Shown: piece after piece, positions 1 through 64,000 of the stretch | Layout: each line of letters starts with the position of its first letter | How positions within the stretch are numbered: position 1 is the first letter of the stretch | From: Candidatus Endomicrobium labiotermitis | GTDB taxonomy: Bacteria; Elusimicrobiota; Endomicrobiia; Endomicrobiales; Endomicrobiaceae | Reading direction: 5' to 3' | DNA length: 64,000 bases | NCBI GenBank assembly: GCA_009778965.1 | Contig: WRFE01000001.1 | Location: 49,117-113,116 of the forward strand | The notes under the pieces: generated by a model | Databases searched by the model: none | The model's input: only the letters and a program-made list of their open reading frames with translations | Told to the model about the DNA's origin: nothing | Program-made: the position numbers and the translations under genes

Positions 1-1
1 C

Positions 2-511
2 ACCGCGATACCAAAAGGTGACAGATTCGAATGGCTTATAGAAAAATGCGGAGAACTCGGCATTTCAAACATAATACCTATAAACACAAAAAGAAGCGTG
101 ATAACGTCTTTTTCAGAAAATAAATCCGAACGTTTTGAAAAAATATCGGTTGCCGCAAGTTCGCAATGCGGCAGAAACGATATAATGAAAATCGAAAAAA
201 TCTTGGATTTTCACGCTGCGTGCCAAAAAGCGGCAAAAGATGAAAATTTTATAACTATTTTGCCTTGGGAATCCGCTTCAGGTAACTCTGTCGCAGATAT
301 TTTCTCAAAAAATACAAAATATAAAGGCGCGAATATTTTTATAGGGCCTGAAGGCGGCTTTGAAACCGACGAAGTAGATTATGCCGTTAATCTCGGAATA
401 AAAACCGTGACTCTAGGAAACAATATACTAAGAGTGGAAACCGCTGCGCTTGCCGCAAGCGTTTTAGTTTTGAATTACGGTAAAGGCAAAGACGAGGCAG
501 AGACGCAGTGA
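2..511 (+). CDS. rsmE: 16S rRNA m3U1498 methyltransferase RsmE, 5'-truncated by window edge
   Basis: Frame is open from position 2 (TAIPKGDRFEWLIEKCGELGISNIIPI...) into the listed ORF; C-terminal GPEGGFETDEVDYA and LGNNILRVETAALAA are RsmE/SPOUT motifs. Confidence 0.9.
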   Translation, partial: TAIPKGDRFEWLIEKCGELGISNIIPINTKRSVITSFSENKSERFEKISVAASSQCGRNDIMKIEKILDFHAACQKAAKDENFITILPWESASGNSVADIFSKNTKYKGANIFIGPEGGFETDEVDYAVNLGIKTVTLGNNILRVETAALAASVLVLNYGKGKDEAETQ

Positions 512-595
512 TGCAGAGACGCAGGGAAAAGACAAACGACGTTGCTACGCATCTTTGCATCCCCGCATCCCTGCATCATTTTTAGAGGTTTATAA

Positions 596-1762
596 ATGAA
601 AAAATATTACATATATACTTTCGGCTGCAAGGTCAACCAATATGAAACGCGGCTTATTTCCGAAAAGTTTAAAAAAGACAACTTTGAACCCGCAGAAAAA
701 CCTGAAGACGCAGACATAATAGTTTTCAATTCCTGCACCGTAACCGCGGAAGCCGACAAAGAATGCGAATATTTTTTAAGAAAAACTTTAAAACTGAATA
801 ACAATCCGGAAATAATACTTGCCGGATGTCTGGCAAAAAATAAAACGCAGCGCTTAAAAGATTCTTTCCCCGGAATAAAAATACTGGAAAACAAAAACGA
901 GCTCTACGATAATCCTGAAAAACAAACAATCAAAACTTTTGAAGGGCGTTCAAGGGCTTTTTTAAAAATACAAGACGGCTGTGATAGTTTTTGCAGTTAT
1001 TGTATAGTGCCTTTTGTCAGAAATGAGCTTTGGAGCAAACCGGAAGAAGAAGTCCTTGCGGAAATTGAAAACTTTGTAAAAGCCGGATACCCTGAAATAG
1101 TTTTAACAGGCATACATGTCGGAAAATATAAAGGCGGAATTACCGGACTTATTAAAAAAATAATTGATATTCCGTTAGATTTCAGAATACGAATATCCTC
1201 AATAGAACTTAATGAAGTTGATGACGAATTAATCAGCCTGATGAAAGATAATCCCGGCAAAATATGCAGACATTTACATATACCGCTGCAATCGGGAAGC
1301 AATGAGATATTAAAACAAATGAACAGACACTATACGGCAAAAGATTTTGCAAAAAAAATCGATAAAATTATGAATAATCTTTCCGATTTGGCATTGACTG
1401 CAGACATAATAACGGGGTTTCCCGGAGAAACAGAAAAACAACACAAAGAAACATACGACTTTGTAAAACGAATATCGTTTTCAAGGTTTCATATTTTCAG
1501 ATATTCAGACAGGGAAGGAACAAAAGCATCGCAGTTTGCTGACAAAGTTTCCGCGGAAGAAATAAAAAAGAGGTCGGCTGACCTCTTTGAAATTGACAAA
1601 ATAAAAAGACAAGAATTTTTGAATAAAAACACAGGAACAAAAAGAAAGGCAGTAAGTTCAGGCAAGAATAAAGCGTTAACCGACAATTATATAACCGTAA
1701 ATGTTCCAGAAAAACAACCCGGCATTTTTGAAGTTGAAATAACAAAAGACAGCGAAGTGTGA
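596..1762 (+). CDS. mtaB: tRNA (N6-threonylcarbamoyladenosine-37-C2)-methylthiotransferase MtaB
   Basis: YTFGCKVNQYET N-terminus, radical SAM CDSFCSYCIVPFVR, HIPLQSGSNEILKQMNR; methylthiotransferase architecture. Confidence 0.9.
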   Translation: MKKYYIYTFGCKVNQYETRLISEKFKKDNFEPAEKPEDADIIVFNSCTVTAEADKECEYFLRKTLKLNNNPEIILAGCLAKNKTQRLKDSFPGIKILENKNELYDNPEKQTIKTFEGRSRAFLKIQDGCDSFCSYCIVPFVRNELWSKPEEEVLAEIENFVKAGYPEIVLTGIHVGKYKGGITGLIKKIIDIPLDFRIRISSIELNEVDDELISLMKDNPGKICRHLHIPLQSGSNEILKQMNRHYTAKDFAKKIDKIMNNLSDLALTADIITGFPGETEKQHKETYDFVKRISFSRFHIFRYSDREGTKASQFADKVSAEEIKKRSADLFEIDKIKRQEFLNKNTGTKRKAVSSGKNKALTDNYITVNVPEKQPGIFEVEITKDSEV

Positions 1763-1768
1763 TTTTTT

Positions 1769-1850
1769 GTCACCCTGAGCGAAGCCGAAGAGTCTGCCGT
1801 TAAAAGCAAATGTTTCGACTACACGGCTACGCCGTTCCGCTCAACATGAC
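1769..1850. repeat. Palindromic repeat family A, full copy (82 bp)
   Basis: gtcaccctgagcgaagccgaagagtctgccgttaaa...ccgttccgctcaacatgac; near-identical to 14946..15027, with complementary ends. Confidence 0.85.
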
Positions 1851-1857
1851 ATACTCA

Positions 1858-2550
1858 TTATGTTGCTTTGCTGTTTAAGGCTGCTTCTTTTGCCAACTTA
1901 TCCGCTATATCGTTTTTAGAATTTCCCGTATGGCTTTTTATGTGCCGCCACTCTATTTTTATGTTTATTTTTCTTAAAAAATCCACATAATTTTTAGATA
2001 AATTTGTTTTTGCCTGCCAAACGCCCGTTGAAAATTTTTCTATTCCTTCATAATCATAATTGATTCTTACGGTTGAAACGCCATTTTCAGCGCACCATTT
2101 TAGCGCTTCAATAACAGATCTTAATTCTCCGCCAAACTGTCTGAATTCAGTATCGGCAATTGTTCCCGAAAGCTTTGCCTTTATTTCGTCGCCTAAAAAA
2201 ATTACGGTTCCGTAACCCGTAACGCCGCCTATATAAGAGCCATCAACAAAGGCTTCGTATATACCAGAATCGGCGCTGTAAACCGACGAGCCGTTCAGGT
2301 TATCCCAAATATCGTCTATTTGTTTTTCAGTTTCAGTATTGGCAATTTGTTTCTTGATTGAAAAAGTATTTTTTGAGGGTTTATAATACATTGAAATTTT
2401 GCCCTGTGATTTTCCATCTTTAGAAATCTCAAGAATAAGCAAATAATCCCTGAAACTATTATCGCCAAAGGAAATATCAATACCTGAGTTTTGAAGATTT
2501 TTTTTAAATTTTAAAGCTTTATTTTGAAGTTCTGTTTTATATAACGACAT
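1858..2550 (-). CDS. Ribonuclease HI with an extra ~85-residue N-terminal region
   Basis: AFVDGSYIGGVTGYG, FGGELRSVIEAL, NYDYEG, HIKSHTGNSKNDIADKLA carry the D-E-D-D catalytic set. Confidence 0.8.
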   Translation of the reverse strand: MSLYKTELQNKALKFKKNLQNSGIDISFGDNSFRDYLLILEISKDGKSQGKISMYYKPSKNTFSIKKQIANTETEKQIDDIWDNLNGSSVYSADSGIYEAFVDGSYIGGVTGYGTVIFLGDEIKAKLSGTIADTEFRQFGGELRSVIEALKWCAENGVSTVRINYDYEGIEKFSTGVWQAKTNLSKNYVDFLRKINIKIEWRHIKSHTGNSKNDIADKLAKEAALNSKAT

Positions 2551-2604
2551 ATATTCTCCGAATAGAAGCTTAGGTTTGAAAGCTTAGCAAAGACAACGAC
2601 AACC

Positions 2605-2655
2605 CCTCACCTGGGACTTTGTCCCACCCTCTCCCGCAAGGGGCGAGGGAAAAAC
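2605..2655. repeat. Family F (cccctcacc...ccctctccc) repeat, partial copy
   Basis: cccctcacctgggactttgtcccaccctctcccgcaaggggcgaggga resembles halves at 20929, 33388, 41780 and 42169. Confidence 0.75.
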
Positions 2656-2668
2656 CATCTATTATCTA

Positions 2669-3841
2669 TTAATTATTATCTTCCGTTAACTGCGGCATAT
2701 CTTTCTTTACGGCTACGCCGAGCTCTTTAAGTTTTTCCGCTCTGCCTATAAGACTTTCTCCTTTCCTGTCGGGATTAGACAATTTTTTAATTGCGTCCTG
2801 GGTTTTTGATTTTGCTTTGTCTATATAAGAATCGGCGTCTTTAATAATTTCAACAAAATCCACAAATCTGTCGTACAAAAGACCTCCCTGCTTCGCGATT
2901 TCAAGCACGTTTTTCTTTTGGTCTTCCTGACGCCATATATAAGCTATGGTTTTCATTGTGGCAAGAAGCGATGACGGCGTTATTATTACAATACGATTTT
3001 TAAAAGCCAGTTCTGCGAGTTTCGGTTCATTTTGTAAAGCCAAAGACGCGGCGGAATCAAGAGGAATAAACATAAAAATATAGTCGGGCTGGTTCAAACC
3101 GGCTATATCGTCATAATTTTTTTCGGAAAGCTCGTCAATGTGTTTTTTTACGCTTAAAATATGTTCTTTCAGAAAAACTTTTTTCTCATCATCGGTTTGG
3201 GAATTATAATATCTTTCATAAGCCGTAAGCGAAGTTTTCGAATCTATTATTATATGCTTATTTTCCGGAAGATTTATAACATAATCGGGAATTTTTACTT
3301 CTTCTCCGTTATCCGAATAATACTGAGCTTTATAGTGAACATCTTTTACCATTCCGGCAGACTCAAAAATACGTTCAATGCCAAGCTCGCCCCAAATCCC
3401 CTGAAGCTTGCTTTCGCCTTTCAACGCTGACGCGAGATTATTTGCTTCTTCGCTGACTTTTTTGTTCAGCTCCATAAGCCTGTTAAGTTCGCTGCCGAAA
3501 ACGGCTCTCTGGCTTGTTTCATCAACATAAATCTTTTCGATTTTCGCTTTAAACTCGTCAATTTTTTCTTTAAACGGCGATATGACTGTTTCCAAAGCCT
3601 GTTTATTTAAGTCCGAAATTTTAGAATTTTTTTCATCAAGGACTTTAGAGGCTATATTCTCAAACTCCGTTTTAAGAGAGTTTTGCGCGGTTGCCCGGTC
3701 ATTTAACGCATCTAACAAATCCTTTATTTTTTGCTCTTTTGCCGCATTGTCTCTTGAAACAGAAACATACTTAAAAGCAAAAATTAAAGCACCTGCCGCA
3801 ATGCCTACTAAAAAAACCAAACTTATTGTAATAACACTCAT
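2669..3841 (-). CDS. rmuC: DNA recombination protein RmuC homolog
   Basis: N-terminal TM, coiled coil, then GIWGELGIERIFESAGM, IPDYVINLPENKHIIIDSKTSLTAYERY, typical RmuC. Confidence 0.9.
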   Translation of the reverse strand: MSVITISLVFLVGIAAGALIFAFKYVSVSRDNAAKEQKIKDLLDALNDRATAQNSLKTEFENIASKVLDEKNSKISDLNKQALETVISPFKEKIDEFKAKIEKIYVDETSQRAVFGSELNRLMELNKKVSEEANNLASALKGESKLQGIWGELGIERIFESAGMVKDVHYKAQYYSDNGEEVKIPDYVINLPENKHIIIDSKTSLTAYERYYNSQTDDEKKVFLKEHILSVKKHIDELSEKNYDDIAGLNQPDYIFMFIPLDSAASLALQNEPKLAELAFKNRIVIITPSSLLATMKTIAYIWRQEDQKKNVLEIAKQGGLLYDRFVDFVEIIKDADSYIDKAKSKTQDAIKKLSNPDRKGESLIGRAEKLKELGVAVKKDMPQLTEDNN

Positions 3842-3937
3842 ATTTCCTCGTTTTGATCAAAAATAACAAAGTACAATTAACAAATAACAATTAAGGACAA
3901 AAACACTTCATCTTTATACTTTGTAATTTATTCTTTG

Positions 3938-6937
3938 TTAATTGTTCTTTGAAAGCGGCAGTTTTATTGTAAAAACCGTGCCGTTTCCGACAGAACTTTT
4001 TACGCTGATTTCGCCGTTATGCGCCTTAATAATTCCGTAACTTATAGAAAGCCCCAGCCCTGTGCCTTTACCGACGGCTTTTGTAGTAAAAAACGGTTCA
4101 AATAATTTATCGATTTGCTCTTTTGAAATCCCTGAACCCGTATCTGTTATGTCAATAATACATTTGTCTTTTTTTGCGTAAGTATCTATTGTTAATTTTC
4201 CGCCGTCTTCCATAGCGTCTTTAGCGTTTAAAATAATATTAAGCAGCACCTGCTGTATCTGCATGGGATTTACGGAAATAAACCTGTTGTTTCCTGAAGA
4301 ATTTTTTTCAACTTCAATACCGCTTCTTTTTAAATCTTTTTCAATAATAAGCAAAGTGGAATCAATTAAATCATTAATATTTATAGTTTGCGTTTTTGCC
4401 GTATCCGCTCTTGAAAACTCAAGCATATTTGATACTATACCGCGGCTTCTTTCCGCGGCTTCGTATATATTTTTTATGCCTTTGCTGACTTCTTCATCTA
4501 AGTTTTGGTTTTTCGCAAGCACCTGCGCGTAGCCCAGTATTATGCTTAAAGGATTATTGAGTTCGTGCGCTATGCCGCCCGCAAGTTCGCCCAAAGACGC
4601 AAGCTTGTTTTGCTGTATAAGGCTTGTCTGAAGCCTGTCTCTTTCCTGCTGCATGGCTTTTTCTTTTGTAACGTCAAGAATAACGCCGATTATTCCGCCA
4701 AATTCTCCGTCAAGGTTTTTATAAGCGGTCTTATAAAAAACAAGATCTTTGTGCCCCGTCTTTTTAAATTTACCGGAAATTTCATAAGAAACCGAGGACA
4801 TTTTGCGCATAGTCTCTTCATCTGTTTTTAAAGACATTTCTGCCGCGGCTTTATCATAGTGCTCAGTTGAAGTTTCTTTACCTATAATTTCGTCTTTAGG
4901 CGTTTCCATTACTTCCTCAAACGCCTTATTACAGCCGATCAAACGCATATTGCTGTCTTTGTAATATACCGCCACCGGAATATTATCTAAAAGCACCTGT
5001 AAAAATTCAATCTGATGCTCAAGTTCTACTTCGATTTTTTTTCTGTATGTAATGTCTATCCCGGAAAATATAAAACCGATTAGCTTACCGACGCTTGAAA
5101 ACTGCGGCACGGCGTTAAGAAGAATATTTGCCATTGTCCCGTCTTTTTTCTTAAACATCATTTCATTAAAAGCATCGCTGGGAGCTGTGATAACTTCCTC
5201 AAACTTTAAAGGCGATCCGTTTGTATCAAACATAACTTCTGAAAAATCTATAGCAAGTATTTCTTCTTTTGTATAACCGGTTAACTCGACGGCGCTGTGG
5301 CTCCACATGACAATCGTTCCTTCTACATCAAGAGACAATATCGCGACTGTCCGGACAGAATTTAAAGTTGCTTCGTGCAGTTTTGACAAGGCTAAAAGCC
5401 TGTTGGACTGGTTAATTATCAAAAACAACAAAAGAATTATGACAACAATACCGCTTACGACAATCATGCTTATAAATCGCGCATATTTTACGGAATCCAT
5501 AGGCATAAAATACACTATTGACCACGCATCTTCATTAATGAATTTTCTCGCCACATAAAATTCTTCACCCTGCAGCGTTACCACAGAACCGTCGAACACA
5601 TCTTGTTCGTCCAGCTTGCCGTCTTCCGGAAAAACGGACCACAGGCTTTTAAAATTAACATCTTCCTTGTCTGAAAGCAAAACAATGCCGTTTTTATCTA
5701 TTATGTAAATATTATTGTATTTTTGCAGCATTTCGGAAAAATCGTTCATTGAGTCTTTTACAACCACAAATCCGGATTTTACTCCTTTAACGTTGTCTAC
5801 AGCCGATGATGCGTAATAACTTTCACTTTTATTATCTGATTCGTCTTTTGTAAAAACCCTTGCTTTTCCGTTTTTCTTTGCCTCGGTAAAAAACGGCCGG
5901 TTTTTAAAATTCATTCTTCTCAAGTTTTTTTCTGTATTATATTCGGAAGTAAAAAGCAGTTTTCCGTTTATGTCCAAAGTAAAAATTGAAGCTGCTTTGA
6001 AAATATTTTTATAACTTTCCAGCATTCCGTCAACAATGTTCCTTTCTATATCCGAATCCGGATTTACCGCTTCTTTAATAAGAAATGTTTTGATTAAGGC
6101 TTCATTTACCTGATCGATTTTTACAAGGCGCGCGGCAAAAATTTCGGAAATTCCGGAAATAACATTATCAGCGTTTGCCGCCACTGCTTTTTTGGCTTTA
6201 ACTTCAACGTAAGCAGAGAGAAACAATCCGCTTATTAAAACAACAAATAAAATGGCCGCAAGAGGAACCCTCTTCCAATAAAGCGGCATAAAATCATAAA
6301 TTCTGATACGCTTTTCATATAAAGATTTAAATTGCTGAAAAGAGAGCGCGGCTATGACAAAAACAGTTAATGCCATAACAGTCTGCGCGTAAGTACAAAC
6401 ATGCAAAGACATCGGATAAAAAAGTTTAGAAATTTTAAGAACGCAAAAACTGAAAAAATATCCGAAAAACAAAATTAAAATAGCGAAGGTATTTTGCTGA
6501 TTATGCGGCAATTTAGAAAGTTCATAAAGTTTTAAAGAAATGATTATGCCGACGGGGATCCACAAAAAAACAAAAGAAACTGCTTTAAAATAAAAGAAAT
6601 CAAAGAAAAATAAAAATACCGGCGGAACAAAAGCAACAATCATTATGCCATATTTTAACAATCCGCCGATTTTTAGACCTTTCATTACGCACATATAAAG
6701 AGCAAAAAAAGCAAGATATTCAAAAACAGCGGACCATTCGCTTTGAAAAACGACAGATCCGGTCAAAAACGTTTCAATAACTTTTGACACGGCCATAAAA
6801 ACGCAAAACATCCCCAGGCATAAATACGACAAATGCCCGAGTTTATATCTCCACGCAAAAAAACAGGAAAAACTCAAAAGCAAGAAAGACCATGCCAAAA
6901 AGAATGTTATGTATTCGTAGTTTAATAAATTTTCCAT
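3938..6937 (-). CDS. Membrane PAS-domain sensor histidine kinase
   Basis: N-terminal multi-TM region, extracellular Cache-like region, two PAS domains, HisKA (GELAGGIAHELNNPLSIILGYAQ), HATPase (NILLNAKDAMEDGG, GTGLGLSISYGII). Confidence 0.9.
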   Translation of the reverse strand: MENLLNYEYITFFLAWSFLLLSFSCFFAWRYKLGHLSYLCLGMFCVFMAVSKVIETFLTGSVVFQSEWSAVFEYLAFFALYMCVMKGLKIGGLLKYGIMIVAFVPPVFLFFFDFFYFKAVSFVFLWIPVGIIISLKLYELSKLPHNQQNTFAILILFFGYFFSFCVLKISKLFYPMSLHVCTYAQTVMALTVFVIAALSFQQFKSLYEKRIRIYDFMPLYWKRVPLAAILFVVLISGLFLSAYVEVKAKKAVAANADNVISGISEIFAARLVKIDQVNEALIKTFLIKEAVNPDSDIERNIVDGMLESYKNIFKAASIFTLDINGKLLFTSEYNTEKNLRRMNFKNRPFFTEAKKNGKARVFTKDESDNKSESYYASSAVDNVKGVKSGFVVVKDSMNDFSEMLQKYNNIYIIDKNGIVLLSDKEDVNFKSLWSVFPEDGKLDEQDVFDGSVVTLQGEEFYVARKFINEDAWSIVYFMPMDSVKYARFISMIVVSGIVVIILLLFLIINQSNRLLALSKLHEATLNSVRTVAILSLDVEGTIVMWSHSAVELTGYTKEEILAIDFSEVMFDTNGSPLKFEEVITAPSDAFNEMMFKKKDGTMANILLNAVPQFSSVGKLIGFIFSGIDITYRKKIEVELEHQIEFLQVLLDNIPVAVYYKDSNMRLIGCNKAFEEVMETPKDEIIGKETSTEHYDKAAAEMSLKTDEETMRKMSSVSYEISGKFKKTGHKDLVFYKTAYKNLDGEFGGIIGVILDVTKEKAMQQERDRLQTSLIQQNKLASLGELAGGIAHELNNPLSIILGYAQVLAKNQNLDEEVSKGIKNIYEAAERSRGIVSNMLEFSRADTAKTQTININDLIDSTLLIIEKDLKRSGIEVEKNSSGNNRFISVNPMQIQQVLLNIILNAKDAMEDGGKLTIDTYAKKDKCIIDITDTGSGISKEQIDKLFEPFFTTKAVGKGTGLGLSISYGIIKAHNGEISVKSSVGNGTVFTIKLPLSKNN

Positions 6938-7002
6938 AAATATCGATCCATTTACGAAAGAAATATAACGGCTAATCTACAATATTTTTGTTTTTGATTC
7001 GT

Positions 7003-7027
7003 AATTTGTAATTCGTCATTCGTAATT
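7003..7027. repeat. Family E ('aattcgtaattcgtaatt') repeat
   Basis: cgtaatttgtaattcgtcattcgtaatt; recurs at 10343, 12011, 18834, 23740. Confidence 0.7.
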
Positions 7028-7031
7028 GACG

Positions 7032-7916
7032 CTAAAATCCTTTGCAGATTTCCCTATAATTACAATATTTGCAAAAAAAGGTGTTTGAGGTGCACGGAAA
7101 TTCGCCTTTGTCTTTCGGTATATTTTTTTCTACATCCGTAAGGTATTCATACATCTGTTTCGTTTCTTCTTCAACCTGTTTTGAAAAAGAGGCTATGGAT
7201 TTATTATCAACAACAACGCTTTTTTCCGAATACTGAGGAAACAAATAGACAATCATGGGCATTATATCCTTGGCTTCTTTGCCGAAATGATAACTTGCCC
7301 AAAGCGAATAACCGGTAAGCTGTTTGGAATGTTTTATTTCATCCGGTTTTCCGGTTTTCCAGTCTAAAATATAAATTTTATCTCCGACAGGGAATAAAAA
7401 ATCGACTTTACAAAAAGCTTTAAAGCCGTTTATTCTCGTTTCGCCGAAACCTGCCGGTTCTATGACCCACTCATTACTTGTCGGCACAGCGTTTGTTTCT
7501 ATCCACGAAAATCTTCCGCTATTTATAAAATTTTCCAGTACGGTTTTTACTTTCGCGTATATTTCCGATGACGCGACGGCTTCGCCGTTATAATAGGTTT
7601 CGAAAAAAGTTTTTTCGCCGCAATATTTTTCAGTCAAATCAAAAGAATATTTAAAGAATTTGTCCCTGCTAATAGGTTTTGAACTTTTTTGAAACCGAAA
7701 AAGCATATCTCTTATTATGTCGTGAACTATGTTTCCGGCTTCCAAGGCTTTTGAAGTAAGCGACTTTAAAAACTGTATTTTTTCAAACGGAACGCTTTTG
7801 TCGTATTTAGAATAATAGTCATAAAAATACTGTCTCTTACAGTTTGAAAACTTATCAAACCGCGAAACAGACCAGCCTAAAATGTCGGTATAAGAAAATT
7901 TCTTTATTTCGTTCAT
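7032..7916 (-). CDS. PD-(D/E)XK family nuclease, RecB/Cas4-like, with C-terminal Cys cluster
   Basis: VDFLFPVGDKIYILDWKTGK motif, QLTGYSLWA, C-terminal C...CKYCNYREIC. Confidence 0.8.
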   Translation of the reverse strand: MNEIKKFSYTDILGWSVSRFDKFSNCKRQYFYDYYSKYDKSVPFEKIQFLKSLTSKALEAGNIVHDIIRDMLFRFQKSSKPISRDKFFKYSFDLTEKYCGEKTFFETYYNGEAVASSEIYAKVKTVLENFINSGRFSWIETNAVPTSNEWVIEPAGFGETRINGFKAFCKVDFLFPVGDKIYILDWKTGKPDEIKHSKQLTGYSLWASYHFGKEAKDIMPMIVYLFPQYSEKSVVVDNKSIASFSKQVEEETKQMYEYLTDVEKNIPKDKGEFPCTSNTFFCKYCNYREICKGF

Positions 7917-7918
7917 TT

Positions 7919-8683
7919 TTATTTTTTATAATATTTCATAGCTTCGGGTATTACTTCCTTTATGGATTCTATTCGCTTTGAATCCGAGGGATGAGTGGAC
8001 AAAAAATCAGAATTTGAACCGCCGGCAGACATAGCCTGCCAGAAAGCCAAGGCCGCATTGGGATCATAGCCCGCGCGCGCCATCAAAATAAGACCTATTC
8101 TGTCTGCCTCAATCTCATGCTTTCTGCTGTAAGGAAGAAGCAGTCCTAATTGCGTTCCTGCTTCGTAAACAACCATAACAGCCGTGTTCGATGTAAACAC
8201 CGACAAAAGATTTCCGCCAAATTTTTTCATTTCCTGCTGACTCGCTCTTTCTTTTCCGTGTTTGGCTATAGCATGAGCAACTTCGTGACCGATAACAACG
8301 GCAAGCCCTTCGGCATTTTTTGTTATGGGAAGAATTCCCGTATATACGGCTATTTTTCCTCCCGGCAGACAAAAAGCATTTACCGATTTATCCTGTATCA
8401 GGCTAAACGCCCAAGAATAGTTAGAGATTTCTTTCTCCATACCGCTCTCTTTTAAAAACGCTTCGGCAGCTGCGGCAATATCTCTGCCGACTTTCGCTAC
8501 TAATTCCGCCTCTTCTCCGGTTTTAATTACGGTTGAATTACTTATAATTTCGTTATAGGCTTGAATACCCATCTGCGTCATTTTTTCATCTGAAACCAAA
8601 GAAATCTGCTTTCTTCCTGTAATCGGCACAGATGAACAGCCTATTATAAACGCAAGAAACAAAACAAACGATAATTTTTTCAT
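7919..8683 (-). CDS. M48 family metallopeptidase, lipoprotein signal
   Basis: Lipobox LAFIIGCSS; HEVAHAIAKHGKER zinc motif; HEIEADRIGLILMARAGYDP. Confidence 0.9.
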   Translation of the reverse strand: MKKLSFVLFLAFIIGCSSVPITGRKQISLVSDEKMTQMGIQAYNEIISNSTVIKTGEEAELVAKVGRDIAAAAEAFLKESGMEKEISNYSWAFSLIQDKSVNAFCLPGGKIAVYTGILPITKNAEGLAVVIGHEVAHAIAKHGKERASQQEMKKFGGNLLSVFTSNTAVMVVYEAGTQLGLLLPYSRKHEIEADRIGLILMARAGYDPNAALAFWQAMSAGGSNSDFLSTHPSDSKRIESIKEVIPEAMKYYKK

Positions 8684-9249
8684 ACCATTCCCCTTATAAT
8701 TTCAATAAGACCTATTATTCCAATTGTTATAAAAACAACGCCCGCTATGCGTTTAACAATATGCGCGGGAACTTTTTTCCCTAATAAAACCCCTGCCGCT
8801 ACGCCAACGGCATTTGCCGCAATCATCCCAAGAGAAGCTCCTATAAAAACATATACCGGAGCATTATACTTCATAGCTAAAGACATAGTCGCAAGCTGTG
8901 TTTTATCGCCAAATTCCGAAATAAAAAAGAATATAACAACCGTAAAAAACGGGTTGATAAAAACTTTTGCGGAAGCTTCTTCTTCACCCTCTTTGCCAAA
9001 CAAAGTCCAAAGTCCGAAAATTATGAAAAGAGCGTAAGAAACCGTTTTTATTATATCTACGTTAAAAAGTCCTGAAATAAAGCTGCCCGCTGCGACGGCG
9101 ATAAAATTGTTTACAATAGTAGCAGCTGAAACAGCAAGCAAAACTTGCGAAACTTTAAATCTCGCGGTAAATGCCATTGCGACAAGCTGCGTTTTGTCAC
9201 CCATTTCGGCAAGAAAAATAAGCAAGAATGAAGCCAAAAGAACCGACAT
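8680..9249 (-). CDS. TMEM165/GDT1 (UPF0016) family cation transporter
   Basis: Two EMGDKTQLVAMAF / EFGDKTQLATMSL motifs. Confidence 0.9.
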   Translation of the reverse strand: MSVLLASFLLIFLAEMGDKTQLVAMAFTARFKVSQVLLAVSAATIVNNFIAVAAGSFISGLFNVDIIKTVSYALFIIFGLWTLFGKEGEEEASAKVFINPFFTVVIFFFISEFGDKTQLATMSLAMKYNAPVYVFIGASLGMIAANAVGVAAGVLLGKKVPAHIVKRIAGVVFITIGIIGLIEIIRGMV

Positions 9250-9345
9250 AATCCGCCCGTTTTGATTTATTTAAACTATTTTATCTTATAGGGATTTGTT
9301 AGTCAATAATAAGTTTTTATTTTGGATCTGATTTACTTGCAATCC

Positions 9346-9373
9346 GTCAACCTTAAAAGCAATTAAAGTTGAC
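9346..9373 (+). promoter_or_regulatory. Inverted repeat upstream of bioB, candidate BirA-type operator
   Basis: GTCAACcttaaaagcaattaaaGTTGAC, 28 bp, immediately upstream of bioB. Confidence 0.5.
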
Positions 9374-9395
9374 CGGATTTATTATATCTGCTAAA

Positions 9396-10364
9396 ATGCT
9401 TTCTATGAATAAACTGTTACCCGATATTATTTCAGACAGACAAATAACGAAAGATGAAGCATTGCTTCTTTTTGAATTAGACATTGAAGATCTATTTTAC
9501 GCGGCTTCAAAAATCCGCAAAAACCATAAAGGCAATAAAGTAAAAATTTGTTCAATTATCAATGCGAAATCAGGGCAATGCGAACAAGACTGCAAGTTTT
9601 GCGCTCAATCCGCTTTTAATAAAACGGAAGCTGCGGTTTATCCGTTGATTGAGCCTGAAAAAATAGCATTGTCTGCTGATAATGCGCTTGAAAATGCGCA
9701 ATGTTTCGGCATAGTTTCAAGCGGAAACTATTTAAATGAAAAAGAAATAGACTCGCTTTGCAAAATGTTTAAAAACTATAAAAACGTTGAAAAATTGAGT
9801 GTTTCCATTGGCAGATTATCTGACGAAATTCTTTCAAAACTTAAAAAAGCCGGAATAAAAAAAATTCATCACAATTTGGAAACTTCCGAAAATTTCTTTC
9901 CCAATATTTGTTCTACGCATAGTTACAATGAAAGAGTCGATACCATAAAAAGAGCAAAAGCTCTCGGCTTTAAAATTTGCGCGGGCGGATTGTTCGGCAT
10001 AGGCGAATCGTTTCGAGACAGAGTTGAATTAGCGTTTACTTTAAAAGAGCTTGATGTTGAAAGCGTACCGATGAATTTTTTTATATCTGTTAAAGGTACG
10101 GCATTAGAAGAAATAAAGGCTTTAAGCGCCATAGAAATTCTAAAAACTATTTCAATTTTCAGGCTGATTTTGCAAAAGCAGGACATAATAATCTGCGGCG
10201 GAAGGGAAGTAAATTTAAGGGATTTACAATCTATGATTTTCCCGGCCGGAGCAAACGGCACGATGAGCGGCGGATACCTTACAACCGGCGGAAGAGATAT
10301 TGAAACGGATTTAAAAATGATTGAGGATTTGGGATTAGAAACAACAATTACAAATTACGAATGA
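9396..10364 (+). CDS. bioB: Biotin synthase (start 9396 or 9405)
   Basis: Radical SAM/4Fe-4S CEQDCKFCAQSA, SSGNYL, KIHHNLETSENFFPNICSTHSYNERVDTI, CGGREVNLRDLQ. Confidence 0.92.
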   Translation: MLSMNKLLPDIISDRQITKDEALLLFELDIEDLFYAASKIRKNHKGNKVKICSIINAKSGQCEQDCKFCAQSAFNKTEAAVYPLIEPEKIALSADNALENAQCFGIVSSGNYLNEKEIDSLCKMFKNYKNVEKLSVSIGRLSDEILSKLKKAGIKKIHHNLETSENFFPNICSTHSYNERVDTIKRAKALGFKICAGGLFGIGESFRDRVELAFTLKELDVESVPMNFFISVKGTALEEIKALSAIEILKTISIFRLILQKQDIIICGGREVNLRDLQSMIFPAGANGTMSGGYLTTGGRDIETDLKMIEDLGLETTITNYE

Positions 10365-10402
10365 CGAATCAACGGCTTACACAACAGAAGAACACCAATG
10401 TT

Positions 10403-10430
10403 TGTCATTCCGGACTTGATCCGGAAACCA
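10403..10430. repeat. Family B (tgtcattccggacttgatccggaa) repeat
   Basis: Recurs at 16911, 31184, 39691. Confidence 0.75.
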
Positions 10431-10443
10431 CTTAAAGGAAATT

Positions 10444-11178
10444 ATGAATAAAAAAACAGTTTTAATTACGGGAATATCTAGAGGTTTGGGAAAAGAACTT
10501 GCTTTACATTTTTCCAAAAATGACTGGAATGTTTGCGGATGTTATAAAACAAACAAACCTGATTTTTTCGCTGTTCGTCATTGCGAGGACGAAGGACGAA
10601 GCAATCCAGAAATCCTTTCTTTCCAAGCCGATATCTCAGATCCTGAAGAAGCTGCGTCTTTTATTAACAAGGCACAAGGTGCCTTTGGTAATATAGATTG
10701 CGTAATAAACAACGCTTCAATCGGAAAAAACAAAATAATTTTTAAAGAAAACGCTGACAATTGGAACGACGTAATACAAACAAACCTTAACGGGACGTTT
10801 TACGTCATTAAAGAAACTCTTGAAATTATGGCAAAACAACGATATGGTTCAATAATAAACATATCTTCAATATCCGCATACAAATCTTACACTGGCGCGG
10901 CAAGTTATTCCGCAGGCAAAGCCGCTGTAATCGCATTGACAAAAACCGCCGCAAGAGAAGCTGGTCGTTTCGGAATAACCGTAAACGCCGTTTTGCCGGG
11001 TTTTCACGCAACAGCACTTGGCAACTCTGCAGGCGATAAATATATTGAAGAAATAAAACAAGAAAGCGTTTTAAAAACCACAACGGACATAAAAGAATTT
11101 TTAGATTTCGTTTTTATGTTATCGCAAATGAAAACTGTTTCCGGACAAGTTTTTAATATTGATTCTAGAATTATTTAA
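10444..11178 (+). CDS. SDR family oxidoreductase, FabG-like
   Basis: TGISRGLGKELA Rossmann motif, NNASIG, SYSAGKAAVIALTK active site. Confidence 0.85.
   Translation: MNKKTVLITGISRGLGKELALHFSKNDWNVCGCYKTNKPDFFAVRHCEDEGRSNPEILSFQADISDPEEAASFINKAQGAFGNIDCVINNASIGKNKIIFKENADNWNDVIQTNLNGTFYVIKETLEIMAKQRYGSIINISSISAYKSYTGAASYSAGKAAVIALTKTAAREAGRFGITVNAVLPGFHATALGNSAGDKYIEEIKQESVLKTTTDIKEFLDFVFMLSQMKTVSGQVFNIDSRII
10573..10615. repeat. Family G repeat inserted in-frame in the SDR CDS
   Basis: gttcgtcattgcgaggacgaaggacgaagcaatccagaaatcc matches intergenic GTCATTGCGAGG...GCAATCC repeats (63037; reverse complement near 36536). Confidence 0.7.
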
Positions 11179-11195
11179 CGGCAGGGGATTAAAAA

Positions 11196-12314
11196 GTGAA
11201 AACAAGATTTGCCGTTACGGGTTTAGGATTAGTTTCCCCGCTTGGAACCGGCGTTGAAAAAAGCTGGCAGAGATTGATTAACGGCGAAAGCGCCGTTCGT
11301 TATGAAATAAAAAATGAAGCTTTTCTGGCAAGAACAGAAGGCTTTGATATGCCGGAAAACATCCGCCAATTTGCTATGGGTTTTCTTGCCGCTTATGAGG
11401 CTTCGGCAAACGCAGGACTTGCAACTTCTAATTATGAGAAAAACCGCATAGGTTTATCCTGCGGTGAAAGCAAACCAAATTTATTTCACAAAAATGACTT
11501 CAGCAATCCCTTTCCCGAACAACTCAAAAACATATTGAAAATTGAAGGACAAATAAGCTGCGTGTCTGCCGCTTGCGCTACGGGTATGTTAACCGTTATT
11601 AAAGGTTGCTCCTTAATAGAAAACGACATTTGCGATGTGGTTATCTGCGGGATTTCCGAAACCTCAATTCATCCTTTATATATATCGGCGTTTAAAAACA
11701 TGGGCGTTCTTTCTAAAAAAGGCTGTAAACCTTTTGACAATGGGAGAGACGGTTTTGCCATAGGCGAAGGGGCGGGGTTTATAGTTATTGAAGATTTGAA
11801 AAAAGCGGTCTTAAGAGGCGCAAAAATTTATTGTGAATTAGGAGGCTTTGCCTCCGGAATTTATACTAACGACACTATTAATATAAACTCATCAAACGGT
11901 ATGTATAACATCATAAAAAATGCTGCCGGAACAGAAATTCCGGATTTTGTACACACACATGGTACGGGAACTAAGCTGAACGATTATTATGAAAGTGAAG
12001 CGATTGAACGGCAATTACGAATTACTAATTACGAATTACGGAATGAAGGAATGCCTTTTGTGTCTTCTACAAAAGCGGCAACGGGGCATATGCTTGGAGT
12101 TTCAGGAATGACAGGAGCAATATTTTCAATACTTGCCGTAAGAGACAATATTGTACCGCCAACTTTAAATTTCAAAGAAACCGACATTCCTTTCGGATTA
12201 AAATATGTTAAAAACAACAAACAGGCTGTGCCTGTTAATTCGGCATTATCTCTGTCTTTCGGCTTCGGCGGACAAGGCGCCGCACTATTTTTTAAACGCA
12301 CTCCTTCTTTTTAA
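11196..12314 (+). CDS. Beta-ketoacyl-ACP synthase, FabF-like
   Basis: VTGLGLVSPLG, SAACATG (Cys), HTHGTGT (His), KAATGHMLGVSG (His). Confidence 0.85.
   Translation: MKTRFAVTGLGLVSPLGTGVEKSWQRLINGESAVRYEIKNEAFLARTEGFDMPENIRQFAMGFLAAYEASANAGLATSNYEKNRIGLSCGESKPNLFHKNDFSNPFPEQLKNILKIEGQISCVSAACATGMLTVIKGCSLIENDICDVVICGISETSIHPLYISAFKNMGVLSKKGCKPFDNGRDGFAIGEGAGFIVIEDLKKAVLRGAKIYCELGGFASGIYTNDTININSSNGMYNIIKNAAGTEIPDFVHTHGTGTKLNDYYESEAIERQLRITNYELRNEGMPFVSSTKAATGHMLGVSGMTGAIFSILAVRDNIVPPTLNFKETDIPFGLKYVKNNKQAVPVNSALSLSFGFGGQGAALFFKRTPSF
12011..12043. repeat. Family E repeat inside the KAS CDS
   Basis: gcaattacgaattactaattacgaattacgga, encoding QLRITNYELR. Confidence 0.7.
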
Positions 12315-12433
12315 AGCACCTAAAGGAACATTTGAAAATGAAGAATAAAATATATTAGAATTAAATGAACAAAAAAGGGAAAGCTATTTAGAAACAAAAA
12401 CTAAATTGAAATAAAATATCTAAAGGATTAAAA

Positions 12434-12574
12434 ATGAATCTAAATGATATGATCAAAAAATTGATAATAATATTATTATCATTATGGGTAGCAGCAACAG
12501 CGATAGGAATAATAGCAGGGATTGCAGGAGTTATATGGGCGATAATAATGGCAATAAAAGAGAATTCCATTTAA
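12434..12574 (+). CDS. Possible 46-aa hydrophobic single-TM small protein
   Basis: ATG...TAA: MNLNDMIKKLIIILLSLWVAATAIGIIAGIAGVIWAIIMAIKENSI in the KAS-pcrA gap; weak upstream purine stretch. Confidence 0.4.
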   Translation: MNLNDMIKKLIIILLSLWVAATAIGIIAGIAGVIWAIIMAIKENSI

Positions 12575-12635
12575 AAAAACTTGACAGATACTTGAACAAA
12601 CAAAACAAAAAAACTATTTGCTATAATACCTCTCT

Positions 12636-14918
12636 ATGAACGAAACCTTAACAAACAATTTAAATCCCGCGCAAAAAGAAGCGGTTTTATACACTGAAGG
12701 ACCTTTAATAATTTTTGCCGGAGCCGGTACGGGAAAAACAAGAGTAATAACGCACCGCATAGCATATCTGCTTTCGCAGGGTGTTGCCCCGTGGTCAATT
12801 CTTGCCGTAACTTTTACAAACAAAGCCGCCGGAGAAATGAAAAAAAGGGTAACCGAGTTAGTCCCTAACGGAAATGACGTTTGGGTTTCGACTTTTCATT
12901 CCTTTTGCGCTTATTTTTTACGCGTTGAAGCCGTAAAAATAAATTTAAGCCCCGACTTTTTGATATACGATTTTGCCGATCAAAAAAATGTCATAAAAGA
13001 CTGCATAAAAGAGATGAGCCTTGATGATAAAAAATTTAAACCCTCAACCGTTGCGGACAGAATAAGCCGAGCCAAAGACGATTTGAAGACTCCCGCTGAT
13101 ATGGCGAAAGACGCGTCAGAATTAGGAGATTTTTTCAGCACCACGATCGCAAAAATATACGCGCTTTACAGTAAAAAACTGGAAACTGCGCAAGCGTTGG
13201 ATTTCGGCGATTTAATAATGAGGACTGTTATATCTCTTCAACAATACCCGGCTCTTCTTGAACGTTACCAGGAAAAATTCAAATATATTTTAGTTGACGA
13301 ATATCAGGACACTAACCATGCGCAATATATGCTTACAAAGCTTTTAGCCGGAGACCGTCACAATATCTGCGTGGTAGGTGATGATGACCAGAGCGTTTAC
13401 AGCTGGCGCGGCGCGGACATTAACAATATTTTAGATTTTGAAAAAGATTATCCGAACGCGAAATCAGTTAAGCTGGAACAGAATTACCGTTCCACGCCAA
13501 AAATACTTTCCGCCGCTTACCGCGTTGTAAAAAATAATACCGGCAGGGTTGAAAAAAAGCTTTGGACGGAAAACGCAGATGACGGAGCAGTCTCCGTATT
13601 AAAAGCTCAAAACGAAAACGACGAATCGGCGAAAATTGCTGATATTATTTCTTTAAACACAATAAACAATAAATACAATTTGTCAGATTTCGCGGTATTT
13701 TACCGCACAAACGCACAGTCGCGTGTTTTTGAAGACGCTTTCAGGCGAGCGGGTATGCCTTACGTAGTTATAGGAACTTTAAAATTTTATGACCGCGCCG
13801 AAATAAAGGATATTACCGCTTATTTAAAACTTATTCTTAATCATAATGACAATGTAAGTTTCAAAAGAATTATTAATATTCCGCGGAGAGGAATAGGCAA
13901 AACTTCTATTGAACATATCGAACAAGAAGCTGCAAAAAGAGGAATTTCTATTTGGCAGGCTATACCGTTTGCGAAAGAAGCGGGCTTAATAGGCAAAAAC
14001 GCGATGGCGGCTTTAGACGCTTTTGTATCGTTTATCAATGGTTTATCACAATTAAAAGAAACCGAAAATGTAAAAACCATTGCTGAAAAAGTTATAACGC
14101 ATTCCGGGTATCTTAAAGAACTTGAAAATGAAAACACACCCGAATCAAAAACAAAAATAGAAAATATACAGGAATTAATTTCCGCAATTGACGATTTTGA
14201 AAAACGTTCGCCTGACAAATCACTTTTGGGTTATCTTACGCAAATAGCATTGATAAGCGACGCTGATTCGATAGACGAATCCAAAGGCAGAGTTACGCTT
14301 ATGACGCTGCATCTGGCGAAAGGACTGGAGTTTGACAACGTTTTTGTATGCGGGCTGGAAGAAGGTCTCTTTCCAATAGGCGAATCCGCGTTTGCTCCCG
14401 AAGAACTTGAAGAAGAAAGAAGACTGATGTATGTGGGAATGACAAGAGCAAGAAAACATTTATATTTGTGCTGGGCTTCGGAAAGAATGGTTTACGGAAA
14501 AACCAGATGGAATATGGCGTCAAGGTTTTTAATAGAAGCAGGATTTAAAGATGAGTTTGTAAAAAGAGAACAAAGCCAGACTTTTTTTACTCATGGATTT
14601 AACAAAACTAAATGGAATTCTGGCTCAGGCTATGGAAAAGGACAAAAAACCGCGAAAGTAGAATATAAAGACGCAACCGGCGATTCTTATGATTATATGC
14701 CAAGCGATGATGAAGTAATAAAAGACGAACCTCTATATACCCCCGCTACAGACCAAAGCCCCTATAAAATAGGAACTGTTGTATCTCACCCTGTTTTCGG
14801 CAACGGAAAAATCATAGAAAAGTCCGGCTTGGGAAATGATTTAAAACTTGTGGTATTGTTTGAAAACGGGCAGTGGAAAAAACTTCTAGCGAAAGTAGCC
14901 AACCTGACGATTGTTTAA
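12636..14918 (+). CDS. pcrA: ATP-dependent DNA helicase UvrD/PcrA
   Basis: GAGTGKTRVITHRIAYLL, VDEYQDTNHAQY, GDDDQSVYSWRGAD, VTLMTLHLAKGLEFDNVFV, C-terminal HPVFGNGKI. Confidence 0.93.
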   Translation: MNETLTNNLNPAQKEAVLYTEGPLIIFAGAGTGKTRVITHRIAYLLSQGVAPWSILAVTFTNKAAGEMKKRVTELVPNGNDVWVSTFHSFCAYFLRVEAVKINLSPDFLIYDFADQKNVIKDCIKEMSLDDKKFKPSTVADRISRAKDDLKTPADMAKDASELGDFFSTTIAKIYALYSKKLETAQALDFGDLIMRTVISLQQYPALLERYQEKFKYILVDEYQDTNHAQYMLTKLLAGDRHNICVVGDDDQSVYSWRGADINNILDFEKDYPNAKSVKLEQNYRSTPKILSAAYRVVKNNTGRVEKKLWTENADDGAVSVLKAQNENDESAKIADIISLNTINNKYNLSDFAVFYRTNAQSRVFEDAFRRAGMPYVVIGTLKFYDRAEIKDITAYLKLILNHNDNVSFKRIINIPRRGIGKTSIEHIEQEAAKRGISIWQAIPFAKEAGLIGKNAMAALDAFVSFINGLSQLKETENVKTIAEKVITHSGYLKELENENTPESKTKIENIQELISAIDDFEKRSPDKSLLGYLTQIALISDADSIDESKGRVTLMTLHLAKGLEFDNVFVCGLEEGLFPIGESAFAPEELEEERRLMYVGMTRARKHLYLCWASERMVYGKTRWNMASRFLIEAGFKDEFVKREQSQTFFTHGFNKTKWNSGSGYGKGQKTAKVEYKDATGDSYDYMPSDDEVIKDEPLYTPATDQSPYKIGTVVSHPVFGNGKIIEKSGLGNDLKLVVLFENGQWKKLLAKVANLTIV

Positions 14919-14945
14919 CATCAAAAAATGTAGTTTCCCAAAGTT

Positions 14946-15027
14946 GTCACCCTGAGCGAAGCCGAAGGGTCTGCCGTTAAAGGCATATGTTTCGACTACA
15001 CGGTTGCACCGTTCCGCTCAACATGAC
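14946..15027. repeat. Palindromic repeat family A, full copy (82 bp)
   Basis: gtcaccctgagcgaagccgaagggtctgccgttaaaggc...gttccgctcaacatgac, near-identical to 1769..1850. Confidence 0.85.
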
Positions 15028-15050
15028 AGACAGAGACAATATTAGATTTA

Positions 15051-15956
15051 CTAAGAATTGACGGCAAGCATTTTTTTGATAGGAAGATAGGCTTTTTCTC
15101 TGATTTCTTCGGGAACTTTAACAACATTTTTATTATTTTCCAAAACATCCAACACTTTGGCAATTGTTATTTTTTTCATATTAGGGCATACAGCCTGCTC
15201 AAAAAGCGGGTAAAATTTCTTATCAGGATTTTCTTTTTGAAGTTTATACAAAATCCCTGTTTCAGTACCTATAATGAATTCCTTTTTAGGGCTTTGAGGA
15301 ACATGTCTGCACATTACACCGGTTGACATTGCAAAATCTGCCAAAGCGACAACTTCGGGGCGGCATTCCGGATGAACTAAAACTTCGGCATTTGGATGCT
15401 CTTCTTTAGCTTTCAAAACATGTTCAGGAAGCATATTATTATGGGTAGGACAAAAACCGTTCCATATAACCATTTTTTTGCCTGACTGTTTTTGGGCATA
15501 ATCTCCCAAATTCCTGTCCGGAACAAAAATTATAGTCTCGGCATCCACGCTTTTAACAACATTTACCGCGTTGGAAGACGTACAGCATATATCACTTTCG
15601 GCTTTTACAGCCGCGGAAGTGTTAACATAAGCAACTACAACGGGATTTTTATATTTTGACTTTTCGGCTTTAAGTTGGTCCGCAGTTATCATATCCGCCA
15701 TTGGGCACCCTGCATTAACATCAGGAATTAAAACAGTTTTTTGAGGACTTAAAATCGCCGCGGTTTCAGCCATAAAATGAACTCCGCAAAAAACAATAAC
15801 GTCCGCGTTTGTTTCAGCGGCTTTCCTGCTTAAATCCAAAGAATCACCGACAAAGTCGGCAATATCCTGAATTTCAGGCAGCTGGTAAATATGCGCCAGA
15901 ATCACGGCATTTTTTTCTTTTTTCAGTTTGTTTAATCTTTCAATTATTTCGTTCAT
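15051..15956 (-). CDS. nadA: Quinolinate synthase NadA
   Basis: ILAHIYQLPEIQDIADFVGDSLDLS, VFCGVHFMAETAAIL, CPMADM, HPECRPEV. Start trimmed to MNEIIERL. Confidence 0.93.
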   Translation of the reverse strand: MNEIIERLNKLKKEKNAVILAHIYQLPEIQDIADFVGDSLDLSRKAAETNADVIVFCGVHFMAETAAILSPQKTVLIPDVNAGCPMADMITADQLKAEKSKYKNPVVVAYVNTSAAVKAESDICCTSSNAVNVVKSVDAETIIFVPDRNLGDYAQKQSGKKMVIWNGFCPTHNNMLPEHVLKAKEEHPNAEVLVHPECRPEVVALADFAMSTGVMCRHVPQSPKKEFIIGTETGILYKLQKENPDKKFYPLFEQAVCPNMKKITIAKVLDVLENNKNVVKVPEEIREKAYLPIKKMLAVNS

Positions 15957-16093
15957 AATTTTAAAGACAATTAATAAATAATAGTTAATAATTAATATTT
16001 TTGGAGTTTCGCTGAAAACGAAACATTTAATATGTTTTCGCAAAGCGAAAACTCAACAATTATTCATTGTTATTTGTTAATTATTATTTGCCG

Positions 16094-16888
16094 TTACCTT
16101 ATTTTCTCAAGCTTCTTCATTTTATTTATGGATATATCGCTCAATGTACTGATTTTATCGAACAGCTTATTCTTAAACGTTCCCGGACCTTCTGAAGTCT
16201 TGTCTGCATTTTCAGCGGCAATTTCAAAACAAACCAAACCGGCAATAGCCGCAAAAAGATAATCTTTTTCAACTGCGCAAAATGTTGCGATAACAGAACC
16301 TGCCATGCAGCCCGCGCCGACAATCTGCGACAACATAGGCGTACCGTTTTTGACTATATATACGCTTTCGCCATCGGTACAAATATCTTCTTTTCCCGTA
16401 ACAACAACCACGCATTCTTTATCGCGCGCAAGTTCTCTGGCTATACTTACCATATCGCCCGATACATTTCCGCTGTCAACGCCTTTCGTGGTAACGCTTA
16501 TTCCTGCCGTACTCGCTATTTCGGAAGCATTGCCTTTCAGCACCGCTATTTTATACTCAAGCAGCTCTTTTATTTTTTCGTTTCTGTATTTTGTCGCGCC
16601 CACGCCGACTGCGTCTAAAATAACGGGAATCCCTTTTTTATTTGCCGCTGCCATCGCGCTTTTCATCGCTTCGACGGTAATATTATTTAAAGTTCCTATA
16701 TTTATTACCAAAGCATCGGCTATTGATGCCATGTCTGCAGCCTCTTCCGGCGCATGCGCCATAACGGGAGATCCTGCAAAGACTTTGACAATATTAGCGC
16801 AGTCGTAAATAGTCACCCAGTTTGTAATGTGATGAATCAAAGGCTCTTCTTTCCTTACTCTTTCAAGAACTTGATAAATCTTATCCAT
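16094..16888 (-). CDS. thiM: Hydroxyethylthiazole kinase ThiM
   Basis: PLIHHITNWVTIYDCANIVKVFAGSPVMAHAPEE, GAGCMAGSVIATFCAV. Confidence 0.92.
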   Translation of the reverse strand: MDKIYQVLERVRKEEPLIHHITNWVTIYDCANIVKVFAGSPVMAHAPEEAADMASIADALVINIGTLNNITVEAMKSAMAAANKKGIPVILDAVGVGATKYRNEKIKELLEYKIAVLKGNASEIASTAGISVTTKGVDSGNVSGDMVSIARELARDKECVVVVTGKEDICTDGESVYIVKNGTPMLSQIVGAGCMAGSVIATFCAVEKDYLFAAIAGLVCFEIAAENADKTSEGPGTFKNKLFDKISTLSDISINKMKKLEKIR

Positions 16889-16910
16889 TTACTGTTTCCT
16901 CCAAAAAAGC

Positions 16911-16940
16911 TGTCATTCCGGGCTTGACCCGGAATCCATT
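16911..16940. repeat. Family B repeat
   Basis: tgtcattccgggcttgacccggaatccatt. Confidence 0.75.
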
Positions 16941-16968
16941 TTATTAAAAACATATTTTATTTTTGTCT

Positions 16969-17046
16969 GTCATTCCCGAAATCCATAATCGGGAATCCAT
17001 TTTTGTATTTAACGTGGATCCCCGACAAAAACACTCGGGGATGACG
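16969..17046. repeat. Family D palindromic repeat (tgtcattcccga...cggggatgacg)
   Basis: Inverted-repeat ends with internal hairpins; related to 29754, 31610, 36596. Confidence 0.75.
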
Positions 17047-17054
17047 CTAAAGCG

Positions 17055-17651
17055 TCACTTTGAAATGACAAAAACCGCTGTTTGCGCGAACAAGTTGGGG
17101 AACAATTTTATTTCTTTTCCGCCGCTGAAAAAGAACTTGTTCAAAATTTTATATTTTTTTTCTTTGCAGAATTTTTCAAAATCTTTTACGCTCAAAAATC
17201 TTAAATTCGGCGTATTATACCATTCGTAAGGCAAAGTTTTAGTAACCGGCGAATGCCCGAGAAGTAAATCTTTTCTTGCCCAGATATACGCGAAATTCGG
17301 AAAACCTATTATAACCTTTTTCCCTAGCCTGAAACATTCTTCTATAACATAATCAATTTTTTGCACCTGCTGTAAACTGTTATGCATAATAACATAATCA
17401 AAGCTTTTTTCAGGATAAGCGTCCATTCCGCCTTCAATGTCGGAATGAAATACCGTAAGCCCTTTTTCAACGCATGAATATATCGCGTCTTCGCTTATTT
17501 CTATTCCCTGCGCGTTAACGTTTTTTGTCTGCATAAGATAATGCATCAAATCGCCGTCACCGCATCCTAAATCCAAAACTTTAGAATTTTTTTCTATGTT
17601 TGCCGCTATTTTTCTGTATTCAAGCGGAGTATTGCTTATCACTTCACCCAT
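17055..17651 (-). CDS. metW: Methionine biosynthesis protein MetW
   Basis: [18 protein letters not shown], [41 protein letters not shown]; overlaps metX. Confidence 0.88.
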
Positions 17652-18765
17652 TCTCGGCCTCTTTATAAACTTTTTCTAAAAAATGCTTAACTAATTTTGT
17701 TTCGTCTTCAACTTCAAGAAGAAATGCGTCATGTCCGTAAGTGGACTTTATTTCTATATACGTCGCGTTATAACCTTTAAGCTTTAGCTGCTTTACGATA
17801 TCTTCGGATTGGTAAGAAGGATACAGCCAGTCCGACTGAAAAGATATTACCAAAAAATTTGTATCTTTATTTTTCGCGGTCTTAACAAAGTTTTTACCTG
17901 AAACGTCAAAAAGATCCATGGCTTTTGTTATGTAAAGGTAGGAATTTGCGTCAAACCTTTTAACAAAAGAATCTCCCCTGTAACGCAAATAGCCTTCCAC
18001 TTCAAAATCCGAAGCAAAACCCGAAGGAGCATTATTTTCTTTTCTTTTTCTTGAAAACTTTTCTTCCATGGATGTGTCGCTCATATATGTTATATGCCCT
18101 ATCATTCTCGCTATGGCAAGCCCGCTGTCCGGACTTTGTTTTGTATCGTAATAGTTGCCGTTATTCCATTTTACGTCCGCCATAATGGATTGTCTTGCAA
18201 CCTCGTTAAAAGCAATTTGCTGCGGCGAATGTTTCATTGTTGTGGCGATAGGTATCGCAGAACACAATGCTTCCGGATAAGAAACCGCCCATTGCAAAAC
18301 CTGCATGCCGCCCATTGAGCCGCCAGCGACAGAAAGAAGTTTTTTTATTCCGAGATGATCTACAAGTTTTTTTTGTCCGGCGACCATATCGGCAACAGTT
18401 ACAACCGGAAAATCCAAAGCATACGGTTTTCCCGTAGAAGGATTAATTGACGCGGGACCGGTGCTTCCCGAACAGCCGGCTAAAATGTTTGAGCATATGA
18501 CAAAATATTTGTCCGTATCAAACGCTTTGCCGGGACCTATCATATTGTCCCACCAGCCAGGTTTTGAAGCGCCTTTATGAAACCCCGCGGCATTCGCGTC
18601 TCCTGAAAAAGCGTGAACTATTAAAACCGCGTTACTTTTATTTTCGTTCATCTTGCCGTAAGTTTCGTAAGCAATAGTAACGTCTTTCAGTTCTTTGCCT
18701 GACTCAAGAACTAATTTATCGAATTTAAAATATTGTGTTTCGATGTTTTCTAATATGTTTTTCAT
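17644..18765 (-). CDS. metX: Homoserine O-acetyltransferase MetX
   Basis: [40 protein letters not shown] nucleophile elbow, GHDAFLLE. Confidence 0.92.
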
Positions 18766-18833
18766 AATTTTTAAATAACCTTAGATTGGCACGCCCTTTC
18801 AGGGCTCGCAATGACGACAACATAGCTTTTTTC

Positions 18834-18862
18834 GTAATTCGTAATTTGTAATTCGTAATTAT
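18834..18862. repeat. Family E repeat
   Basis: cgtaattcgtaatttgtaattcgtaatt. Confidence 0.7.
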
Positions 18863-18876
18863 ATTTATAGATTATA

Positions 18877-19497
18877 TCATTTTTCAATAAACTTTTTTTC
18901 GGCAAATTCACGGATAATGTCCGCGGTTTCACTTAGTCCTAAAACCGATGAATTTACGCATAAATGATAATACTCAGCGCTGCCTCTTTCTATGTTTGTG
19001 TAATAGCGGTAATACTTATTTCTCTGTCTGTCGTTTTTTTCAATCTCTTTTAAAGCGGCGGCAGAGTTTATGTTCAAGTTTTCAGAAATAGTTTTTATTC
19101 TGTCTTTTATATCGGCGCATATAAAAACATTAATACATCTCGGGTGTTCTCTTAGAACATAATCTGCGCATCTGCCTACAAAAACCGCGGATTCTTTTTC
19201 GGCAATATTTTTTATGATATTGCTTTGAATCTTAAAAATCGAATCGTTTATGTTTTCGCTGCATTGCGCGCCGAAAACTCCGCAAAACATATCCGTAAAT
19301 CCGCCGACAAAACGAAACGGAAGCTTCTCATCGGATTTTTCTATAAAATCTTTTCCAAGCCCGCTCTCTTTTGCCGCCATTTCTATAAGTTCTTTATCGT
19401 AAAAAGCAATCTTTAAATCTTTAGCGATTTTTTTGCCTATAAAGAGTCCGCCGCTTCCGTATTGCCTTGCTATCGTAATTACAAGTTTAGAACTCAT
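18877..19497 (-). CDS. Cytidylate kinase-like family protein
   Basis: VITIARQYGSGGLFIGKKIAKDLKIAFYDKELI; VGRCADYVLREHP. Start trimmed to MSSKLV. Confidence 0.8.
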   Translation of the reverse strand: MSSKLVITIARQYGSGGLFIGKKIAKDLKIAFYDKELIEMAAKESGLGKDFIEKSDEKLPFRFVGGFTDMFCGVFGAQCSENINDSIFKIQSNIIKNIAEKESAVFVGRCADYVLREHPRCINVFICADIKDRIKTISENLNINSAAALKEIEKNDRQRNKYYRYYTNIERGSAEYYHLCVNSSVLGLSETADIIREFAEKKFIEK

Positions 19498-20902
19498 TTT
19501 TTCCTCCGGTATTGATTCTGGATACATTCGGGACTTCGTCCCTCAGTACAAAGGGAGAATTCCCTTCGAGTTTTTTATACTGCATTCTAAGCAAAATAAC
19601 ACAAATTATAAACGATAACAAATCTGCTATAGGCATGCTTAACCATACGCCTGTAATATCTAAAAATTTCGGTAAAAACAAAATAAGCGGTATCAACAAT
19701 ATAACCTGCCTTGTCACGGAAAGAATAATACTCAAATACGCTTTCCCTATGCTTTGGAAAAATGTAGAAGCTACAATCTGCACAGCGGCAAGAGAATAAA
19801 ACATAAACACATAACGCAAGCCCGACGCAGTCATATCTATAAGCATTTTATCTCTTGTGAAAGCGCCCGCGACCGCGTGAGGAAACAATTCTACAATAAT
19901 AAAGCCGGCAGTCATTACAATAACGCCTATAAAAATCGTCTTGTTTAAAACTTCTTTAACCCTTCCGTATAATCCAGCGCCGTAATTGTACCCTGCTATG
20001 GGCTGCATTCCCTGATTTATTCCGAAAACTATCATAACAAAAAGAAACGCGACGCGGTTGACGATTCCGTAAGCCCCGACAGCCAAATCCCCGCCGTAAT
20101 ATGTAAACTGTCTGTTTAAAAGTATTATAACAACGCTTGATGACGCGTTAAGCAAAAACGGAGCAAGCCCTATTGAAAATATCCCGCTTACAATCGCTTT
20201 TCTCAGTTTGTAGATACCGTTTTTAAAATACAAAAACTTTGTTTTATCGGTAAAAAAATAAATTTGCCAAAGCAAAACCAAAAACTGCGATATTACTGTG
20301 GCGAGAGCGCTTCCCCTTATACCCCAGCCAAAACCGAAAATAAATAAAGGATTTAAAATAATATTAAAAATTACCGTGGCAATTGCGGCATACATCGCTT
20401 CTTTCGGATAACCAGAAGAACGCATTAATGCATTAAGCCCCATAAATAAATGAACAACAACATTTCCCGCGACAATTACAAACATAAAATCGTACGCATA
20501 AGGAAGCACGTCCGGACTTGCGCCGAAAAATTTAAGTATCGGGGTAAGCCATATTAACACGGGAATAGATAATCCTATTCCCAGTATAAGATTTAGCGTC
20601 ACGACATTTCCGAGTATATAATTGGCGGAATCGTAATCTTTTTGTCCGAGGCGTATAGATAAAAGAGCTGAAGCGCCGACGCCTATAAGAGCGCCGAATG
20701 CCGCGCCGAGCGTCATTATAGGAAAGCTTATGGCAATACCCGAAAGCGCAAGCGGACCCACGCCGTGACCGATAAAAATGCTGTCGGTTATATTGTAAAT
20801 CGACATGGCAATCATACCGATTACCGCTGGAATCGCGTATTGGATTAAAAGTTTTCCGACCGGCTGAGTGCCGAGAGATAAAGGCGCTGATGAATTATTC
20901 AT
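19487..20902 (-). CDS. MATE family efflux transporter
   Basis: IGMIAMSIYNITDSIFIGHGVGPLALSGIAISFPIM; 12-TM MATE pattern. Confidence 0.9.
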   Translation of the reverse strand: MNNSSAPLSLGTQPVGKLLIQYAIPAVIGMIAMSIYNITDSIFIGHGVGPLALSGIAISFPIMTLGAAFGALIGVGASALLSIRLGQKDYDSANYILGNVVTLNLILGIGLSIPVLIWLTPILKFFGASPDVLPYAYDFMFVIVAGNVVVHLFMGLNALMRSSGYPKEAMYAAIATVIFNIILNPLFIFGFGWGIRGSALATVISQFLVLLWQIYFFTDKTKFLYFKNGIYKLRKAIVSGIFSIGLAPFLLNASSSVVIILLNRQFTYYGGDLAVGAYGIVNRVAFLFVMIVFGINQGMQPIAGYNYGAGLYGRVKEVLNKTIFIGVIVMTAGFIIVELFPHAVAGAFTRDKMLIDMTASGLRYVFMFYSLAAVQIVASTFFQSIGKAYLSIILSVTRQVILLIPLILFLPKFLDITGVWLSMPIADLLSFIICVILLRMQYKKLEGNSPFVLRDEVPNVSRINTGGKNEF

Positions 20903-20928
20903 AGTTTATATGACAAACCCCTCACCCT

Positions 20929-21022
20929 CTTGCTTCGCAAGTCCCTCTCCCGCAGGGGGCGAGGGCAATTACTTTAGCTCCTTCTCCCCTTGCGGGAGAG
21001 GGTTGGGGTGAGGGGTTGCCGT
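20929..21022. repeat. Family F palindromic repeat, full unit
   Basis: cccctcaccctcttgcttcgcaagtccctctcccgcagggggcgaggg...ctccccttgcgggagagggttggggtgagggg. Confidence 0.85.
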
Positions 21023-21031
21023 TTAACTAAA

Positions 21032-22342
21032 TTACTCCTGTGATTTTATAAGAGCCTGCTCTAAATCGTTTATTATATCATTGGCATTTTCTATTCCTAC
21101 TGAAAGCCTTATATAATCGGGCGTTACTCCTGCCGACAAACGCTGTTCTTCGCTAAGCTGCTGATGCGTTGTGCTTGCGGGATGGGTTGCCAAAGTTTTC
21201 GCGTCGCCCAAATTTGTCACATGCGAAATAAGCTGCAATGAATTAATAAACTTTTTACTTTGCTCAACTCCGCCTTTAACGCCAAAGCCGACCAAAGGAC
21301 CGCCGTTTCCATTAAAATATTTTTGGGCCTTCGCGTATTCTTTATTATCTTCAAGTCCCGGATAATTTACCCAAGCCACATTTTTATTTTGTTTCAGATA
21401 TTTCGCAATAGCAAGCGCGTTGTCGTTATGCCTGGGCATTCTTAAATGCAAAGTTTCAAGCCCCTGCAAAACCAAAAATGAATTGAACGGCGAAATTATC
21501 GCGCCGATATCTCTGTTTAGTCCGGCTCTGATTTTTGCCAAATAAGCAAAACCTTTAAACGCTTTCACAAAATCCAAACCGTGATAACTCGCGTCAGGAC
21601 CGGCTATTGAAGGAAACTTTCCGTTTTCCCAGTTAAATTTTCCGCTGTCAACTATTATTCCGGCAGCGCTTGTTCCGTGACCGCCCAAGTATTTAGTCGC
21701 GGAATAAATAGCGATATCAGCTCCGTATTCAAAAGGTCTGCATATATAAGGCGTTGACGTATTATCAACTATAAGAGGCAGTCCGTTTTCGTGGGCAAGC
21801 GCGGAAAGTTTTTCAAGTTCCGGCGTATCAAGTTTTGGGTTGCCAAAAATTTCCGCGTAGACCGCTTTTGTTTTGGAGTTTATCGCTTTTTTTACCTGCT
21901 CCAAATCCGCTGAATCCACAAAATTTACTTTTATGCCGAACTTTTTTAATGTGTTTGAAAATAAATTGTAAGTGCCGCCGTAAAGATTATTCAAAGCGAC
22001 TATTTCATCTCCGCTTTGCGCAAGCACGGTAATGGCAAGAAAAATTGCCGACATACCGCTTGATACCGCAAGCGCGCCTATTCCGCCGTCCAAAAGGGCA
22101 ACGCGTTTTTCCAAAACGTCGGTGGTAGGGTTATTTAAACGGACATATATATTGCCCGGCTCGCTTAATTCAAAAAGCTTAGCCGCGTGGTCTGTATTTT
22201 TAAACTGATACGCGGTAGTCTGATGAATCGGCACGGCTATTGAGCCTGTAACCGGATCCGGCTCCTGTCCGCCGTGAACTAAAATACTTTCTTTTGTTAA
22301 TTTATCATCTATTTTTGACATTTTATAACTCCTTAGGGACAA
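21032..22342 (-). CDS. metY: O-acetylhomoserine sulfhydrylase / aminocarboxypropyltransferase
   Basis: [49 protein letters not shown] lysine, THQQLSEEQ. Confidence 0.9.
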
Positions 22343-22871
22343 AAACCCTTTTTAATTTTTTGTATATGATATTATTTTTTAAGCTTTACTGCAAAACATT
22401 ATAATATCACATTCGGAAAATACCAATGTACCAATAATTCATATTTGCCTGCCTTTTTTTACTTATTATTTAAATTTGAAATTGAGTTTGTGTTTTGAAA
22501 CTTAATTGCGGAACTTGGTTCCTTACATTCGTACTGCGGAAAAAGAAAGACGCATGCATTCGCGCGATGCGAAAACATGTTTAAGAGATGCATTAATGAT
22601 GGCTTTTTTTATTAAATACTTCATATTGCAGACATAATATAAAAGTTCCCGGTAAATGTCAAAGTTATTTTTTTCGTTTTGTTTAATCAAGCGCCAGACG
22701 CATTACATAAACAAAACCGGATATTAACGACAAAACGAAACGACAGAGATAAAAATTAATTTATCTCTGCCGTTTAAGTTTGGTTATCATTCAGGACTTG
22801 AAATCTACAATTTACAATGAGATTGCGGCTCAAAGGCCGCAATGACGACGATTAAAATGCGTTATAAACTG

Positions 22872-23504
22872 CTATTGCAGTTTATACGAAGCAACCATGG
22901 TATCAAAATCATTTTTTACTTTATCAAAATCCGACGATTCGGCAGAGCATTGGACAGCATACGCGTTTTCATCAATAAACATATAAAACAATTTAAACGT
23001 AAAAGGAATATTTCCGGCCGGTCTCGTTATTGCGGTATATTCCAAAGCTTCCATACTATTAATTATTATTCGGTTTGGCCCGCTGACTTCCGCTTCTCCA
23101 AACGCGCTTTTTACCAATTCCTGAGCGTATGCTGCAAATTCATCGTTTGTTTTTACATCAGAAGGAACTCTGTCAACAGTCATTATAACAGCCGCCCCGG
23201 GAGCTCTTCCGTCTACATTCATGTAAACCGGAACTTCAGCGCTCTGAACTCTCATCCAGCCGTTCGCCGATACTATAGTCGGCGTTAATCTGGGAGCTGC
23301 AGGCTCGCTAACTAACCTTGCAGAAAAAACTTCCTGCTGAGGAACCGGAAGCGAAGAAGTCGCAGCCTGCGATGCCGGCGCCGTACTCTTAGCGGGCATA
23401 TCGGTACGGAAAGATTTATCGCCGCTTGAATTATTATCTCCTCCGCATGCGGCAAGAAAAAACGCTAAAACAAACGCAAAAAATAGAACTGAAAACTGTT
23501 TCAT
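22872..23504 (-). CDS. Hypothetical lipoprotein
   Basis: Signal MKQFSVLFFAFVLAFFLAACGG with lipobox. Confidence 0.7.
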   Translation of the reverse strand: MKQFSVLFFAFVLAFFLAACGGDNNSSGDKSFRTDMPAKSTAPASQAATSSLPVPQQEVFSARLVSEPAAPRLTPTIVSANGWMRVQSAEVPVYMNVDGRAPGAAVIMTVDRVPSDVKTNDEFAAYAQELVKSAFGEAEVSGPNRIIINSMEALEYTAITRPAGNIPFTFKLFYMFIDENAYAVQCSAESSDFDKVKNDFDTMVASYKLQ

Positions 23505-23643
23505 AATAAGACTCCTTTTATATAATATTCTACTCTATGTGACTTATTTGTCATTGCGGGGAGGAAGCAATGTTTCCGACGAAGTAATCCATTTTAAAAG
23601 CAATGTGGATTGCCATGTCAAGACTTTGTCGTCTTTCAGACCC

Positions 23644-23698
23644 GGTGCGCTCACATCTCGCGCCCGTTCGTGACTCGCGCTCCTTATTCGTCGCGCAC
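23644..23698. repeat. H element copy 1, nested in a family-G-like repeat
   Basis: ggtgcgctcacatctcgcgcccgttcgtgactcgcgctccttattcgtcgcgcac. Confidence 0.75.
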
Positions 23699-23767
23699 TC
23701 ACCCCCGCAATGACTACAGAACATCAATCGTCTTTAATTCGTCATTCGTAATTTGTAATTGTCTTTT

Positions 23768-26700
23768 TTAAAGTTCTAATTTAATTTTCAGAGATCCCGA
23801 AAAACCTTCACGAACACCGGAAAAAGTTTGCGCGCTTAAATCTAATGTTAAATTTTTGAAAATATTAATACCCATACCTATTCCGCCGGAAAATGTTCCG
23901 CCGTTCAAGGTAGGAGCCTCAATATCGTGACCGTCTATTTGCGCTTTTATGGCTCCGCTCAATTCATAATCGTAAGAAACCGTTAAATACGGCTTAAATG
24001 TATTATTTATTTCATATTCGCCTTTCGCACCGGCTTTTATGCGGTTTGAAAGAACAGAATCAAATTTATATTTTTCTTTGGTAGGCAATTCAACTTCGCT
24101 CCCGCCGACGCTTGTGAGAGTATATCCTCCGGAAAGATCAAGATTCACTTTTTCGCTGATTTCAAAAACAACTCCCGCGCCTAAACCTAAACCAAAGTAC
24201 ATTGAACTGTATTCATAATTCGCGTTTGCAAGCTCGGTATTATACTCATTGGAAATCTGCCCTGCTCTTATTAAACCTTCAATATATCCGTCCCCGTCTT
24301 CTCCGACTTCTTTTTTACCCAGAATACCGCCGCCGACAGCGGTTACCTTACCGTCACCTTTTACGCTGTCAAAACCCGAAAACTCATTTTCAGTTTCAAA
24401 ATTACCGGTTACATATTCCGCAAAAACACCCAGGGAAAGCGATTCGAATTTTCTTTCAATACCGGCTACTATTCCCAAATCGTTAAGAGATACCGAAGAA
24501 CCGGTATTATATTTTGAGCTTCCGCCGGTAACCGCGCCTATCAGCCCCATATCTCCCACCTTTAAATCAGGGGACAGTAATTCGCCGGACACAGTATTAG
24601 CTGCCAGCCCCGCGGCAATGGCCGCAGCCGCGACGCCTTCAGACAACGATTTTGTCTGGGGATTAAAAAATCTTTCGACAAAATCGGCAATTAATTGTTT
24701 ATTACTGACATATATATTACAAATATCCGCCCAGGCGGCTCCTTGGCTCGCTATCACTTGCGTTTGTTTAGGAGATCCGTAAAGACCTGCAACGCTTTCT
24801 ATTAAGACAATTCTGTCTCCGTCCGAGAAATCCGCATCTGTTCCAAAAGTCAATTTTACGTTTGTATTAGCAAGATTCGTCATTCCGCTTGTAACATAAA
24901 TAATCGGCGTAGTGATATTTGAATCTTCAATATAAAAATTATAATTTTCAAAACCGCTCATGTTCCCGACTGTAAGCTGCCCGCTCTTAATTTCAAGAGT
25001 GTTTCCCGTAAAAAAATCTGCCAGACTTGACGTTCCGTAATTTTTAGCCCAGCCGCCGTAAAGAGTGCCGACATTTAAATTGCCGATTACAGTGACCTTA
25101 TTATTAATGGCAGATACTTTTTCAGAACCGGAGTATCCATAAGCTTCACCGCCTAAAATTTGATCGACATATCCGGAAATATTTTCAAGAATGACAGAAT
25201 TATAATTGGCTTTCGCAATTGAAGCGGAGGTAAGTGAAGACTGCGCGTAGCCTCCATAAATATTGTTAACGCTTCCTGTTATAATTTTTACAGTATTATT
25301 GTTAGCCTGCGCATTTGAAAAAGATTGCGAGAAGCCGCCAAAAGCATTATTCACTGTAACATTATCAAGCTCAACATAATTATTATCAGCCTGCCCGCTT
25401 GATTTTAAAGAATTCGCCGCGCCTCCATAAACACTGTTGCTAATGCTTCCGCCAGTTACTGTTACCCTATTACCGTCTGCAAAATTCAATGTATTCCCGC
25501 TGCCTATCCATCCTGAAAAAGAACGCCCGCCGTAAACTACGCCTAGCGCTGAATTTTCAAGTATTACATTATTTTCATTCGCATATTGCGCTACAGTAAT
25601 TTCGGTTGTTACAGTCCCCGTAGCTCCAACCGTACAAAAACCTCCGTTGACCCCGTTAACTGCCGAATTCAATACATATACGGTATTTCCATAGGCTCTT
25701 CCCGTATCGGCTTGAGCCGAAATAAATGCCCCGAAAACATCCATGCTTCCGGTGTTTGTTAAATTTTCAATTTCAACGTAATTATTGTTTGTTTCAAAAC
25801 CGCCGTATCCCACGCTTTCATATAATAAATTTCCGCCCCAAAGATAAGCTCCGTATATATTTGCCGCGCCCGCGCTTGTAATATTTTTAACAGAAACCGA
25901 ACTTCCGTTTGCCTGCCCGCTAAGCTGCGCTCCTACGCTAGAAGTAGAAGAAAAAACATAACTGCCGTAGACACGGTTAACTCCTATACTGTCTTCTATT
26001 ATTACTTTGTTACTATTCGCGGTTACATTATCGCCGGCGGACAAAGAACCCATAACCCTGCCGCTGTATAAATTAGAAGACGATATTGAAACTACATTGC
26101 CGTTTACCTGCACGCTGTTTCTTTGGCTGTAACCCAAGCTGTTAGCTATTACATAAGAACCGGCGACATAACTTGTTGTCGAATATGAAATTGTAACTTC
26201 ATTCTCATTTGAAATTATGTTTGAAACACCGTCAACCTCTATATGACTTCCTGATACAACCCCATTATTTACCTCTACTTCCGCTGAATTTATTGAAATT
26301 TTATTTTTGTTTGAATACACATTAAAAGAAAAAGAAGAAGGCATACTTATCTTCATCCTGGATCCTAAAACTTCTGAAATTTGAAGTATATTATCTATTT
26401 CAACCGTGTTTAAATTCGCGGTGATATTTCCGATTTCTATGGAATTGCCTATATATATATAGGAAGCTCTGGCGCCATCCAAATAAAGAGTCGGCGAATT
26501 TTTAACAGAAACTTCATTTCCGTTTGATGTAATGTTTCCTATTGAACCGTTTGCTTCAAGCGATATTGCAGAACCATATATATTTCCGCCGTTTATATCT
26601 GACCAGTTAATAACCGCAGAATTAGAACTTGCAAAAATATTTCCGATTGAACCGCCCGTTATAATATTCACCCAAGAACCTAATATATCTCCGGCAGTCA

Positions 26701-26998
26701 TTGTTGACCCGTAAAAGGCTGCGGAATTATAATTTGCCGTAACATTTCCAAAGTCTATAGCAGCCGTAGTTGAATAATAAACAACCCCGCCTGCTATAGT
26801 GTAAGAATTTGTCGAGTACACAATACGACTGCCCGGCTGAAAAATATTATTTGTAACGGTTACCTGTGAAGAAATATTTATTTCCGTATCCGGAGCAGTT
26901 ACTGAAGTTCCGAATAAATTGATCTGTGCAAAACTTTTATCTGCGCATAAAAATAATGCAGCAACCGCGAATAAAGCAAACATTAGTATTTTTTTCAT
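23768..26998 (-). CDS. Autotransporter-like protein: repetitive passenger plus C-terminal beta-barrel domain
   Basis: Signal peptide (ALFAVAALFLCADKSFA); degenerate N-x-V-x-I-E-N...VYGG repeats; ~270-residue C-terminal barrel-like region (KYNTGSSVSLNDLGIVAGIERKFESLSLGVFAEYV...SLKIKLEL). Confidence 0.8.
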   Translation of the reverse strand: MKKILMFALFAVAALFLCADKSFAQINLFGTSVTAPDTEINISSQVTVTNNIFQPGSRIVYSTNSYTIAGGVVYYSTTAAIDFGNVTANYNSAAFYGSTMTAGDILGSWVNIITGGSIGNIFASSNSAVINWSDINGGNIYGSAISLEANGSIGNITSNGNEVSVKNSPTLYLDGARASYIYIGNSIEIGNITANLNTVEIDNILQISEVLGSRMKISMPSSFSFNVYSNKNKISINSAEVEVNNGVVSGSHIEVDGVSNIISNENEVTISYSTTSYVAGSYVIANSLGYSQRNSVQVNGNVVSISSSNLYSGRVMGSLSAGDNVTANSNKVIIEDSIGVNRVYGSYVFSSTSSVGAQLSGQANGSSVSVKNITSAGAANIYGAYLWGGNLLYESVGYGGFETNNNYVEIENLTNTGSMDVFGAFISAQADTGRAYGNTVYVLNSAVNGVNGGFCTVGATGTVTTEITVAQYANENNVILENSALGVVYGGRSFSGWIGSGNTLNFADGNRVTVTGGSISNSVYGGAANSLKSSGQADNNYVELDNVTVNNAFGGFSQSFSNAQANNNTVKIITGSVNNIYGGYAQSSLTSASIAKANYNSVILENISGYVDQILGGEAYGYSGSEKVSAINNKVTVIGNLNVGTLYGGWAKNYGTSSLADFFTGNTLEIKSGQLTVGNMSGFENYNFYIEDSNITTPIIYVTSGMTNLANTNVKLTFGTDADFSDGDRIVLIESVAGLYGSPKQTQVIASQGAAWADICNIYVSNKQLIADFVERFFNPQTKSLSEGVAAAAIAAGLAANTVSGELLSPDLKVGDMGLIGAVTGGSSKYNTGSSVSLNDLGIVAGIERKFESLSLGVFAEYVTGNFETENEFSGFDSVKGDGKVTAVGGGILGKKEVGEDGDGYIEGLIRAGQISNEYNTELANANYEYSSMYFGLGLGAGVVFEISEKVNLDLSGGYTLTSVGGSEVELPTKEKYKFDSVLSNRIKAGAKGEYEINNTFKPYLTVSYDYELSGAIKAQIDGHDIEAPTLNGGTFSGGIGMGINIFKNLTLDLSAQTFSGVREGFSGSLKIKLEL

Positions 26999-27025
26999 TT
27001 CTTCTCCTTATTTTCAGCTTCCCAA

Positions 27026-27063
27026 AATAAAAACGCCTGCCCGAAAATTAACCGGGAAGACGT
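27026..27063 (-). terminator. Hairpin plus T-tract in the leader of the autotransporter gene (candidate attenuator)
   Basis: On minus strand ACGTCTTCCCG-gttaatttt-CGGGCAGGCGT followed by TTTTATT, about 30 nt upstream of the ATG. Confidence 0.45.
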
Positions 27064-27333
27064 CCAAAATACATTTAAAAGACTATTTGATCTGATTTAT
27101 ATGACATTTTTCGCCTTAGTTTTATTTTTTGGCTATTTTGTCTACATAAAAATTATACAAAACAATCAATCAATAAGCAATATGACCAAGAGTAAGTGAC
27201 GAGCGGTGCAAACACAAAGACAGTCCGTCAAAGGTTTAAAAGTTTGCCGGAAGCGTGTAAATTAGGAGCGACGCAATCCCGTATTACAACCTTATGGGAC
27301 AGGCTCCATATAAACACAAAAAACAAGCCGCAT

Positions 27334-27375
27334 AAAAAAAGCCTGTGCGTTTGTATAATTAACGCACAGGCTTTT
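27334..27375 (-). terminator. Rho-independent terminator downstream of the GGGtGRT gene
   Basis: AAGCCTGTGCGTT-aattataca-AACGCACAGGCTT followed by T run on minus strand. Confidence 0.8.
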
Positions 27376-27390
27376 GATATATATTAAAAC

Positions 27391-28392
27391 TTATTTTGAA
27401 GCTTCTTCTATCGCTACTGCTACTGCTACTGACGCGCCTACCATAGGATTATTGCCCATACCTATAAGACCCATCATTTCAACGTGTGCCGGAACTGAAG
27501 ACGAACCCGCGAATTGCGCGTCGCCGTGCATGCGTCCCATAGTATCGGTCATACCGTAAGAAGCCGGACCTGCCGCCATATTATCGGGATGAAGCGTTCT
27601 TCCCGTACCGCCGCCGGAAGCGACTGAAAAATACTTTTTGCCGTTTTCAATAGCCCATTTCTTATATGTGCCGGCAACAGGGTGCTGAAATCTTGTGGGG
27701 TTTGTAGAGTTTCCTGTAATTGAAACGTCAACGCCTTCTTTCATCATTATTGCTACGCCTTCGCTGACATCATCCGCTCCGTAAACTTTTACTTTGGATT
27801 TGTCACCTTCCGAAAATTTTGTTTCTTTGGTAACATTAAGTTTTCCGGAAGAATAATCGTATTCCGTATCAACATATGTAAAACCGTTAACGCGGCTTAT
27901 TATGTAAGCGGCGTCTTTGCCTAAACCGTTAAGAATAACTTGAAGAGGCTCTTTACGGACTTTATTCGCGGTTTTTGCTATACCGATCGCGCCTTCTGCC
28001 GCTGCGAAACTTTCATGTCCTGCCAAAAAACAGAAGCATTTTGTCTGTTCCCTGAGTAACATTGCCGCAAGATTTCCGTGTCCTATACCTACCAAACGTT
28101 GATCCGCAACTGAACCCGGTATACAGAAGGATTGCAAACCTATGCCTATTGCTTCAGCAGCTTCAGCAGCTGTTTTGATGCCTTTTTTAATAGCTATTGC
28201 TGCGCCTACGGTATATGCCCAGACAGCATTTTCAAAAGCTATCATCTGTATATCTCTGACTATTTTTTCAACGTCAATGCCTTTATCAAGACATATTTTT
28301 CTTGCATCTTCCAAATCTTTGATTCCGTATTCTTTCAAAGCGGCTTCTATCTGCTTTATTCTTCTTTCGTAACTTTCAAATTTTATTGCCAT
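27391..28392 (-). CDS. GGGtGRT protein
   Basis: VASGGGTGRTLHPDNMAAGPASYGMTDTMGRMHGDAQFAGSSSVPAHVEMMGLIGMGNNPMVGA matches the motif naming this family. Start trimmed to MAIKFES with good RBS. Confidence 0.8.
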   Translation of the reverse strand: MAIKFESYERRIKQIEAALKEYGIKDLEDARKICLDKGIDVEKIVRDIQMIAFENAVWAYTVGAAIAIKKGIKTAAEAAEAIGIGLQSFCIPGSVADQRLVGIGHGNLAAMLLREQTKCFCFLAGHESFAAAEGAIGIAKTANKVRKEPLQVILNGLGKDAAYIISRVNGFTYVDTEYDYSSGKLNVTKETKFSEGDKSKVKVYGADDVSEGVAIMMKEGVDVSITGNSTNPTRFQHPVAGTYKKWAIENGKKYFSVASGGGTGRTLHPDNMAAGPASYGMTDTMGRMHGDAQFAGSSSVPAHVEMMGLIGMGNNPMVGASVAVAVAIEEASK

Positions 28393-28416
28393 ATACTTTT
28401 CTCCATTTTTTCTATT

Positions 28417-28494
28417 TGTCATTCTGAGTGTAGCGAAGAATCTATTACCTTTAATGTCTTTGGATTCTTCAAGGCTTCGCCTTTCAGAATGACA
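28417..28494. repeat. Palindromic repeat with TGTCATTCTGAG...CAGAATGACA ends
   Basis: tgtcattctgagtgtagcgaagaatc...ggattcttcaaggcttcgcctttcagaatgaca, inverted arms. Confidence 0.75.
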
Positions 28495-28506
28495 GGCAAC
28501 AGCCTG

Positions 28507-29226
28507 TTATTCGTGTCTGGGATCTATTTTCTTAACTGCTTCATCGTATCTGCCGTAAGTCTTTGTATTTTTTTCAAACGCGTCTTTGTGCGAAACGCCT
28601 TTTTTAATTTCGTCCATAACTTTGCCTAAATGAACAAATTTATAACCTATAACTTCATCATTTTTATCAAGACCCATTTCAAGCACATAACCTTCAGCCA
28701 TTTCAAGATAACGAACGCCTTTGGCTTTTGTGCTGAACATCGTACCGACCTGCGAACGCAAACCTTTTCCCAAATCTTCAAGACCCGCGCCTATCGGGAG
28801 TCCGCCTTCCGAAAACGCAGTCTGTGTTCTGCCGTATGCTATCTGTAAGAAAAGCTCTCTCATAGCGACGTTTATAGCATCGCATACCAAATCGGTATTT
28901 AACGCTTCAAGCACTGTTTTGCCGGTTATAATTTCGGCAGCCATGGCGGCGGAATGCGTCATACCGCTGCAGCCTACGGTTTCAATCAGCGCTTCTTCTA
29001 TAATACCGTTTTTAACATTAAGCGTAAGTTTGCAGGTTCCCTGCTGTGGAGCGCACCAGCCTACTCCGTGCGTCAAACCGCTTATATCGGTAACTTCTTT
29101 GGCTTTTACCCATTTTCCTTCTTCTGGAATCGGCGCTGAACCGTGTTTTGCGCCTTTTGCCACGCATGTCATTTGCTGCACTTCATGAGAAAACTCATAA
29201 GCGCATTTTTCTTTAGGACAACTCAT
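28507..29226 (-). CDS. Iron-sulfur cluster assembly scaffold (NifU_N-like) protein
   Basis: CKLTLNVKNGIIEEALIETVGCSGMTHSAAMAAEIITGKTVLEALN; conserved Cys pattern. Confidence 0.75.
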   Translation of the reverse strand: MSCPKEKCAYEFSHEVQQMTCVAKGAKHGSAPIPEEGKWVKAKEVTDISGLTHGVGWCAPQQGTCKLTLNVKNGIIEEALIETVGCSGMTHSAAMAAEIITGKTVLEALNTDLVCDAINVAMRELFLQIAYGRTQTAFSEGGLPIGAGLEDLGKGLRSQVGTMFSTKAKGVRYLEMAEGYVLEMGLDKNDEVIGYKFVHLGKVMDEIKKGVSHKDAFEKNTKTYGRYDEAVKKIDPRHE

Positions 29227-29324
29227 TGCATTTCTCCTTATTGTAATGATTGGAAAATATAACAGGTCTGATTATACAAAATTTGTAAGTATTTTGCTAA
29301 ACAATTTGTTATAATGAAATCCTT

Positions 29325-29726
29325 ATGAAAAAAGCTGTTTTCTTATTAATTTTTCCTTTTTTACTGATTTCCTGCTCTGTTTTGGACTATCCTGCCAGAA
29401 TAGCGGGGTTTTCTATTCAAAAATTTGAAAACGAGCAAGTCGGACGGTTTGAAGAAGTTTTCGAAATGTCCAAAAAAGACGGCTTCAACAAAATGCTTGA
29501 AATTATAAGCAAATTAAGGGCAAGGGTCACGCATAAAAGCTTCAACAAAGGTTATATTGTAGCCTTTGAATTTACAAAAAGTTTTGATTATTGCCTGGAT
29601 TCTACCGAAGCGGCATTTTTCTTTGAAGTAATTGATAATGAAACATTAAAAGTTACTGTGGTATGCAATAACAGTCTGTTAGCAAGAAACATATCTCAAA
29701 AAGTTTTTGAAATGATGCGCAGTTGA
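29325..29726 (+). CDS. Hypothetical lipoprotein
   Basis: MKKAVFLLIFPFLLISCSV lipobox. Confidence 0.65.
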   Translation: MKKAVFLLIFPFLLISCSVLDYPARIAGFSIQKFENEQVGRFEEVFEMSKKDGFNKMLEIISKLRARVTHKSFNKGYIVAFEFTKSFDYCLDSTEAAFFFEVIDNETLKVTVVCNNSLLARNISQKVFEMMRS

Positions 29727-29753
29727 CAAAAGCAGCTTGTAATTCCTCTCTTT

Positions 29754-29844
29754 TGTCATCCCCGAGTGTCTTAGTCGGGGATCTGCCGTAAAGAGTTAAG
29801 TTTATTAAAACTGCAGATTCCCGATTACAAATTTCGGGAATGAC
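29754..29844. repeat. Family D palindromic repeat
   Basis: tgtcatccccgagtgtcttagtcggggatctgccg...ctgcagattcccgattacaaatttcgggaatgac. Confidence 0.75.
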
Positions 29845-29870
29845 AAGACAAAAATGTAAAGGTACCCAGA

Positions 29871-31178
29871 ATGGCAAAAATCGTAAAAATTATAGGCAGA
29901 GAAATTATTGATTCCCGCGGAAATCCTACTGTTGAGGCGGACGTTATTCTTGATGACGGAACTTTAGGCAGAGCAGCCGTACCGTCAGGAGCGTCAACAG
30001 GTTCAAGGGAAGCGTTAGAGTTAAGAGACGGAGACAACAACAGATTCGACGGCAAAGGCGTTTTAAAAGCAGTTGAAAACATAAACAAAATAATAGCTCC
30101 CGAGCTTATAGGTACGGAAATAACAAATCAGTCTGAAATTGACGATAAAATGATAAACCTTGACGGCACGGATTTTAAAAGCCGTTTAGGCGCCAACGCA
30201 ATCCTCGGCGTTTCGCTTGCCGCGTGCAAAGCGGGCGCGGAGTCAAAAAAACTTCCGGTTTACGAATATGTCAGAGAAATTTACAATCTGAAAAGCGGCA
30301 AATACATTTTGCCTGTTCCTCTGATGAACATAATTAACGGCGGAGAACACGCGGACAACAATGTTGATTTACAGGAATTTATGATAGCGCCCGTAAGCGC
30401 TGCTAATTTCCGCGAAGCATTAAGAATGGGCTGCGAAGTTTTTCACAGCCTTAAAAAAGTTTTAAATTCCAAAAATTATTCCACAGGGGTTGGCGATGAA
30501 GGCGGATTTGCCCCGAATTTAAAATCTAACGCAGAAGCGTTAGAAGTTATATGCGAAGCAATAAAAGAATCCGGCTATGAAACAGGCAAAGACATTGTTT
30601 TTGCTTTGGATGCGGCCGCAAGCGAATTTTACAAAGATAACAATTATACACTTGAAGGCGAAACGGAAAATAAAGTTAAATCATCGCGCGAAATGATTTC
30701 TTATTACGAAAACCTTTTGAAAAAATATCCTGTTATATCGATTGAAGACGGTTTGAGTGAACAGGATTGGGAAGGCTGGAAAATCCTTACTGACGAATTA
30801 AAATCTAAAGTCCAGCTAGTAGGAGACGACCTTTTTGTCACAAATCCTAAAATTTTTAAAGAAGGAATTGAAAAGGGTATCGCAAATTCAATACTTATTA
30901 AGGTAAATCAGATAGGAACTCTTTCCGAAACCGTTGCCGCCGTACAAATGGCTTACAAAAACGGATATACCGCAATTATGTCGCACCGCTCCGGAGAAAC
31001 AGAAGACACGATTATAGCGGACTTGGCTGTCGCTCTTAATACAGGTCAAATAAAAACAGGCTCCGCTTCAAGAACAGACAGGATTTGTAAATATAACAGA
31101 CTTTTGAGAATTGAGGAAGAGCTTGAAAACAAAGGAAAGAATGTTTCCTTTTTAGGTAGAAATGTCTTTAAACAATAA
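29871..31178 (+). CDS. eno: Enolase
   Basis: [63 protein letters not shown]. Confidence 0.95.
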
Positions 31179-31183
31179 GGTTT

Positions 31184-31267
31184 TGTCATTCCGGACTTGA
31201 TCCGGAATCCATTTTTGCTGAACATTTTTAACGACTAACGTGGATTCCGTTTTTCAACGGAATGACG
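31184..31267. repeat. Family B/D chimeric palindromic repeat
   Basis: tgtcattccggacttgatccggaatcc...cgtggattccgtttttcaacggaatgacg. Confidence 0.7.
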
Positions 31268-31281
31268 GCAAAACAAAAACA

Positions 31282-31581
31282 ATGAAAAAATTCAAACTTA
31301 GATGGCGTTATGTAATATTATTTTCTTTGGCGGGTTATTTGCTTTTCAATTCCGGCTCACGCGCTCTTGTGAGTAATTTTTTAGATATTCAAAAACTTAA
31401 AAGCAACATAAAAAAAGCCGAAGCCCAAAATGATCTCTATCAATCAAGACTGCACAGACTTGAAAATATTCCTGAATTTATGGAACATGAAATAAGAGCT
31501 GAACTGAAAGTCATAGGACAAGGCGAAGTAGAATACAGATTTTTGTCTGAAGAAGAAGAGAAGAAAGCTAAAGAAAAGTGA
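31282..31581 (+). CDS. FtsB/DivIC-like septum formation initiator
   Basis: Short TM plus coiled coil (RALVSNFLDIQKLKSNIKKAEAQNDLYQSRLHRLENIPEFMEHEIRAELKVIGQGEVEYRF) downstream of eno. Start trimmed to MKKFKLR. Confidence 0.65.
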   Translation: MKKFKLRWRYVILFSLAGYLLFNSGSRALVSNFLDIQKLKSNIKKAEAQNDLYQSRLHRLENIPEFMEHEIRAELKVIGQGEVEYRFLSEEEEKKAKEK

Positions 31582-31609
31582 CAAAAGCAAGCTTTTATTC
31601 CTTTCTTTT

Positions 31610-31673
31610 GTCATCCCCGAATGTTTCTATCGGGGATCCATTTTAAGATTCCGGCTCGGAGGCCGGAATGACA
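31610..31673. repeat. Chimeric palindromic repeat (D-left, C-right)
   Basis: tgtcatccccgaatgtttctatcggggatccattttaagattccggctcggaggccggaatgaca. Confidence 0.7.
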
Positions 31674-31696
31674 ACTGGTTTACCGACAAGCAACCC

Positions 31697-32473
31697 TTAA
31701 ACATTTATCAACAGCTTAGTATACTCGTGTTTCGGATTTTTAAAAATTTCTTCTGTATTTCCAATTTCAACAATTTCCCCGTTATGCATTACCGCCATTG
31801 TATCGGAATATCTCCTGGCTATACGCATATTGTGCGTTATCATAATAAGCGTCAAACCAAGCGTATTTTTTAGTTCGTTGATTAAGTCTAAAATCTGCTT
31901 TTGTATAGACGCGTCCAAACCGGTTGTCGGTTCATCGGCAATTAAAAATTCCGGATTATTCATTATTGCCATAGCTATTAAAACTCTTTGCTTCTGCCCG
32001 CCGCTTAACTGATGAGGATACGAATTAAAAATTCTTTCCGTATCGTCCAGCTTAACTTTTTTCAACGCTTCATCAACGCGCTTTCTTATTTCGTCGTTAG
32101 ACGCCTGCGAATTATGAATTGTAAAAGATTCGGCAATCTGCTTTCCGACTTTTATTACGGGATTCAAATATGACTGCGGATCCTGAAATATCATTGATAT
32201 TTTAGAACCTTTTAAAACTCTTTTTTCGTCAAAAGTCATTTTAAGCAGATCTTTCCCGCGGTAAAATATGCTTCCCGATTTTATTTTTCCGCCGTCAATT
32301 CCCGTTAAATCCATTATGGCGGAGGCAACTGTACTTTTTCCGCTTCCGGAACGGCCCACAATAACAAACGTTTCGCCTTTTTTGACGTTAAAAGAAACGT
32401 TTTTAACAGCCCCAACGATTGAGGAAGATGTTTTGTATTCAACTGATAAATTTTTTATTTCAAGTATGTTCAT
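31697..32473 (-). CDS. Peptide ABC transporter ATP-binding protein, OppD/DppD-like
   Basis: VGRSGSGKSTVASAIMDL Walker A, LSGGQKQRVLIAMAI, LIADEPTTGLDA. Confidence 0.9.
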   Translation of the reverse strand: MNILEIKNLSVEYKTSSSIVGAVKNVSFNVKKGETFVIVGRSGSGKSTVASAIMDLTGIDGGKIKSGSIFYRGKDLLKMTFDEKRVLKGSKISMIFQDPQSYLNPVIKVGKQIAESFTIHNSQASNDEIRKRVDEALKKVKLDDTERIFNSYPHQLSGGQKQRVLIAMAIMNNPEFLIADEPTTGLDASIQKQILDLINELKNTLGLTLIMITHNMRIARRYSDTMAVMHNGEIVEIGNTEEIFKNPKHEYTKLLINV

Positions 32474-32564
32474 TTTAAAAATCAGAAGCTAAGAAGTTTA
32501 GAAGCTCAGAAGCTTGGTAAAAAATCATTTGCAAAGCCTCTAAGCTGCTAAGCCCTCCAATCTT

Positions 32565-33380
32565 CTATGTCTCCTTAGGGTCTAAAATATCCCTTAACGC
32601 TTCGCCTATAAGATTAAAAGACAATACTGTCAGTAAAATTACCATGCCCGGAAAAACCGATAACCACCACGCGACATAAATATAGTCTTTTCCCTGCATA
32701 AGAATCTGCCCCCAAGACGACATCGGAGGCTGAACGCCCAACCCCAAAAACGAAAGCCCGGATTCAATCAAAATAGCTCCGCCCACAGCTATCGCCGCGT
32801 AAACTATTATAGGAGAAATAATGTTAGGCAGAATGTGAACAAAAAACAAACGGGGTTTGCTGACGGCAAGCATTTTTGAAGCTAAAACAAATTCCCTTTC
32901 CCTTATAGACAAAACTTCCGCACGCACGATTCTCGCAAGCCCGGTCCATGATGTTAATCCTATCACTATCATAACGCTGTATATATTGGGCTCGAAAAAC
33001 GCTATCACCAAAAGAATTAAAAAGAATGTCGGGAAGCAAAGCACTATATCAGTAAAACGCATGATAATACTGTCTGTAGCTCCTCCGAAATAACCCGAAA
33101 GCATGCCAAGAACCGCGCCTATAAGAACAGTCAAAAACGCTGCAAAAAAACCGACAGACATTGAAACTCTTGCCCCGTAAACCATACGCGAAAAAACATC
33201 ACGGCCCAAATCGTCTGTTCCAAGAAGATGGACTGCGGAAGGAGCTGCAAGCCGGTTCGATAAATCCTGGGACGCCGGATCATATGGGGCTATAAACGGC
33301 GCGAACACCGCGATAAAAACAACTATCGCGATGAAAACTATGCTTATGAATGCCGCTTTGTTTTTAAATATTTTTTTCAT
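32565..33380 (-). CDS. Peptide ABC transporter permease, OppC/DppC-like
   Basis: HLLGTDDLGRDVFSRMVYGARVSMSVG; EAA loop; GLGVQPPMSSWGQIL. Confidence 0.9.
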   Translation of the reverse strand: MKKIFKNKAAFISIVFIAIVVFIAVFAPFIAPYDPASQDLSNRLAAPSAVHLLGTDDLGRDVFSRMVYGARVSMSVGFFAAFLTVLIGAVLGMLSGYFGGATDSIIMRFTDIVLCFPTFFLILLVIAFFEPNIYSVMIVIGLTSWTGLARIVRAEVLSIREREFVLASKMLAVSKPRLFFVHILPNIISPIIVYAAIAVGGAILIESGLSFLGLGVQPPMSSWGQILMQGKDYIYVAWWLSVFPGMVILLTVLSFNLIGEALRDILDPKET

Positions 33381-33387
33381 AATTTAT

Positions 33388-33487
33388 CGCCCTCTCCTTA
33401 ATCCTCTCCCTGACAAGGGAGAGGAAAGAAAGACAAAAATTCTGTTTCCCCTCTCCATTGTCAGGGAGAGGGCAGGGTGAGGGAGCG
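33388..33487. repeat. Family F palindromic repeat, full unit, between oppB and oppC
   Basis: cgccctctccttaatcctctccctgacaagggagaggaaag...cctctccattgtcagggagagggcagggtgagggagcg. Confidence 0.85.
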
Positions 33488-33490
33488 CCT

Positions 33491-34462
33491 TTACCTATAC
33501 CTAATCCTCGGGTCAGCAACCGCGTACAAAACATCGGCAATAATATTTCCAAGTAAAGTTAAAAACGCGGAAATTACGCCAATACCCATAATCACGGGAT
33601 AATCCCTTGCCATTATCGCGTCAAAACCTAATCTTCCCATGCCGGGATAAGAAAAAACCGTTTCTATAATAAAACTTCCGCCTATAAGTCCAGGAATTGA
33701 TAAACCTATTATTGTTATTAAAGGAAGCAAAGCATTTTTTAAAGCATGGTTAAAAATTACCTGTCTTTCGGAAAGACCTTTGGAATACGCGGTTTTTATA
33801 TAATCCTGTTTTAAAACGTCAAGCATTCCGGAACGTATATAACGGGAAAGAACCGCGAAAGAACCAAGCGTAGAAACTATTACCGGTAAAACCAAATGGC
33901 TTGCCAAATCCCAGGTTTTACCGAAAAAAGAAAGTTCGCTAAAATCAAAAGAAGTAAGCCCTGAAATAGGAAACCATCCCAACCATAAGCCGAACACTAT
34001 CATAAGCATAAGCGCCACCCAAAAAACAGGCGCTGAAAAACAAACAAAAACAACAACAGTCAAAACCCTGTCAAATAAAGAATATTTTCTGACAGCTGAA
34101 TAAATGCCTACGGGAACAGCTATGACTAACATCAAAATTATTGATAACACGTTCAACAATATCGTAGCGGGCAGTCTTTCAATAATTTTTTCAGAAGCGG
34201 GACGGCCGTCTTTAAAAGATTTGCCGAAATCAAAAACAGCTACTCTTTTAAGCCAATTCCAATACTGCACGTGGACAGGTTTGTCTAACCCGTAAAGTTT
34301 GACGAGCCTTTCCTTTGCCTCGGAAGTTATCTGAGGATTAAAGTCAGTCATAGTGTCTATGGGTTTCCCGGGAGTAAAATACATAACGCCGAACGTAAGC
34401 ACGGTTATGCCTATTATTATCGGGATTGAATATAATAGTCTTTTTACTAAATACTGAAACAT
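33491..34462 (-). CDS. Peptide ABC transporter permease, OppB/DppB-like
   Basis: MFQYLVKRLLYSIPIIIGITVLTFGVMYFTPGKP; GLIGGSFIIETVFSYPGMG. Confidence 0.9.
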   Translation of the reverse strand: MFQYLVKRLLYSIPIIIGITVLTFGVMYFTPGKPIDTMTDFNPQITSEAKERLVKLYGLDKPVHVQYWNWLKRVAVFDFGKSFKDGRPASEKIIERLPATILLNVLSIILMLVIAVPVGIYSAVRKYSLFDRVLTVVVFVCFSAPVFWVALMLMIVFGLWLGWFPISGLTSFDFSELSFFGKTWDLASHLVLPVIVSTLGSFAVLSRYIRSGMLDVLKQDYIKTAYSKGLSERQVIFNHALKNALLPLITIIGLSIPGLIGGSFIIETVFSYPGMGRLGFDAIMARDYPVIMGIGVISAFLTLLGNIIADVLYAVADPRIRYR

Positions 34463-34490
34463 TTATGTCCTTTGCTTACAATAATACTAT

Positions 34491-34525
34491 GTCACCCTGA
34501 GCGAAGCCGAAGGGTCTGCCGTTAA
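34491..34525. repeat. Left half of a split family A repeat
   Basis: gtcaccctgagcgaagccgaagggtctgccgttaa, identical to the left half of 14946..15027. Confidence 0.85.
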
Positions 34526-34533
34526 GATTAACA

Positions 34534-34821
34534 CTATAAAATAGTTTTATACAAATCACTCCATGATTTATTACTTGTTTCTATAAGCAAAATTTTCTTT
34601 TCTCTTCGCCAGCCCTTAAGTTGTTTTTCTCTTTCTATTGCTTCCGTTACATTATTAAACATTTCGGCATAAACCAATTTATTAACTTTATATTTCTTTG
34701 TAAATCCCGGAACAAGCCCTTCCTTATGTTCATATACTCTTCTTGCTATATCATTTGTAATGCCGATATACATAACACCATCTTTTTTACTTGCCATTAT
34801 ATAAACACAATAATTTCTCAT
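34534..34821 (-). CDS. GIY-YIG endonuclease domain small protein
   Basis: CVYIMASKKDGVMYIGITNDIARRVYEHKEG...FTKKYKVNKLVYAEMFNNVTEAIEREKQLKGWRREKKILLIE. Confidence 0.9.
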   Translation of the reverse strand: MRNYCVYIMASKKDGVMYIGITNDIARRVYEHKEGLVPGFTKKYKVNKLVYAEMFNNVTEAIEREKQLKGWRREKKILLIETSNKSWSDLYKTIL

Positions 34822-34840
34822 AATCTTTCATCAAATTAAA

Positions 34841-34887
34841 CTGCAGATGTTTCGGCTACGCAACTATGTTGCTTCGCTCAACATGAC
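34841..34887. repeat. Right half of the split family A repeat
   Basis: ctgcagatgtttcggctacgcaactatgttgcttcgctcaacatgac; matches the right half of other A copies. Confidence 0.8.
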
Positions 34888-34915
34888 AAACAATGACAGA
34901 CAACAACAAAATCCT

Positions 34916-36724
34916 TTACCTGTCGCTAAAAAAATATCTTTGCTGTGACTTCGGCACCCACCATTCGATAAAGTTATACATTATGCCTATCGGCGCGGGT
35001 TCAATTCCTTTAAAACGCTTATGCACAGCTTGCATTGAATCCGGGTAATATAAAAAAATGCATGGCAGATCCTCTGCCATAATTTCCTGTATTTCATAAT
35101 ACATTTTTTTTCTGGTTTCAACGTCAAAAACAGCTCTGGCTTTTTCATAAAGCCTGTCAACCCGGGGATTATTATAAGATAAAAAATTATACTCTCTCGG
35201 AGCAGTCTGGCTTGAATGCCAGAGCAAAAATTGATCCGGATCAAAGCTGAGACTCCATCCCATAATAACCGCGTCAAATTCTCTTTTGGCTATATACTGA
35301 TTAACAAAAGTTGAAAACTCTATTATGCGTATATTAGCTTTTATTCCTATTTTTTTTAACTGCTGCTGAACAATCTGCGCGGTCAGTTCCCGCTGTTTAT
35401 TTCCCTGATTTGTCGTAATGGTAAATTCAAACTTTTTGCCGAGATACTCCAGCCAGCCGTCATTATCTATATCTTCAAAACCGAGTTCTTTTAACATCGC
35501 TGCGGCTTTTTGCAGATTATATTCGGACTCGGCAATATTTGGGTTAAAAGCCCAGCTTTGCGGAGGATACGGACCAATCGCTTCTTTTCCCGTTCCTAAA
35601 AGCACGCCATCTATTATGTCTTTTTTGTTTATCGCCAGCTGCATCGCCTGCCTGAAGTTTTTATCGTCAAAAGGTTTTCTTTTCATATTAAAACCCAGAT
35701 AAGTAAACGCGAATACAGGCTGGCGGAATTTATTGTAGAATTTAAAAAAACTGTCGTAAGCGTACCATTGGTCCGGCGTTAAAGCAACAGCGTCTAAAGA
35801 TTGTTTCCGCAGTTCTAAAAATTGTACTGCCTGGTCAGGGACTATTCGTATTATATATCTGTCTATATACGGTCTGCCTTCAAAATAATCGGGGTTTGCT
35901 TCAAGAACAATTTTTTGGTCTGTCTGCCAGGACTTGAATTTATAAGGTCCGGTTCCGACCGGTTTTCTGTTTGCCGCGGCGGTATTTATGTCTTGTCCTT
36001 CAAAAATATGCTTAGGGATTATCTGCATACCCCATCTTTCAAGATTGGGCGCGAAAGGTTTGTCATAAAGTATTTTTACTGTATAATCGTCAATTATTTG
36101 GAAATCTTTTATTATCGTAAAGTTTGACGAATAAGGAGTTTTAACGTTTGGATCTATTAAAACTTCGTAAGTAAACCTGACATCTTTTGCAGTAAAAGGA
36201 ACGCCGTCATGCCATTTAACGTTTTTACGCAGTTTAAAAATTATTTCAAGACCGTCTTTTGAAACTTCAAAGCTTTCCGCTAAATCGCCGGTAAGGTTTA
36301 AATCTTTATCGTATTTTACAAGTCCGTTAAATAACTTGTCTAACACCATGGAAGAAGAAGTGTCGCTGGCAAGAATCGGATTGAGAAACGATGCGTCGCT
36401 TAAGCTTGCGATTATAAAAGCATCGCCGTATACCGGCGCGGAATCATCTAAATCTTTTATTTCTATGTCAGAATTGTTTGAAGAACAGGAAAACATAAAA
36501 AACAGTAATAAAACAAAAGCGCAGAAGCAACGACTGGATTGCCACGTCAGCGCTTTGCGCTTCCTCGCAATGACAGGCTGGACTTTTGCTTTTTTGTCAT
36601 TCCCGAGTGTTTCTATCGGGAATCCACGTTTGCTTTTTAAGGACTTAAGGAATAAACAAATTTTCAGCAACAATGGATACCCGCTTTCGCGAGTATGACA
36701 GCATTCAATTTCTTCACTCTTCAC
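34916..36724 (-). CDS. Extracellular peptide-binding protein, OppA/SBP family 5 (true start uncertain)
   Basis: LLFFMFSCSSN lipobox; LAESFEVSKDGLEIIFKLRKNVKWHDGVPFTAKDVRFTYE, VGTGPYKFKSW. Confidence 0.88.
   Translation of the reverse strand: MKSEEIECCHTRESGYPLLLKICLFLKSLKSKRGFPIETLGNDKKAKVQPVIARKRKALTWQSSRCFCAFVLLLFFMFSCSSNNSDIEIKDLDDSAPVYGDAFIIASLSDASFLNPILASDTSSSMVLDKLFNGLVKYDKDLNLTGDLAESFEVSKDGLEIIFKLRKNVKWHDGVPFTAKDVRFTYEVLIDPNVKTPYSSNFTIIKDFQIIDDYTVKILYDKPFAPNLERWGMQIIPKHIFEGQDINTAAANRKPVGTGPYKFKSWQTDQKIVLEANPDYFEGRPYIDRYIIRIVPDQAVQFLELRKQSLDAVALTPDQWYAYDSFFKFYNKFRQPVFAFTYLGFNMKRKPFDDKNFRQAMQLAINKKDIIDGVLLGTGKEAIGPYPPQSWAFNPNIAESEYNLQKAAAMLKELGFEDIDNDGWLEYLGKKFEFTITTNQGNKQRELTAQIVQQQLKKIGIKANIRIIEFSTFVNQYIAKREFDAVIMGWSLSFDPDQFLLWHSSQTAPREYNFLSYNNPRVDRLYEKARAVFDVETRKKMYYEIQEIMAEDLPCIFLYYPDSMQAVHKRFKGIEPAPIGIMYNFIEWWVPKSQQRYFFSDR
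36536..36702. repeat. Repeats overlapping the predicted N-terminus of the peptide-binding protein
   Basis: Family G-type copy (reverse complement gtcattgcgaggaagcgcaaagcgctgacgtggcaatcc) adjoining a D-type chimera tgtcattcccgagtg...ggatacccgctttcgcgagtatgaca. Confidence 0.7.
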
Positions 36725-36734
36725 TTTTCACTCT

Positions 36735-38030
36735 TCACTTTTTAGTTTCAGGGTTTATTATCACCGTCAAAGACTGTTCGCCGAAAATTCTGTTAGCGAC
36801 TCTTTTAATGTCTTGGGCAGTAACATTTTCAACATCATCAAGGTACTTTTCATCGTATTTATAGCCTTGTCCGACAATTTCGCGCCAAGCGTGATAATAT
36901 GACCTTTTTCCGACAGTCTGCCTGTCCATTATGTAAAGACCTTTAATATATGTTTTCGTATCTTTAAGTTCCTGCGCGTCAACTTCTTTCGAACGGAAAT
37001 CTTTTAATATCTCATCTATTCTGTTAAGCGTTAAAGATATGTTTTTCTTATCAAGCCCTATATAAACGGCAAAATAACTTTCCATTATTCTTGAAGGATA
37101 AACCGCGTTTACCTCATAGGCAAGTCCCAGTTTTTCTCTGAGTTCCATAAAAAGAACGCTTGTCATTCTGCCGCCTAAAATAGCGTTGATAACTTTTAAA
37201 GTTACAAAATCTTTATCGCTTAAAGACGGCGCGGAAAACCCTTGAAGAATATAAGCCTGGTTAAACTTTCCGGCAAAATCGACTTTTTCCGGACGTTTAA
37301 AATCCAATTTCCATACGGGCGTTTCAAATTTCTTTCCTGTTTCAATATTCCCGAAATACTTTTCAAGAGATTTCTTAACAATTTTTTCGTCGATATTCCC
37401 TGCTATAGATATTAAAACATTCGAAGCGTTATAAGAATATTTGTGCCAGTCATTAAGATTATCGGAAGTCATTGCAGAAACTGTCTTTTCGCTTCCCGGC
37501 ACAGGCAAAGAATACGGCGCGGTTCCGTAAAAAAGTTTTATGAAATTATCGGAAGCGGTACGCCCTATGCTGTCTCTTCTTGAATTTAACCCGGCAATAG
37601 TATCTTTTTTTTCAAAATTAAGCTCGTTTTCGTCAAAAAGAGGATTTATTATAACGTCCGCAAAAATTTCGCAGGCTTTGTCAAAATATTCGGGCAAAAA
37701 ACTCATATTAAAGCCCGACATATCGTAATCGGTGTCGGAATATAAATCCGCGCCGATATTGTCAACGTCTTTCGCAAGCGTTTCCACGGAACGGTTTTTT
37801 GTAGCCTTAGCCATAAGCCTTGCAGTCAAACTTGAAATGCCCGCGTTATTTTCACCTTCAACAATAACCGATACGGGAGTTACAACCCTGACCGAAACAA
37901 CATTTGCTCCGCCGGTTTTATTGAATATAACTTTAATTCCGTTTTTAAGCGTAAAATCGTTCATTGCGCCTCCCGCGTTTTGAACTAAAACAAATTGAAA
38001 CAATATAAATAAGCCTATAATTTTTTTCAT
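36735..38030 (-). CDS. M16 family peptidase homolog lacking the HXXEH motif
   Basis: M16 fold pattern with NAGISSLTARLMAKATKN in place of HXXEH; QTVGKRSYYHAW. Confidence 0.85.
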   Translation of the reverse strand: MKKIIGLFILFQFVLVQNAGGAMNDFTLKNGIKVIFNKTGGANVVSVRVVTPVSVIVEGENNAGISSLTARLMAKATKNRSVETLAKDVDNIGADLYSDTDYDMSGFNMSFLPEYFDKACEIFADVIINPLFDENELNFEKKDTIAGLNSRRDSIGRTASDNFIKLFYGTAPYSLPVPGSEKTVSAMTSDNLNDWHKYSYNASNVLISIAGNIDEKIVKKSLEKYFGNIETGKKFETPVWKLDFKRPEKVDFAGKFNQAYILQGFSAPSLSDKDFVTLKVINAILGGRMTSVLFMELREKLGLAYEVNAVYPSRIMESYFAVYIGLDKKNISLTLNRIDEILKDFRSKEVDAQELKDTKTYIKGLYIMDRQTVGKRSYYHAWREIVGQGYKYDEKYLDDVENVTAQDIKRVANRIFGEQSLTVIINPETKK

Positions 38031-39328
38031 TTTCCGGCCTTCGCATTAGGCAGCAATGCAGCGGTTGTCATTCTGTCTGCCGAGAAATATTTAACAAAAA
38101 AATTACGGACGTCTTCTGCAGTAAGAGCTTCTATTCTGGGCATATAACCGTCTATAGCGTCCGGTCTGCCCATAAGAGTCCAATAGCCGACATTATGCGC
38201 GATATCAAAAGGAGTCTCATGCGAAAAATTCCACGAAGTTTTAAACGCAAGTTTTGACCTGTTGAGCTCTTCTTCTTCAATACCGTTTTCAATTATATTT
38301 TCTACCTGTCTTTTTATTTCGGCTTTTATCGCGTCCAGATTTTCAGGAGCAAAAACAGCGCTGATATAAGCGACTCCCGTTCCTTTAACGGTCATAAACG
38401 CTGAGCCTATGGAATAAACCAAACGTTTTTCATCTTTTAAAACCCTGTAAAGTCTTGATGTTTTTCCGCCGCCCAAAACAGACATAGCCAAATCGGCGAT
38501 AAAAATATCATCGGAAGTTATATCGGGTCCTAAAAAGCCCGAAACAAGATAGCCGACTTCAACTTTGTCGTGTTTAAGCCAATCTTTTCCTGTGTGAACT
38601 TTCTCTACAGTTACAGGGTCAGCCGGAGGCGTTCTTTTTTGAAATTTTCCGAAAGTTTTATCTATAAGTTTTTGAGTTTTCTTTTTATCAAAATTTCCGG
38701 AAACCACTACAACCATTTTTTCAGGCACATAATGCGCGCTGTAATATTCGTATATTTCGTCCCTTGAAACATTCGCGATAACGTCCGCGGTTCCTATAAT
38801 GCTGTTTTTCAAAGCGCTTTCTTCATAAATACTTTGAAAGAAATTTTCATAAAGAACAGCATGCGGATTATCGGAATGTCTTTGAATTTCTTCAATAACG
38901 ACTTTTCTTTCTCTGTCTATGTCATCCTTAGGCAAAAGAGGATTCTGCATAACGTCGGCAAGCATTTTAATTGTTTCTTCAACGCCGTCTTTCTGTATAT
39001 TTATGTAATACACGGTATATTCTTTAGACGTAGCTGCATTGATATAACCGCCCATATTTTCAACGCGGCGGCTCAATTCATCGCCCGGGTAATTTTCGCT
39101 TCCTTTAAACATCAAGTGTTCAAGAAAATGCGACAATCCGGCTTGCGACGGTTTTTCGTCAACGGCGCCTGCGCGGACAAAAACGGTTACCGATGCGGCA
39201 AGGCTGTCGTTATTATGAATCAACACAGCCGTAAGGTCATTATCGTATTTTTTCACGGTTCTGGCTCCTTTAGAAACACAGCCGCAAGCTATAAAAGCGC
39301 ATAAAACGGCCAGTAATATTTTTTTCAT
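38027..39328 (-). CDS. M16 family zinc peptidase (active type)
   Basis: GLSHFLEHLMFKGSENYP (HXXEH), DRERKVVIEEIQ; lipobox CAFIACGC. Confidence 0.92.
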   Translation of the reverse strand: MKKILLAVLCAFIACGCVSKGARTVKKYDNDLTAVLIHNNDSLAASVTVFVRAGAVDEKPSQAGLSHFLEHLMFKGSENYPGDELSRRVENMGGYINAATSKEYTVYYINIQKDGVEETIKMLADVMQNPLLPKDDIDRERKVVIEEIQRHSDNPHAVLYENFFQSIYEESALKNSIIGTADVIANVSRDEIYEYYSAHYVPEKMVVVVSGNFDKKKTQKLIDKTFGKFQKRTPPADPVTVEKVHTGKDWLKHDKVEVGYLVSGFLGPDITSDDIFIADLAMSVLGGGKTSRLYRVLKDEKRLVYSIGSAFMTVKGTGVAYISAVFAPENLDAIKAEIKRQVENIIENGIEEEELNRSKLAFKTSWNFSHETPFDIAHNVGYWTLMGRPDAIDGYMPRIEALTAEDVRNFFVKYFSADRMTTAALLPNAKAGK

Positions 39329-39672
39329 TCTTTACCCTCTGTCTTTTTGTATTCTTTATATTCATCGTATAAACCTCTTCCTATATCGGCAAAAGCATAA
39401 GCCCATACAAGCGCAAGAGGAAGATTTATCATAAGCATCAGATTGGTATTTTGAGACATAAGATTTTTCAAATATTCCCTCATGGCGGCATACTCTCTTG
39501 GAACCGAACTTAAATCTATTGTAAACGACATTACTATCGCAGCCGCAATAAGAATTAAAATAGAAGTACCGATAAGAATAAAGGCTTTTCTGTACTGTCT
39601 TAAAAAAATATGCCCAACGCCCGGTCCTAAAAACAAAGTCGCGAATAATGCTAAAAAATATTTTGCAAACAT
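39325..39672 (-). CDS. Hypothetical multi-TM membrane protein
   Basis: LGPGVGHIFLRQYRKAFILIGTSILILIAAAIV; stop overlaps the M16 gene start. Confidence 0.7.
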   Translation of the reverse strand: MFAKYFLALFATLFLGPGVGHIFLRQYRKAFILIGTSILILIAAAIVMSFTIDLSSVPREYAAMREYLKNLMSQNTNLMLMINLPLALVWAYAFADIGRGLYDEYKEYKKTEGKE

Positions 39673-39690
39673 TTATGTTTCCTTTCTGTA

Positions 39691-39720
39691 TGTCATTCCG
39701 GGCTTGACCCGGAATCCATT
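39691..39720. repeat. Family B repeat, followed by family C copies to about 39806
   Basis: tgtcattccgggcttgacccggaatccatt then gtcattgcggtctccgagccgcaat...attgcgggtcaagcccgcaatgacgac. Confidence 0.75.
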
Positions 39721-39821
39721 GTTACTATTATTGTCATTGCGGTCTCCGAGCCGCAATCTCTTTACACATAAAAACATCAGATTGCGGGTCAAGCCCGCAA
39801 TGACGACTTTATACTTTACCG

Positions 39822-40709
39822 TCACAACTCCTGCTGCCATCCGTTTTCCAAACCAAACTCTTCAAGATAATAAAGCGCCTGGTCGTATTCGTCTTGCGTT
39901 AAACTCTTTGACAACTCCGGAAAATTATCAGACTTGTATGCCGTATGATACTGAGCCATAAGGCTTATAAAAGTTTCTTTTGACAATTCTTCAGCTATAA
40001 ATTTTAAAGCGTTTTTCGTATTTTCAATACTGCCCGGCAAAACCATATGCCTTATAAGAAGACCTTTAACAGCAATTCCGTTATCATCTATTTCTAAATC
40101 GCCTGTCTGGCGTTTCATTTCTTTCAGAGCTTCCCGATTAATTTCGACATAATTGTTAATGCCTGAATACTTGAAAGCAAGATTATTATCGAAATACTTT
40201 ATATCGGGAAGATACATGTCTATCAGTCCTTCCAAAAGTTTTAGAGTTTCAACGCTTTCATAACCGCTGGTATTTGAAAGAACCGGTATTTCCAAACCTT
40301 TTTGCCTTGCCAAATAAACCGCTTTTGCAATTTGCGCGCTGTAATGAGTGGAAGTAACAAAATTAATATTATGAACGCCTTTATCCTGCAGCCTGAGCAT
40401 AATATCAACAAAACCGTCGATGCTTACTTCTTTGCCGTTTCCCAATTGGCTTATAGGGTAATTCTGACAGAAAACGCAATTTAAAGTGCAGTTTGAAAAA
40501 AATACAGTCCCCGAACCTTTCGTTCCGGTTATAGGAGGCTCTTCTCCCATATGTACATTATGGCTTGCGATAAAAATTTTATCAGCTGTTCTGCAAAGAC
40601 CTTTCTGCCCTTTAATCCGGTTTACTCCGCACTTTTTCGGACAAATATCGCATTTTTCCATCATTGTATAAAGTTTATCTATGTTTTGCTCAATGATTTT
40701 ACTGCTCAC
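39822..40709 (-). CDS. Radical SAM protein, PFL-activase/AmrS-like
   Basis: FSNCTLNCVFCQNYPIS cluster motif; N-terminal CDICPKKCGVNR. Confidence 0.85.
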   Translation of the reverse strand: MSSKIIEQNIDKLYTMMEKCDICPKKCGVNRIKGQKGLCRTADKIFIASHNVHMGEEPPITGTKGSGTVFFSNCTLNCVFCQNYPISQLGNGKEVSIDGFVDIMLRLQDKGVHNINFVTSTHYSAQIAKAVYLARQKGLEIPVLSNTSGYESVETLKLLEGLIDMYLPDIKYFDNNLAFKYSGINNYVEINREALKEMKRQTGDLEIDDNGIAVKGLLIRHMVLPGSIENTKNALKFIAEELSKETFISLMAQYHTAYKSDNFPELSKSLTQDEYDQALYYLEEFGLENGWQQEL

Positions 40710-41239
40710 TTATTGCCTCTTAATTTTTTCGCTTTCTTTAAGCCGTTAAGTAATTGATTCTTTACGCCGTTTTCTTTTTCTTTGACGCATAACTCCGTTA
40801 GAACATCAAAAAATTTACTATCGGCATATTTAGGAATCTGAATTATTCTTGCAAATGCGTATGCACAACTCCAACGAATAACTGTGCCCTCATCTTTTGT
40901 GTTTTTCATTATATCTTTTATTACAGCATCTAAATCATTTGGGAACAAGTGGGCTGTATTACCGATTATTCTTGAAGCCTCTCTTTTTATATTGTTTGAT
41001 TTTGACGCAATAAATTCTTGCGTAAATTTCAGCCAATCTTTATTTGATATCTCAGGATTTTTAGATGAGACATCTTCCATCGCCTCAAGAACCAAAGCCA
41101 TTTTTTTATCATCAAGCGCATTTTTTAATTTTTGTATTTCTTTGATTGTAATTAACTTCTTTCTTATAGATTCGGCTATTTCTTTTCTTTTTTCAACAGG
41201 TTTTATTGATTTATCATCCAGCAAACTTACAATATTCAT
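40706..41239 (-). CDS. HEAT-repeat-like helical protein
   Basis: Helical repeats (NIKREASRIIGNTAHLFPNDLDAVIKDIMKNTKDEGTVIRWSCAYAFARI). Confidence 0.6.
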   Translation of the reverse strand: MNIVSLLDDKSIKPVEKRKEIAESIRKKLITIKEIQKLKNALDDKKMALVLEAMEDVSSKNPEISNKDWLKFTQEFIASKSNNIKREASRIIGNTAHLFPNDLDAVIKDIMKNTKDEGTVIRWSCAYAFARIIQIPKYADSKFFDVLTELCVKEKENGVKNQLLNGLKKAKKLRGNK

Positions 41240-41244
41240 ATAAC

Positions 41245-41682
41245 CTATGAATCCAAAATAATCGTTACCGGACCGTCATTTTGTATATCTACAAGCATAT
41301 CAGCGCCAAACTCGCCGCTTACGACGTTTAAACCCGACTGTTTTGCGATTTCCAAAAATTCTTCATACAGATTCTTACCCTGCTCATAACCGGCTGCTTC
41401 CGTAAAATCAGGTCTTTTGCCTTTTTTACAATTTCCGTATAGCGTAAACTGCGAAATAATCAAAAGACTGCCTTTTATATCTTCAACGGATTTATCAAAC
41501 TTTCCTTCTTCGTTTGAAAAAATCCTCATATTTTTAATTTTTTCAAAGACTGTGCTGCATTTCTGCGCGGTATCATTTTTACCAAACGCAGCCAAAACAA
41601 CCAAGCCTTCGGAAATCTCCCGCTTCTCTTTGCCGTTTATAGTAACCGATGCTTTTTTAACTCTTTGTATTACTGATTTCAT
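41245..41682 (-). CDS. dtd: D-aminoacyl-tRNA deacylase
   Basis: MKSVIQRVKKASVTING, GSLLIISQFTLYGNCKKGKRPDF, DIQNDGPVTIILDS. Confidence 0.93.
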   Translation of the reverse strand: MKSVIQRVKKASVTINGKEKREISEGLVVLAAFGKNDTAQKCSTVFEKIKNMRIFSNEEGKFDKSVEDIKGSLLIISQFTLYGNCKKGKRPDFTEAAGYEQGKNLYEEFLEIAKQSGLNVVSGEFGADMLVDIQNDGPVTIILDS

Positions 41683-41698
41683 ATTATTTATCTTTAAC

Positions 41699-41770
41699 TG
41701 CGCCCGTCCGGACTTGAACCGGAAGCGCCGGCTTCGGAGGCCAGTGTTTTATCCATTAAACTACGGGCGC
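41699..41770 (-). tRNA. tRNA-Arg (anticodon CCG)
   Basis: Minus strand GCGCCCG TA GTTTAATGGATAAAAC A CTGGC CTCCGAA GCCGG CGCTTC CGG TTCAAGT CCG GACGGGCGC A; 7-bp acceptor stem, T loop TTCAAGT. Confidence 0.92.
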
Positions 41771-41779
41771 ATTGCTTTT

Positions 41780-41817
41780 CTCCTCTCCCTTGTCAGGGAG
41801 AGGGCGGGGTGAGGGCG
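41780..41817. repeat. Family F half-unit flanking the DUF559 gene (left)
   Basis: tcctctcccttgtcagggagagggcggggtgagggcg. Confidence 0.8.
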
Positions 41818-42164
41818 TTCAGTATAATGACATATACCCCATCCAAATTAGACAAAACTTCATTATTCCAAAATCTTAAAACTTTAAAACCGTTATTATT
41901 AAAGAACTTTGTTCTCTTTTCATCGTATACTTGTTTTTTTGTATCGTTGTGTTGTCCGCCATCTATTTCTATTATAAATTTTTTAGCCAAACACACAAAA
42001 TCTACAATATAACTTCCTATTTGGTGTTGTCTGCGAAAAGAATAACCGGTTTGCTTATTCCTTAATAAGTTCCATATTTCTTTTTCGGCATCAGTGCTTT
42101 GTTTTCTATTTGAGCGGGCAAGATTTGTTAATTTTAATTTTTCATTTTTGACAAATCTTCTCAC
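41793..42164 (-). CDS. DUF559 (VSR-like) endonuclease domain protein
   Basis: NLARSNRKQSTDAEKEIWNLLRNKQTGYSFRRQHQIGSYIVDFVCLAKKFIIEIDGGQHNDTKKQVYDEKRTKFFNNNGFKVLRFWNNEVL, classic DUF559 motif. Confidence 0.9.
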   Translation of the reverse strand: MRRFVKNEKLKLTNLARSNRKQSTDAEKEIWNLLRNKQTGYSFRRQHQIGSYIVDFVCLAKKFIIEIDGGQHNDTKKQVYDEKRTKFFNNNGFKVLRFWNNEVLSNLDGVYVIILNALTPPSP

Positions 42165-42168
42165 GACT

Positions 42169-42295
42169 CGCCCTCACCTTAATCCTCTCCTCCGTTTCAC
42201 TTCGGAGCCGGTGCGCTCACCACTCGCGCCCGCGGCAGACATGTGCTCCTTATTCGTCGCACTGCCGCCCTGACACGGGAGAGGAAAGTACTACA
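42169..42295. repeat. Family F half-unit flanking the DUF559 gene (right, inverted), interrupted by an H element
   Basis: cgccctcaccttaatcctctcc[insert]ctgacacgggagaggaaag; uninterrupted equivalent at 33388. Confidence 0.8.
42191..42269. repeat. H element copy 2, nested in a family F repeat
   Basis: tccgtttcacttcggagccggtgcgctcaccactcgcgcccgcggcagacatgtgctccttattcgtcgcactgccgcc. Confidence 0.8.
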
Positions 42296-42785
42296 TCCTT
42301 CTAAAAACATCGGTTTTTAAAGACGTTACTCTGTCTAAAAATACTTTGCCGTCGAGATGATCTATTTCGTGCTGAATACATATTGCTTCAAAACCATCGG
42401 TTTTTAACAATTGTTTCTTGCCGTTTAAATCTGAGTATTCTACTTCTATTTTTTTCTTTCTTGTGACATTTCCTATAAAATCAGGCACGCTTAAACAGCC
42501 TTCCCTTGAACTTGTTTTTCCCGAAGAATACGTTATAACCGGATTTATCATTGTTAATACTCCGGAACTTCTGTGAGGGTTTGCGCTAAGCGACACGTCA
42601 ACAATAATAATTCTTGCCAAAACTCCTACTTGAACCGCGGCAATACCTACGCACGATTTGCGGTCAAGCATAGTATTACGCATATTTTCAGCTAAAGCAC
42701 GGACTTCATCGTTAATATCTTTTACGTCAAAAGATACCTGCTTAAGCAGCGGGTCGGGAATAGTAATTATAGGAAGAACGCTCAT
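42291..42785 (-). CDS. def: Peptide deformylase
   Basis: GIAAVQVGV, REGCLSVP, CIQHEIDHLDGKVFLD. Confidence 0.95.
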   Translation of the reverse strand: MSVLPIITIPDPLLKQVSFDVKDINDEVRALAENMRNTMLDRKSCVGIAAVQVGVLARIIIVDVSLSANPHRSSGVLTMINPVITYSSGKTSSREGCLSVPDFIGNVTRKKKIEVEYSDLNGKKQLLKTDGFEAICIQHEIDHLDGKVFLDRVTSLKTDVFRRM

Positions 42786-43321
42786 ATTTCCGAAGACTCT
42801 GCTCTGTTGACTGAAATACTCACGCCTAAATATTTAGATATTTCCGCAAGATCTGCCGAAACATTTTGAACGGAAAGTTTTTCAGGAAACTGCGCTTCAA
42901 TAAGCATAATATAAGTTTTCCCGAGTTTTGAATCGGTAACTGTAGTTTGTACATCCATAATGTTTATTTTTTTACCGGCAAGATATTTGCTGATATTATA
43001 AACTATTCCGGTTTTGTCAGCGCCGTAAACGGAGATGACATAAGGATATATTTTTTCTTTCTTCTTTTTTGCATATTTCACGTGAGAATAAGAAACCGAA
43101 AGACTGAGCTTCTTTGCTTCTTTTGAAATATTGGAAGATAATTTTTTCAAAGTAACCGCAGACGGAAGTTTTAAAATAAGTATCATGGCAAACTGTCCGT
43201 GCAAAATTGTCATTGTGGAATCTTCAATGTTACACTTAAGTTCATACAAAACTTTTGTTATCGCGCTGACAATACCCGGTTTATCTTTGCCTATTGCCGT
43301 TAAAGAAATATAGTTTGCCAT
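42782..43321 (-). CDS. ACT-domain regulator, GcvR-like (two ACT domains)
   Basis: ISLTAIGKDKPGIVSAITKVLYELKCNIEDSTMTILHGQFAMIL and VYGADKTGIVYNISKYLAGKKINIMDVQT. Confidence 0.85.
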   Translation of the reverse strand: MANYISLTAIGKDKPGIVSAITKVLYELKCNIEDSTMTILHGQFAMILILKLPSAVTLKKLSSNISKEAKKLSLSVSYSHVKYAKKKKEKIYPYVISVYGADKTGIVYNISKYLAGKKINIMDVQTTVTDSKLGKTYIMLIEAQFPEKLSVQNVSADLAEISKYLGVSISVNRAESSEI

Positions 43322-43482
43322 TTTAACTCCTTATTTAAAAGACAAAGTGAAAAGTGCAGAGTGAAAAGTTAAGATAATGTGTTTTTGCCTTGCGAAAACG
43401 AGATTGCGGGTCAAGCCCGCAATGACGATAATAACCGAAACACAACATCTCCAATCTCTACTCTTCAATCTTCACTCTGTAG

Positions 43483-46104
43483 TTATAAGTATTTTTCCGC
43501 GCCTTTTATCGCTTCGTCAATTTTTGAAAAATCTTTAGTGCCGCCCTGCGCGAAATCCGGTTTACCGCCTCCGGAACCGTTAATATCAGCTGCAAAAGCT
43601 TTGGCAATTTTGCCAGCGCTAACGCCGTTTGCAACATAGTCCTGCGTTGCCGAAACTACAAAAGAAGCTTTATCTTCGCTCTTGGAAACTATAATAACAA
43701 CCGCGGATTTCATTTTTTCTTTCATTTTATCGGACATATCTCTTAAAAGTTTTACGTCAACATCGTCAACCGACAATGCCACAAGTTTCATTCCTTTAAC
43801 GTCTTTCGCCATTTTAACATAATTGACGATTTCTCCGGAAATTAAACGGCCTCTTAAATCAATAAGTTCTTGCCCAAGTCTTTTATGCTCGGCAATAAAT
43901 TTTTGCGCTCTTTCAAACATTTCTTCTTTTGAAACATTTAAAATTTCAGCTATTTTAAGAATAAGCGATTCTTCCTTCAGCACAACTTCTTCCGCCGCAA
44001 GCCCTGCTACCGCTTCAATTCTGCGAACTCCCGCAGCCACGGAAGATTCCGAAACTATTTTAAAAAATCCTATATCGCCGGTACGCGTTATATGCGTTCC
44101 GCCGCATAATTCCATTGAAAAAACTCCGTTTTCATTTTTAACTGACACCGCTCTTACGGTATCACCGTACTTTTCGCCGAACAACGCCATGGCGCCCGCG
44201 GCTCTTGCCTCATTTATTCCCATAATTTCCGCGCAAACCGGAATGTTTTCTCTTATAAGCGCGTTAACTTTTGTTTCAATTCTTATCAAATCTTCTTTTT
44301 TGACCGCGTTAAAGTGCGTAAAGTCAAAACGCAGATAATCGTTAGCCACCAAAGAACCAGCCTGCGTTATATGATCGCCGAAATAATCCCTTAATACTCT
44401 TTGCAGCAAATGCGTAGCGGTATGATGTCTTGCCGTTTGTTTTCTGTATTCCACGTTTATTTCGGATTTGACAACTGCATCTACTGAAACATCACCTTTA
44501 AGAACTTTAACTTTATGAACAAATAAATTTCCGACAGGCTTTATGACTTCTTCTATTTCGGCTTCAAAATGTTTTGAGATAATTTTGCCTTTATCGGAAA
44601 CCTGTCCGCCTGACTGCGCGTAAAAAACCGTTTGCGAAAGAATAATCTCGCCTATATCGCCTGCCTTAAGAGTGTCCGCTTCTTTACCGTCTTTTGCCAA
44701 AGCCAAAACTTTTCCTTCAGTCCAATAATTGTCAAATCCGGCAAACTGCGTATCGCCGGCTTTTTTATGAAGTATTGAATAAAAAGTTATATCCTGCTCA
44801 CCCGAACCGCCCCACGCGGCGCGCGATTTTTCCTGTGCGGTTTTCTGTTCAGCTTTAAAACCCGCCTCATCAACGTTCATACCGCTTTCAGCGGCAATTT
44901 CTTTAGTCAAATCGTAAGGAAATCCGTATGTATCGTAAAGTTTAAAAACAGCTTCGCCGTCTATAACGTTTAATTTTTTGGATTTATAAGAATCTATGAT
45001 TCCCGAAAGCATATTTGAACCTGCTTCCAGCGTTTCCAGGAAATGTTCTTCTTCAACTTTTATAATTGATTTAACATTGCTAAGTCTGGATGAAAGTTCA
45101 GGGTAAGCGGGTTCCATAATGTTAAAAACTGTTGAGGTCAATTCGTTTAAAAAAGGCTTATCATAACCGTAAAGTTTTCCCTGTCTTAACGCTCTTCTTA
45201 AAATTCTTCTTAAAACATATCCGCGGCCTTCATTTGACGGCAAAACTCCGTCTGAAATTAAAAATGTCACGGCTCTGGCGTGGTCGGCAATCATTCTGAG
45301 TTTAGATATATTTTTTCCTTCATTTTTTATTTTAAGAATTTCAGCGGCGTTTTCTATTATTGGCATAAATAAATCTGTATCAAAAATACTTTTTTTGCCG
45401 TTTGCCGCGGCGACTATTCTTTCAAGCCCCATTCCCGTGTCTATATTTTTCTTCGGCAAGTTTTTAAGAGATCCGTCTGCCTGCTTGTCAAACTGCGTAA
45501 AAACGAGATTCCATATTTCCAAATGTCTGTCGCAGCTGCAAGCGGGACTGCAATCAGGCTTTCCGCAGCCCATATCTTCACCCAAATCTATAAGAATTTC
45601 CGAACAAGGTCCGCACGGTCCCGTGTCGCCCATATTCCAAAAATTTGTATCTTCGCCCAGTTTGATAATTCTGTCAGCGGGAACAATTTTTTTCCAGATA
45701 TCAACAGCTTCGTCATCGTCTTTGTAAACGGTAAAATACAGTTTGTCTTTGGGCAAATCCATATTTTTCGTCAAAAATTCATAACCCCAGGCAATAGCCT
45801 CTTTTTTAAAATAATCGCCGAAGCTGAAATTTCCCAACATTTCAAAAAAAGTTAAATGTCTTGCTGTTATTCCGACATTATCTATATCTGAAGTTCTGAA
45901 ACATTTCTGACAGCTTGCCGCTCTTGTAAAAGCGTCTTTGCTTTGACCGAGAAAATGCTGCTTAAACTGCACCATTCCCGCGGAAGTAAAAAGAAGACTC
46001 TTATCGCCAGACGGAATAAGAGAATCCGACGGAACAACAGTACTGCCATTTTTTTTGAAAAAATCTAAAAATTCAGCCCTTATTTTTGCGGACATTTTTT
46101 TCAT
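43483..46104 (-). CDS. alaS: Alanine-tRNA ligase
   Basis: FTSAGMVQFKQHFLG, CQKCFRTSDIDNVG, WNLVFTQF, GMGLERI, HHTATHLLQ, CGGTH. Confidence 0.95.
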   Translation of the reverse strand: MKKMSAKIRAEFLDFFKKNGSTVVPSDSLIPSGDKSLLFTSAGMVQFKQHFLGQSKDAFTRAASCQKCFRTSDIDNVGITARHLTFFEMLGNFSFGDYFKKEAIAWGYEFLTKNMDLPKDKLYFTVYKDDDEAVDIWKKIVPADRIIKLGEDTNFWNMGDTGPCGPCSEILIDLGEDMGCGKPDCSPACSCDRHLEIWNLVFTQFDKQADGSLKNLPKKNIDTGMGLERIVAAANGKKSIFDTDLFMPIIENAAEILKIKNEGKNISKLRMIADHARAVTFLISDGVLPSNEGRGYVLRRILRRALRQGKLYGYDKPFLNELTSTVFNIMEPAYPELSSRLSNVKSIIKVEEEHFLETLEAGSNMLSGIIDSYKSKKLNVIDGEAVFKLYDTYGFPYDLTKEIAAESGMNVDEAGFKAEQKTAQEKSRAAWGGSGEQDITFYSILHKKAGDTQFAGFDNYWTEGKVLALAKDGKEADTLKAGDIGEIILSQTVFYAQSGGQVSDKGKIISKHFEAEIEEVIKPVGNLFVHKVKVLKGDVSVDAVVKSEINVEYRKQTARHHTATHLLQRVLRDYFGDHITQAGSLVANDYLRFDFTHFNAVKKEDLIRIETKVNALIRENIPVCAEIMGINEARAAGAMALFGEKYGDTVRAVSVKNENGVFSMELCGGTHITRTGDIGFFKIVSESSVAAGVRRIEAVAGLAAEEVVLKEESLILKIAEILNVSKEEMFERAQKFIAEHKRLGQELIDLRGRLISGEIVNYVKMAKDVKGMKLVALSVDDVDVKLLRDMSDKMKEKMKSAVVIIVSKSEDKASFVVSATQDYVANGVSAGKIAKAFAADINGSGGGKPDFAQGGTKDFSKIDEAIKGAEKYL

Positions 46105-46310
46105 TATTTCACCCTAAAGTTAAAAATTGTTTGATATTTCAATGATTTTACCAAAAAAAAATCATTATTGCGAACAGACAGGCTCTTTTGCAATAGATTA
46201 TTAACTCTGACAAATCTTAATATACAAAGAAGCAAAGCAACGACAGAAAAGACAATGATTATGAAATTCTCCGCATCATTGTGTTTCTGTATCGTTGTTA
46301 ATAAAATAGT

Positions 46311-48080
46311 TTAGTTCAGATATACCGGAGTTTGCGAATTATACGGCTCTGTCAGGCTGTGTTCAGGGTGATACGAGTCTAGGAACGGAGCAATATATCT
46401 TTGATAGCGTGAAGGTTTAAGTTTCGACATATCAACTACGACAAGTCCGTCAATACAATTATTGAAACCGGGATCAACGCCGAAATCCATAAACTCAACG
46501 CCGCCGGGCTCGCAAAGCTCTGAGTATTGTTTATAGAGCGTAGGGACTCCGCAGCCCATATTCGTAAGCATACTTTTAAGGTATGTAAAATCTTTTTTGT
46601 AGTCTATGCCGTCAAACTTTTTTGAAATTTCTTGAGATGATAGCATATACGGGCGTTTTGAAACAGCCATTTGTTTTTTAGATGAAAAGTGCAGTTTGTA
46701 GAATGACACCAATAATTCTTTAGCGTCAACAGGCAGCGCGCCCGAAATAGAAACCGGTCCGAAAAGATAACGATATTGCGGATATTTTGCCAGATATGAA
46801 CCTATGCCCTGCCATAAATAATCAAGACCGCGTCTTCCCCAATAATTCGGCTGAATAAAACTTCTTCCGAGTTCAATGCCCTGCTCCAAAATCGGCTTCA
46901 TCTCTTCGCTGTAATGAAACAAACTATGGCTGTATAAATTTTCCAACCGCGCTTCTTTGCTTGGGACAAAACGATACGCGCCGATTATTTCAATACGCTT
47001 CGGATCCCACAAAATTAGGTGATAGTAGTATTTATCATAAGTGTCCAAATCGAGCCGTTGTCCGCTTCCCTCTCCTACAGCGCGAAACGAAATTTCACGC
47101 AGACGACCAAGCTCATGCAGAATTGCGGAATGCCCGACGTCTTTGTATTTATATAGATATATTTCGCTGCCGTCTTGCATCGTTCCAAGCTTTTCGCATG
47201 ACTCTACTGCCGATTTAAGCACTGCCTTGCTTTGCGGCAAGGCTATCGGCGCGTCACCTTTTATACAGCCGGCTTTACCCTTGCCAAGCATATAAATATG
47301 ACGGTGAAACTGTCTGCTTAGTTCATCAGGAGATTCGTATTTATCTTTAAGGACAGAGTGGGGAATGCACTTTCCGATGCGTATTTTAAGGCTTTTACCG
47401 CGCTGCTTGAACATTTCACGCACAAGAAACAATGTAGATAAAGGCTTGCTAATCAACGAGGTTATATAAAAAAATGCCGAATTCCTGCCGTCAATGTGAA
47501 CCGGAACAATCGGCGCTTTGGCTTTATCCGCTAAACGTAAAAAACCTCTGTTCCACTTTTTATCGCGCACGCCTTTAAGTCCGAAACGAGATACTTCTCC
47601 CGAAGGAAATAAAATCAGCACGCCGCCTTGTTTCAAATGTTCCTGAATCAGTTCTATTTGCTTACGGCTTGAACCTTTGCCGCTCATATTATCTACCGCT
47701 ATAAACAGGTCTTTAAGAGGCTTTAAATACGACAATATCTGATTGGCGACAATTTTTACATCAGGTCTTATATGCGCCACGGTTTTTAAAAGAGCAAGTC
47801 CGTCAATCGAACCGATCGGGTGATTTGCCACAATTACGACCGCGCCTCTGGCGGGTATATTTTCCAGTTCTGAAATATCAGTTTCGCACTTTATTTGAAA
47901 ATACGTAAATATCTGTTCAATCATCGCAATACCGTCCAAATGCGGAAATTGCTTATCAAATTCTATAAAAGTCTTTTCATGAAGAAGGGTTTTAAGAAAC
48001 GGTTTCATTAGTGTAACTTTCCAAGGCGCCAAATTGCGCCCGGCTGTGTGATTTTGCAAGATGCTGTCAATGCTGATCAT
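46311..48080 (-). CDS. Bifunctional PlsC-like acyltransferase plus OlsB/GNAT-like acyltransferase (OlsF-like)
   Basis: N-terminal NHPIGSIDG and FPSGEVSRFG (PlsC), C-terminal ELGRSFIQPNYWGRRGLDYLWQGIGSYLAKYPQYRYLFGPVSIS (hemolysin/OlsB family). Confidence 0.8.
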   Translation of the reverse strand: MISIDSILQNHTAGRNLAPWKVTLMKPFLKTLLHEKTFIEFDKQFPHLDGIAMIEQIFTYFQIKCETDISELENIPARGAVVIVANHPIGSIDGLALLKTVAHIRPDVKIVANQILSYLKPLKDLFIAVDNMSGKGSSRKQIELIQEHLKQGGVLILFPSGEVSRFGLKGVRDKKWNRGFLRLADKAKAPIVPVHIDGRNSAFFYITSLISKPLSTLFLVREMFKQRGKSLKIRIGKCIPHSVLKDKYESPDELSRQFHRHIYMLGKGKAGCIKGDAPIALPQSKAVLKSAVESCEKLGTMQDGSEIYLYKYKDVGHSAILHELGRLREISFRAVGEGSGQRLDLDTYDKYYYHLILWDPKRIEIIGAYRFVPSKEARLENLYSHSLFHYSEEMKPILEQGIELGRSFIQPNYWGRRGLDYLWQGIGSYLAKYPQYRYLFGPVSISGALPVDAKELLVSFYKLHFSSKKQMAVSKRPYMLSSQEISKKFDGIDYKKDFTYLKSMLTNMGCGVPTLYKQYSELCEPGGVEFMDFGVDPGFNNCIDGLVVVDMSKLKPSRYQRYIAPFLDSYHPEHSLTEPYNSQTPVYLN

Positions 48081-48245
48081 GCGATCCTCCTTACATATAA
48101 ACTCAATTAAATCTATCTTTGGCTTTTATATTGTATAAATACATTATTTAGAAAATATTAAAAATTTGTTAATTTTTTATTAAGAAATCTTAAAAATTTA
48201 AAAATGATTGAGGTTTTTTAATGTTTTTATGCTGATTTACACAAT

Positions 48246-48278
48246 CTTAATCATTTCTTAACTTTTGTTTATTATAAT
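48246..48278 (+). promoter_or_regulatory. Candidate promoter with an 11-bp-spaced CTTAA direct repeat upstream of ppk1
   Basis: CTTAAtcatttCTTAActtttgtttatTATAAT; repeats at 48246 and 48257, -10-like TATAAT at 48273. Confidence 0.35.
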
Positions 48279-48352
48279 GTAAATATGGAAAAGTCTAGAA
48301 AAGTTCAAATATACAAACTTTAATGCAGAAAAAATAGCGGAGTTGATATAAT

Positions 48353-50452
48353 ATGGCAACTACTAAATGTCGTTGGATATCTCTAAACAAAATAATTTCA
48401 AAAACCACACAGTACGAAAACGTAAGCGAAAACGACAATTTTGCCGGAGACAGATTTTTCAACAGAGACATAAGCTGGCTTTCCTTTAATGACCGCGTGC
48501 TTGCCGAATCAGAAAACCCGAACGTTCCTTTGCTTGAAAGACTTTTCTTTGTGGGCATAGTCAGTTCCAATTTAGACGAATTTTTTACCGTACGCGTTTC
48601 GGAGTTATTAAGACTGCTGAAGATTTCCCCGAAAAAGCAGTACCCTGACGCTCTTACTCCGGAGGCTCTGGCGCTTCATGTCCGGGAACACGTATTACAG
48701 CAAAAATCCAGACAGGCAAAATCGTTTAATCTATTATTAAAAGAACTGGCAAATAACGGAATACAGATTTTAACCTCTTTTGAAAACGAAGATGAAGCCC
48801 TTGATAAAGAAATAGAAAAACATCTTCCTGAAATAGATATATGTTTTTCAAAAATCGGAACGCCGATTCCTGCTTTATACGGTTCAGATGTTCATATATT
48901 CACGCACTTTTTAGATGAGTACGCGGTAATAAGATTAAAAAAAAGAAACGACAGGATTTTAGAACTTCCTTCAAATAACGGCTCTCGTAAATTCGTGCTG
49001 CTCGAACGCTGGCTTATGTTTAAAGCGCAAAAACTGTTTAAAAACAAACAAATTTTAGGAACTTTCGCTTTCCGGCTGCTTAGAAACGCTGACATACCTA
49101 TATATAATGTTGAAGAAAATGAAAGGGATCTGGAAAGAAAGGTCGTAAACGCCGTAAACAAACGATCTTCATCGCGCGTGGTACGACTGGAAATTGATTC
49201 ACCTAAATATCCGGACAGCGCGCTGCTGCTTGCGACAAGCTTAAGGCTTGATTCCGCTTCTATATACAGATTTGATTTGCCTCTGAGCTTGCGTTTTCTG
49301 ACATCGTTTAAACAATTATTTACCAAAACGCACAAAAATTTATTGTATCCGCCAGTAAACCCTGTAGTTCCTCTTATAGTTAAGAAAAATCCTGATATTT
49401 TCTCGGTTATACGCAACCAAGATATAATACTTCATCATCCTTACGATTCTTTTGATATAGTTATTGATTTCCTGGAACAAGCCTCAAAAGATCCAGCCGT
49501 AACCGAAATTTTTCATACTTTATACCGCACAAACGATATCGAATCGCCGATTATAAAAATCCTTAAGAAAGCCGCGAAAAACGGCAAAAAAGTAATAGTT
49601 TATGTCGAATTAAAAGCGCGTTTTGATGAAATGAATAATGTTATGCATGCCAAAGATTTGAGAAAAGCCGGGGTTAAAGTAATAACCCCTATAGGAAAAT
49701 ATAAAGTTCACAGCAAACTGACCTTGATTACAAGAACCGAAAACGAAAAAGCTGTCCGGTACGCTCATTTGGGAACCGGCAATTATCACGCAGGAACCGC
49801 AAAACAATATACGGATTTAGGACTTTTAACCGCGCATGAAGGCATAGCCGCGGACGCGTTAAAATATTGTGAAATGCTTCAAACGCGTGACGTTAAACAA
49901 AAATTTAACCATCTTCTTGTTTCTCCGGTTAATCTGCATAATAAAATAATTTATATGATTGAAAATGAAATAAAAAATAAAGAAAGCGGAAAAAAAGCGC
50001 ATATTATAGCTAAAATGAACGCTTTATCCGACATAAAAGTCATAGAAGCCTTGTACAAAGCTTCAAAAGCCGGCGTAAAAATAGATTTGATCGTGAGAGG
50101 AACCTGCTGCCTTAAACCCAATGCCGCCGGACTCAGCGAAAACATAAAGGTGACAAGCATAATAGACCGTTTTTTGGAACACAGCAGAATATTTTATTTT
50201 CATTCAAACGGAGAGAAAAAAATCTATTTATCAAGCGCAGACTGGCGCCCGAGAAATTTTGTAAGACGTTACGAAATAGCTTTTCCTATACTGGATTCAA
50301 ATATTAAACAATATATTACCGACACCATCTTATATAACAGCCTGAAAGATAACGTTAAAGCCACGATTTTACAGCCGAACGGATCGTACAGGCAGGTCTC
50401 GACGTTTAAAAACGCTGTTCCCTACGCTCGCAGTTTGTGTTTGAAGATATAG
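48353..50452 (+). CDS. ppk1: Polyphosphate kinase 1
   Basis: FFNRDISWLSFNDRVLAESENPNVPLLERLFFVGIVSSNLDEFFTVRV; HHPYDSFDIVIDFLEQAS; KVHSKLTLITR; STADWRPRN-like SSADWRPRNFVRR. Confidence 0.93.
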   Translation: MATTKCRWISLNKIISKTTQYENVSENDNFAGDRFFNRDISWLSFNDRVLAESENPNVPLLERLFFVGIVSSNLDEFFTVRVSELLRLLKISPKKQYPDALTPEALALHVREHVLQQKSRQAKSFNLLLKELANNGIQILTSFENEDEALDKEIEKHLPEIDICFSKIGTPIPALYGSDVHIFTHFLDEYAVIRLKKRNDRILELPSNNGSRKFVLLERWLMFKAQKLFKNKQILGTFAFRLLRNADIPIYNVEENERDLERKVVNAVNKRSSSRVVRLEIDSPKYPDSALLLATSLRLDSASIYRFDLPLSLRFLTSFKQLFTKTHKNLLYPPVNPVVPLIVKKNPDIFSVIRNQDIILHHPYDSFDIVIDFLEQASKDPAVTEIFHTLYRTNDIESPIIKILKKAAKNGKKVIVYVELKARFDEMNNVMHAKDLRKAGVKVITPIGKYKVHSKLTLITRTENEKAVRYAHLGTGNYHAGTAKQYTDLGLLTAHEGIAADALKYCEMLQTRDVKQKFNHLLVSPVNLHNKIIYMIENEIKNKESGKKAHIIAKMNALSDIKVIEALYKASKAGVKIDLIVRGTCCLKPNAAGLSENIKVTSIIDRFLEHSRIFYFHSNGEKKIYLSSADWRPRNFVRRYEIAFPILDSNIKQYITDTILYNSLKDNVKATILQPNGSYRQVSTFKNAVPYARSLCLKI

Positions 50453-50515
50453 CAAACAAATGCTATAAAGATACGCCTTTATACGGCAGATCAAAAGTTT
50501 TTGAACAAAATTGAT

Positions 50516-51289
50516 TTATATAAAAAACGAAAGACATCTGTGATATTTATCTTTAGTTTCAGCTTTCAGCCTGAATTTCGAAACTACCGCCGCATCAAAC
50601 TTAACAAGATGATGCAAATTGTTAAGCTTTTCTTCCAGAGAATTTTCTTCCGCCTTTATTTCATTTTCATATTCGCAAAACGTAGCCATAGGGTATATGC
50701 TTTCTCCGCGCACGTAAAAAGTACAGATTTTATCTATGGAAGGTTCAAGCATTATATTGTCACGATTCACTATAAATTTCTCCTTCTTATAAAAACATAT
50801 AAGATTACCGGTCGATATTTTTGACAATATTTCATGACCGAGATGCTTTTCCATAGCTCCGAACATTTCTTCAGGAAGATGATTAAACATTATCGACCGT
50901 ATATTTTTTTCGTCAAAACGGACAAAATGATTATGACTTTCCTTAAGCACAACTTCGGGCAGCTTGCCGCTGTTAAATTCCGATCTGAATAAAATGCCTT
51001 TCTGTAAAAATCCGGGTCCTTTGTATTGAACATAAACTTTTGCGCCGTCCTGCTTATAGCGTATGCGCAGACTCGCGCCTTTTTTTGCTATAGCCATATC
51101 CTCCGTATCTAAATACTGGTCAAAAAAAGATACTGTTTTTTCGTGACTTGAGCTTTTTTCCGTCAGAAAATTCCGGAGTTCTTTAAAATCTTCGAACTTT
51201 AATTTCCTTTTACGTTCGATTTCAATAAACCTTTCGTCTTTTATTTGAAGACTGTCGCAAATTCTTTTTATTTGCAATTGAATATTCAT
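50516..51289 (-). CDS. CYTH/VTC4-like domain protein (triphosphate tunnel enzyme)
   Basis: FIEIERKRKL (ExExK), QYLDTEDMAIAKKGASLRIRYKQDGAKVYVQYKGPG, CEYENEIK. Confidence 0.75.
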   Translation of the reverse strand: MNIQLQIKRICDSLQIKDERFIEIERKRKLKFEDFKELRNFLTEKSSSHEKTVSFFDQYLDTEDMAIAKKGASLRIRYKQDGAKVYVQYKGPGFLQKGILFRSEFNSGKLPEVVLKESHNHFVRFDEKNIRSIMFNHLPEEMFGAMEKHLGHEILSKISTGNLICFYKKEKFIVNRDNIMLEPSIDKICTFYVRGESIYPMATFCEYENEIKAEENSLEEKLNNLHHLVKFDAAVVSKFRLKAETKDKYHRCLSFFI

Positions 51290-51440
51290 AAATTTCCTTT
51301 TTCCTAGATTCCCCCGATATGAATATATAATATCACTTTTTTTAAAATTAGTGAATAATACGGAATAAAAAATTGAAATTCCGATTATGAGTTGTTAATT
51401 GCCGTTTCAAAATTATATAATTTCTTAAAAGGAGCTTAAA

Positions 51441-51992
51441 ATGAAAAAAATTATTTCAATTGCGTTTATTTGCGCGGCTTTAACAGTTATATCTTTTAAT
51501 TATGCCCTGGCTGAAAATACAAAAAAGATTCTGATAGCTTATTACTCTCATTCCGGAAATACGGCTAAAATCGCAAAACAAATACAGAAATATACCGGCG
51601 GTGACCTTTTTGAGATAAAAACCATAGACGCATATCCGGCAAAATATAACGACTTAACCAGTCAGGCAAAAAAAGAAATATCGGAAGGTTTTAAACCCAC
51701 GTTAGCTTCCAAAGTTATTAATTTTGAAAAATACGATATTATTTTTGTAGGTTCTCCCAACTGGTGGAGCACAATCGCGCCGCCTGTGGCGTCATTTTTG
51801 TCCGAATATGATTTTTCCGGAAAAACCATTATTCCGTTTTGCACACACGGAGGCGGCGGCATAGCAAGATGTTTTGACGACATGAAAAAACTGCAGCCCA
51901 ATGCCAATTTTTTGGAAGGCAAAGGCTTTTACGGCTCCGATGCTTCGGAAAACGAAATATCAAAATGGCTTAAAAATCTGAATTTAAAGTAA
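51441..51992 (+). CDS. Exported flavodoxin-family protein
   Basis: Signal peptide, then KILIAYYSHSGNTAKIAKQI, IFVGSPNWWSTIAPPV, PFCTHGGGG. Confidence 0.9.
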   Translation: MKKIISIAFICAALTVISFNYALAENTKKILIAYYSHSGNTAKIAKQIQKYTGGDLFEIKTIDAYPAKYNDLTSQAKKEISEGFKPTLASKVINFEKYDIIFVGSPNWWSTIAPPVASFLSEYDFSGKTIIPFCTHGGGGIARCFDDMKKLQPNANFLEGKGFYGSDASENEISKWLKNLNLK

Positions 51993-52079
51993 CGACATTA
52001 AATATACTGCTTCATTTATAATTCAAAAATCTATTTTTTAAATTCTTTCGCTAAATTCGAATCAAATCCAATCATCATA

Positions 52080-52122
52080 TTGACAATTTTCGATATGATA
52101 TGTATAATCTGTCATATCGAAA
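52080..52122 (+). promoter_or_regulatory. Consensus-like promoter overlapped by an inverted-repeat operator upstream of arsR
   Basis: TTGACA (52080) - 17 bp - TATAAT (52103); perfect arms TTTCGATATGA / TCATATCGAAA at 52088-52098 / 52112-52122. Confidence 0.75.
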
Positions 52123-52142
52123 TTATTAGATATGAGGTGATT

Positions 52143-52457
52143 ATGAACACGAAATATTCGGAAAATGCAAAAATTTTTAAAGCGCTTTGCGACGAAACTC
52201 GTCTTATGGTTTTAGAACTGCTGCAAAGCGGAGAAAAATGCGCCTGCGTGCTTTTGGAAAAAGTGGATGTCGGACAATCGACGCTATCGCATCATATGAA
52301 AATACTTTGCGACGGCGGTATTGTAAAAGGCCGCAAAGAAGGCAAATGGACTCACTATTCCATAAATAAAAAAAGCGCCGATGCCGCCAAGAAGCTGCTT
52401 GAACAACTTACAAAAGCATCTTTCCCGGCTAAAAATAAAAATTGTAAATGTGAATAA
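52143..52457 (+). CDS. arsR: ArsR-family transcriptional regulator
   Basis: FKALCDETRLMVLELLQSGEKCACVLLEKVDVGQSTLSHHMKILCDGGIVKGRKEGKWTHYSI; Cys-containing KCACVLLE and C-terminal NCKCE. Confidence 0.9.
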   Translation: MNTKYSENAKIFKALCDETRLMVLELLQSGEKCACVLLEKVDVGQSTLSHHMKILCDGGIVKGRKEGKWTHYSINKKSADAAKKLLEQLTKASFPAKNKNCKCE

Positions 52458-52472
52458 ATTAAGGAGAATAAT

Positions 52473-53504
52473 ATGGAAATAAAAGTTTTAGGTTCCGGCT
52501 GCGCAAAATGCAACGCCCTTATGAAGATGGTTAGCGAGACAATAAAAGAATCAGATACAAAGGCCGATATAGAAAAGATTGAAGATATAAACAAAATTAT
52601 ATCTTACGGCGTTATGAACACGCCTGCTTTGGTTATAAATAACAAAGTAGTTCTTTCAGGCAGGCTTCCTGCTAAAAAAGAGTTAACAGAATTAATCGCC
52701 GCAAATAATAAGGATGATATTAAAGAAATGGTAAAGCAGCGGTACAATGACGCGGTTTCCTCAAAAGCAGTAAAAAGCTGCTGCGGCTCTGATGCCTGTT
52801 GCGGATCCGATAATAAAATATACAGCATAATGAATGAAGATTACAGCCGGTTAAACGGTTATATGCCTGATGCTGATTTGGGATTCGGATGCGGATTGCC
52901 TACGAAATATGCCGGAATAAAACCCGGAAATACCGTTGTAGATTTGGGCTCCGGAGCCGGGAATGATTGTTTTGTCGCTTTGGCTGAAACTGCTGAAAGC
53001 GGACATGTTATAGGAATTGATTTTGCCCCGGAAATGATAGCCAAGGCTAAAAAAAACGCCGAAAAACTCGGCGCAAAAAACATAGAATTCCGGCAAGGCG
53101 ATATTGAGAATATGCCTGTTGACAGCAATTCGGCGGATGTCGTAATCAGTAATTGCGTTCTTAATTTACTTCCCAAGAAAGACAAAATTTTCCATGAAAT
53201 AAGCCGGGTATTAAAAACCGGAGGACATTTTTGCGTTTCTGACATTGTGCTTGAAGGAAAACTTCCTTCAGTTTTAAAAAATGCCGCTGAAATGTATGCT
53301 GGGTGCGTGGCAGGCGCAATACAAAAAAACGATTATATAAATAAAATATTAAAAGCCGGTTTCAAAGATGTAAAAGTAGTTAAAGAACATAAAATAACAA
53401 TTCCGGATGAAATTCTTTTAAATTATTTGGATTCAAAATCTCTGGAAAAGTTTAAAAACGGAGATTCTGCCGTTTTATCTGTTACCGTAACAGGAGTCAA
53501 ATAA
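52473..53504 (+). CDS. arsM: Thioredoxin-like domain fused to arsenite S-adenosylmethyltransferase (ArsM)
   Basis: MEIKVLGSGCAKCNALMKMV redoxin domain, then CCGSDACCG, LGFGCGLPTKYAGIKPGNTVVDLGSGAGNDCF, VISNCVLNLLPKKDKIFHE, MYAGCVAGA. Confidence 0.88.
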   Translation: MEIKVLGSGCAKCNALMKMVSETIKESDTKADIEKIEDINKIISYGVMNTPALVINNKVVLSGRLPAKKELTELIAANNKDDIKEMVKQRYNDAVSSKAVKSCCGSDACCGSDNKIYSIMNEDYSRLNGYMPDADLGFGCGLPTKYAGIKPGNTVVDLGSGAGNDCFVALAETAESGHVIGIDFAPEMIAKAKKNAEKLGAKNIEFRQGDIENMPVDSNSADVVISNCVLNLLPKKDKIFHEISRVLKTGGHFCVSDIVLEGKLPSVLKNAAEMYAGCVAGAIQKNDYINKILKAGFKDVKVVKEHKITIPDEILLNYLDSKSLEKFKNGDSAVLSVTVTGVK

Positions 53505-53505
53505 A

Positions 53506-54651
53506 ATGTCTTTTTTTAAAGAAGAATGGAAGAGATTATTAGTTTATATTACAGCTTTTCTGATAATCTATCACCTGCCTATAGGCAGCAAACAGTTTGA
53601 CAGCGCGGTTTTAAATTCAATAGCCTCATTAAACGCATATTTTAAAGAACACTTTCTGTTCGGATTATTTCCGGCTATGTTTATTGCCGGCGCGTTAAGC
53701 GTATTTTTAAAATCAAACGAAATTATAAAGTATATGGGCGCGAAAGCAAACAAATTTGTCGCTTATTTGTTCGCGTCTGTTTCGGGTCTGTCTCTGACAG
53801 TTTGTTCCTGCACGGTTATGCCATTATTTGCCGGCATTTACAAAATGGGCGCCGGACTGGGACCTGCAGTCACATTTTTATTTGCCGCGCCCGCGATAAA
53901 CCTTGTCGCCCTGACAATGACGACAAGCGTTCTGGGTTTGCAAATCGGCATAGCAAGAGCGGTAATGTCGGTATTTTTTAGCTTTTTTGTCGGTATTTTT
54001 ATGGCGTTTGTTTTCAGAAAAGAAGAAGTAAAAAGAATTGAATCCATAACTGTCTGCGACTCCGGCGACTCGCAAAAACCTTTTTCTGTCAATTTGATGT
54101 TTTTCGCTTCAATGATAGCATTGTTTGTATTCGCCAAACTGCATTCCGCGGCTATGTTTTCAAACATACTTTTAATTTTTTCCGCCGTACTTTTAATTTT
54201 CATACTTGCAAAATACTTTAAAAAAGACGATTACGATATTTGGTTTACTTCAACGTTTGAATATATTAAAAAAATGGTTCCGCTTTTGACGATAGGTATT
54301 GCCGCGTCAGCTTTTTTAATGGGATTCGACGGAAAAGAAGGCATTATACCCGCTTCTTATATTAGCACCGTTGTCGGCGGCAACGGACTTAAAGCGACTT
54401 TTATATCTTCTTTTTTTGGCGCGTTTATGTATTTTTGCACTTTAATAGAAGTGCCTATAGTGCAGGGTTTTATGAATAACGGTATGGGAAAAGGACCCGC
54501 TCTTGCCTTGCTTCTTGCGGGACCTGCCTTGTCGTTGCCTAATATGCTTTTAATAAGAAGCGTACTCGGCAATAAAAAAACTGCGGTTTATGTGGGAACC
54601 GTAATTATTCTTGCAACAGTAACAGGTTATGTGTTCGGAAATTTTTTCTGA
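53506..54651 (+). CDS. ArsP/DUF318-type permease
   Basis: FPAMFIAGALSVFLKSNEIIKYMG, SLTVCSCTVMPLFAGIYKMGAGLGPAVTFLFAAPAINLVAL. Confidence 0.88.
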   Translation: MSFFKEEWKRLLVYITAFLIIYHLPIGSKQFDSAVLNSIASLNAYFKEHFLFGLFPAMFIAGALSVFLKSNEIIKYMGAKANKFVAYLFASVSGLSLTVCSCTVMPLFAGIYKMGAGLGPAVTFLFAAPAINLVALTMTTSVLGLQIGIARAVMSVFFSFFVGIFMAFVFRKEEVKRIESITVCDSGDSQKPFSVNLMFFASMIALFVFAKLHSAAMFSNILLIFSAVLLIFILAKYFKKDDYDIWFTSTFEYIKKMVPLLTIGIAASAFLMGFDGKEGIIPASYISTVVGGNGLKATFISSFFGAFMYFCTLIEVPIVQGFMNNGMGKGPALALLLAGPALSLPNMLLIRSVLGNKKTAVYVGTVIILATVTGYVFGNFF

Positions 54652-54664
54652 GGAATTAAGGAAC

Positions 54665-54692
54665 AGATTGCGGGTCAAGCCCGCAATGACGA
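54665..54692. repeat. Family C repeat
   Basis: gattgcgggtcaagcccgcaatgacgac. Confidence 0.75.
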
Positions 54693-54705
54693 CAACAGCA
54701 GTGTT

Positions 54706-54775
54706 GTCACACTGCGCGAAGTCAAAAAAGGCAGATGTTTCGGTTTCGCAACTACGTTGCTTCGCTCAACATGAC
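54706..54775. repeat. Family A repeat, shorter copy
   Basis: gtcacactgcgcgaagtcaaaaaaggcagatgtttcggtttcgcaactacgttgcttcgctcaacatgac. Confidence 0.8.
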
Positions 54776-54801
54776 AATACTAGATAATAAGGATGATTGA
54801 C

Positions 54802-54996
54802 ATGAATTGTCAAAATGTAAAAGAATGTGCTTGTCCCAAAACGTCTTGCCCTAATCACAAGAAATGCTGCGCCTGCGTTATAAAACACAGAGAAACAGAC
54901 AGCCTGCCTTTTTGTCTGTTTTTAAATAACGACGGCGACAAAAGCGTTTCCAATTATTACAGTAAATTGAAAGAACGATTTGAGAAAAGCAATTAG
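54802..54996 (+). CDS. Small Cys-rich protein, DUF6485-like
   Basis: MNCQNVKECACPKTSCPNHKKCCACVIKHRETDSLPFCLF; dense Cys motif. Confidence 0.7.
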   Translation: MNCQNVKECACPKTSCPNHKKCCACVIKHRETDSLPFCLFLNNDGDKSVSNYYSKLKERFEKSN

Positions 54997-55009
54997 AGTA
55001 GTATTATTA

Positions 55010-55036
55010 GATTGCGGATCAAGTCCGCAATGACGA
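55010..55036. repeat. Family C repeat
   Basis: gattgcggatcaagtccgcaatgacga. Confidence 0.7.
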
Positions 55037-55045
55037 CATAAACAG

Positions 55046-55090
55046 AACAGGAGTCTTTGCCGTGTTTGGCAAAAAACTCCTGTTTTTGTT
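55046..55090 (+). terminator. Rho-independent terminator closing the ars-linked cluster
   Basis: AACAGGAGT...AACTCCTGTT followed by TTTGTTTT. Confidence 0.75.
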
Positions 55091-55129
55091 TTATGTATTT
55101 TTTGCTAAGGATTATATTAAAAGGATAGA

Positions 55130-55187
55130 GTGCTCACCATCTCGCACCCGTCGCCAAGCTTGTGCTCCTTATTCGTCGCACGGCGAC
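55130..55187. repeat. H element copy 3
   Basis: gtgctcaccatctcgcacccgtcgccaagcttgtgctccttattcgtcgcacggcgac. Confidence 0.75.
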
Positions 55188-55224
55188 TGACGCTTGCGAC
55201 GATAAAACACAATTTTGCAAAGGA

Positions 55225-55309
55225 TTTTGAGTTTAGACAAGGAAGAAACAAGGGAAGTTTGCGCGCAAAGGCAAATGACCGAAGTTTCTGACGCTGTATA
55301 AACTCAAAA
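55225..55309. repeat. Inverted-repeat-bounded 85-bp segment
   Basis: TTTTGAGTTTA (55225-55235) and TAAACTCAAAA (55299-55309), perfect 11-bp arms. Confidence 0.6.
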
Positions 55310-55320
55310 GACACAGCAAA

Positions 55321-55872
55321 TTAGCAGTTTACTTTATCAAGTCGCCCTGTTTCAGGATCAATTACCAATCCGTTTACGGTTATACCCTCAGGAAGCAACG
55401 GATGATTTTTTATAATTTTGACTGTTTCTACAACGGATTCTTCAACGCTGTCAAAGCCTTTAAGCCATTTATTTATATCAACACCGCAGCAATTTATAAA
55501 ATCAAGTTTTTCCTTTCCGATATTTCTGTCCGTCATTTTACCGGTAAGCTTTGAAGCATCCATACCCTGCACGCCGCAATCATAGTGGGCTATTACCAAA
55601 ATTTCTTCCACGCCAAGCGCGTATATGGCAATCAAAAGACTGCGCATTACGCTGCCAAACGGATGAGTAATAATTGCGCCGGCATTTGTTATTATTTTGG
55701 CGTCTCCGTTTTTCAAGTTCAAAGCCGCGGGTAAAAGTTTGGTTAAACGCGCGTCCATGCATGAAAGTATAGCAAGCTTTTTATTTGGATACTTTGCTAT
55801 CGGATATGCTTCATAGCGCTTTTCCTCAACAAATTTTTTGTTAAACTCTAATATTTCTTCTAAGTTTGACAA
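55321..55872 (-). CDS. Beta-class carbonic anhydrase
   Basis: LAILSCMDARLTKLLP, NAGAIITHPFGSVMRSLLIAIYALGVEEILVIAHYDCGVQ. Confidence 0.9.
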   Translation of the reverse strand: MSNLEEILEFNKKFVEEKRYEAYPIAKYPNKKLAILSCMDARLTKLLPAALNLKNGDAKIITNAGAIITHPFGSVMRSLLIAIYALGVEEILVIAHYDCGVQGMDASKLTGKMTDRNIGKEKLDFINCCGVDINKWLKGFDSVEESVVETVKIIKNHPLLPEGITVNGLVIDPETGRLDKVNC

Positions 55873-55924
55873 GATACTCCCCCTTGAAAACTATAAATTT
55901 TAAATCCATTTTTCTTAATAAAAC

Positions 55925-56455
55925 CTACTTCCTTTCATAAATCCCGGTAAGAGTTATCTCGCCAAGCGAGTGCGACTTAACCGCTTCCTCTACCTCATAC
56001 GGTTTCATATCAGGACTTAATTCTATTTCTTCAGTATTCAGCGCATATACGGTAAAATTGTAGCGATGTTTTCCGTGTCCCGGCGGCGGGCACGGTCCGT
56101 CATATCCCGGAGCGCCCCAGCTCGTGGTAATTTCTCTGGCAGGACTTGCGAACTTTGCGCCCTTTTTTATGCCTATCGCAGTTACAGGTATATCAACTAC
56201 AATCCAGTGATACCAACCATGTTCCACCGGAGCGTCAGGGTCATGAACTATTAACGCCAGACTTTTTGCTCCTTCAGGAGCTTTGCCCCACTCTAAATCC
56301 GGAGAAATATTTTTTCCGCCGCATTTATCGCTTGCCTGTTCAATTGACATAAATGAATTATCGCGTATGGTTTTACTATAAAGATCAAATGCCATTGCCT
56401 CGGTATTTGCAAAAATAAACATTCCTGTAAATATTACCGCAAAAATCTTTTTCAT
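55925..56455 (-). CDS. YbhB/YbcL family Raf kinase inhibitor-like (PEBP) protein
   Basis: CGGKNISPDLEWGKAPEGAKSLALIVHDPDAP...WYHWIVVDIP...GYDGPCPPPGHGKHRY; signal peptide. Confidence 0.92.
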   Translation of the reverse strand: MKKIFAVIFTGMFIFANTEAMAFDLYSKTIRDNSFMSIEQASDKCGGKNISPDLEWGKAPEGAKSLALIVHDPDAPVEHGWYHWIVVDIPVTAIGIKKGAKFASPAREITTSWGAPGYDGPCPPPGHGKHRYNFTVYALNTEEIELSPDMKPYEVEEAVKSHSLGEITLTGIYERK

Positions 56456-56474
56456 GGTTAATCATACCTCATTT

Positions 56475-59123
56475 TTATTTTTTCATGCCGCTTTTTCTTA
56501 TAAGCTGCAAAGAAATTTTCCAGATTTCAACAAATATCAAAGGGAAAATCGACAAAAATGCCGCGATAATCCAATGCGTTAAACTTATTCCGACAAGATA
56601 AAAAATATCCGTTACGGACTCTACAAGAACTACCCCTACCATTATCGCGACTGAAAGCATAGCGCCCCAAAACAGCGGTTTGTTTGAGAACCAGCCTATT
56701 TGAAAAATAGATTTATCTATGCTTCTGACGTTAAAGACGTGCACAACGGAAGAAAGGCCTAAAATCAAAAATGCCATGGTCTGCCCGACTTCATGAGACG
56801 GCGCTATACCGCCGGCGCTGATAGTGACGAATTTACCTATATAAAAACCTACAAAAACCACAATACTGCACACTACCGACATCACGGCTATTCTAAGACC
56901 GTAACCTTCCGCAAACACGCTGCTTTTTATAGGTATAGGTTTTTTATCCATTATATCTTCTTCGGCTTTTTCCCTGCTAAGCATAAACGCAGGTATGCCG
57001 TCAGCCACGGTGTTAACAAACAATAAATGTATCGCGGTTACGGGAAGCCCCCAATTAAAGGCAAAAGCGGTAATCATTATTATTATTTCGGAAATATTAC
57101 AGGTTAAAAGAAGATAAACCGTTTTCCTTATATTGTCATAAGCTTTTCTTCCTTCTTTTACCGCCGCTACAATAGTAGAAAAATTATCATCAGTCAAAAC
57201 TATAGCCGCCGCGCTTTTGGCAACATCGGTGCCGGTTATACCCATAGCCGTGCCTACATCCGCGGCTTTTAAGGCAGGCGCGTCATTTACGCCGTCACCG
57301 GTCATGGCAACTATTTCATTATTTGCTTTCCAGGCACGGACTATTCTTATTTTATCTTCAGGGCTGACTCTCGCGTAAACAGCGTACTGCCTGACGTTTT
57401 GAGTAAGTTCTTCATCCGTTAAGACGCTAAGCTCTTCCCCTGTTATGGTTTTGTCGCCTTCTTCAAGTATTCCTATTTCAGCGGCAATAGCCGAAGCGGT
57501 TATGGCATGGTCGCCGGTTATCATTACCGTTTTTATTCCCGCTTTTTTTGCGTAAGCAACAGACTGAACGCTTTCGGGTCTTGGCGGATCTATCATTCCT
57601 ATAAGACCTACAAACTTCAAATCTCTTTCCAAATCCTCAGCGCCTAAATCTTTGGGAAGTTCATCATAATATCTTTCGGCAACGGCTATAACTCTTAACG
57701 CCTTTCCCGCAAACTCATCGTGAACTCTCATTATTTCTTCTTTAGTCGCGCCTGCCGTAATAGGAATTCTGTCCACCGCGCCTTTGGTTATTGAAATATA
57801 ACCGCCGGTATCAAGATGATGAACGGTAGTCATCAGCTTTCTTTCGGAATCAAACGGTATTTCAAAAACTCTGGGAAATTTTGCAAGCAATTCTTCTTTG
57901 CTCTTGCCTTTTTCCTGCAAAAGGCGTATTATCGCGGTTTCAGTAGGATCCCCGATAACTTTTTCCTGATCATCTTCGGTTTTTTCTATGGAAGCGTTAT
58001 TGCAAAGACTTAATATCGTGAGAAGATATTCTTCAACACTGCCAAATTCATCATCCGTATTTTTAGGTTCGTTTCCTACACCCCAAACGGCTTTTATTGT
58101 CATCTTGTTTTGCGTAAGAGTACCGGTTTTATCGGAACATATAACGGACGTATTGCCAAGTGTTTCTACCGCGTTTATTTTTCGCACCACGGCATTTCTT
58201 TTTGCCATATTCTGAATACCGTATACCAAAGTCAGCGTAACTATAATCATTAGGGTTTCAGGCACAGCGGCGACAGCCAAAGCAACCGCAAGCATAAACA
58301 TATCCATAAGCTTCTCGCCGCGCATAACGCCCATAACAAAAAATGTCACTGCCGACAATAAAGCTACAACCGTCATAAATTTGCCGATATATAAAAGCCT
58401 TTTCTGCAAAGGAGTTTTAGTTTTTTTTGTTGAACTTAAAAGTTCTGCTATCTTTCCGACTTCCGTGTCCATTCCGGTAGCGACTACAACCGCGACAGTC
58501 CTGCCGTTTGTTATAAGACAGCTTGAAAACAGCATATTCAGCCTGTCGCCTACAGGAGCGTTCTCTTCAATTTCAGCGTCAGCATCTTTTTCAACGGGAA
58601 CGCTTTCGCCGGTTAAAATCGCTTCGTCAACTTTCAAGCCCGCGGCTGTTATTATTCTCGCGTCAGCCGGAATTTTATCGCCCGCGCCAAGCACAAGTAT
58701 ATCACCCGGCACAAGCTGTTTAACATCAATCTTTTCTTTGGAACCGTTTCTTATAACAACGGTTATATCGGCATTCATTTTCTTAAGAGCTTCAAGAGCT
58801 TTTTCCGCGCCAAGCTCCTGACGTAAACTTAGTATGGAGTTTATTATGACAATGGACATAATTACTATAACTTCCGTGTAGCCGTGTCCTTCTTTTATAG
58901 CCATAAAAAGCGAAATTGCCGCGGCTATTATAAGAATTATTATAGGCAGATCTGATATGGAGCGAAGTACTTTCGCAAGAATACTTTCTTTTTTCTCTTC
59001 TTCAAATTCATTCAAGCCTTTTTGCTGCTGTATCTCGGCTACCTGAATGTCTGTAAGACCTTTGTGCGGGTCTGTAAATAAAGCTTTAAAAATGTCTTCA
59101 AGCTTTTCCTGCGTCCATTTCAT
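56475..59123 (-). CDS. P-type cation (Ca2+-type) ATPase, copy 1
   Basis: LVPGDILVLGAGDKIPADARI, ILTGESVPVEK, ICSDKTGTLTQNKM, VAMTGDGVNDAPALKAADVGTAMG. Confidence 0.93.
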   Translation of the reverse strand: MKWTQEKLEDIFKALFTDPHKGLTDIQVAEIQQQKGLNEFEEEKKESILAKVLRSISDLPIIILIIAAAISLFMAIKEGHGYTEVIVIMSIVIINSILSLRQELGAEKALEALKKMNADITVVIRNGSKEKIDVKQLVPGDILVLGAGDKIPADARIITAAGLKVDEAILTGESVPVEKDADAEIEENAPVGDRLNMLFSSCLITNGRTVAVVVATGMDTEVGKIAELLSSTKKTKTPLQKRLLYIGKFMTVVALLSAVTFFVMGVMRGEKLMDMFMLAVALAVAAVPETLMIIVTLTLVYGIQNMAKRNAVVRKINAVETLGNTSVICSDKTGTLTQNKMTIKAVWGVGNEPKNTDDEFGSVEEYLLTILSLCNNASIEKTEDDQEKVIGDPTETAIIRLLQEKGKSKEELLAKFPRVFEIPFDSERKLMTTVHHLDTGGYISITKGAVDRIPITAGATKEEIMRVHDEFAGKALRVIAVAERYYDELPKDLGAEDLERDLKFVGLIGMIDPPRPESVQSVAYAKKAGIKTVMITGDHAITASAIAAEIGILEEGDKTITGEELSVLTDEELTQNVRQYAVYARVSPEDKIRIVRAWKANNEIVAMTGDGVNDAPALKAADVGTAMGITGTDVAKSAAAIVLTDDNFSTIVAAVKEGRKAYDNIRKTVYLLLTCNISEIIIMITAFAFNWGLPVTAIHLLFVNTVADGIPAFMLSREKAEEDIMDKKPIPIKSSVFAEGYGLRIAVMSVVCSIVVFVGFYIGKFVTISAGGIAPSHEVGQTMAFLILGLSSVVHVFNVRSIDKSIFQIGWFSNKPLFWGAMLSVAIMVGVVLVESVTDIFYLVGISLTHWIIAAFLSIFPLIFVEIWKISLQLIRKSGMKK

Positions 59124-59168
59124 GACTGTACCTCTCTATATTTAATTTATTTATCAATTTTTCGGTTG

Positions 59169-59312
59169 TCATGTTGAGCGAAGCAACGTAGTTGCGTAGT
59201 CGAAACATCTGCCTTTTAACTGCAGTTCCGGGGCGCTCACATCTCGCGCCCGTCGCAGACTCGTGCTCCTTATTCGTCGCACTGCGACACCTTCGACTTC
59301 GCTCAGGGTGAC
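59169..59312. repeat. Family A repeat (reverse orientation) interrupted by an H element
   Basis: gtcatgttgagcgaagcaacgtagttgcgtagtcgaaacatctgcc...accttcgacttcgctcagggtgac. Confidence 0.8.
59227..59288. repeat. H element copy 4, nested in a family A repeat
   Basis: ttccggggcgctcacatctcgcgcccgtcgcagactcgtgctccttattcgtcgcactgcgac. Confidence 0.8.
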
Positions 59313-59449
59313 AAAATTGTCTTTTAGTTGTTTTTTATATATGTTTTGTAAAAAAAGACAAAGAAAAAAATCGCAAGCGTAATTACGCTTACCATTTTGA
59401 CTGTCTATTATAGCAAATCTCCAAAAAAACAGCTAACTTCTTGTTTTTT

Positions 59450-60175
59450 CTAAAAATACCGGTAAAACCAATAAGGCAAAATCTTCATTGCCCAAGCTAT
59501 AAACCGCCAGCGTTTTGTTATATATGTATATGGCTTTTTCTTATCAATAGCGGCTGCTATCTGTTTGACTGCCTTATCCACAGGCGCTACCCAAAATAGA
59601 CCCTCATCCCCATCCCCTACGCCTTTAGCAAGCGCCGTGTCTACAAAACCGGGAATCAGGTTACAAACTGCTATATTTGCTTTTTCTTTAAAGTTCTTAA
59701 TACGCAAACCTTCAAGATAGTTGCTTACATAAGCCTTGCTGGCATAATAGGAAGGAGCCGACCAGCCGCCTCGTAAAGACGCAATACTTGATATTGCCGC
59801 CAAAGTACCGCCGCTCTTGCTTTTAAGATAATTATAAGAAGCAACAGCATAATCTGTAAAACCGAAAACATTGGTATTAACGGTTTTTAGTTCAAAATCC
59901 GCTTTAAGCTCTATATTGTTTTCTCCGAAACCGGCGCAAATAATAATAATGTCTATGCGTCCAATTTCTTTATCAGCCTGATCTATAACCTGCGAAGCTT
60001 TGCCCGCAGTAATGTCATTTATAAAAGTAAAAACTTTATCCGGCGATTTTTCCTTAAGCGAAGCAAGCAAATCCGTGCGGCGGCCTGTAACTGCCACTTT
60101 ACAGCCTTTTTCCAAATAATATAACGCAAGCCCTCTGCCTATACCGGATGTCGCGCCTATTATCAAAACATTCAT
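59450..60175 (-). CDS. SDR family oxidoreductase
   Basis: MNVLIIGATSGIGRGLALYYLEKGCKVAVTGRR, YYASKAYVSNYLEGL. Confidence 0.9.
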   Translation of the reverse strand: MNVLIIGATSGIGRGLALYYLEKGCKVAVTGRRTDLLASLKEKSPDKVFTFINDITAGKASQVIDQADKEIGRIDIIIICAGFGENNIELKADFELKTVNTNVFGFTDYAVASYNYLKSKSGGTLAAISSIASLRGGWSAPSYYASKAYVSNYLEGLRIKNFKEKANIAVCNLIPGFVDTALAKGVGDGDEGLFWVAPVDKAVKQIAAAIDKKKPYTYITKRWRFIAWAMKILPYWFYRYF

Positions 60176-60226
60176 TGCATACCTCTGTTATTTTATTTCG
60201 GATTTTTCCCTTAATGACTAGCGACG

Positions 60227-60294
60227 TGTCATGCCGAACTTGTTTCGGCATCGTGCCATTAATTTTTAGACCCTGAAACAAGTTCAGGGTGACA
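60227..60294. repeat. Palindromic repeat, TGTCATGCCG...CAGGGTGACA variant
   Basis: tgtcatgccgaacttgtttcggcatc...gaccctgaaacaagttcagggtgaca. Confidence 0.75.
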
Positions 60295-60333
60295 CATTAA
60301 AAATTTAACAACATATAAAGAGATAATTCCATT

Positions 60334-62961
60334 TTACTTTGCTGCGGCGCGCAGAAAGTACTTCTCAATCTCAGCGGCAATAAGAGGAACCGTAGATAAA
60401 ACTATTACTATAACCCAATGCGTAAAACTTATCTGGGTGAGATAAAACATTTCAGCCACGGGCTTTATTAAAGCGACCGCGAACAATATTCCAAACGTAA
60501 TTATCGCGCTCCAAAACAATGACGGGTTGCTCATCCAGCCCAGTTTGAAAATTGATTTCTTTATACTTCTTACGTTAAAAACGTGTATAATCGCACAAAA
60601 ACCTATAACTAGAAATGCCATGGTTTTTCCTATTTGCGCGGACGGCTCCATACCGTTTATAGCTACAAATTTACCTATATAAAAACCGATAAGCGTTGCA
60701 ATGGTAAATATTAATGACATTACCGCCAATTTTACGCCAAAACCTTGTCCAAAAACGCTTGTGTCCGAAGATATGGGTTTTCTGTCCATTATATCGTCTT
60801 CGGGCAATTCTCTGCTTAACGCAAAGCCCGGAATACCGTTTGCCACAGTGTTAATAAACAGTAACTGCAGAGCGGTCAGCGGAACACCCCAGTTAAGAGC
60901 AAAACCTAAAATCATTACCAATATTTCTGAAATGTTAGCGCTTAAAAGAAAGTAAACCGTTTTTCTTATATTGTCATACGCCGTTCTTCCTTCTTTTACA
61001 GCTGCTACAATAGTGGCAAAATTATCATCCGTCAAAATCATTTCAGCGGCATTTTTTGAAACGTCCGTGCCTGTTATACCCATAGCCGTGCCTACATTAG
61101 CGGCTTTAAGAGCAGGCGCGTCGTTTACGCCGTCGCCGGTCATCGCCACTACTTCATCATTAGCCTGCCACGCCTTGACTATTCTTATTTTATCTTCGGG
61201 GCTGACTCTGGCGTAAACTGCATACTGTCGTATATTTTTTTCAAGTTCTTCATCGCTCATATTACTGAGCTCGGTTCCGGTTATGGTTTTGTCGCCTGAC
61301 TCAAGTATTCCTATTTCCCGCGCGATGGCTGACGCGGTAACCGCGTGGTCGCCGGTTATCATTACAGTTTTTATTCCCGCTCTTTTTGCTTCCGCAACCG
61401 CATGAATACTTTCTTCCCTGGGCGGATCTATCATACCTATAAGCCCTACAAATGTCAGGTCTTTTTCCAGCTCGTCAACGCCAATATCTTTAGGAAGCTC
61501 TTCATAATGTTTTTCGGCAACGGCTATAACCCTTAAAGCCTGTCCCGCGAACTCATCATGAATTTTCATTATTTCTTCTTTAGACACGCCTTTTTTAACC
61601 GGAATTCTGTCCACCGCGCCTTTGGTTATTGAAAGATATCCGCCTGTATCAAGATGATGCACAGTAGTCATTAATTTTCTTTCGGAATCAAACGGTATTT
61701 CAAAAACCCGCGGGTATTTTTCCATCAAATCTTTTTTATTTGTCCCTTTGTCATGCAAAAGACGTATTATCGCGGTTTCGGTAGGGTCGCCTATAGCTTT
61801 TTCTTCTTCAGCTTCTTTTTTTTCTATAACCGCGTTATTTGCGAGACTCAATATAGTAAGAAGGTGCGTTTCGGCTTCGTCAAAATTATCTTCCGCTTTT
61901 TTAGTTTCGTGTCCGGCAGCCCAAACGGCTTTTATTGTCATCTGATTCTGGGTAAGCGTACCGGTTTTGTCGGAACATATAACTGACGTGTTTCCCAAAG
62001 TTTCAACAGCGCTTATTCTGCGTACCACCGCATGCCTGGCAGCCATGTTTTGAATGCCGTAAACTAAAGTCAACGTAACTATAATCATTAGCGTTTCAGG
62101 CACAGCGGCAACAGCCAAAGCAACGGCAAGCATAAGCATATCCATAGCCTGCCCGCCGCGCATAAGACCCATACCGAAAAGCAGCACGGCAGATAATAAA
62201 GCGGCAACAGTCATTACTTTTCCTATGGCAAAAAGTCTTATTTGCAAAGGAGTTTTAGTTTTTTTCGTATTATTTAAAAGACCTGCTATTTTGCCTACTT
62301 CCGTGTCCATTCCTGTGTTTACAACCACAGCCGTTGCTCTGCCGTTTGTTATAAGACAGCTTGAAAACAGCATATTCAGCCTGTCGCCTAAAGGCGCGTT
62401 TTCATCAACTTTAGCGGCAGCGTCTTTTTCCACCGACACGCTTTCGCCGGTTAAAATCGATTCGTCCACTTTTAAAGCCGCGCTTTCTATAAGCCTTGCG
62501 TCAGCCGGAATTTTGTCGCCCGCTCCCAGCACAAGTATATCGCCGGGAACAAGCAGCCTTACGTCAACTTCTTCTTTAATGCCGTTTCTTATGACAACAG
62601 TTGTGTCCGCGTTCATTTTTCTGAGCGCTTCTAAAGCTTTTTCAGCCCCTAATTCCTGACGCAGGCTTAACACGGAATTTATTATAACAATCGCCAAAAT
62701 TACTATAGGCTCAATCCAGCCTTCATTCGTTTTTAAAGCTAAAAACCCGGAAATTACTACGGCCGACAAAAGGATTATTGTGGTAAGGTCCGACAAAGAG
62801 CGCAGTATTTTTATAAACATACTTTCTTTTTTCTCTTCGTCAAACTCGTTGAACCCTTTTTCGTCATGCAGCTCTGATACCTGATTGGTTGTAAGCCCTT
62901 TGTGGGAATCAGTGTATAAAGCTTTCAAAATGTCTTCTATTTTATCTTGCGTCCATTTCAT
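60334..62961 (-). CDS. P-type cation (Ca2+-type) ATPase, copy 2 (paralog of 56475..59123)
   Basis: Same motifs as copy 1 (ICSDKTGTLTQNQM, VAMTGDGVNDAPALKAANVGTAMG); collinear and highly similar along its length. Confidence 0.93.
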   Translation of the reverse strand: MKWTQDKIEDILKALYTDSHKGLTTNQVSELHDEKGFNEFDEEKKESMFIKILRSLSDLTTIILLSAVVISGFLALKTNEGWIEPIVILAIVIINSVLSLRQELGAEKALEALRKMNADTTVVIRNGIKEEVDVRLLVPGDILVLGAGDKIPADARLIESAALKVDESILTGESVSVEKDAAAKVDENAPLGDRLNMLFSSCLITNGRATAVVVNTGMDTEVGKIAGLLNNTKKTKTPLQIRLFAIGKVMTVAALLSAVLLFGMGLMRGGQAMDMLMLAVALAVAAVPETLMIIVTLTLVYGIQNMAARHAVVRRISAVETLGNTSVICSDKTGTLTQNQMTIKAVWAAGHETKKAEDNFDEAETHLLTILSLANNAVIEKKEAEEEKAIGDPTETAIIRLLHDKGTNKKDLMEKYPRVFEIPFDSERKLMTTVHHLDTGGYLSITKGAVDRIPVKKGVSKEEIMKIHDEFAGQALRVIAVAEKHYEELPKDIGVDELEKDLTFVGLIGMIDPPREESIHAVAEAKRAGIKTVMITGDHAVTASAIAREIGILESGDKTITGTELSNMSDEELEKNIRQYAVYARVSPEDKIRIVKAWQANDEVVAMTGDGVNDAPALKAANVGTAMGITGTDVSKNAAEMILTDDNFATIVAAVKEGRTAYDNIRKTVYFLLSANISEILVMILGFALNWGVPLTALQLLFINTVANGIPGFALSRELPEDDIMDRKPISSDTSVFGQGFGVKLAVMSLIFTIATLIGFYIGKFVAINGMEPSAQIGKTMAFLVIGFCAIIHVFNVRSIKKSIFKLGWMSNPSLFWSAIITFGILFAVALIKPVAEMFYLTQISFTHWVIVIVLSTVPLIAAEIEKYFLRAAAK

Positions 62962-63036
62962 CGTAACCGCCTTTAAATGTTGAGACTATGTGTTTTGTGA
63001 AAATTTTAGATTTCTATTTTCATATCTGTTAGTTTG

Positions 63037-63135
63037 TCATTGCGAGGAGGAAACTTTGTTTCCGACGCGGCAATCCAAGTTGTTATTTAAAAAAATGGAT
63101 TGTTTCTTCGCAACTTTCGTTACTCATCGCAATGA
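63037..63135. repeat. Family G repeat, full copy
   Basis: gtcattgcgaggaggaaactttgtttccgacgcggcaatccaagttg...cttcgcaactttcgttactcatcgcaatgacg. Confidence 0.75.
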
Positions 63136-63170
63136 CGCCAAAGACAATAATTGTCCAAAGGAATGATTTC

Positions 63171-64000
63171 TTAAAAAACGCCTTCGCTATAATCTTTTAT
63201 TCTCATTATAGCATCATACTCTTCACGGGTTATTTTAGATTTTGACTTTATATCGTCTTCTTGAGAATCAGAACTTTCCGGCATAACGGATTTTCCGTCA
63301 ATTAAACCTTCTATACGTTCCGCTATATAAGAAAACAACGGATTTGACGAAATTCTGAAAAACAGATTCATATTTATTCCCAAAACTCCGCGTTCCCCTT
63401 GGGCATTCGATATAAGACCCAGATTCAAACCAAACTCATTCTTGTTTTTGGGATCAGGAGAAGAACCGTACAGAGGATCATCCTCGGGAAAAGGCAGAGA
63501 GATATGCGAAAGAGAAAAAACATCCGGCGGATATACCATTCCCAATTTCCTTGCCGCGAAATCCATTTCACCGGGCTTAGCGCTAAACTCTACGGCGCTT
63601 GAATCGCCCGGAGCCGCGTTGCCGATTATAGTCATTTTGTAACGCTGCGGCAAATCCGGCAGCATATTCGACATCATATTGATGAAAACCGGACGAACCA
63701 AAGGCAGAAACGCCGTATCGCGGTTTATGTCAAATAACACCAATTCGCTTCCGTTTTCCGGCAAATAGCCGTAAAGGTCATTTATCAGCGCCGGCGTGCT
63801 TACCGTATAATCGGTAATTGACTGAAAAGTAATAATCGGAGGAAGTTCTTTTATACGACCGTTTTTATGCAGCCTGTCTATTTGCCGTTTTCTTTCGGCA
63901 ATAAACAAACGCGCCTGTTTAACGGCATTGATAGGAAATGAATTATACTTAAACGGATTGAATTCCGGAGTTATACTAAGCCACGCGGCTTTTTCAAACC
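63171..64000 (-). CDS. Probable alpha/beta hydrolase family protein, N-terminus beyond window
   Basis: Frame remains open past 63908 to the window edge (FEKAAWLSITPEFNPFKYNSFPINAVKQARLFIAERKRQ...). Confidence 0.55.
   Translation of the reverse strand, partial: FEKAAWLSITPEFNPFKYNSFPINAVKQARLFIAERKRQIDRLHKNGRIKELPPIITFQSITDYTVSTPALINDLYGYLPENGSELVLFDINRDTAFLPLVRPVFINMMSNMLPDLPQRYKMTIIGNAAPGDSSAVEFSAKPGEMDFAARKLGMVYPPDVFSLSHISLPFPEDDPLYGSSPDPKNKNEFGLNLGLISNAQGERGVLGINMNLFFRISSNPLFSYIAERIEGLIDGKSVMPESSDSQEDDIKSKSKITREEYDAIMRIKDYSEGVF

Follow-up and report, generated by a model that had tools for sequence, protein, structure and literature searches.

REP/REPIN sequences and their RAYT enzyme (TnpA_REP, a Y1/HUH transposase) form a system of hairpin repeats that are present in many copies and carry an asymmetric tag. 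The gene of the enzyme has a dispersed palindrome on either side in inverted orientation, enzyme and repeat co-vary, and single copies occur together with inverted doublets. The DUF559 system described here resembles it in each of these respects, but RAYT is an HUH enzyme and ours an unrelated PD-(D/E)XK nuclease of the Vsr-like type, and the GTAG/CGTC tag of REP is replaced by a purine-block tail. The other close relative is the Box C or triplex-forming repeat, known in Escherichia coli since the 1990s and present in more than 260 genomes (PMC4666352). In vitro this motif (TM_ECO, PIT) adopts a stable intrastrand triplex, according to Holder et al. 2015, who found no mobility functions near the motifs and called their origin unclear (PMC4666352); the motif has also been associated with local instability in E. 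coli (PMC4666352).

The window protein shares its domain and fold with other DUF559 (PF04480) proteins, such as E. coli YcjD, Neisseria NGO0050 (PDB 3hrl) and Caulobacter VsrA, and its catalytic-domain fold is similar to those of the Vsr-related homing endonuclease I-Bth0305I (PDB 3r3p) and E. coli Vsr (1vsr). I-Bth0305I is a precedent for gene mobility through cutting; unlike it, the window gene has no intron or intein context and sits between whole inverted repeats. The accessible portions of the literature mentioning DUF559 describe no role of the domain with repeats. Likewise, in the accessible portions of the literature outside subscription journals and preprints, we found no earlier report of a link between DUF559 and palindromes, of GIY-YIG with REP, or of a link between triplex motifs and an endonuclease.

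A DUF559 cassette beside tRNA-Arg

The window, the whole 64,000-nucleotide stretch analysed here, holds an autonomous-looking cassette of the form stem-tail / DUF559 / tail-stem, together with a gene-less copy of the same element.

33389..33484, no strand: doublet of the cassette's element with no gene, in the order tail-stem-spacer-stem-tail and with its tails pointing outward; no copy at that site in the same-genus genome G023
41698..41771, minus strand: tRNA-Arg(CCG), a neighbour only (ARAGORN; Rfam)
41777..41817, no strand: left repeat arm TTTCTCCTCTCCCTTGTCAGGGAGAGGGCGGGGTGAGGGCG (sequence; 9-bp hairpin fold, z=-2.6; about 40 genomic relatives), with its stem-loop at 41782-41803 followed by the gene-facing tail GGGGTGAGGG at 41806-41815
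41793..42164, minus strand: putative DUF559 endonuclease ORF (PD-(D/E)XK, Vsr-like), 123 aa, GTG start (PF04480)
42169..42190, no strand: right arm, first half CGCCCTCACCTTAATCCTCTCC, with the gene-facing tail GCCCTCACC, a TTAAT linker and the 5' stem strand CCTCTCC
42191..42267, no strand: a different dispersed repeat (families D4/D6), one 77-nt copy of which lies within the right-arm hairpin
42268..42289, no strand: right arm, second half CCCTGACACGGGAGAGGAAAG, with the loop and the 3' stem strand

Each arm consists of a hairpin (CCTCTCCC-loop-GGGAGAGG) and a purine tail GGTGAGGG; both tails point toward the DUF559 gene, and 41781-41798 and 42268-42285 are 94% complementary. The earlier note had placed the gene between inverted repeats, and its coordinates stand, with the ORF running from 42164 to 41793 on the minus strand. 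It had also read the C-terminal residues ALTPPSP as repeat-encoded, which proves correct for all seven and for the TGA stop, which likewise lies inside the left arm. The distance of about 10 bp that it gave between tRNA-Arg and the left flank is the distance to the arm's stem, the T-run of the arm lying 5 bp away. The right flank does start at 42169 as it had stated, but is not a single uninterrupted arm, the second half resuming at 42268 after 77 nt. Further copies of this nested 77-nt repeat (CGCTCACCACTCGCGCCCG...TGCTCCTTATTCGTCGCACTGC) lie at 23626 and 59212, and there are many in the genus (query positions 983-1092).

The nuclease gene is intact and under constraint. The ORF matches PF04480 with E=1.3e-36 and 125 bits (curated cut-off 20.6); D55, E66, D68 and H72 are invariant or nearly so in an alignment of 50 sequences, and dN/dS is 0.07-0.21 among the DUF559 pairs with estimable dS. 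The solved folds nearest to the AlphaFold model (pLDDT 87) are NGO0050 (3hrl) and then I-Bth0305I (3r3p, E=4.5e-5), with Vsr (1vsr) weaker at 0.06. An assignment as Vsr mismatch endonuclease was rejected, TIGR00632 (NCBIfam) scoring 22 bits, below its cut-off of 97.85, as was a defence-system reading, for which PADLOC gave only weak, partial matches. The third DUF559-like match of this genome (L003, on C89) is a Vsr-like gene near two apparent tRNA genes that has no such flanking palindromes.

By pattern search, about 40 relatives of the flanking palindrome are scattered over the 1.9-Mb genome; the pattern read backward gave 0 and shuffled windows gave counts of about 0, so chance is excluded. 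Gene-less doublets with the cassette's inward tail polarity are present at C75, C103 and C26 of the same genome, and several of the genome's palindromes are missing from the orthologous intergenic sites of congeners. At the cassette's own site, four relatives, G023 (12 bp), G166, G026 and G062, have a tRNA-Arg/def gap of 12-51 bp with no insert; these are the empty sites that the earlier note had suggested looking for at tRNA-Arg, and they lie between tRNA-Arg and def. The same gap holds a gene-less element of the cassette's palindrome class in G058 and another palindrome, again with no nuclease gene, in G136. A DUF559 remnant lies between two arms in G071. Adjacency to the tRNA as a cause was rejected, since G023, G166, G026 and G062 keep tRNA-Arg and def adjacent with no insert. 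The genus comparison, in which the sites are too diverged, yielded no target-site duplication or clean excision junction. Of the features of a MITE or insertion sequence, the cassette has the inverted repeats, and no target-site duplication was readable in the genus or at the E. coli sites described below.

Inverted-repeat flanks at nuclease loci

The association was examined in a main set made up of every PF04480 match below E=1e-20 that 199 genomes of the phylum yielded; these loci were found by profile and carry no bias toward repeats. At each locus the 250-nt upstream flank was aligned to the downstream flank in reverse complement, and a score of at least 30 counted as a pass. Inverted-repeat flanks were found at 28 of 37 DUF559 loci versus 2 of 444 random windows; these controls were drawn from the DUF559 loci themselves and are not fully independent, so the P-values are nominal. 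The enrichment of DUF559 flanks over control windows, by which the earlier note had proposed to check its idea, is therefore present. A multi-phylum set came from a scan of genome contigs that gave 80 loci from many phyla, 79 of them usable, with such flanks at 53/79 against 4/948 windows; its ranking query contained the repeat-encoded C-terminal residues, a selection bias that leaves the profile-based set as the main test. The upstream flank lies outside that query and was used for breadth: the tail motif occurs within 150 nt upstream at 68 of 116 loci (both sets) versus 13 of 898 windows. Of the tails, 50 of 63 upstream (50:13) and 49 of 57 downstream (49:8) point at the gene. Three loci with a degenerate catalytic motif (L052, L055, L070) all have no flanks (exact p ~0.01). 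We regard the association of DUF559 with inverted repeats as solid and practically certain.

Long arms were seen at two of the loci. One, L244, is a DUF559 gene on plasmid pDEIPR03 of Deinococcus proteolyticus; its long inverted arms are almost identical, and it lies within a 4-hydroxyphenylacetate catabolic gene cluster. The other, L081 in Legionella anisa, has inverted arms of about 146 bp. In a study of L. pneumophila evolution, the recombination hotspots listed include DUF559 segments and GIY-YIG genes (PMC12308824).

Standalone GIY-YIG genes have inverted-repeat flanks at 14 of 27 loci versus 0 of 272 control windows, with palindromes of a TGTCAT type, while 0 of 7 long-frame, UvrC-like GIY-YIG genes do. 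The earlier note's view that two nuclease folds occupy one architecture holds (DUF559 28/37 vs 2/444; GIY-YIG 14/27 vs 0/272), and the enrichment it had thought worth checking for standalone GIY-YIG is there. The claim is refined by the palindromes, whose classes are exclusive to each nuclease family: the pyrimidine/purine class flanks both sides of 23/37 DUF559 and 0/27 GIY-YIG genes, and the TGTCAT class 0/37 and 7/27, respectively. At Y1 (HUH) loci of 20 mostly palindrome-rich genomes the DUF559-type class was on both sides in 0/20 and other inverted repeats in 9/20. The window's own GIY-YIG gene (34594-34815, region 34490-34889) lies between inverted TGTCACCCTGAGCG / CGCTCAACATGACA repeats; it scores 21 in the 250-nt test, though its family is strongly enriched.

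Palindrome type also follows the DUF559 subfamily. Across genomes, higher DUF559 identity goes with more similar palindromes (Mantel r=0.37, p=0.001), two DUF559 subfamilies within one genome have different palindromes, and the second DUF559 gene of the window's genome (L002) has a ATTCCCCTTTT-type repeat like that of its G023 relative. In pattern searches, at least four exact CCTCTCC..GGAGAGG palindromes were found in 14 of 26 genomes with DUF559 and 9 of 173 without, a comparison uncorrected for phylogeny, which confounds copy-number correlations in general. The association of DUF559 with palindrome number persists in genomes with and without Y1, and the presence of an HUH transposase correlates with palindrome number as well (p=7e-5). 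At least 10 copies are present in 15 of 20 genomes from the multi-phylum set; G004, G092 and G175 have many palindromes and no DUF559.

Box C elements and E. coli ycjD

The layout of Box C, a pyrimidine block, a purine block and a second purine block in tandem, is that of the window element (CCTCTCCC..GGGAGAGG + GGGGTGAGGG), which is also dispersed and intergenic. Box C / PIT / TM_ECO and the window element thus have in common a GC-rich pyrimidine stem, a loop, a purine stem and an extra purine tail, and both occur as tens of intergenic, dispersed copies with inverted pairs common; stem, loop and tail sequences vary by lineage. To judge from these sequence features, the window's flanking repeat matches the Box C / PIT / intrastrand-triplex class and would be its local version. 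One difference is that Box C was published with no mobility gene nearby, whereas elements of the window type enclose one specific nuclease family.

E. coli itself has a DUF559 gene, ycjD, between sapF and fabI. In strain KE47 the end of ycjD runs into a Box C-type element whose tail is directed at the gene; between this element and fabI lies a further, full copy of Box C. The element is on the 3' side only, the hairpin upstream bears no relation to it, and the locus did not pass the two-sided test (score 19); with the upstream arm missing, ycjD is only a partial example. A 38-mer beside ycjD, which to judge by its sequence and copy number is the Box C / triplex motif, was found at a median of 19 places in E. 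coli genomes and is present in 5396 of the 5426. In an evenly spaced sample it was found at 14-28 places (median 20) in genomes with ycjD and 1-19 (median 5) in those without, a difference confounded by phylogroup. Genomes without ycjD have the eefRABCD operon at that position, which leaves no clean empty site to use as a natural experiment.

At E. coli tkt-ypfG (L249, L270-L272), one intergenic site carries a Box C element in some strains and a REP-like unit in others, which indicates that the two kinds of repeat replace each other. The difference at recA-recX is an allele replacement, and no target-site duplication was found at tkt-ypfG or recA-recX, where the changes are replacements rather than clean insertions.

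Possible roles of the nuclease

The architecture, its enrichment, the tail polarity, the palindrome class that tracks the nuclease subfamily, the dispersed copies, their presence or absence among relatives and the intact, constrained nuclease are observed; recognition, cleavage and mobilisation are inferred. On balance, we propose that DUF559 is probably a nuclease dedicated to moving or maintaining Box C-type elements. It may recognise its own class of hairpin-plus-tail and cut or nick there, after which break-and-repair or single-strand processing would copy the elements to new intergenic sites. On this view the singles and doublets dispersed through the genome would be non-autonomous and depend on an enzyme supplied in trans, in the way presumed for REP/REPIN and RAYT. 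All the findings agree with the earlier note's more general suggestion that small nucleases may help the palindromes to spread or be maintained. Against a DUF559 that moves the elements stand the lack of a target-site duplication or clean excision junction among the sites compared, the one-sided ycjD, the palindrome-rich G004, G092 and G175 with no DUF559, the parallel correlation with HUH and the phylogroup-confounded copy numbers of E. coli.

A less likely alternative, though one to be taken seriously, is that DUF559 is a homing-type parasite that invades existing everted palindrome doublets cut by its nuclease, exploiting the repeats and not creating them. Among the nearest fold relatives is the homing endonuclease I-Bth0305I. 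Everted doublets with no gene inside (stem-tail-short loop-tail-stem) are present in the same genome and would be empty homing sites, though none was matched to an occupied site, and in G058 a gene-less element occupies the tRNA-Arg/def gap that holds the cassette in the window. Such a parasite does not account for the spread of the single copies in the window's genome, where no HUH transposase was detected. The subfamily-matched palindromes and the loss of flanks with loss of catalysis fit homing and mobility alike and so do not discriminate between them.

It is rather improbable that the protein is a structure-specific repair enzyme, captured beside its substrate, that processes hairpin or triplex DNA and so stabilises or trims the repeats. 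The triplex formed in vitro and the local instability in E. coli (PMC4666352) would suit this role, as would the Vsr-like fold and a Caulobacter DUF559 protein that is held responsible for the SOS response in cells with no cytosine methylase (PMC12907096). However, a general repair enzyme need not sit within inverted copies or track the palindrome subtype, nor does it call for a compact cassette whose coding end is merged into the repeat.

We consider it very unlikely that DUF559 is cargo between two palindromes moved by another transposase, HUH/RAYT or other. Palindrome number does correlate with HUH presence (p=7e-5), but the window's genome (40 palindromes) and G129 (28) both have no Y1 match; an HUH transposase of the RAYT type as current mobiliser was rejected for the window's genome, where no PF01797 match was detected. 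Moreover, the DUF559-type class flanks both sides of 0/20 Y1 loci in the mostly palindrome-rich genomes, and cargo would not be a single gene family with a matched palindrome subtype. Coincidence, in which repeats pile up in intergenic gaps and the gene is there by chance, can be dismissed: the tRNA-Arg/def gap is indeed a hot spot, where G058 and G136 carry repeats with no nuclease gene, but the control windows (2/444; 4/948) refute it, the enrichment being two orders of magnitude over same-locus windows, as do the polarity and the class exclusivity.

The reading we favour offers one specific candidate enzyme, paired with its own repeat class, so that the question of where Box C came from can be put to a direct test in E. 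coli K-12, whose DUF559 gene is ycjD. DUF559, a common domain of unknown function, also gains a hypothesis for its function. A wider generalisation, which we offer tentatively as possible but short of probable, is that these are bacteria-wide selfish or domesticated elements independent of HUH, DDE, serine and tyrosine enzymes, in which DUF559 would mobilise triplex-type and GIY-YIG TGTCAT-type palindromes, and from which E. coli Box C would have originated. The findings suggest that no fewer than three nuclease folds unrelated to one another, HUH, DUF559 and GIY-YIG, have each come to be used in amplifying palindromes.

Follow-up and report, generated by a model that had tools for sequence, protein, structure and literature searches.

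What is the 79-bp insert that interrupts a repeat in the genome of Candidatus Endomicrobium labiotermitis, and by what route did it come to lie there? In the window, that is, the whole stretch of 64,000 nucleotides that was analysed, positions 42169-42290 hold a family-F repeat (flanks CCTCTCC and GGGAGAGG) that is broken by an insert at 42191-42269, and a family-F copy at 33388-33428 is without it, just as a sequence-only reading of the window had stated. The comparison of a filled with an empty site that this reading drew from the pair is real, the copy at 33388 being a paralogue, and an orthologous empty site also exists: in G003, a sister species of the same genus, the spacer between tRNA-Arg and the downstream deformylase-like gene reads CCCTCACCTTAATCCTCTCC followed directly by CTGGCAAGGGAGAGG, with no insert. 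Because this spacer contains more than one family-F piece in both the host and G003, the family-F unit in G003 is likely, rather than proven, to be the one-to-one counterpart of the host copy. The same spacer is only about 11 bp long in G002, and a covariance-model search returned no match at the equivalent place in G001, G002 or G003.

The inserted element, here called H, runs on the minus strand in the order hp2 (GGCAG...CTGCC), hp1 (GGGCGC..GCGC) and a variable hairpin, hp0 (CTCCG..CGGAG), and covariance model R1 matches it on that strand at 42205-42270 with 81.5 bits. The double hairpin proposed from the sequence corresponds to the two conserved hairpins, to which hp0, lying at the start of the insert on the strand then read, is usually added as a third; the strand had been taken the wrong way round. 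In alignment A2, for which 58 H copies were aligned on the reverse strand under a specified two-hairpin structure, 93.6% of the cells are paired and double-sided changes occur in 14 of the 16 pairs. The covariation score of A2 is 0.438, compared with 0.156 after shuffling (none of 500 shuffles reaches it) and at most 0.117 in sliding controls. Non-canonical cells are G.A 50 times and C.T once, and G.U 18 times and A.C six times; since the G.A pairs and most of the G.U pairs are confined to the minus strand, the strand that folds is the complement of the one first read.

On the sense strand, hp2 consists of a lower stem, a bulge of 5 or 6 bases, the stem GYGC, GA/GA and a C-G pair around GAATAA, and hp1 of GGGCGC, GA/GA, the short loop GATGT and GCGCCC; hp0, which varies in sequence, usually follows hp1. 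Both conserved hairpins have fixed loops, tandem G.A motifs and stems whose sequence is free to vary, and in 18 of the 58 copies two Watson-Crick pairs of the hp2 lower stem are replaced by an additional GA/GA. The element measures 60-80 bases, and its 5' end is GGG in 43 and CAG in 7 of the 58 aligned copies. Ten near-identical variants with additional sequence in the hp1 loop (L039, L046, L067-L070, L073) suggest a recent amplification in G002, to which this variant is confined among the loci read; the hp0 of these ten differs from copy to copy and is self-complementary throughout.

The core GTGCTCCTTATTCGTCGCAC occurs at four places in the window (three exact, one with two mismatches) and at none in shuffled sequence. 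The other copies, all on the minus strand, lie at 23639-23704 (82.5 bits), in one half of a palindromic repeat beginning GTCATTGCGG; at 55122-55189 (75.6 bits), where the copy is of type B, with the 5' end CAG and the 3' end TATCCTT; and at 59225-59290 (91.5 bits), in the middle of a composite repeat extending from GTCACCCTGAGCG to CGCTCAACATGAC. The view of H as a short, structured, non-coding element, cleanly inserted in a repeat, is supported, and it occupies many unrelated sites, both genome-wide and in relatives: pattern and covariance-model searches found 23 copies in the host genome (G000, 1.89 Mb), and more in relatives, with matches at E <= 1e-5 in 29 of the 341 Elusimicrobiota genomes and, around one Candidatus Ratteibacteria member, in 17 of 146. 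In the species collection, pattern matches came from Endomicrobia (Candidatus Endomicrobium embiratermitis, neocapritermitis, macrotermitis and others) and from one Candidatus Ratteibacteria bacterium, which belong to separate phyla; judged by these closest relatives, the window would come from a termite-gut genome of the Endomicrobium type. Copy numbers are highest in G008 (49), G344 (35) and G051 (33), and the single-contig G002, of the same genus as the host, has 18. G344 and G051 both fall outside Endomicrobiaceae; in G051, the best-scoring copies read in detail are at tRNA genes, and a homogeneous subfamily lies inside GTCATTCCTG repeats. Viral contigs, phages and plasmids gave no match to H, Rfam covariance models gave nothing at the gathering threshold (just sub-threshold chance matches), and a literature search with the core sequence gave no result. 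No description of such repeats came up when the main text of the paper on Endomicrobia genomes was searched by terms (PMC11257099).

Some orthologous sites are filled in one genome and empty in another. The copy at 42205 has no counterpart in G003, G002 or G001, and a second pair is provided by a FabF-like gene (11196-12314, plus strand), which carries no H in the window and an in-frame H copy in G001. Relatives that lack H could have lost it precisely; at 42205, where all three lack it, gain is favoured over loss. As family F is present in the G003 spacer without H, H has changed independently of F at this place. Part of the distribution is vertical, because some sites are common to different species, as at tRNA-Ser(GGA) in G000 and G003 (L003/L045, the copy at 55122 matching L045), so that inheritance and gain both contribute. 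Many copies may, moreover, have travelled in carrier palindromes, as illustrated by L004, L007 and L016, which share the same composite, so that independent movement of H is not required.

The palindromic repeats that carry H comprise family F, the GTCATTGCGG-, GTCACCCTGA- and GTCATTCC-types and a G008-specific palindrome of about 200 bp. Most copies read in G008 (L112-L128, L094) are a genome-specific version in one arm of this palindrome, which starts with GGCAACGGCTTCTCGCAAGTTG. H and carrier repeats are also found in frame within FabF, RsmA and MnmE of the Endomicrobium genome G001 and within one ORF of G003; all four in-gene copies lie on the coding strand and in one reading frame, SPL..GGSPRNN..D. 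The G001 genes have predicted inserts of nested repeats of 60-75 residues (RsmA and MnmE, L134 933-1889 and 1951-3474; FabF, L136 1164-2495, minus strand), and PDB homologues of the three proteins lack 60-75 residues at the insert position. Where FabF of G001 has H, the FabF-like gene of the window has a different short repeat. Overall, H tends to share the strand of the genes beside it: by simple ORF calling, it is in the same-same arrangement 62 times and in the opposite-opposite arrangement 23 times.

On its own sense strand H mostly stands directly 3' of GG(G), and copies in repeats are flanked by no consistent target duplication. Some inserts (L033, L020, L022, L047, L071, L173, L174) have inverted copies of the target next to them, which point to fold-back synthesis at some stage, although the general test of the flanks is weak. 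The proposal that H always occupies the tip of a target-derived inverted repeat was rejected as a general rule, the flank complementarity being 7.86 and that of mismatched flanks 6.91. The flanks surpass all 60 mismatched partners in 10 of 160 H copies, as against 2 of 151 in the control; complementarity holds modestly for the tRNA copies of Endomicrobia (Wilcoxon p = 0.0012; 29 copies, not all independent), and the inverted-repeat pattern is clear in single cases.

H is also concentrated at tRNA genes, an association that, like the in-frame insertions in proteins, had not figured in the sequence-only reading. A tRNA lies within 180 nt of 48 of the 170 distinct H copies and of 16 of the 821 control windows (odds ratio 19.8, p = 2e-26), the 170 copies including sites at orthologous tRNAs and so not all being independent. 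The tRNAs involved are those for Ser, Ala, Arg, Asn, Gln, Glu, Leu, Thr, Met, Gly, Tyr and His, and 43 of the 48 linked copies lie on the tRNA strand. In the cases read in detail, an intact tRNA stands beside a partial tRNA copy, and H adjoins the partial copy. In Endomicrobia the insertion point typically follows a GG, either that of the D-loop or that of the anticodon stem, and in the Ratteibacteria group it is mostly at the T-arm; direct repeats of 16-47 nt extend from this point up to or beyond the tRNA end. tRNA-Gln(CTG) bears H in two families (L091, L164); at tRNA-Ser(GGA), G000 and G003 share a syntenic arrangement, and other genera have a similar one. The well-conserved DNA near tRNA-Ser codes for a cold-shock-like protein, and the idea of an integrase or island at this tRNA was rejected. 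On contig C25 of the host (L008 1440-2120), three tandem units of 174-179 bp directly precede an intact tRNA-Ala, each made up of a 5' piece of tRNA-Ala(CGC), one copy of H and a spacer. At L020 760-1640, a group I intron (Rfam RF00028) seems to split the tRNA that stands beside the H-bearing partial copy.

Movement by a Y1/RAYT transposase, as had been suggested for the insert, is not supported: PF01797 (Y1/RAYT) has no match in the host (99.97% complete), in the single-contig G002 or in the H-rich G023 and G032, several Y1-bearing genomes are without H, and no clear correlation is seen between Y1 and H copy number. RVT_1 reverse transcriptase was not found in the H-rich genomes checked (G000-G003, G008, G023, G027, G030, G032 and G051), and a resident reverse transcriptase was rejected as the mover. 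Alignments A1 and A2 contain two hairpins and no terminal GTAG or CGTC tag, and readings of H as an attC site or a self-cleaving ribozyme were set aside because no matching core was seen by eye. The mover may be another protein, or may arrive with transient elements, or H may ride on errors of replication and recombination.

H is probably a new family of non-autonomous mobile hairpin element, namely a selfish repeat with two strand-specific hairpins that is acted on in trans, although the failure to identify a mobilising enzyme in the genomes examined counts against this explanation. A trans-acting factor or nuclease would recognise the conserved loops and move H, either as RNA or as single-stranded DNA; in the genomes examined, the mover is not a resident enzyme of either the Y1/RAYT transposase or the RVT_1 reverse transcriptase kind. 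Copies would tend to survive where a folded, open-frame RNA is harmless, such as in loops, in tRNA copies near an intact tRNA and in surface loops of proteins. One specific route at the RNA level is improbable; here, folded H RNA would be joined into transcript loops after GG, the targets being the D-, T- or anticodon-arm regions of tRNAs and palindromic RNAs, and the chimera would return to DNA, leaving partial tRNA duplicates, without a conventional resident reverse transcriptase or transposase. It is unlikely that H is a passenger, in which case the nested REP-like palindromic repeats would be what moves, and H would be amplified with them as conserved cargo or as a spacer hairpin. Many copies do lie within GTCAT.., CCCTC.. 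or G008-specific palindromes, several of them as identical composites, and precedents exist in REP dimers that have structured spacers and in REPs that lie within palindromes (PMC3733652). However, H is conserved far above any carrier, it occurs in unrelated carriers and at tRNA copies in two phyla, and the G003 spacer equivalent to 42205 has family F without it.

The strand bias at tRNAs, the shared syntenic site at tRNA-Ser(GGA) with its counterparts in other genera, the recurrence at tRNA-Gln(CTG) in two families and the combination of kept loops with covarying stems would also be expected if H functioned, or had come to function, as a structured RNA within leaders or trailers of tRNA transcripts, the dispersed copies being by-products. 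This is nevertheless an improbable account, as H is present in just a minority of related genomes, the tRNAs concerned vary by lineage, copy-rich genomes have most of their copies away from tRNAs, and the copies within protein genes argue against a role at tRNAs. RAYT/Y1 enzymes act on hairpin-bearing single-stranded substrates and insert near palindromes, which fits the form and position of H; that a resident transposase of the RAYT/Y1 (IS200/IS605-like) group moves H as a REP-type element is still very unlikely, given that PF01797 has no match in the host, G002, G023 or G032 and that both a clear copy-number correlation and a GTAG-type tag are lacking. Covariation could arise without selection if stems change on both sides in one step, because template switching during replication perfects quasi-palindromes. 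The hp0 of the ten G002 variants, wholly different and yet always a hairpin in otherwise near-identical copies, and the inverted target copies beside some inserts agree with such a process, which could act together with mobility; as the whole explanation it is extremely improbable, since it leaves unexplained the conserved loops, the one-strand tandem G.A, the dispersal and a C-G to G-C swap in the hp2 loop.

As a mobile hairpin element, H would appear to work most like mitochondrial double-hairpin elements (DHEs) and, in genes, like Rickettsia palindromic elements (RPEs). The DHEs of Allomyces mitochondria (Paquin et al., 2000), as described in PMC2800124, resemble H in measuring tens of bases, in having two hairpins and no coding capacity, in being dispersed and in lacking flanking duplications in repeats; their presence varies between close species, as H has optional orthologous sites. 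RNA intermediates were proposed for them because flanking duplications are missing (described in PMC2800124, citing Paquin et al., 2000). Compared by description, H differs in its bacterial chromosomes, strand-specific tandem G.A, link to tRNAs and partial tRNAs, and in-frame insertions. RPEs, some of which correspond to CGTC REPs (PMC3733652), are palindromic repeats found both in and outside genes, and their in-frame insertion in protein genes has a parallel in the predicted inserts of FabF, RsmA and MnmE; H differs from them, again by description, in its two-hairpin fold with fixed loops, its other taxa and its mainly tRNA-linked position in low-copy genomes. REP, BIME and REPIN repeats with RAYT are likewise short palindromes nested in other palindromes, and of the REP superfamilies GTAG and CGTC the latter includes families without an associated transposase, a precedent for the carriers of H (PMC3733652, PMC2817692). 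Unlike REPs, H has no GTAG/CGTC end tag, has two hairpins rather than one, and comes from a host in which no resident Y1 was found. Integron attC sites are single-stranded folds that are conserved above sequence and have extrahelical bases, features that H shares; no R/L core sites or cassette genes were seen with H.

Selfish elements of the double-hairpin and palindromic kinds have a history of decades and, to our knowledge, no mover is known for them. In the case of H, a covariance model defines the family cleanly, some orthologous sites are filled and others empty, the strand and the preferred sites (GG, tRNA loops) are given, and the hosts belong to two phyla; as neither Y1 nor reverse transcriptase was found in its hosts, H makes movement of such elements directly testable. 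It also indicates that selfish repeats are tolerated within essential enzymes and near tRNA genes in small genomes of the symbiont type. The host genome is dense in further palindromic families (GTCACCCTGAGCG, GTCATTCCGGACTTGATCCGGAATCC, AGATTGCGGGTCAAGCCCGCAATGAC), yet no Y1 transposase was found in it; in the window they lie at 1767-1854, 14944-15031, 34490-34889, 54665-54777 and 10401-41731.

Follow-up and report, generated by a model that had tools for sequence, protein, structure and literature searches.

A short double-hairpin sequence, which we call H, is best understood as a small non-autonomous mobile repeat of about 59–80 bp and as a new family of structured hairpin elements, a reading to which we attach a probability of roughly 0.6. 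The family was previously unlisted, and on our best reading it behaves like a tiny mobile element that has landed mostly behind GG, in hairpin repeats and tRNA genes. We infer mobility from presence and absence and from duplications: H occurs in some members of a host repeat and is missing from other members of the same repeat, and it is absent at one syntenic locus of a sister species.

Four of the 22–23 copies in the genome, which is that of a termite-gut bacterium, lie in the window, that is, the whole 64,000-nt stretch that was analysed. These copies and their host features are as follows.

59230..59288, minus strand: H, the copy of the finding, with the P1 hairpin at 59252-59288 and the P2 hairpin at 59231-59251
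59169..59225, minus strand: 3′ part of the family A host palindrome (small hairpin CTGCAGTTAAAAGGCAG and right arm), from aligning family A copies with and without H
59289..59312, minus strand: 5′ arm of the family A host palindrome, GTCACCCTGAGCGAAGTCGAAGGT, from the family A alignment
42210..42268, minus strand: H copy within a CCTCTCCC..GGGAGAGG repeat; the syntenic G003 locus has neither H nor the small hairpin
42190-42207, plus strand: small hairpin CTCCGTTTCACTTCGGAG after the 42210 H copy
23644..23702, minus strand: H copy within a GTCATTGCGAGG-type repeat
55127..55187, minus strand: divergent H copy, not preceded by GG, adjoining a 110-bp dispersed repeat

Read on the minus strand with its flanking GG, the copy at 59230-59288 is 5′-GGTGTCGCAGTGCGACGAATAAGGAGCACGAGTCTGCGACGGGCGCGAGATGTGAGCGCCCCGGAA-3′. 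An earlier note on this DNA had described it as nested in a family A palindrome; the nesting is real, and family A copies of this genome that lack H are continuous across the point of insertion. The letters quoted there are present at 59226-59288 (the start then given, 59227, is one base late), and both of the stems it named are confirmed: GGGCGC 59231-59236 with GCGCCC 59246-59251 is P2, and GTCGCAG 59252-59258 with CTGCGAC 59282-59288 is P1. Searched against the 1.89 Mb genome, the 63-mer gives 22 matches, one other being identical and the weakest having an E value of 3.7e-7, and the covariance model R1 finds 23 copies. Because of these 22 genomic matches, and because the H core has four matches in the window with up to three mismatches as against 0 in 100 shuffles, H is not a chance sequence. 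Two paralogous P-type cation ATPase genes are neighbours in this part of the window (56475-59123 and 60334-62961), with a short-chain dehydrogenase gene in between.

Structure and covariation of H

The functional strand of H forms two adjacent hairpins with strongly covarying stems. P1 consists of GTCGCA/TGCGAC, an inner GTGC/GCAC pairing (GTGC 59263-59266 with GCAC 59279-59282 in the copy of the finding), facing GA/GA bases as tandem mismatches, a closing C-G pair, the loop GAATAA and a five-base bulge; P2 consists of GGGCGC/GCGCCC with GA..GA facing at the loop. This two-hairpin core of about 59 nt is usually followed by a small variable hairpin. In the alignment of the 22 copies from the genome itself, 95% of cells are paired and two-sided changes occur in 12 of the 17 pairs (0/500 shuffles). 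The alignment of 69 distinct sequences from several phyla, which was fitted to the model and is therefore biased towards the structure, has 97% of cells paired and two-sided changes in 14 of the 17 pairs (0/500 shuffles); it contains 231 cells with two-sided change against 52 in shuffles, and every slid version of it collapses. Variation thus backs both hairpins.

The stems vary, whereas 145 of 178 copies have GAATAA unaltered as the loop and 162 of 178 keep the GA..GA pattern of P2. Constant loops on freely varying stems suggest that H is recognized by a protein. The P2 loop can also carry inserts, of about 51 bases in G002 and of other kinds at L165 and L192. The G002 copies with the ~51-base insert (L148-L154) lie within AATTCCCC/GGGGTATT palindromes, and their near-identity suggests recent spread of the compound of H and insert.

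Strong covariation would also be expected if H were a structured RNA with a function, either a leader or a small RNA, that is kept by selection and does not move. Such a role would suit the near-constant distance at which H precedes the tRNA in tRNA-Ser hosts of several genomes, and its position directly before start codons in some metagenome-assembled genomes (MAGs). However, the contexts of H have no function in common, its copy number ranges from 0 to 46 within one family of relatives, and it is present or absent within one repeat family. Wobble pairs are rarer in H stems than in the tRNA stems of the same loci (2.2% vs 4.5%, p=0.001), a weak hint that folded DNA is perhaps the selected form. 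We therefore regard a functional RNA as quite improbable.

Host repeats and target preference

The earlier note had recognized a second host-repeat family and concluded that H inserts into other palindromes; this was correct but understated. The 22 copies of the genome occupy at least eight different contexts, comprising at least five palindromic repeat families as well as tRNA pieces. Assigned by eye, the hosts are as follows.

Family A: L001, L002, L003, L007
TGTCACCCTGCGCG repeat: L004, L005, L011
TGTCACCCTGAACTTGTTTCAGGG repeat: L006
GTCATTGCGAGG repeat: L013, L015, L016
CCCTC/GGGAGAGG repeat: L014, L020, L022
tRNA-Ala piece: L008, L010, L017, three H copies in neighbouring units
tRNA-Ser piece: L009
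Other repeats: L019, L021
End of an integrase-like gene: L012
Adjoining the 110-bp repeat: L018

The 110-bp dispersed repeat lies at 55213-55320 of the window, beside the divergent H copy, and four head-to-tail copies of it are found at G002:C1:435338-435768. Some H copies are located at a gene end or at ribosome-binding sites, with no obvious hairpin there. At L063-L067, L089, L092 and L100, in several MAGs, H is directly upstream of a start codon, from which a AAAGGAGG-like ribosome-binding site separates it, and a purine run ending in GG precedes it.

Family A provides the clearest comparison of filled and empty sites, with four filled and at least ten empty copies in the genome. Empty copies read CGAAGGG|TCTGCAG or similar, and filled copies read CGAAGGG|GTCGCAG...CGCCCC|GGAACTGCAG. 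At the locus of the sister species syntenic with the 42210 copy (G003:C4), the repeat reads CCTCTCCCTTGCCAGG|GAGAGG, without H and without the small hairpin that follows it; a partial second repeat unit is a further difference in the immediate flank, which makes the base-exact junction one that we infer. Copies within one host family may have spread with their host and not by fresh insertion, which counts against the mobile reading. The shared insertion point of the filled family A copies L001-L003 would even fit an H that belonged to the host palindromes from the start and was deleted from most copies, but the same H is found in unrelated repeats and tRNA pieces, and at different GG positions of one host repeat (L014 and L020), so this explanation is hardly credible.

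Across all genomes, GG directly precedes H in 76% of distinct copies (135/178) against a background of 5%, and in 19 of 22 copies in the genome itself; CA precedes a further 13% (24/178). The 3′ side is mostly GGAA, GGGT or GTGT. As the GG belongs to the tRNA in tRNA hosts, and as about a quarter of copies have no GG, it reads as a feature of the target and not as part of H.

The earlier note had proposed a preference for hairpin-forming targets, to be abandoned if most copies lay in unique non-palindromic DNA. Instead, 20 of the 22 copies in the genome lie in repeats or tRNA-derived pieces, as against 174 of 300 random intergenic positions (58%) in repeats (Fisher p=0.001), a comparison that is approximate since the hosts were classed by eye and the genome data were partial (the window and ~135 kb of other loci of the genome). 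With some 58% of intergenic DNA already made up of repeats, the enrichment is about 1.6-fold. This supports the proposal in part; pairing across the insertion point, by contrast, hardly exceeds that at random intergenic positions in the genome (p=0.05) and has p=0.17 against mismatched partners from the same genome. The comparison with random positions is weak because palindromes abound in the intergenic DNA anyway; when the 148 hosts of all genomes are taken together, pairing across the site exceeds that of mismatched partners (p=0.002). Hairpin preference is part of the rule, and a GG directly 5′ and tRNA genes are the sharper preferences of H.

tRNA genes as hosts

A tRNA gene lies within ~300 bp of 47 of the 178 distinct copies. 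At many of these hosts, H has on its left the 5′ part of that tRNA, up to a GG of the D-loop, and the intact tRNA is found nearby. In most tRNA-Ser cases the start of the intact tRNA lies about 98 bases beyond that of H, and for Ala, Gln, Asn and Glu it lies further away. At L126, L220, L195 and L104, H lies in the variable or T-loop region, and L226, L236 and L224 have a repeat of the tRNA's 3′ piece next to H. The presence of a full tRNA beside H indicates that the interrupted piece is the derived one. The intact tRNA also reveals the original target, so that junctions and duplicated or inverted target pieces can be read directly, as against an internal ruler.

At two tRNA-Ser hosts (L155 and L184), a 21-nt sequence that ends at the GG junction is repeated directly and without mismatch. 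Taking all hosts together, direct repeats exceed those of mismatched partners (p=2e-11), as do inverted repeats (p=2e-4). Palindrome hosts show few direct repeats, which are clear chiefly at tRNA hosts, and this scarcity speaks against the mobile reading. Imperfect inverted copies of the tRNA piece lie between H and the intact tRNA at L133 (Asn), L177 (Gln) and L157 (Ser); inverted copies of the 5′ piece exceed those of mismatched isotypes (p=0.0015), the Ser cases being interrelated and hence not independent. Simple transposition does not explain such imperfect inverted copies.

Two loci illustrate rearrangement of tRNA genes more widely. At L319 (G000:C20, ~1500-1890), a tRNA-Pro without H carries two tandem palindromic duplications of its 3′ end together with a terminator-like stretch, and in each duplication the T-arm region recurs in inverted form. 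This is the same type of event, here in the absence of H. At L299 (G000:C103:545-615 and flanks), a tRNA-Gly gene is interrupted in the variable region; the few hundred intervening bases start and end with inverted repeats and include a second tRNA-Gly, which is intact.

Inverted and direct copies of the same tRNA piece on either side of H are what snap-back copying predicts, and H could have spread passively: replication or repair would stall at hairpins, switch template at short GG homology, and copy H and target pieces both ways with no dedicated enzyme. The existence of similar palindromic tRNA duplications without H, in the same genome, counts for passive spread and against the mobile reading, and neither Y1 transposase nor reverse transcriptase correlates fully with H, which weighs the same way. 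Passive copying nevertheless leaves unexplained the small fixed unit, and the fixed GAATAA loop and GA mismatches on freely changing stems across phyla. We take this alternative seriously, while considering it unlikely.

Our data are better accommodated by the mobile-element reading. Under it, the folded strand of H would be recognized by a protein through its conserved loops and GA mismatches, and would be inserted 3′ of GG where the target DNA is single-stranded or cruciform; hits in tRNA genes would survive only if duplication of the target leaves a working tRNA. A broader proposal, which we offer as speculative and rather unlikely, is that distant phyla share a class of folded mobile elements of which H is the best conserved. 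These would insert 3′ of GG in DNA hairpin loops, including the loops of tRNA genes, and copy part of the target forwards and backwards via a putative enzyme, with the facing GA mismatches as the recognition mark. By eye, facing GA mismatches are seen in H and in common intergenic palindromes of the window. The family A repeat (for example CCCTGAGCGAAGTCGAAGGG at 59290-59312) can likewise adopt a fold in which GA/GA mismatches face each other, and these are possibly a recognition mark that it shares with H.

Distribution, candidate enzymes and known repeats

An exact pattern scan of GTDB contigs found H in MAGs labelled Endomicrobia, Elusimicrobia, Omnitrophota, Ratteibacteria, Nitrospira and some Clostridia, or unplaced. 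The spread is patchy, at 1–51 copies per genome. Within the class, 28 of 96 genomes carry 1–46 copies each, and close relatives often have none; the complete genome G002, a single contig of 1,588,979 bp, holds about 19. A stricter scan of Nitrospira found 1–31 copies in 15 of 59 genomes, and one genome has 51. No H was found in IMG/VR by exact pattern search, or by blastn in phages, plasmids and E. coli, and no Rfam family passed the gathering and E-value thresholds over H in the window or at five H loci from several phyla.

Reverse transcriptase was rejected as the mover of H, since RVT_1 had no hit in the H-rich genomes G000-G003, G008, G023, G028 and G084-G086. A more developed candidate is the RAYT (Y1 HUH) transposase, which would move H as a REP element. 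In known REP/RAYT systems, the repeats have GT(A/G)G heads and flank the RAYT genes (PMC2817692, PMC6006769). Recognition of single-stranded hairpins would fit H, and Y1 genes occur in 17 of the 28 H-bearing but only 14 of the 68 H-free genomes of the class (Fisher p=2e-4, ignoring phylogeny and genome reduction). However, no H was found within ~1.5 kb of 20 Y1 genes, neither G000 nor the complete G002 had a Y1 hit, and GTAG heads were seen in 0 and GTGG heads in 7 of 178 copies. With a purely statistical association, no flanking H and no GTRG head, we rejected RAYT as the mover, and H as a RAYT-moved REP is improbable.

H nevertheless resembles REP/REPIN sequences in being a short, intergenic, non-coding, multicopy hairpin element, of a kind thought to move as folded single strands (PMC2817692, PMC3116915, PMC6006769). 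It differs in having no GT(A/G)G head, in combining two unlike hairpins side by side, with a fixed loop, and in the lack of an H-flanked RAYT gene at the 20 Y1 loci, some H-rich genomes having no Y1 hit. The account of Di Nocera et al. (PMC3733652) describes CGTC repeats without a dedicated transposase and REPs inserted inside other palindromes, so nesting as such is known. Like H, these GTAG- and CGTC-tagged palindromes occur in several phyla, nest in palindromes and, for the CGTC repeats, have no transposase. H has neither tag and does not show the CGTC tag at one end with a CCA-like tail that characterizes CGTC-tagged REPs; it is a double hairpin, and insertion into tRNA genes with duplication is undescribed in the part of that account considered here. 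Several window repeats resemble the CGTC repeats of that account, and the ATTGCGGGTCAAGCCCGCAATGACG repeats at 39779-39817, 43401-43439, 54665-54703 and 55009-55047 are similar to the CGTC-tagged REP superfamily. Mitochondrial double-hairpin and repetitive hairpin elements (PMC2800124) likewise have adjoining hairpins scattered through intergenic DNA and RNA genes, a likeness to H in architecture and distribution. A double hairpin with a fixed loop, multi-phylum spread and tRNA hosts has no description in the literature searched, most subscription papers being outside its scope.

The small dispersed repeats of cyanobacteria, the subject of work by Elhai in 2008, are reportedly very small (21–27 nt), confined to cyanobacteria and structured, with compensatory changes, and are said to nest in themselves and in other repeats. 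H is likewise structured, nested, and present or absent within copies of a host repeat, but its core is 59 nt long and its hosts are non-cyanobacterial and belong to several phyla.

How very small structured repeats move is poorly understood, common as they are among bacteria; with H, there is a fixed unit that can be searched for across several phyla. It could help to find the mover of CGTC-like repeats, to which no enzyme has been assigned, and could explain the origin of complex nested intergenic palindromes.
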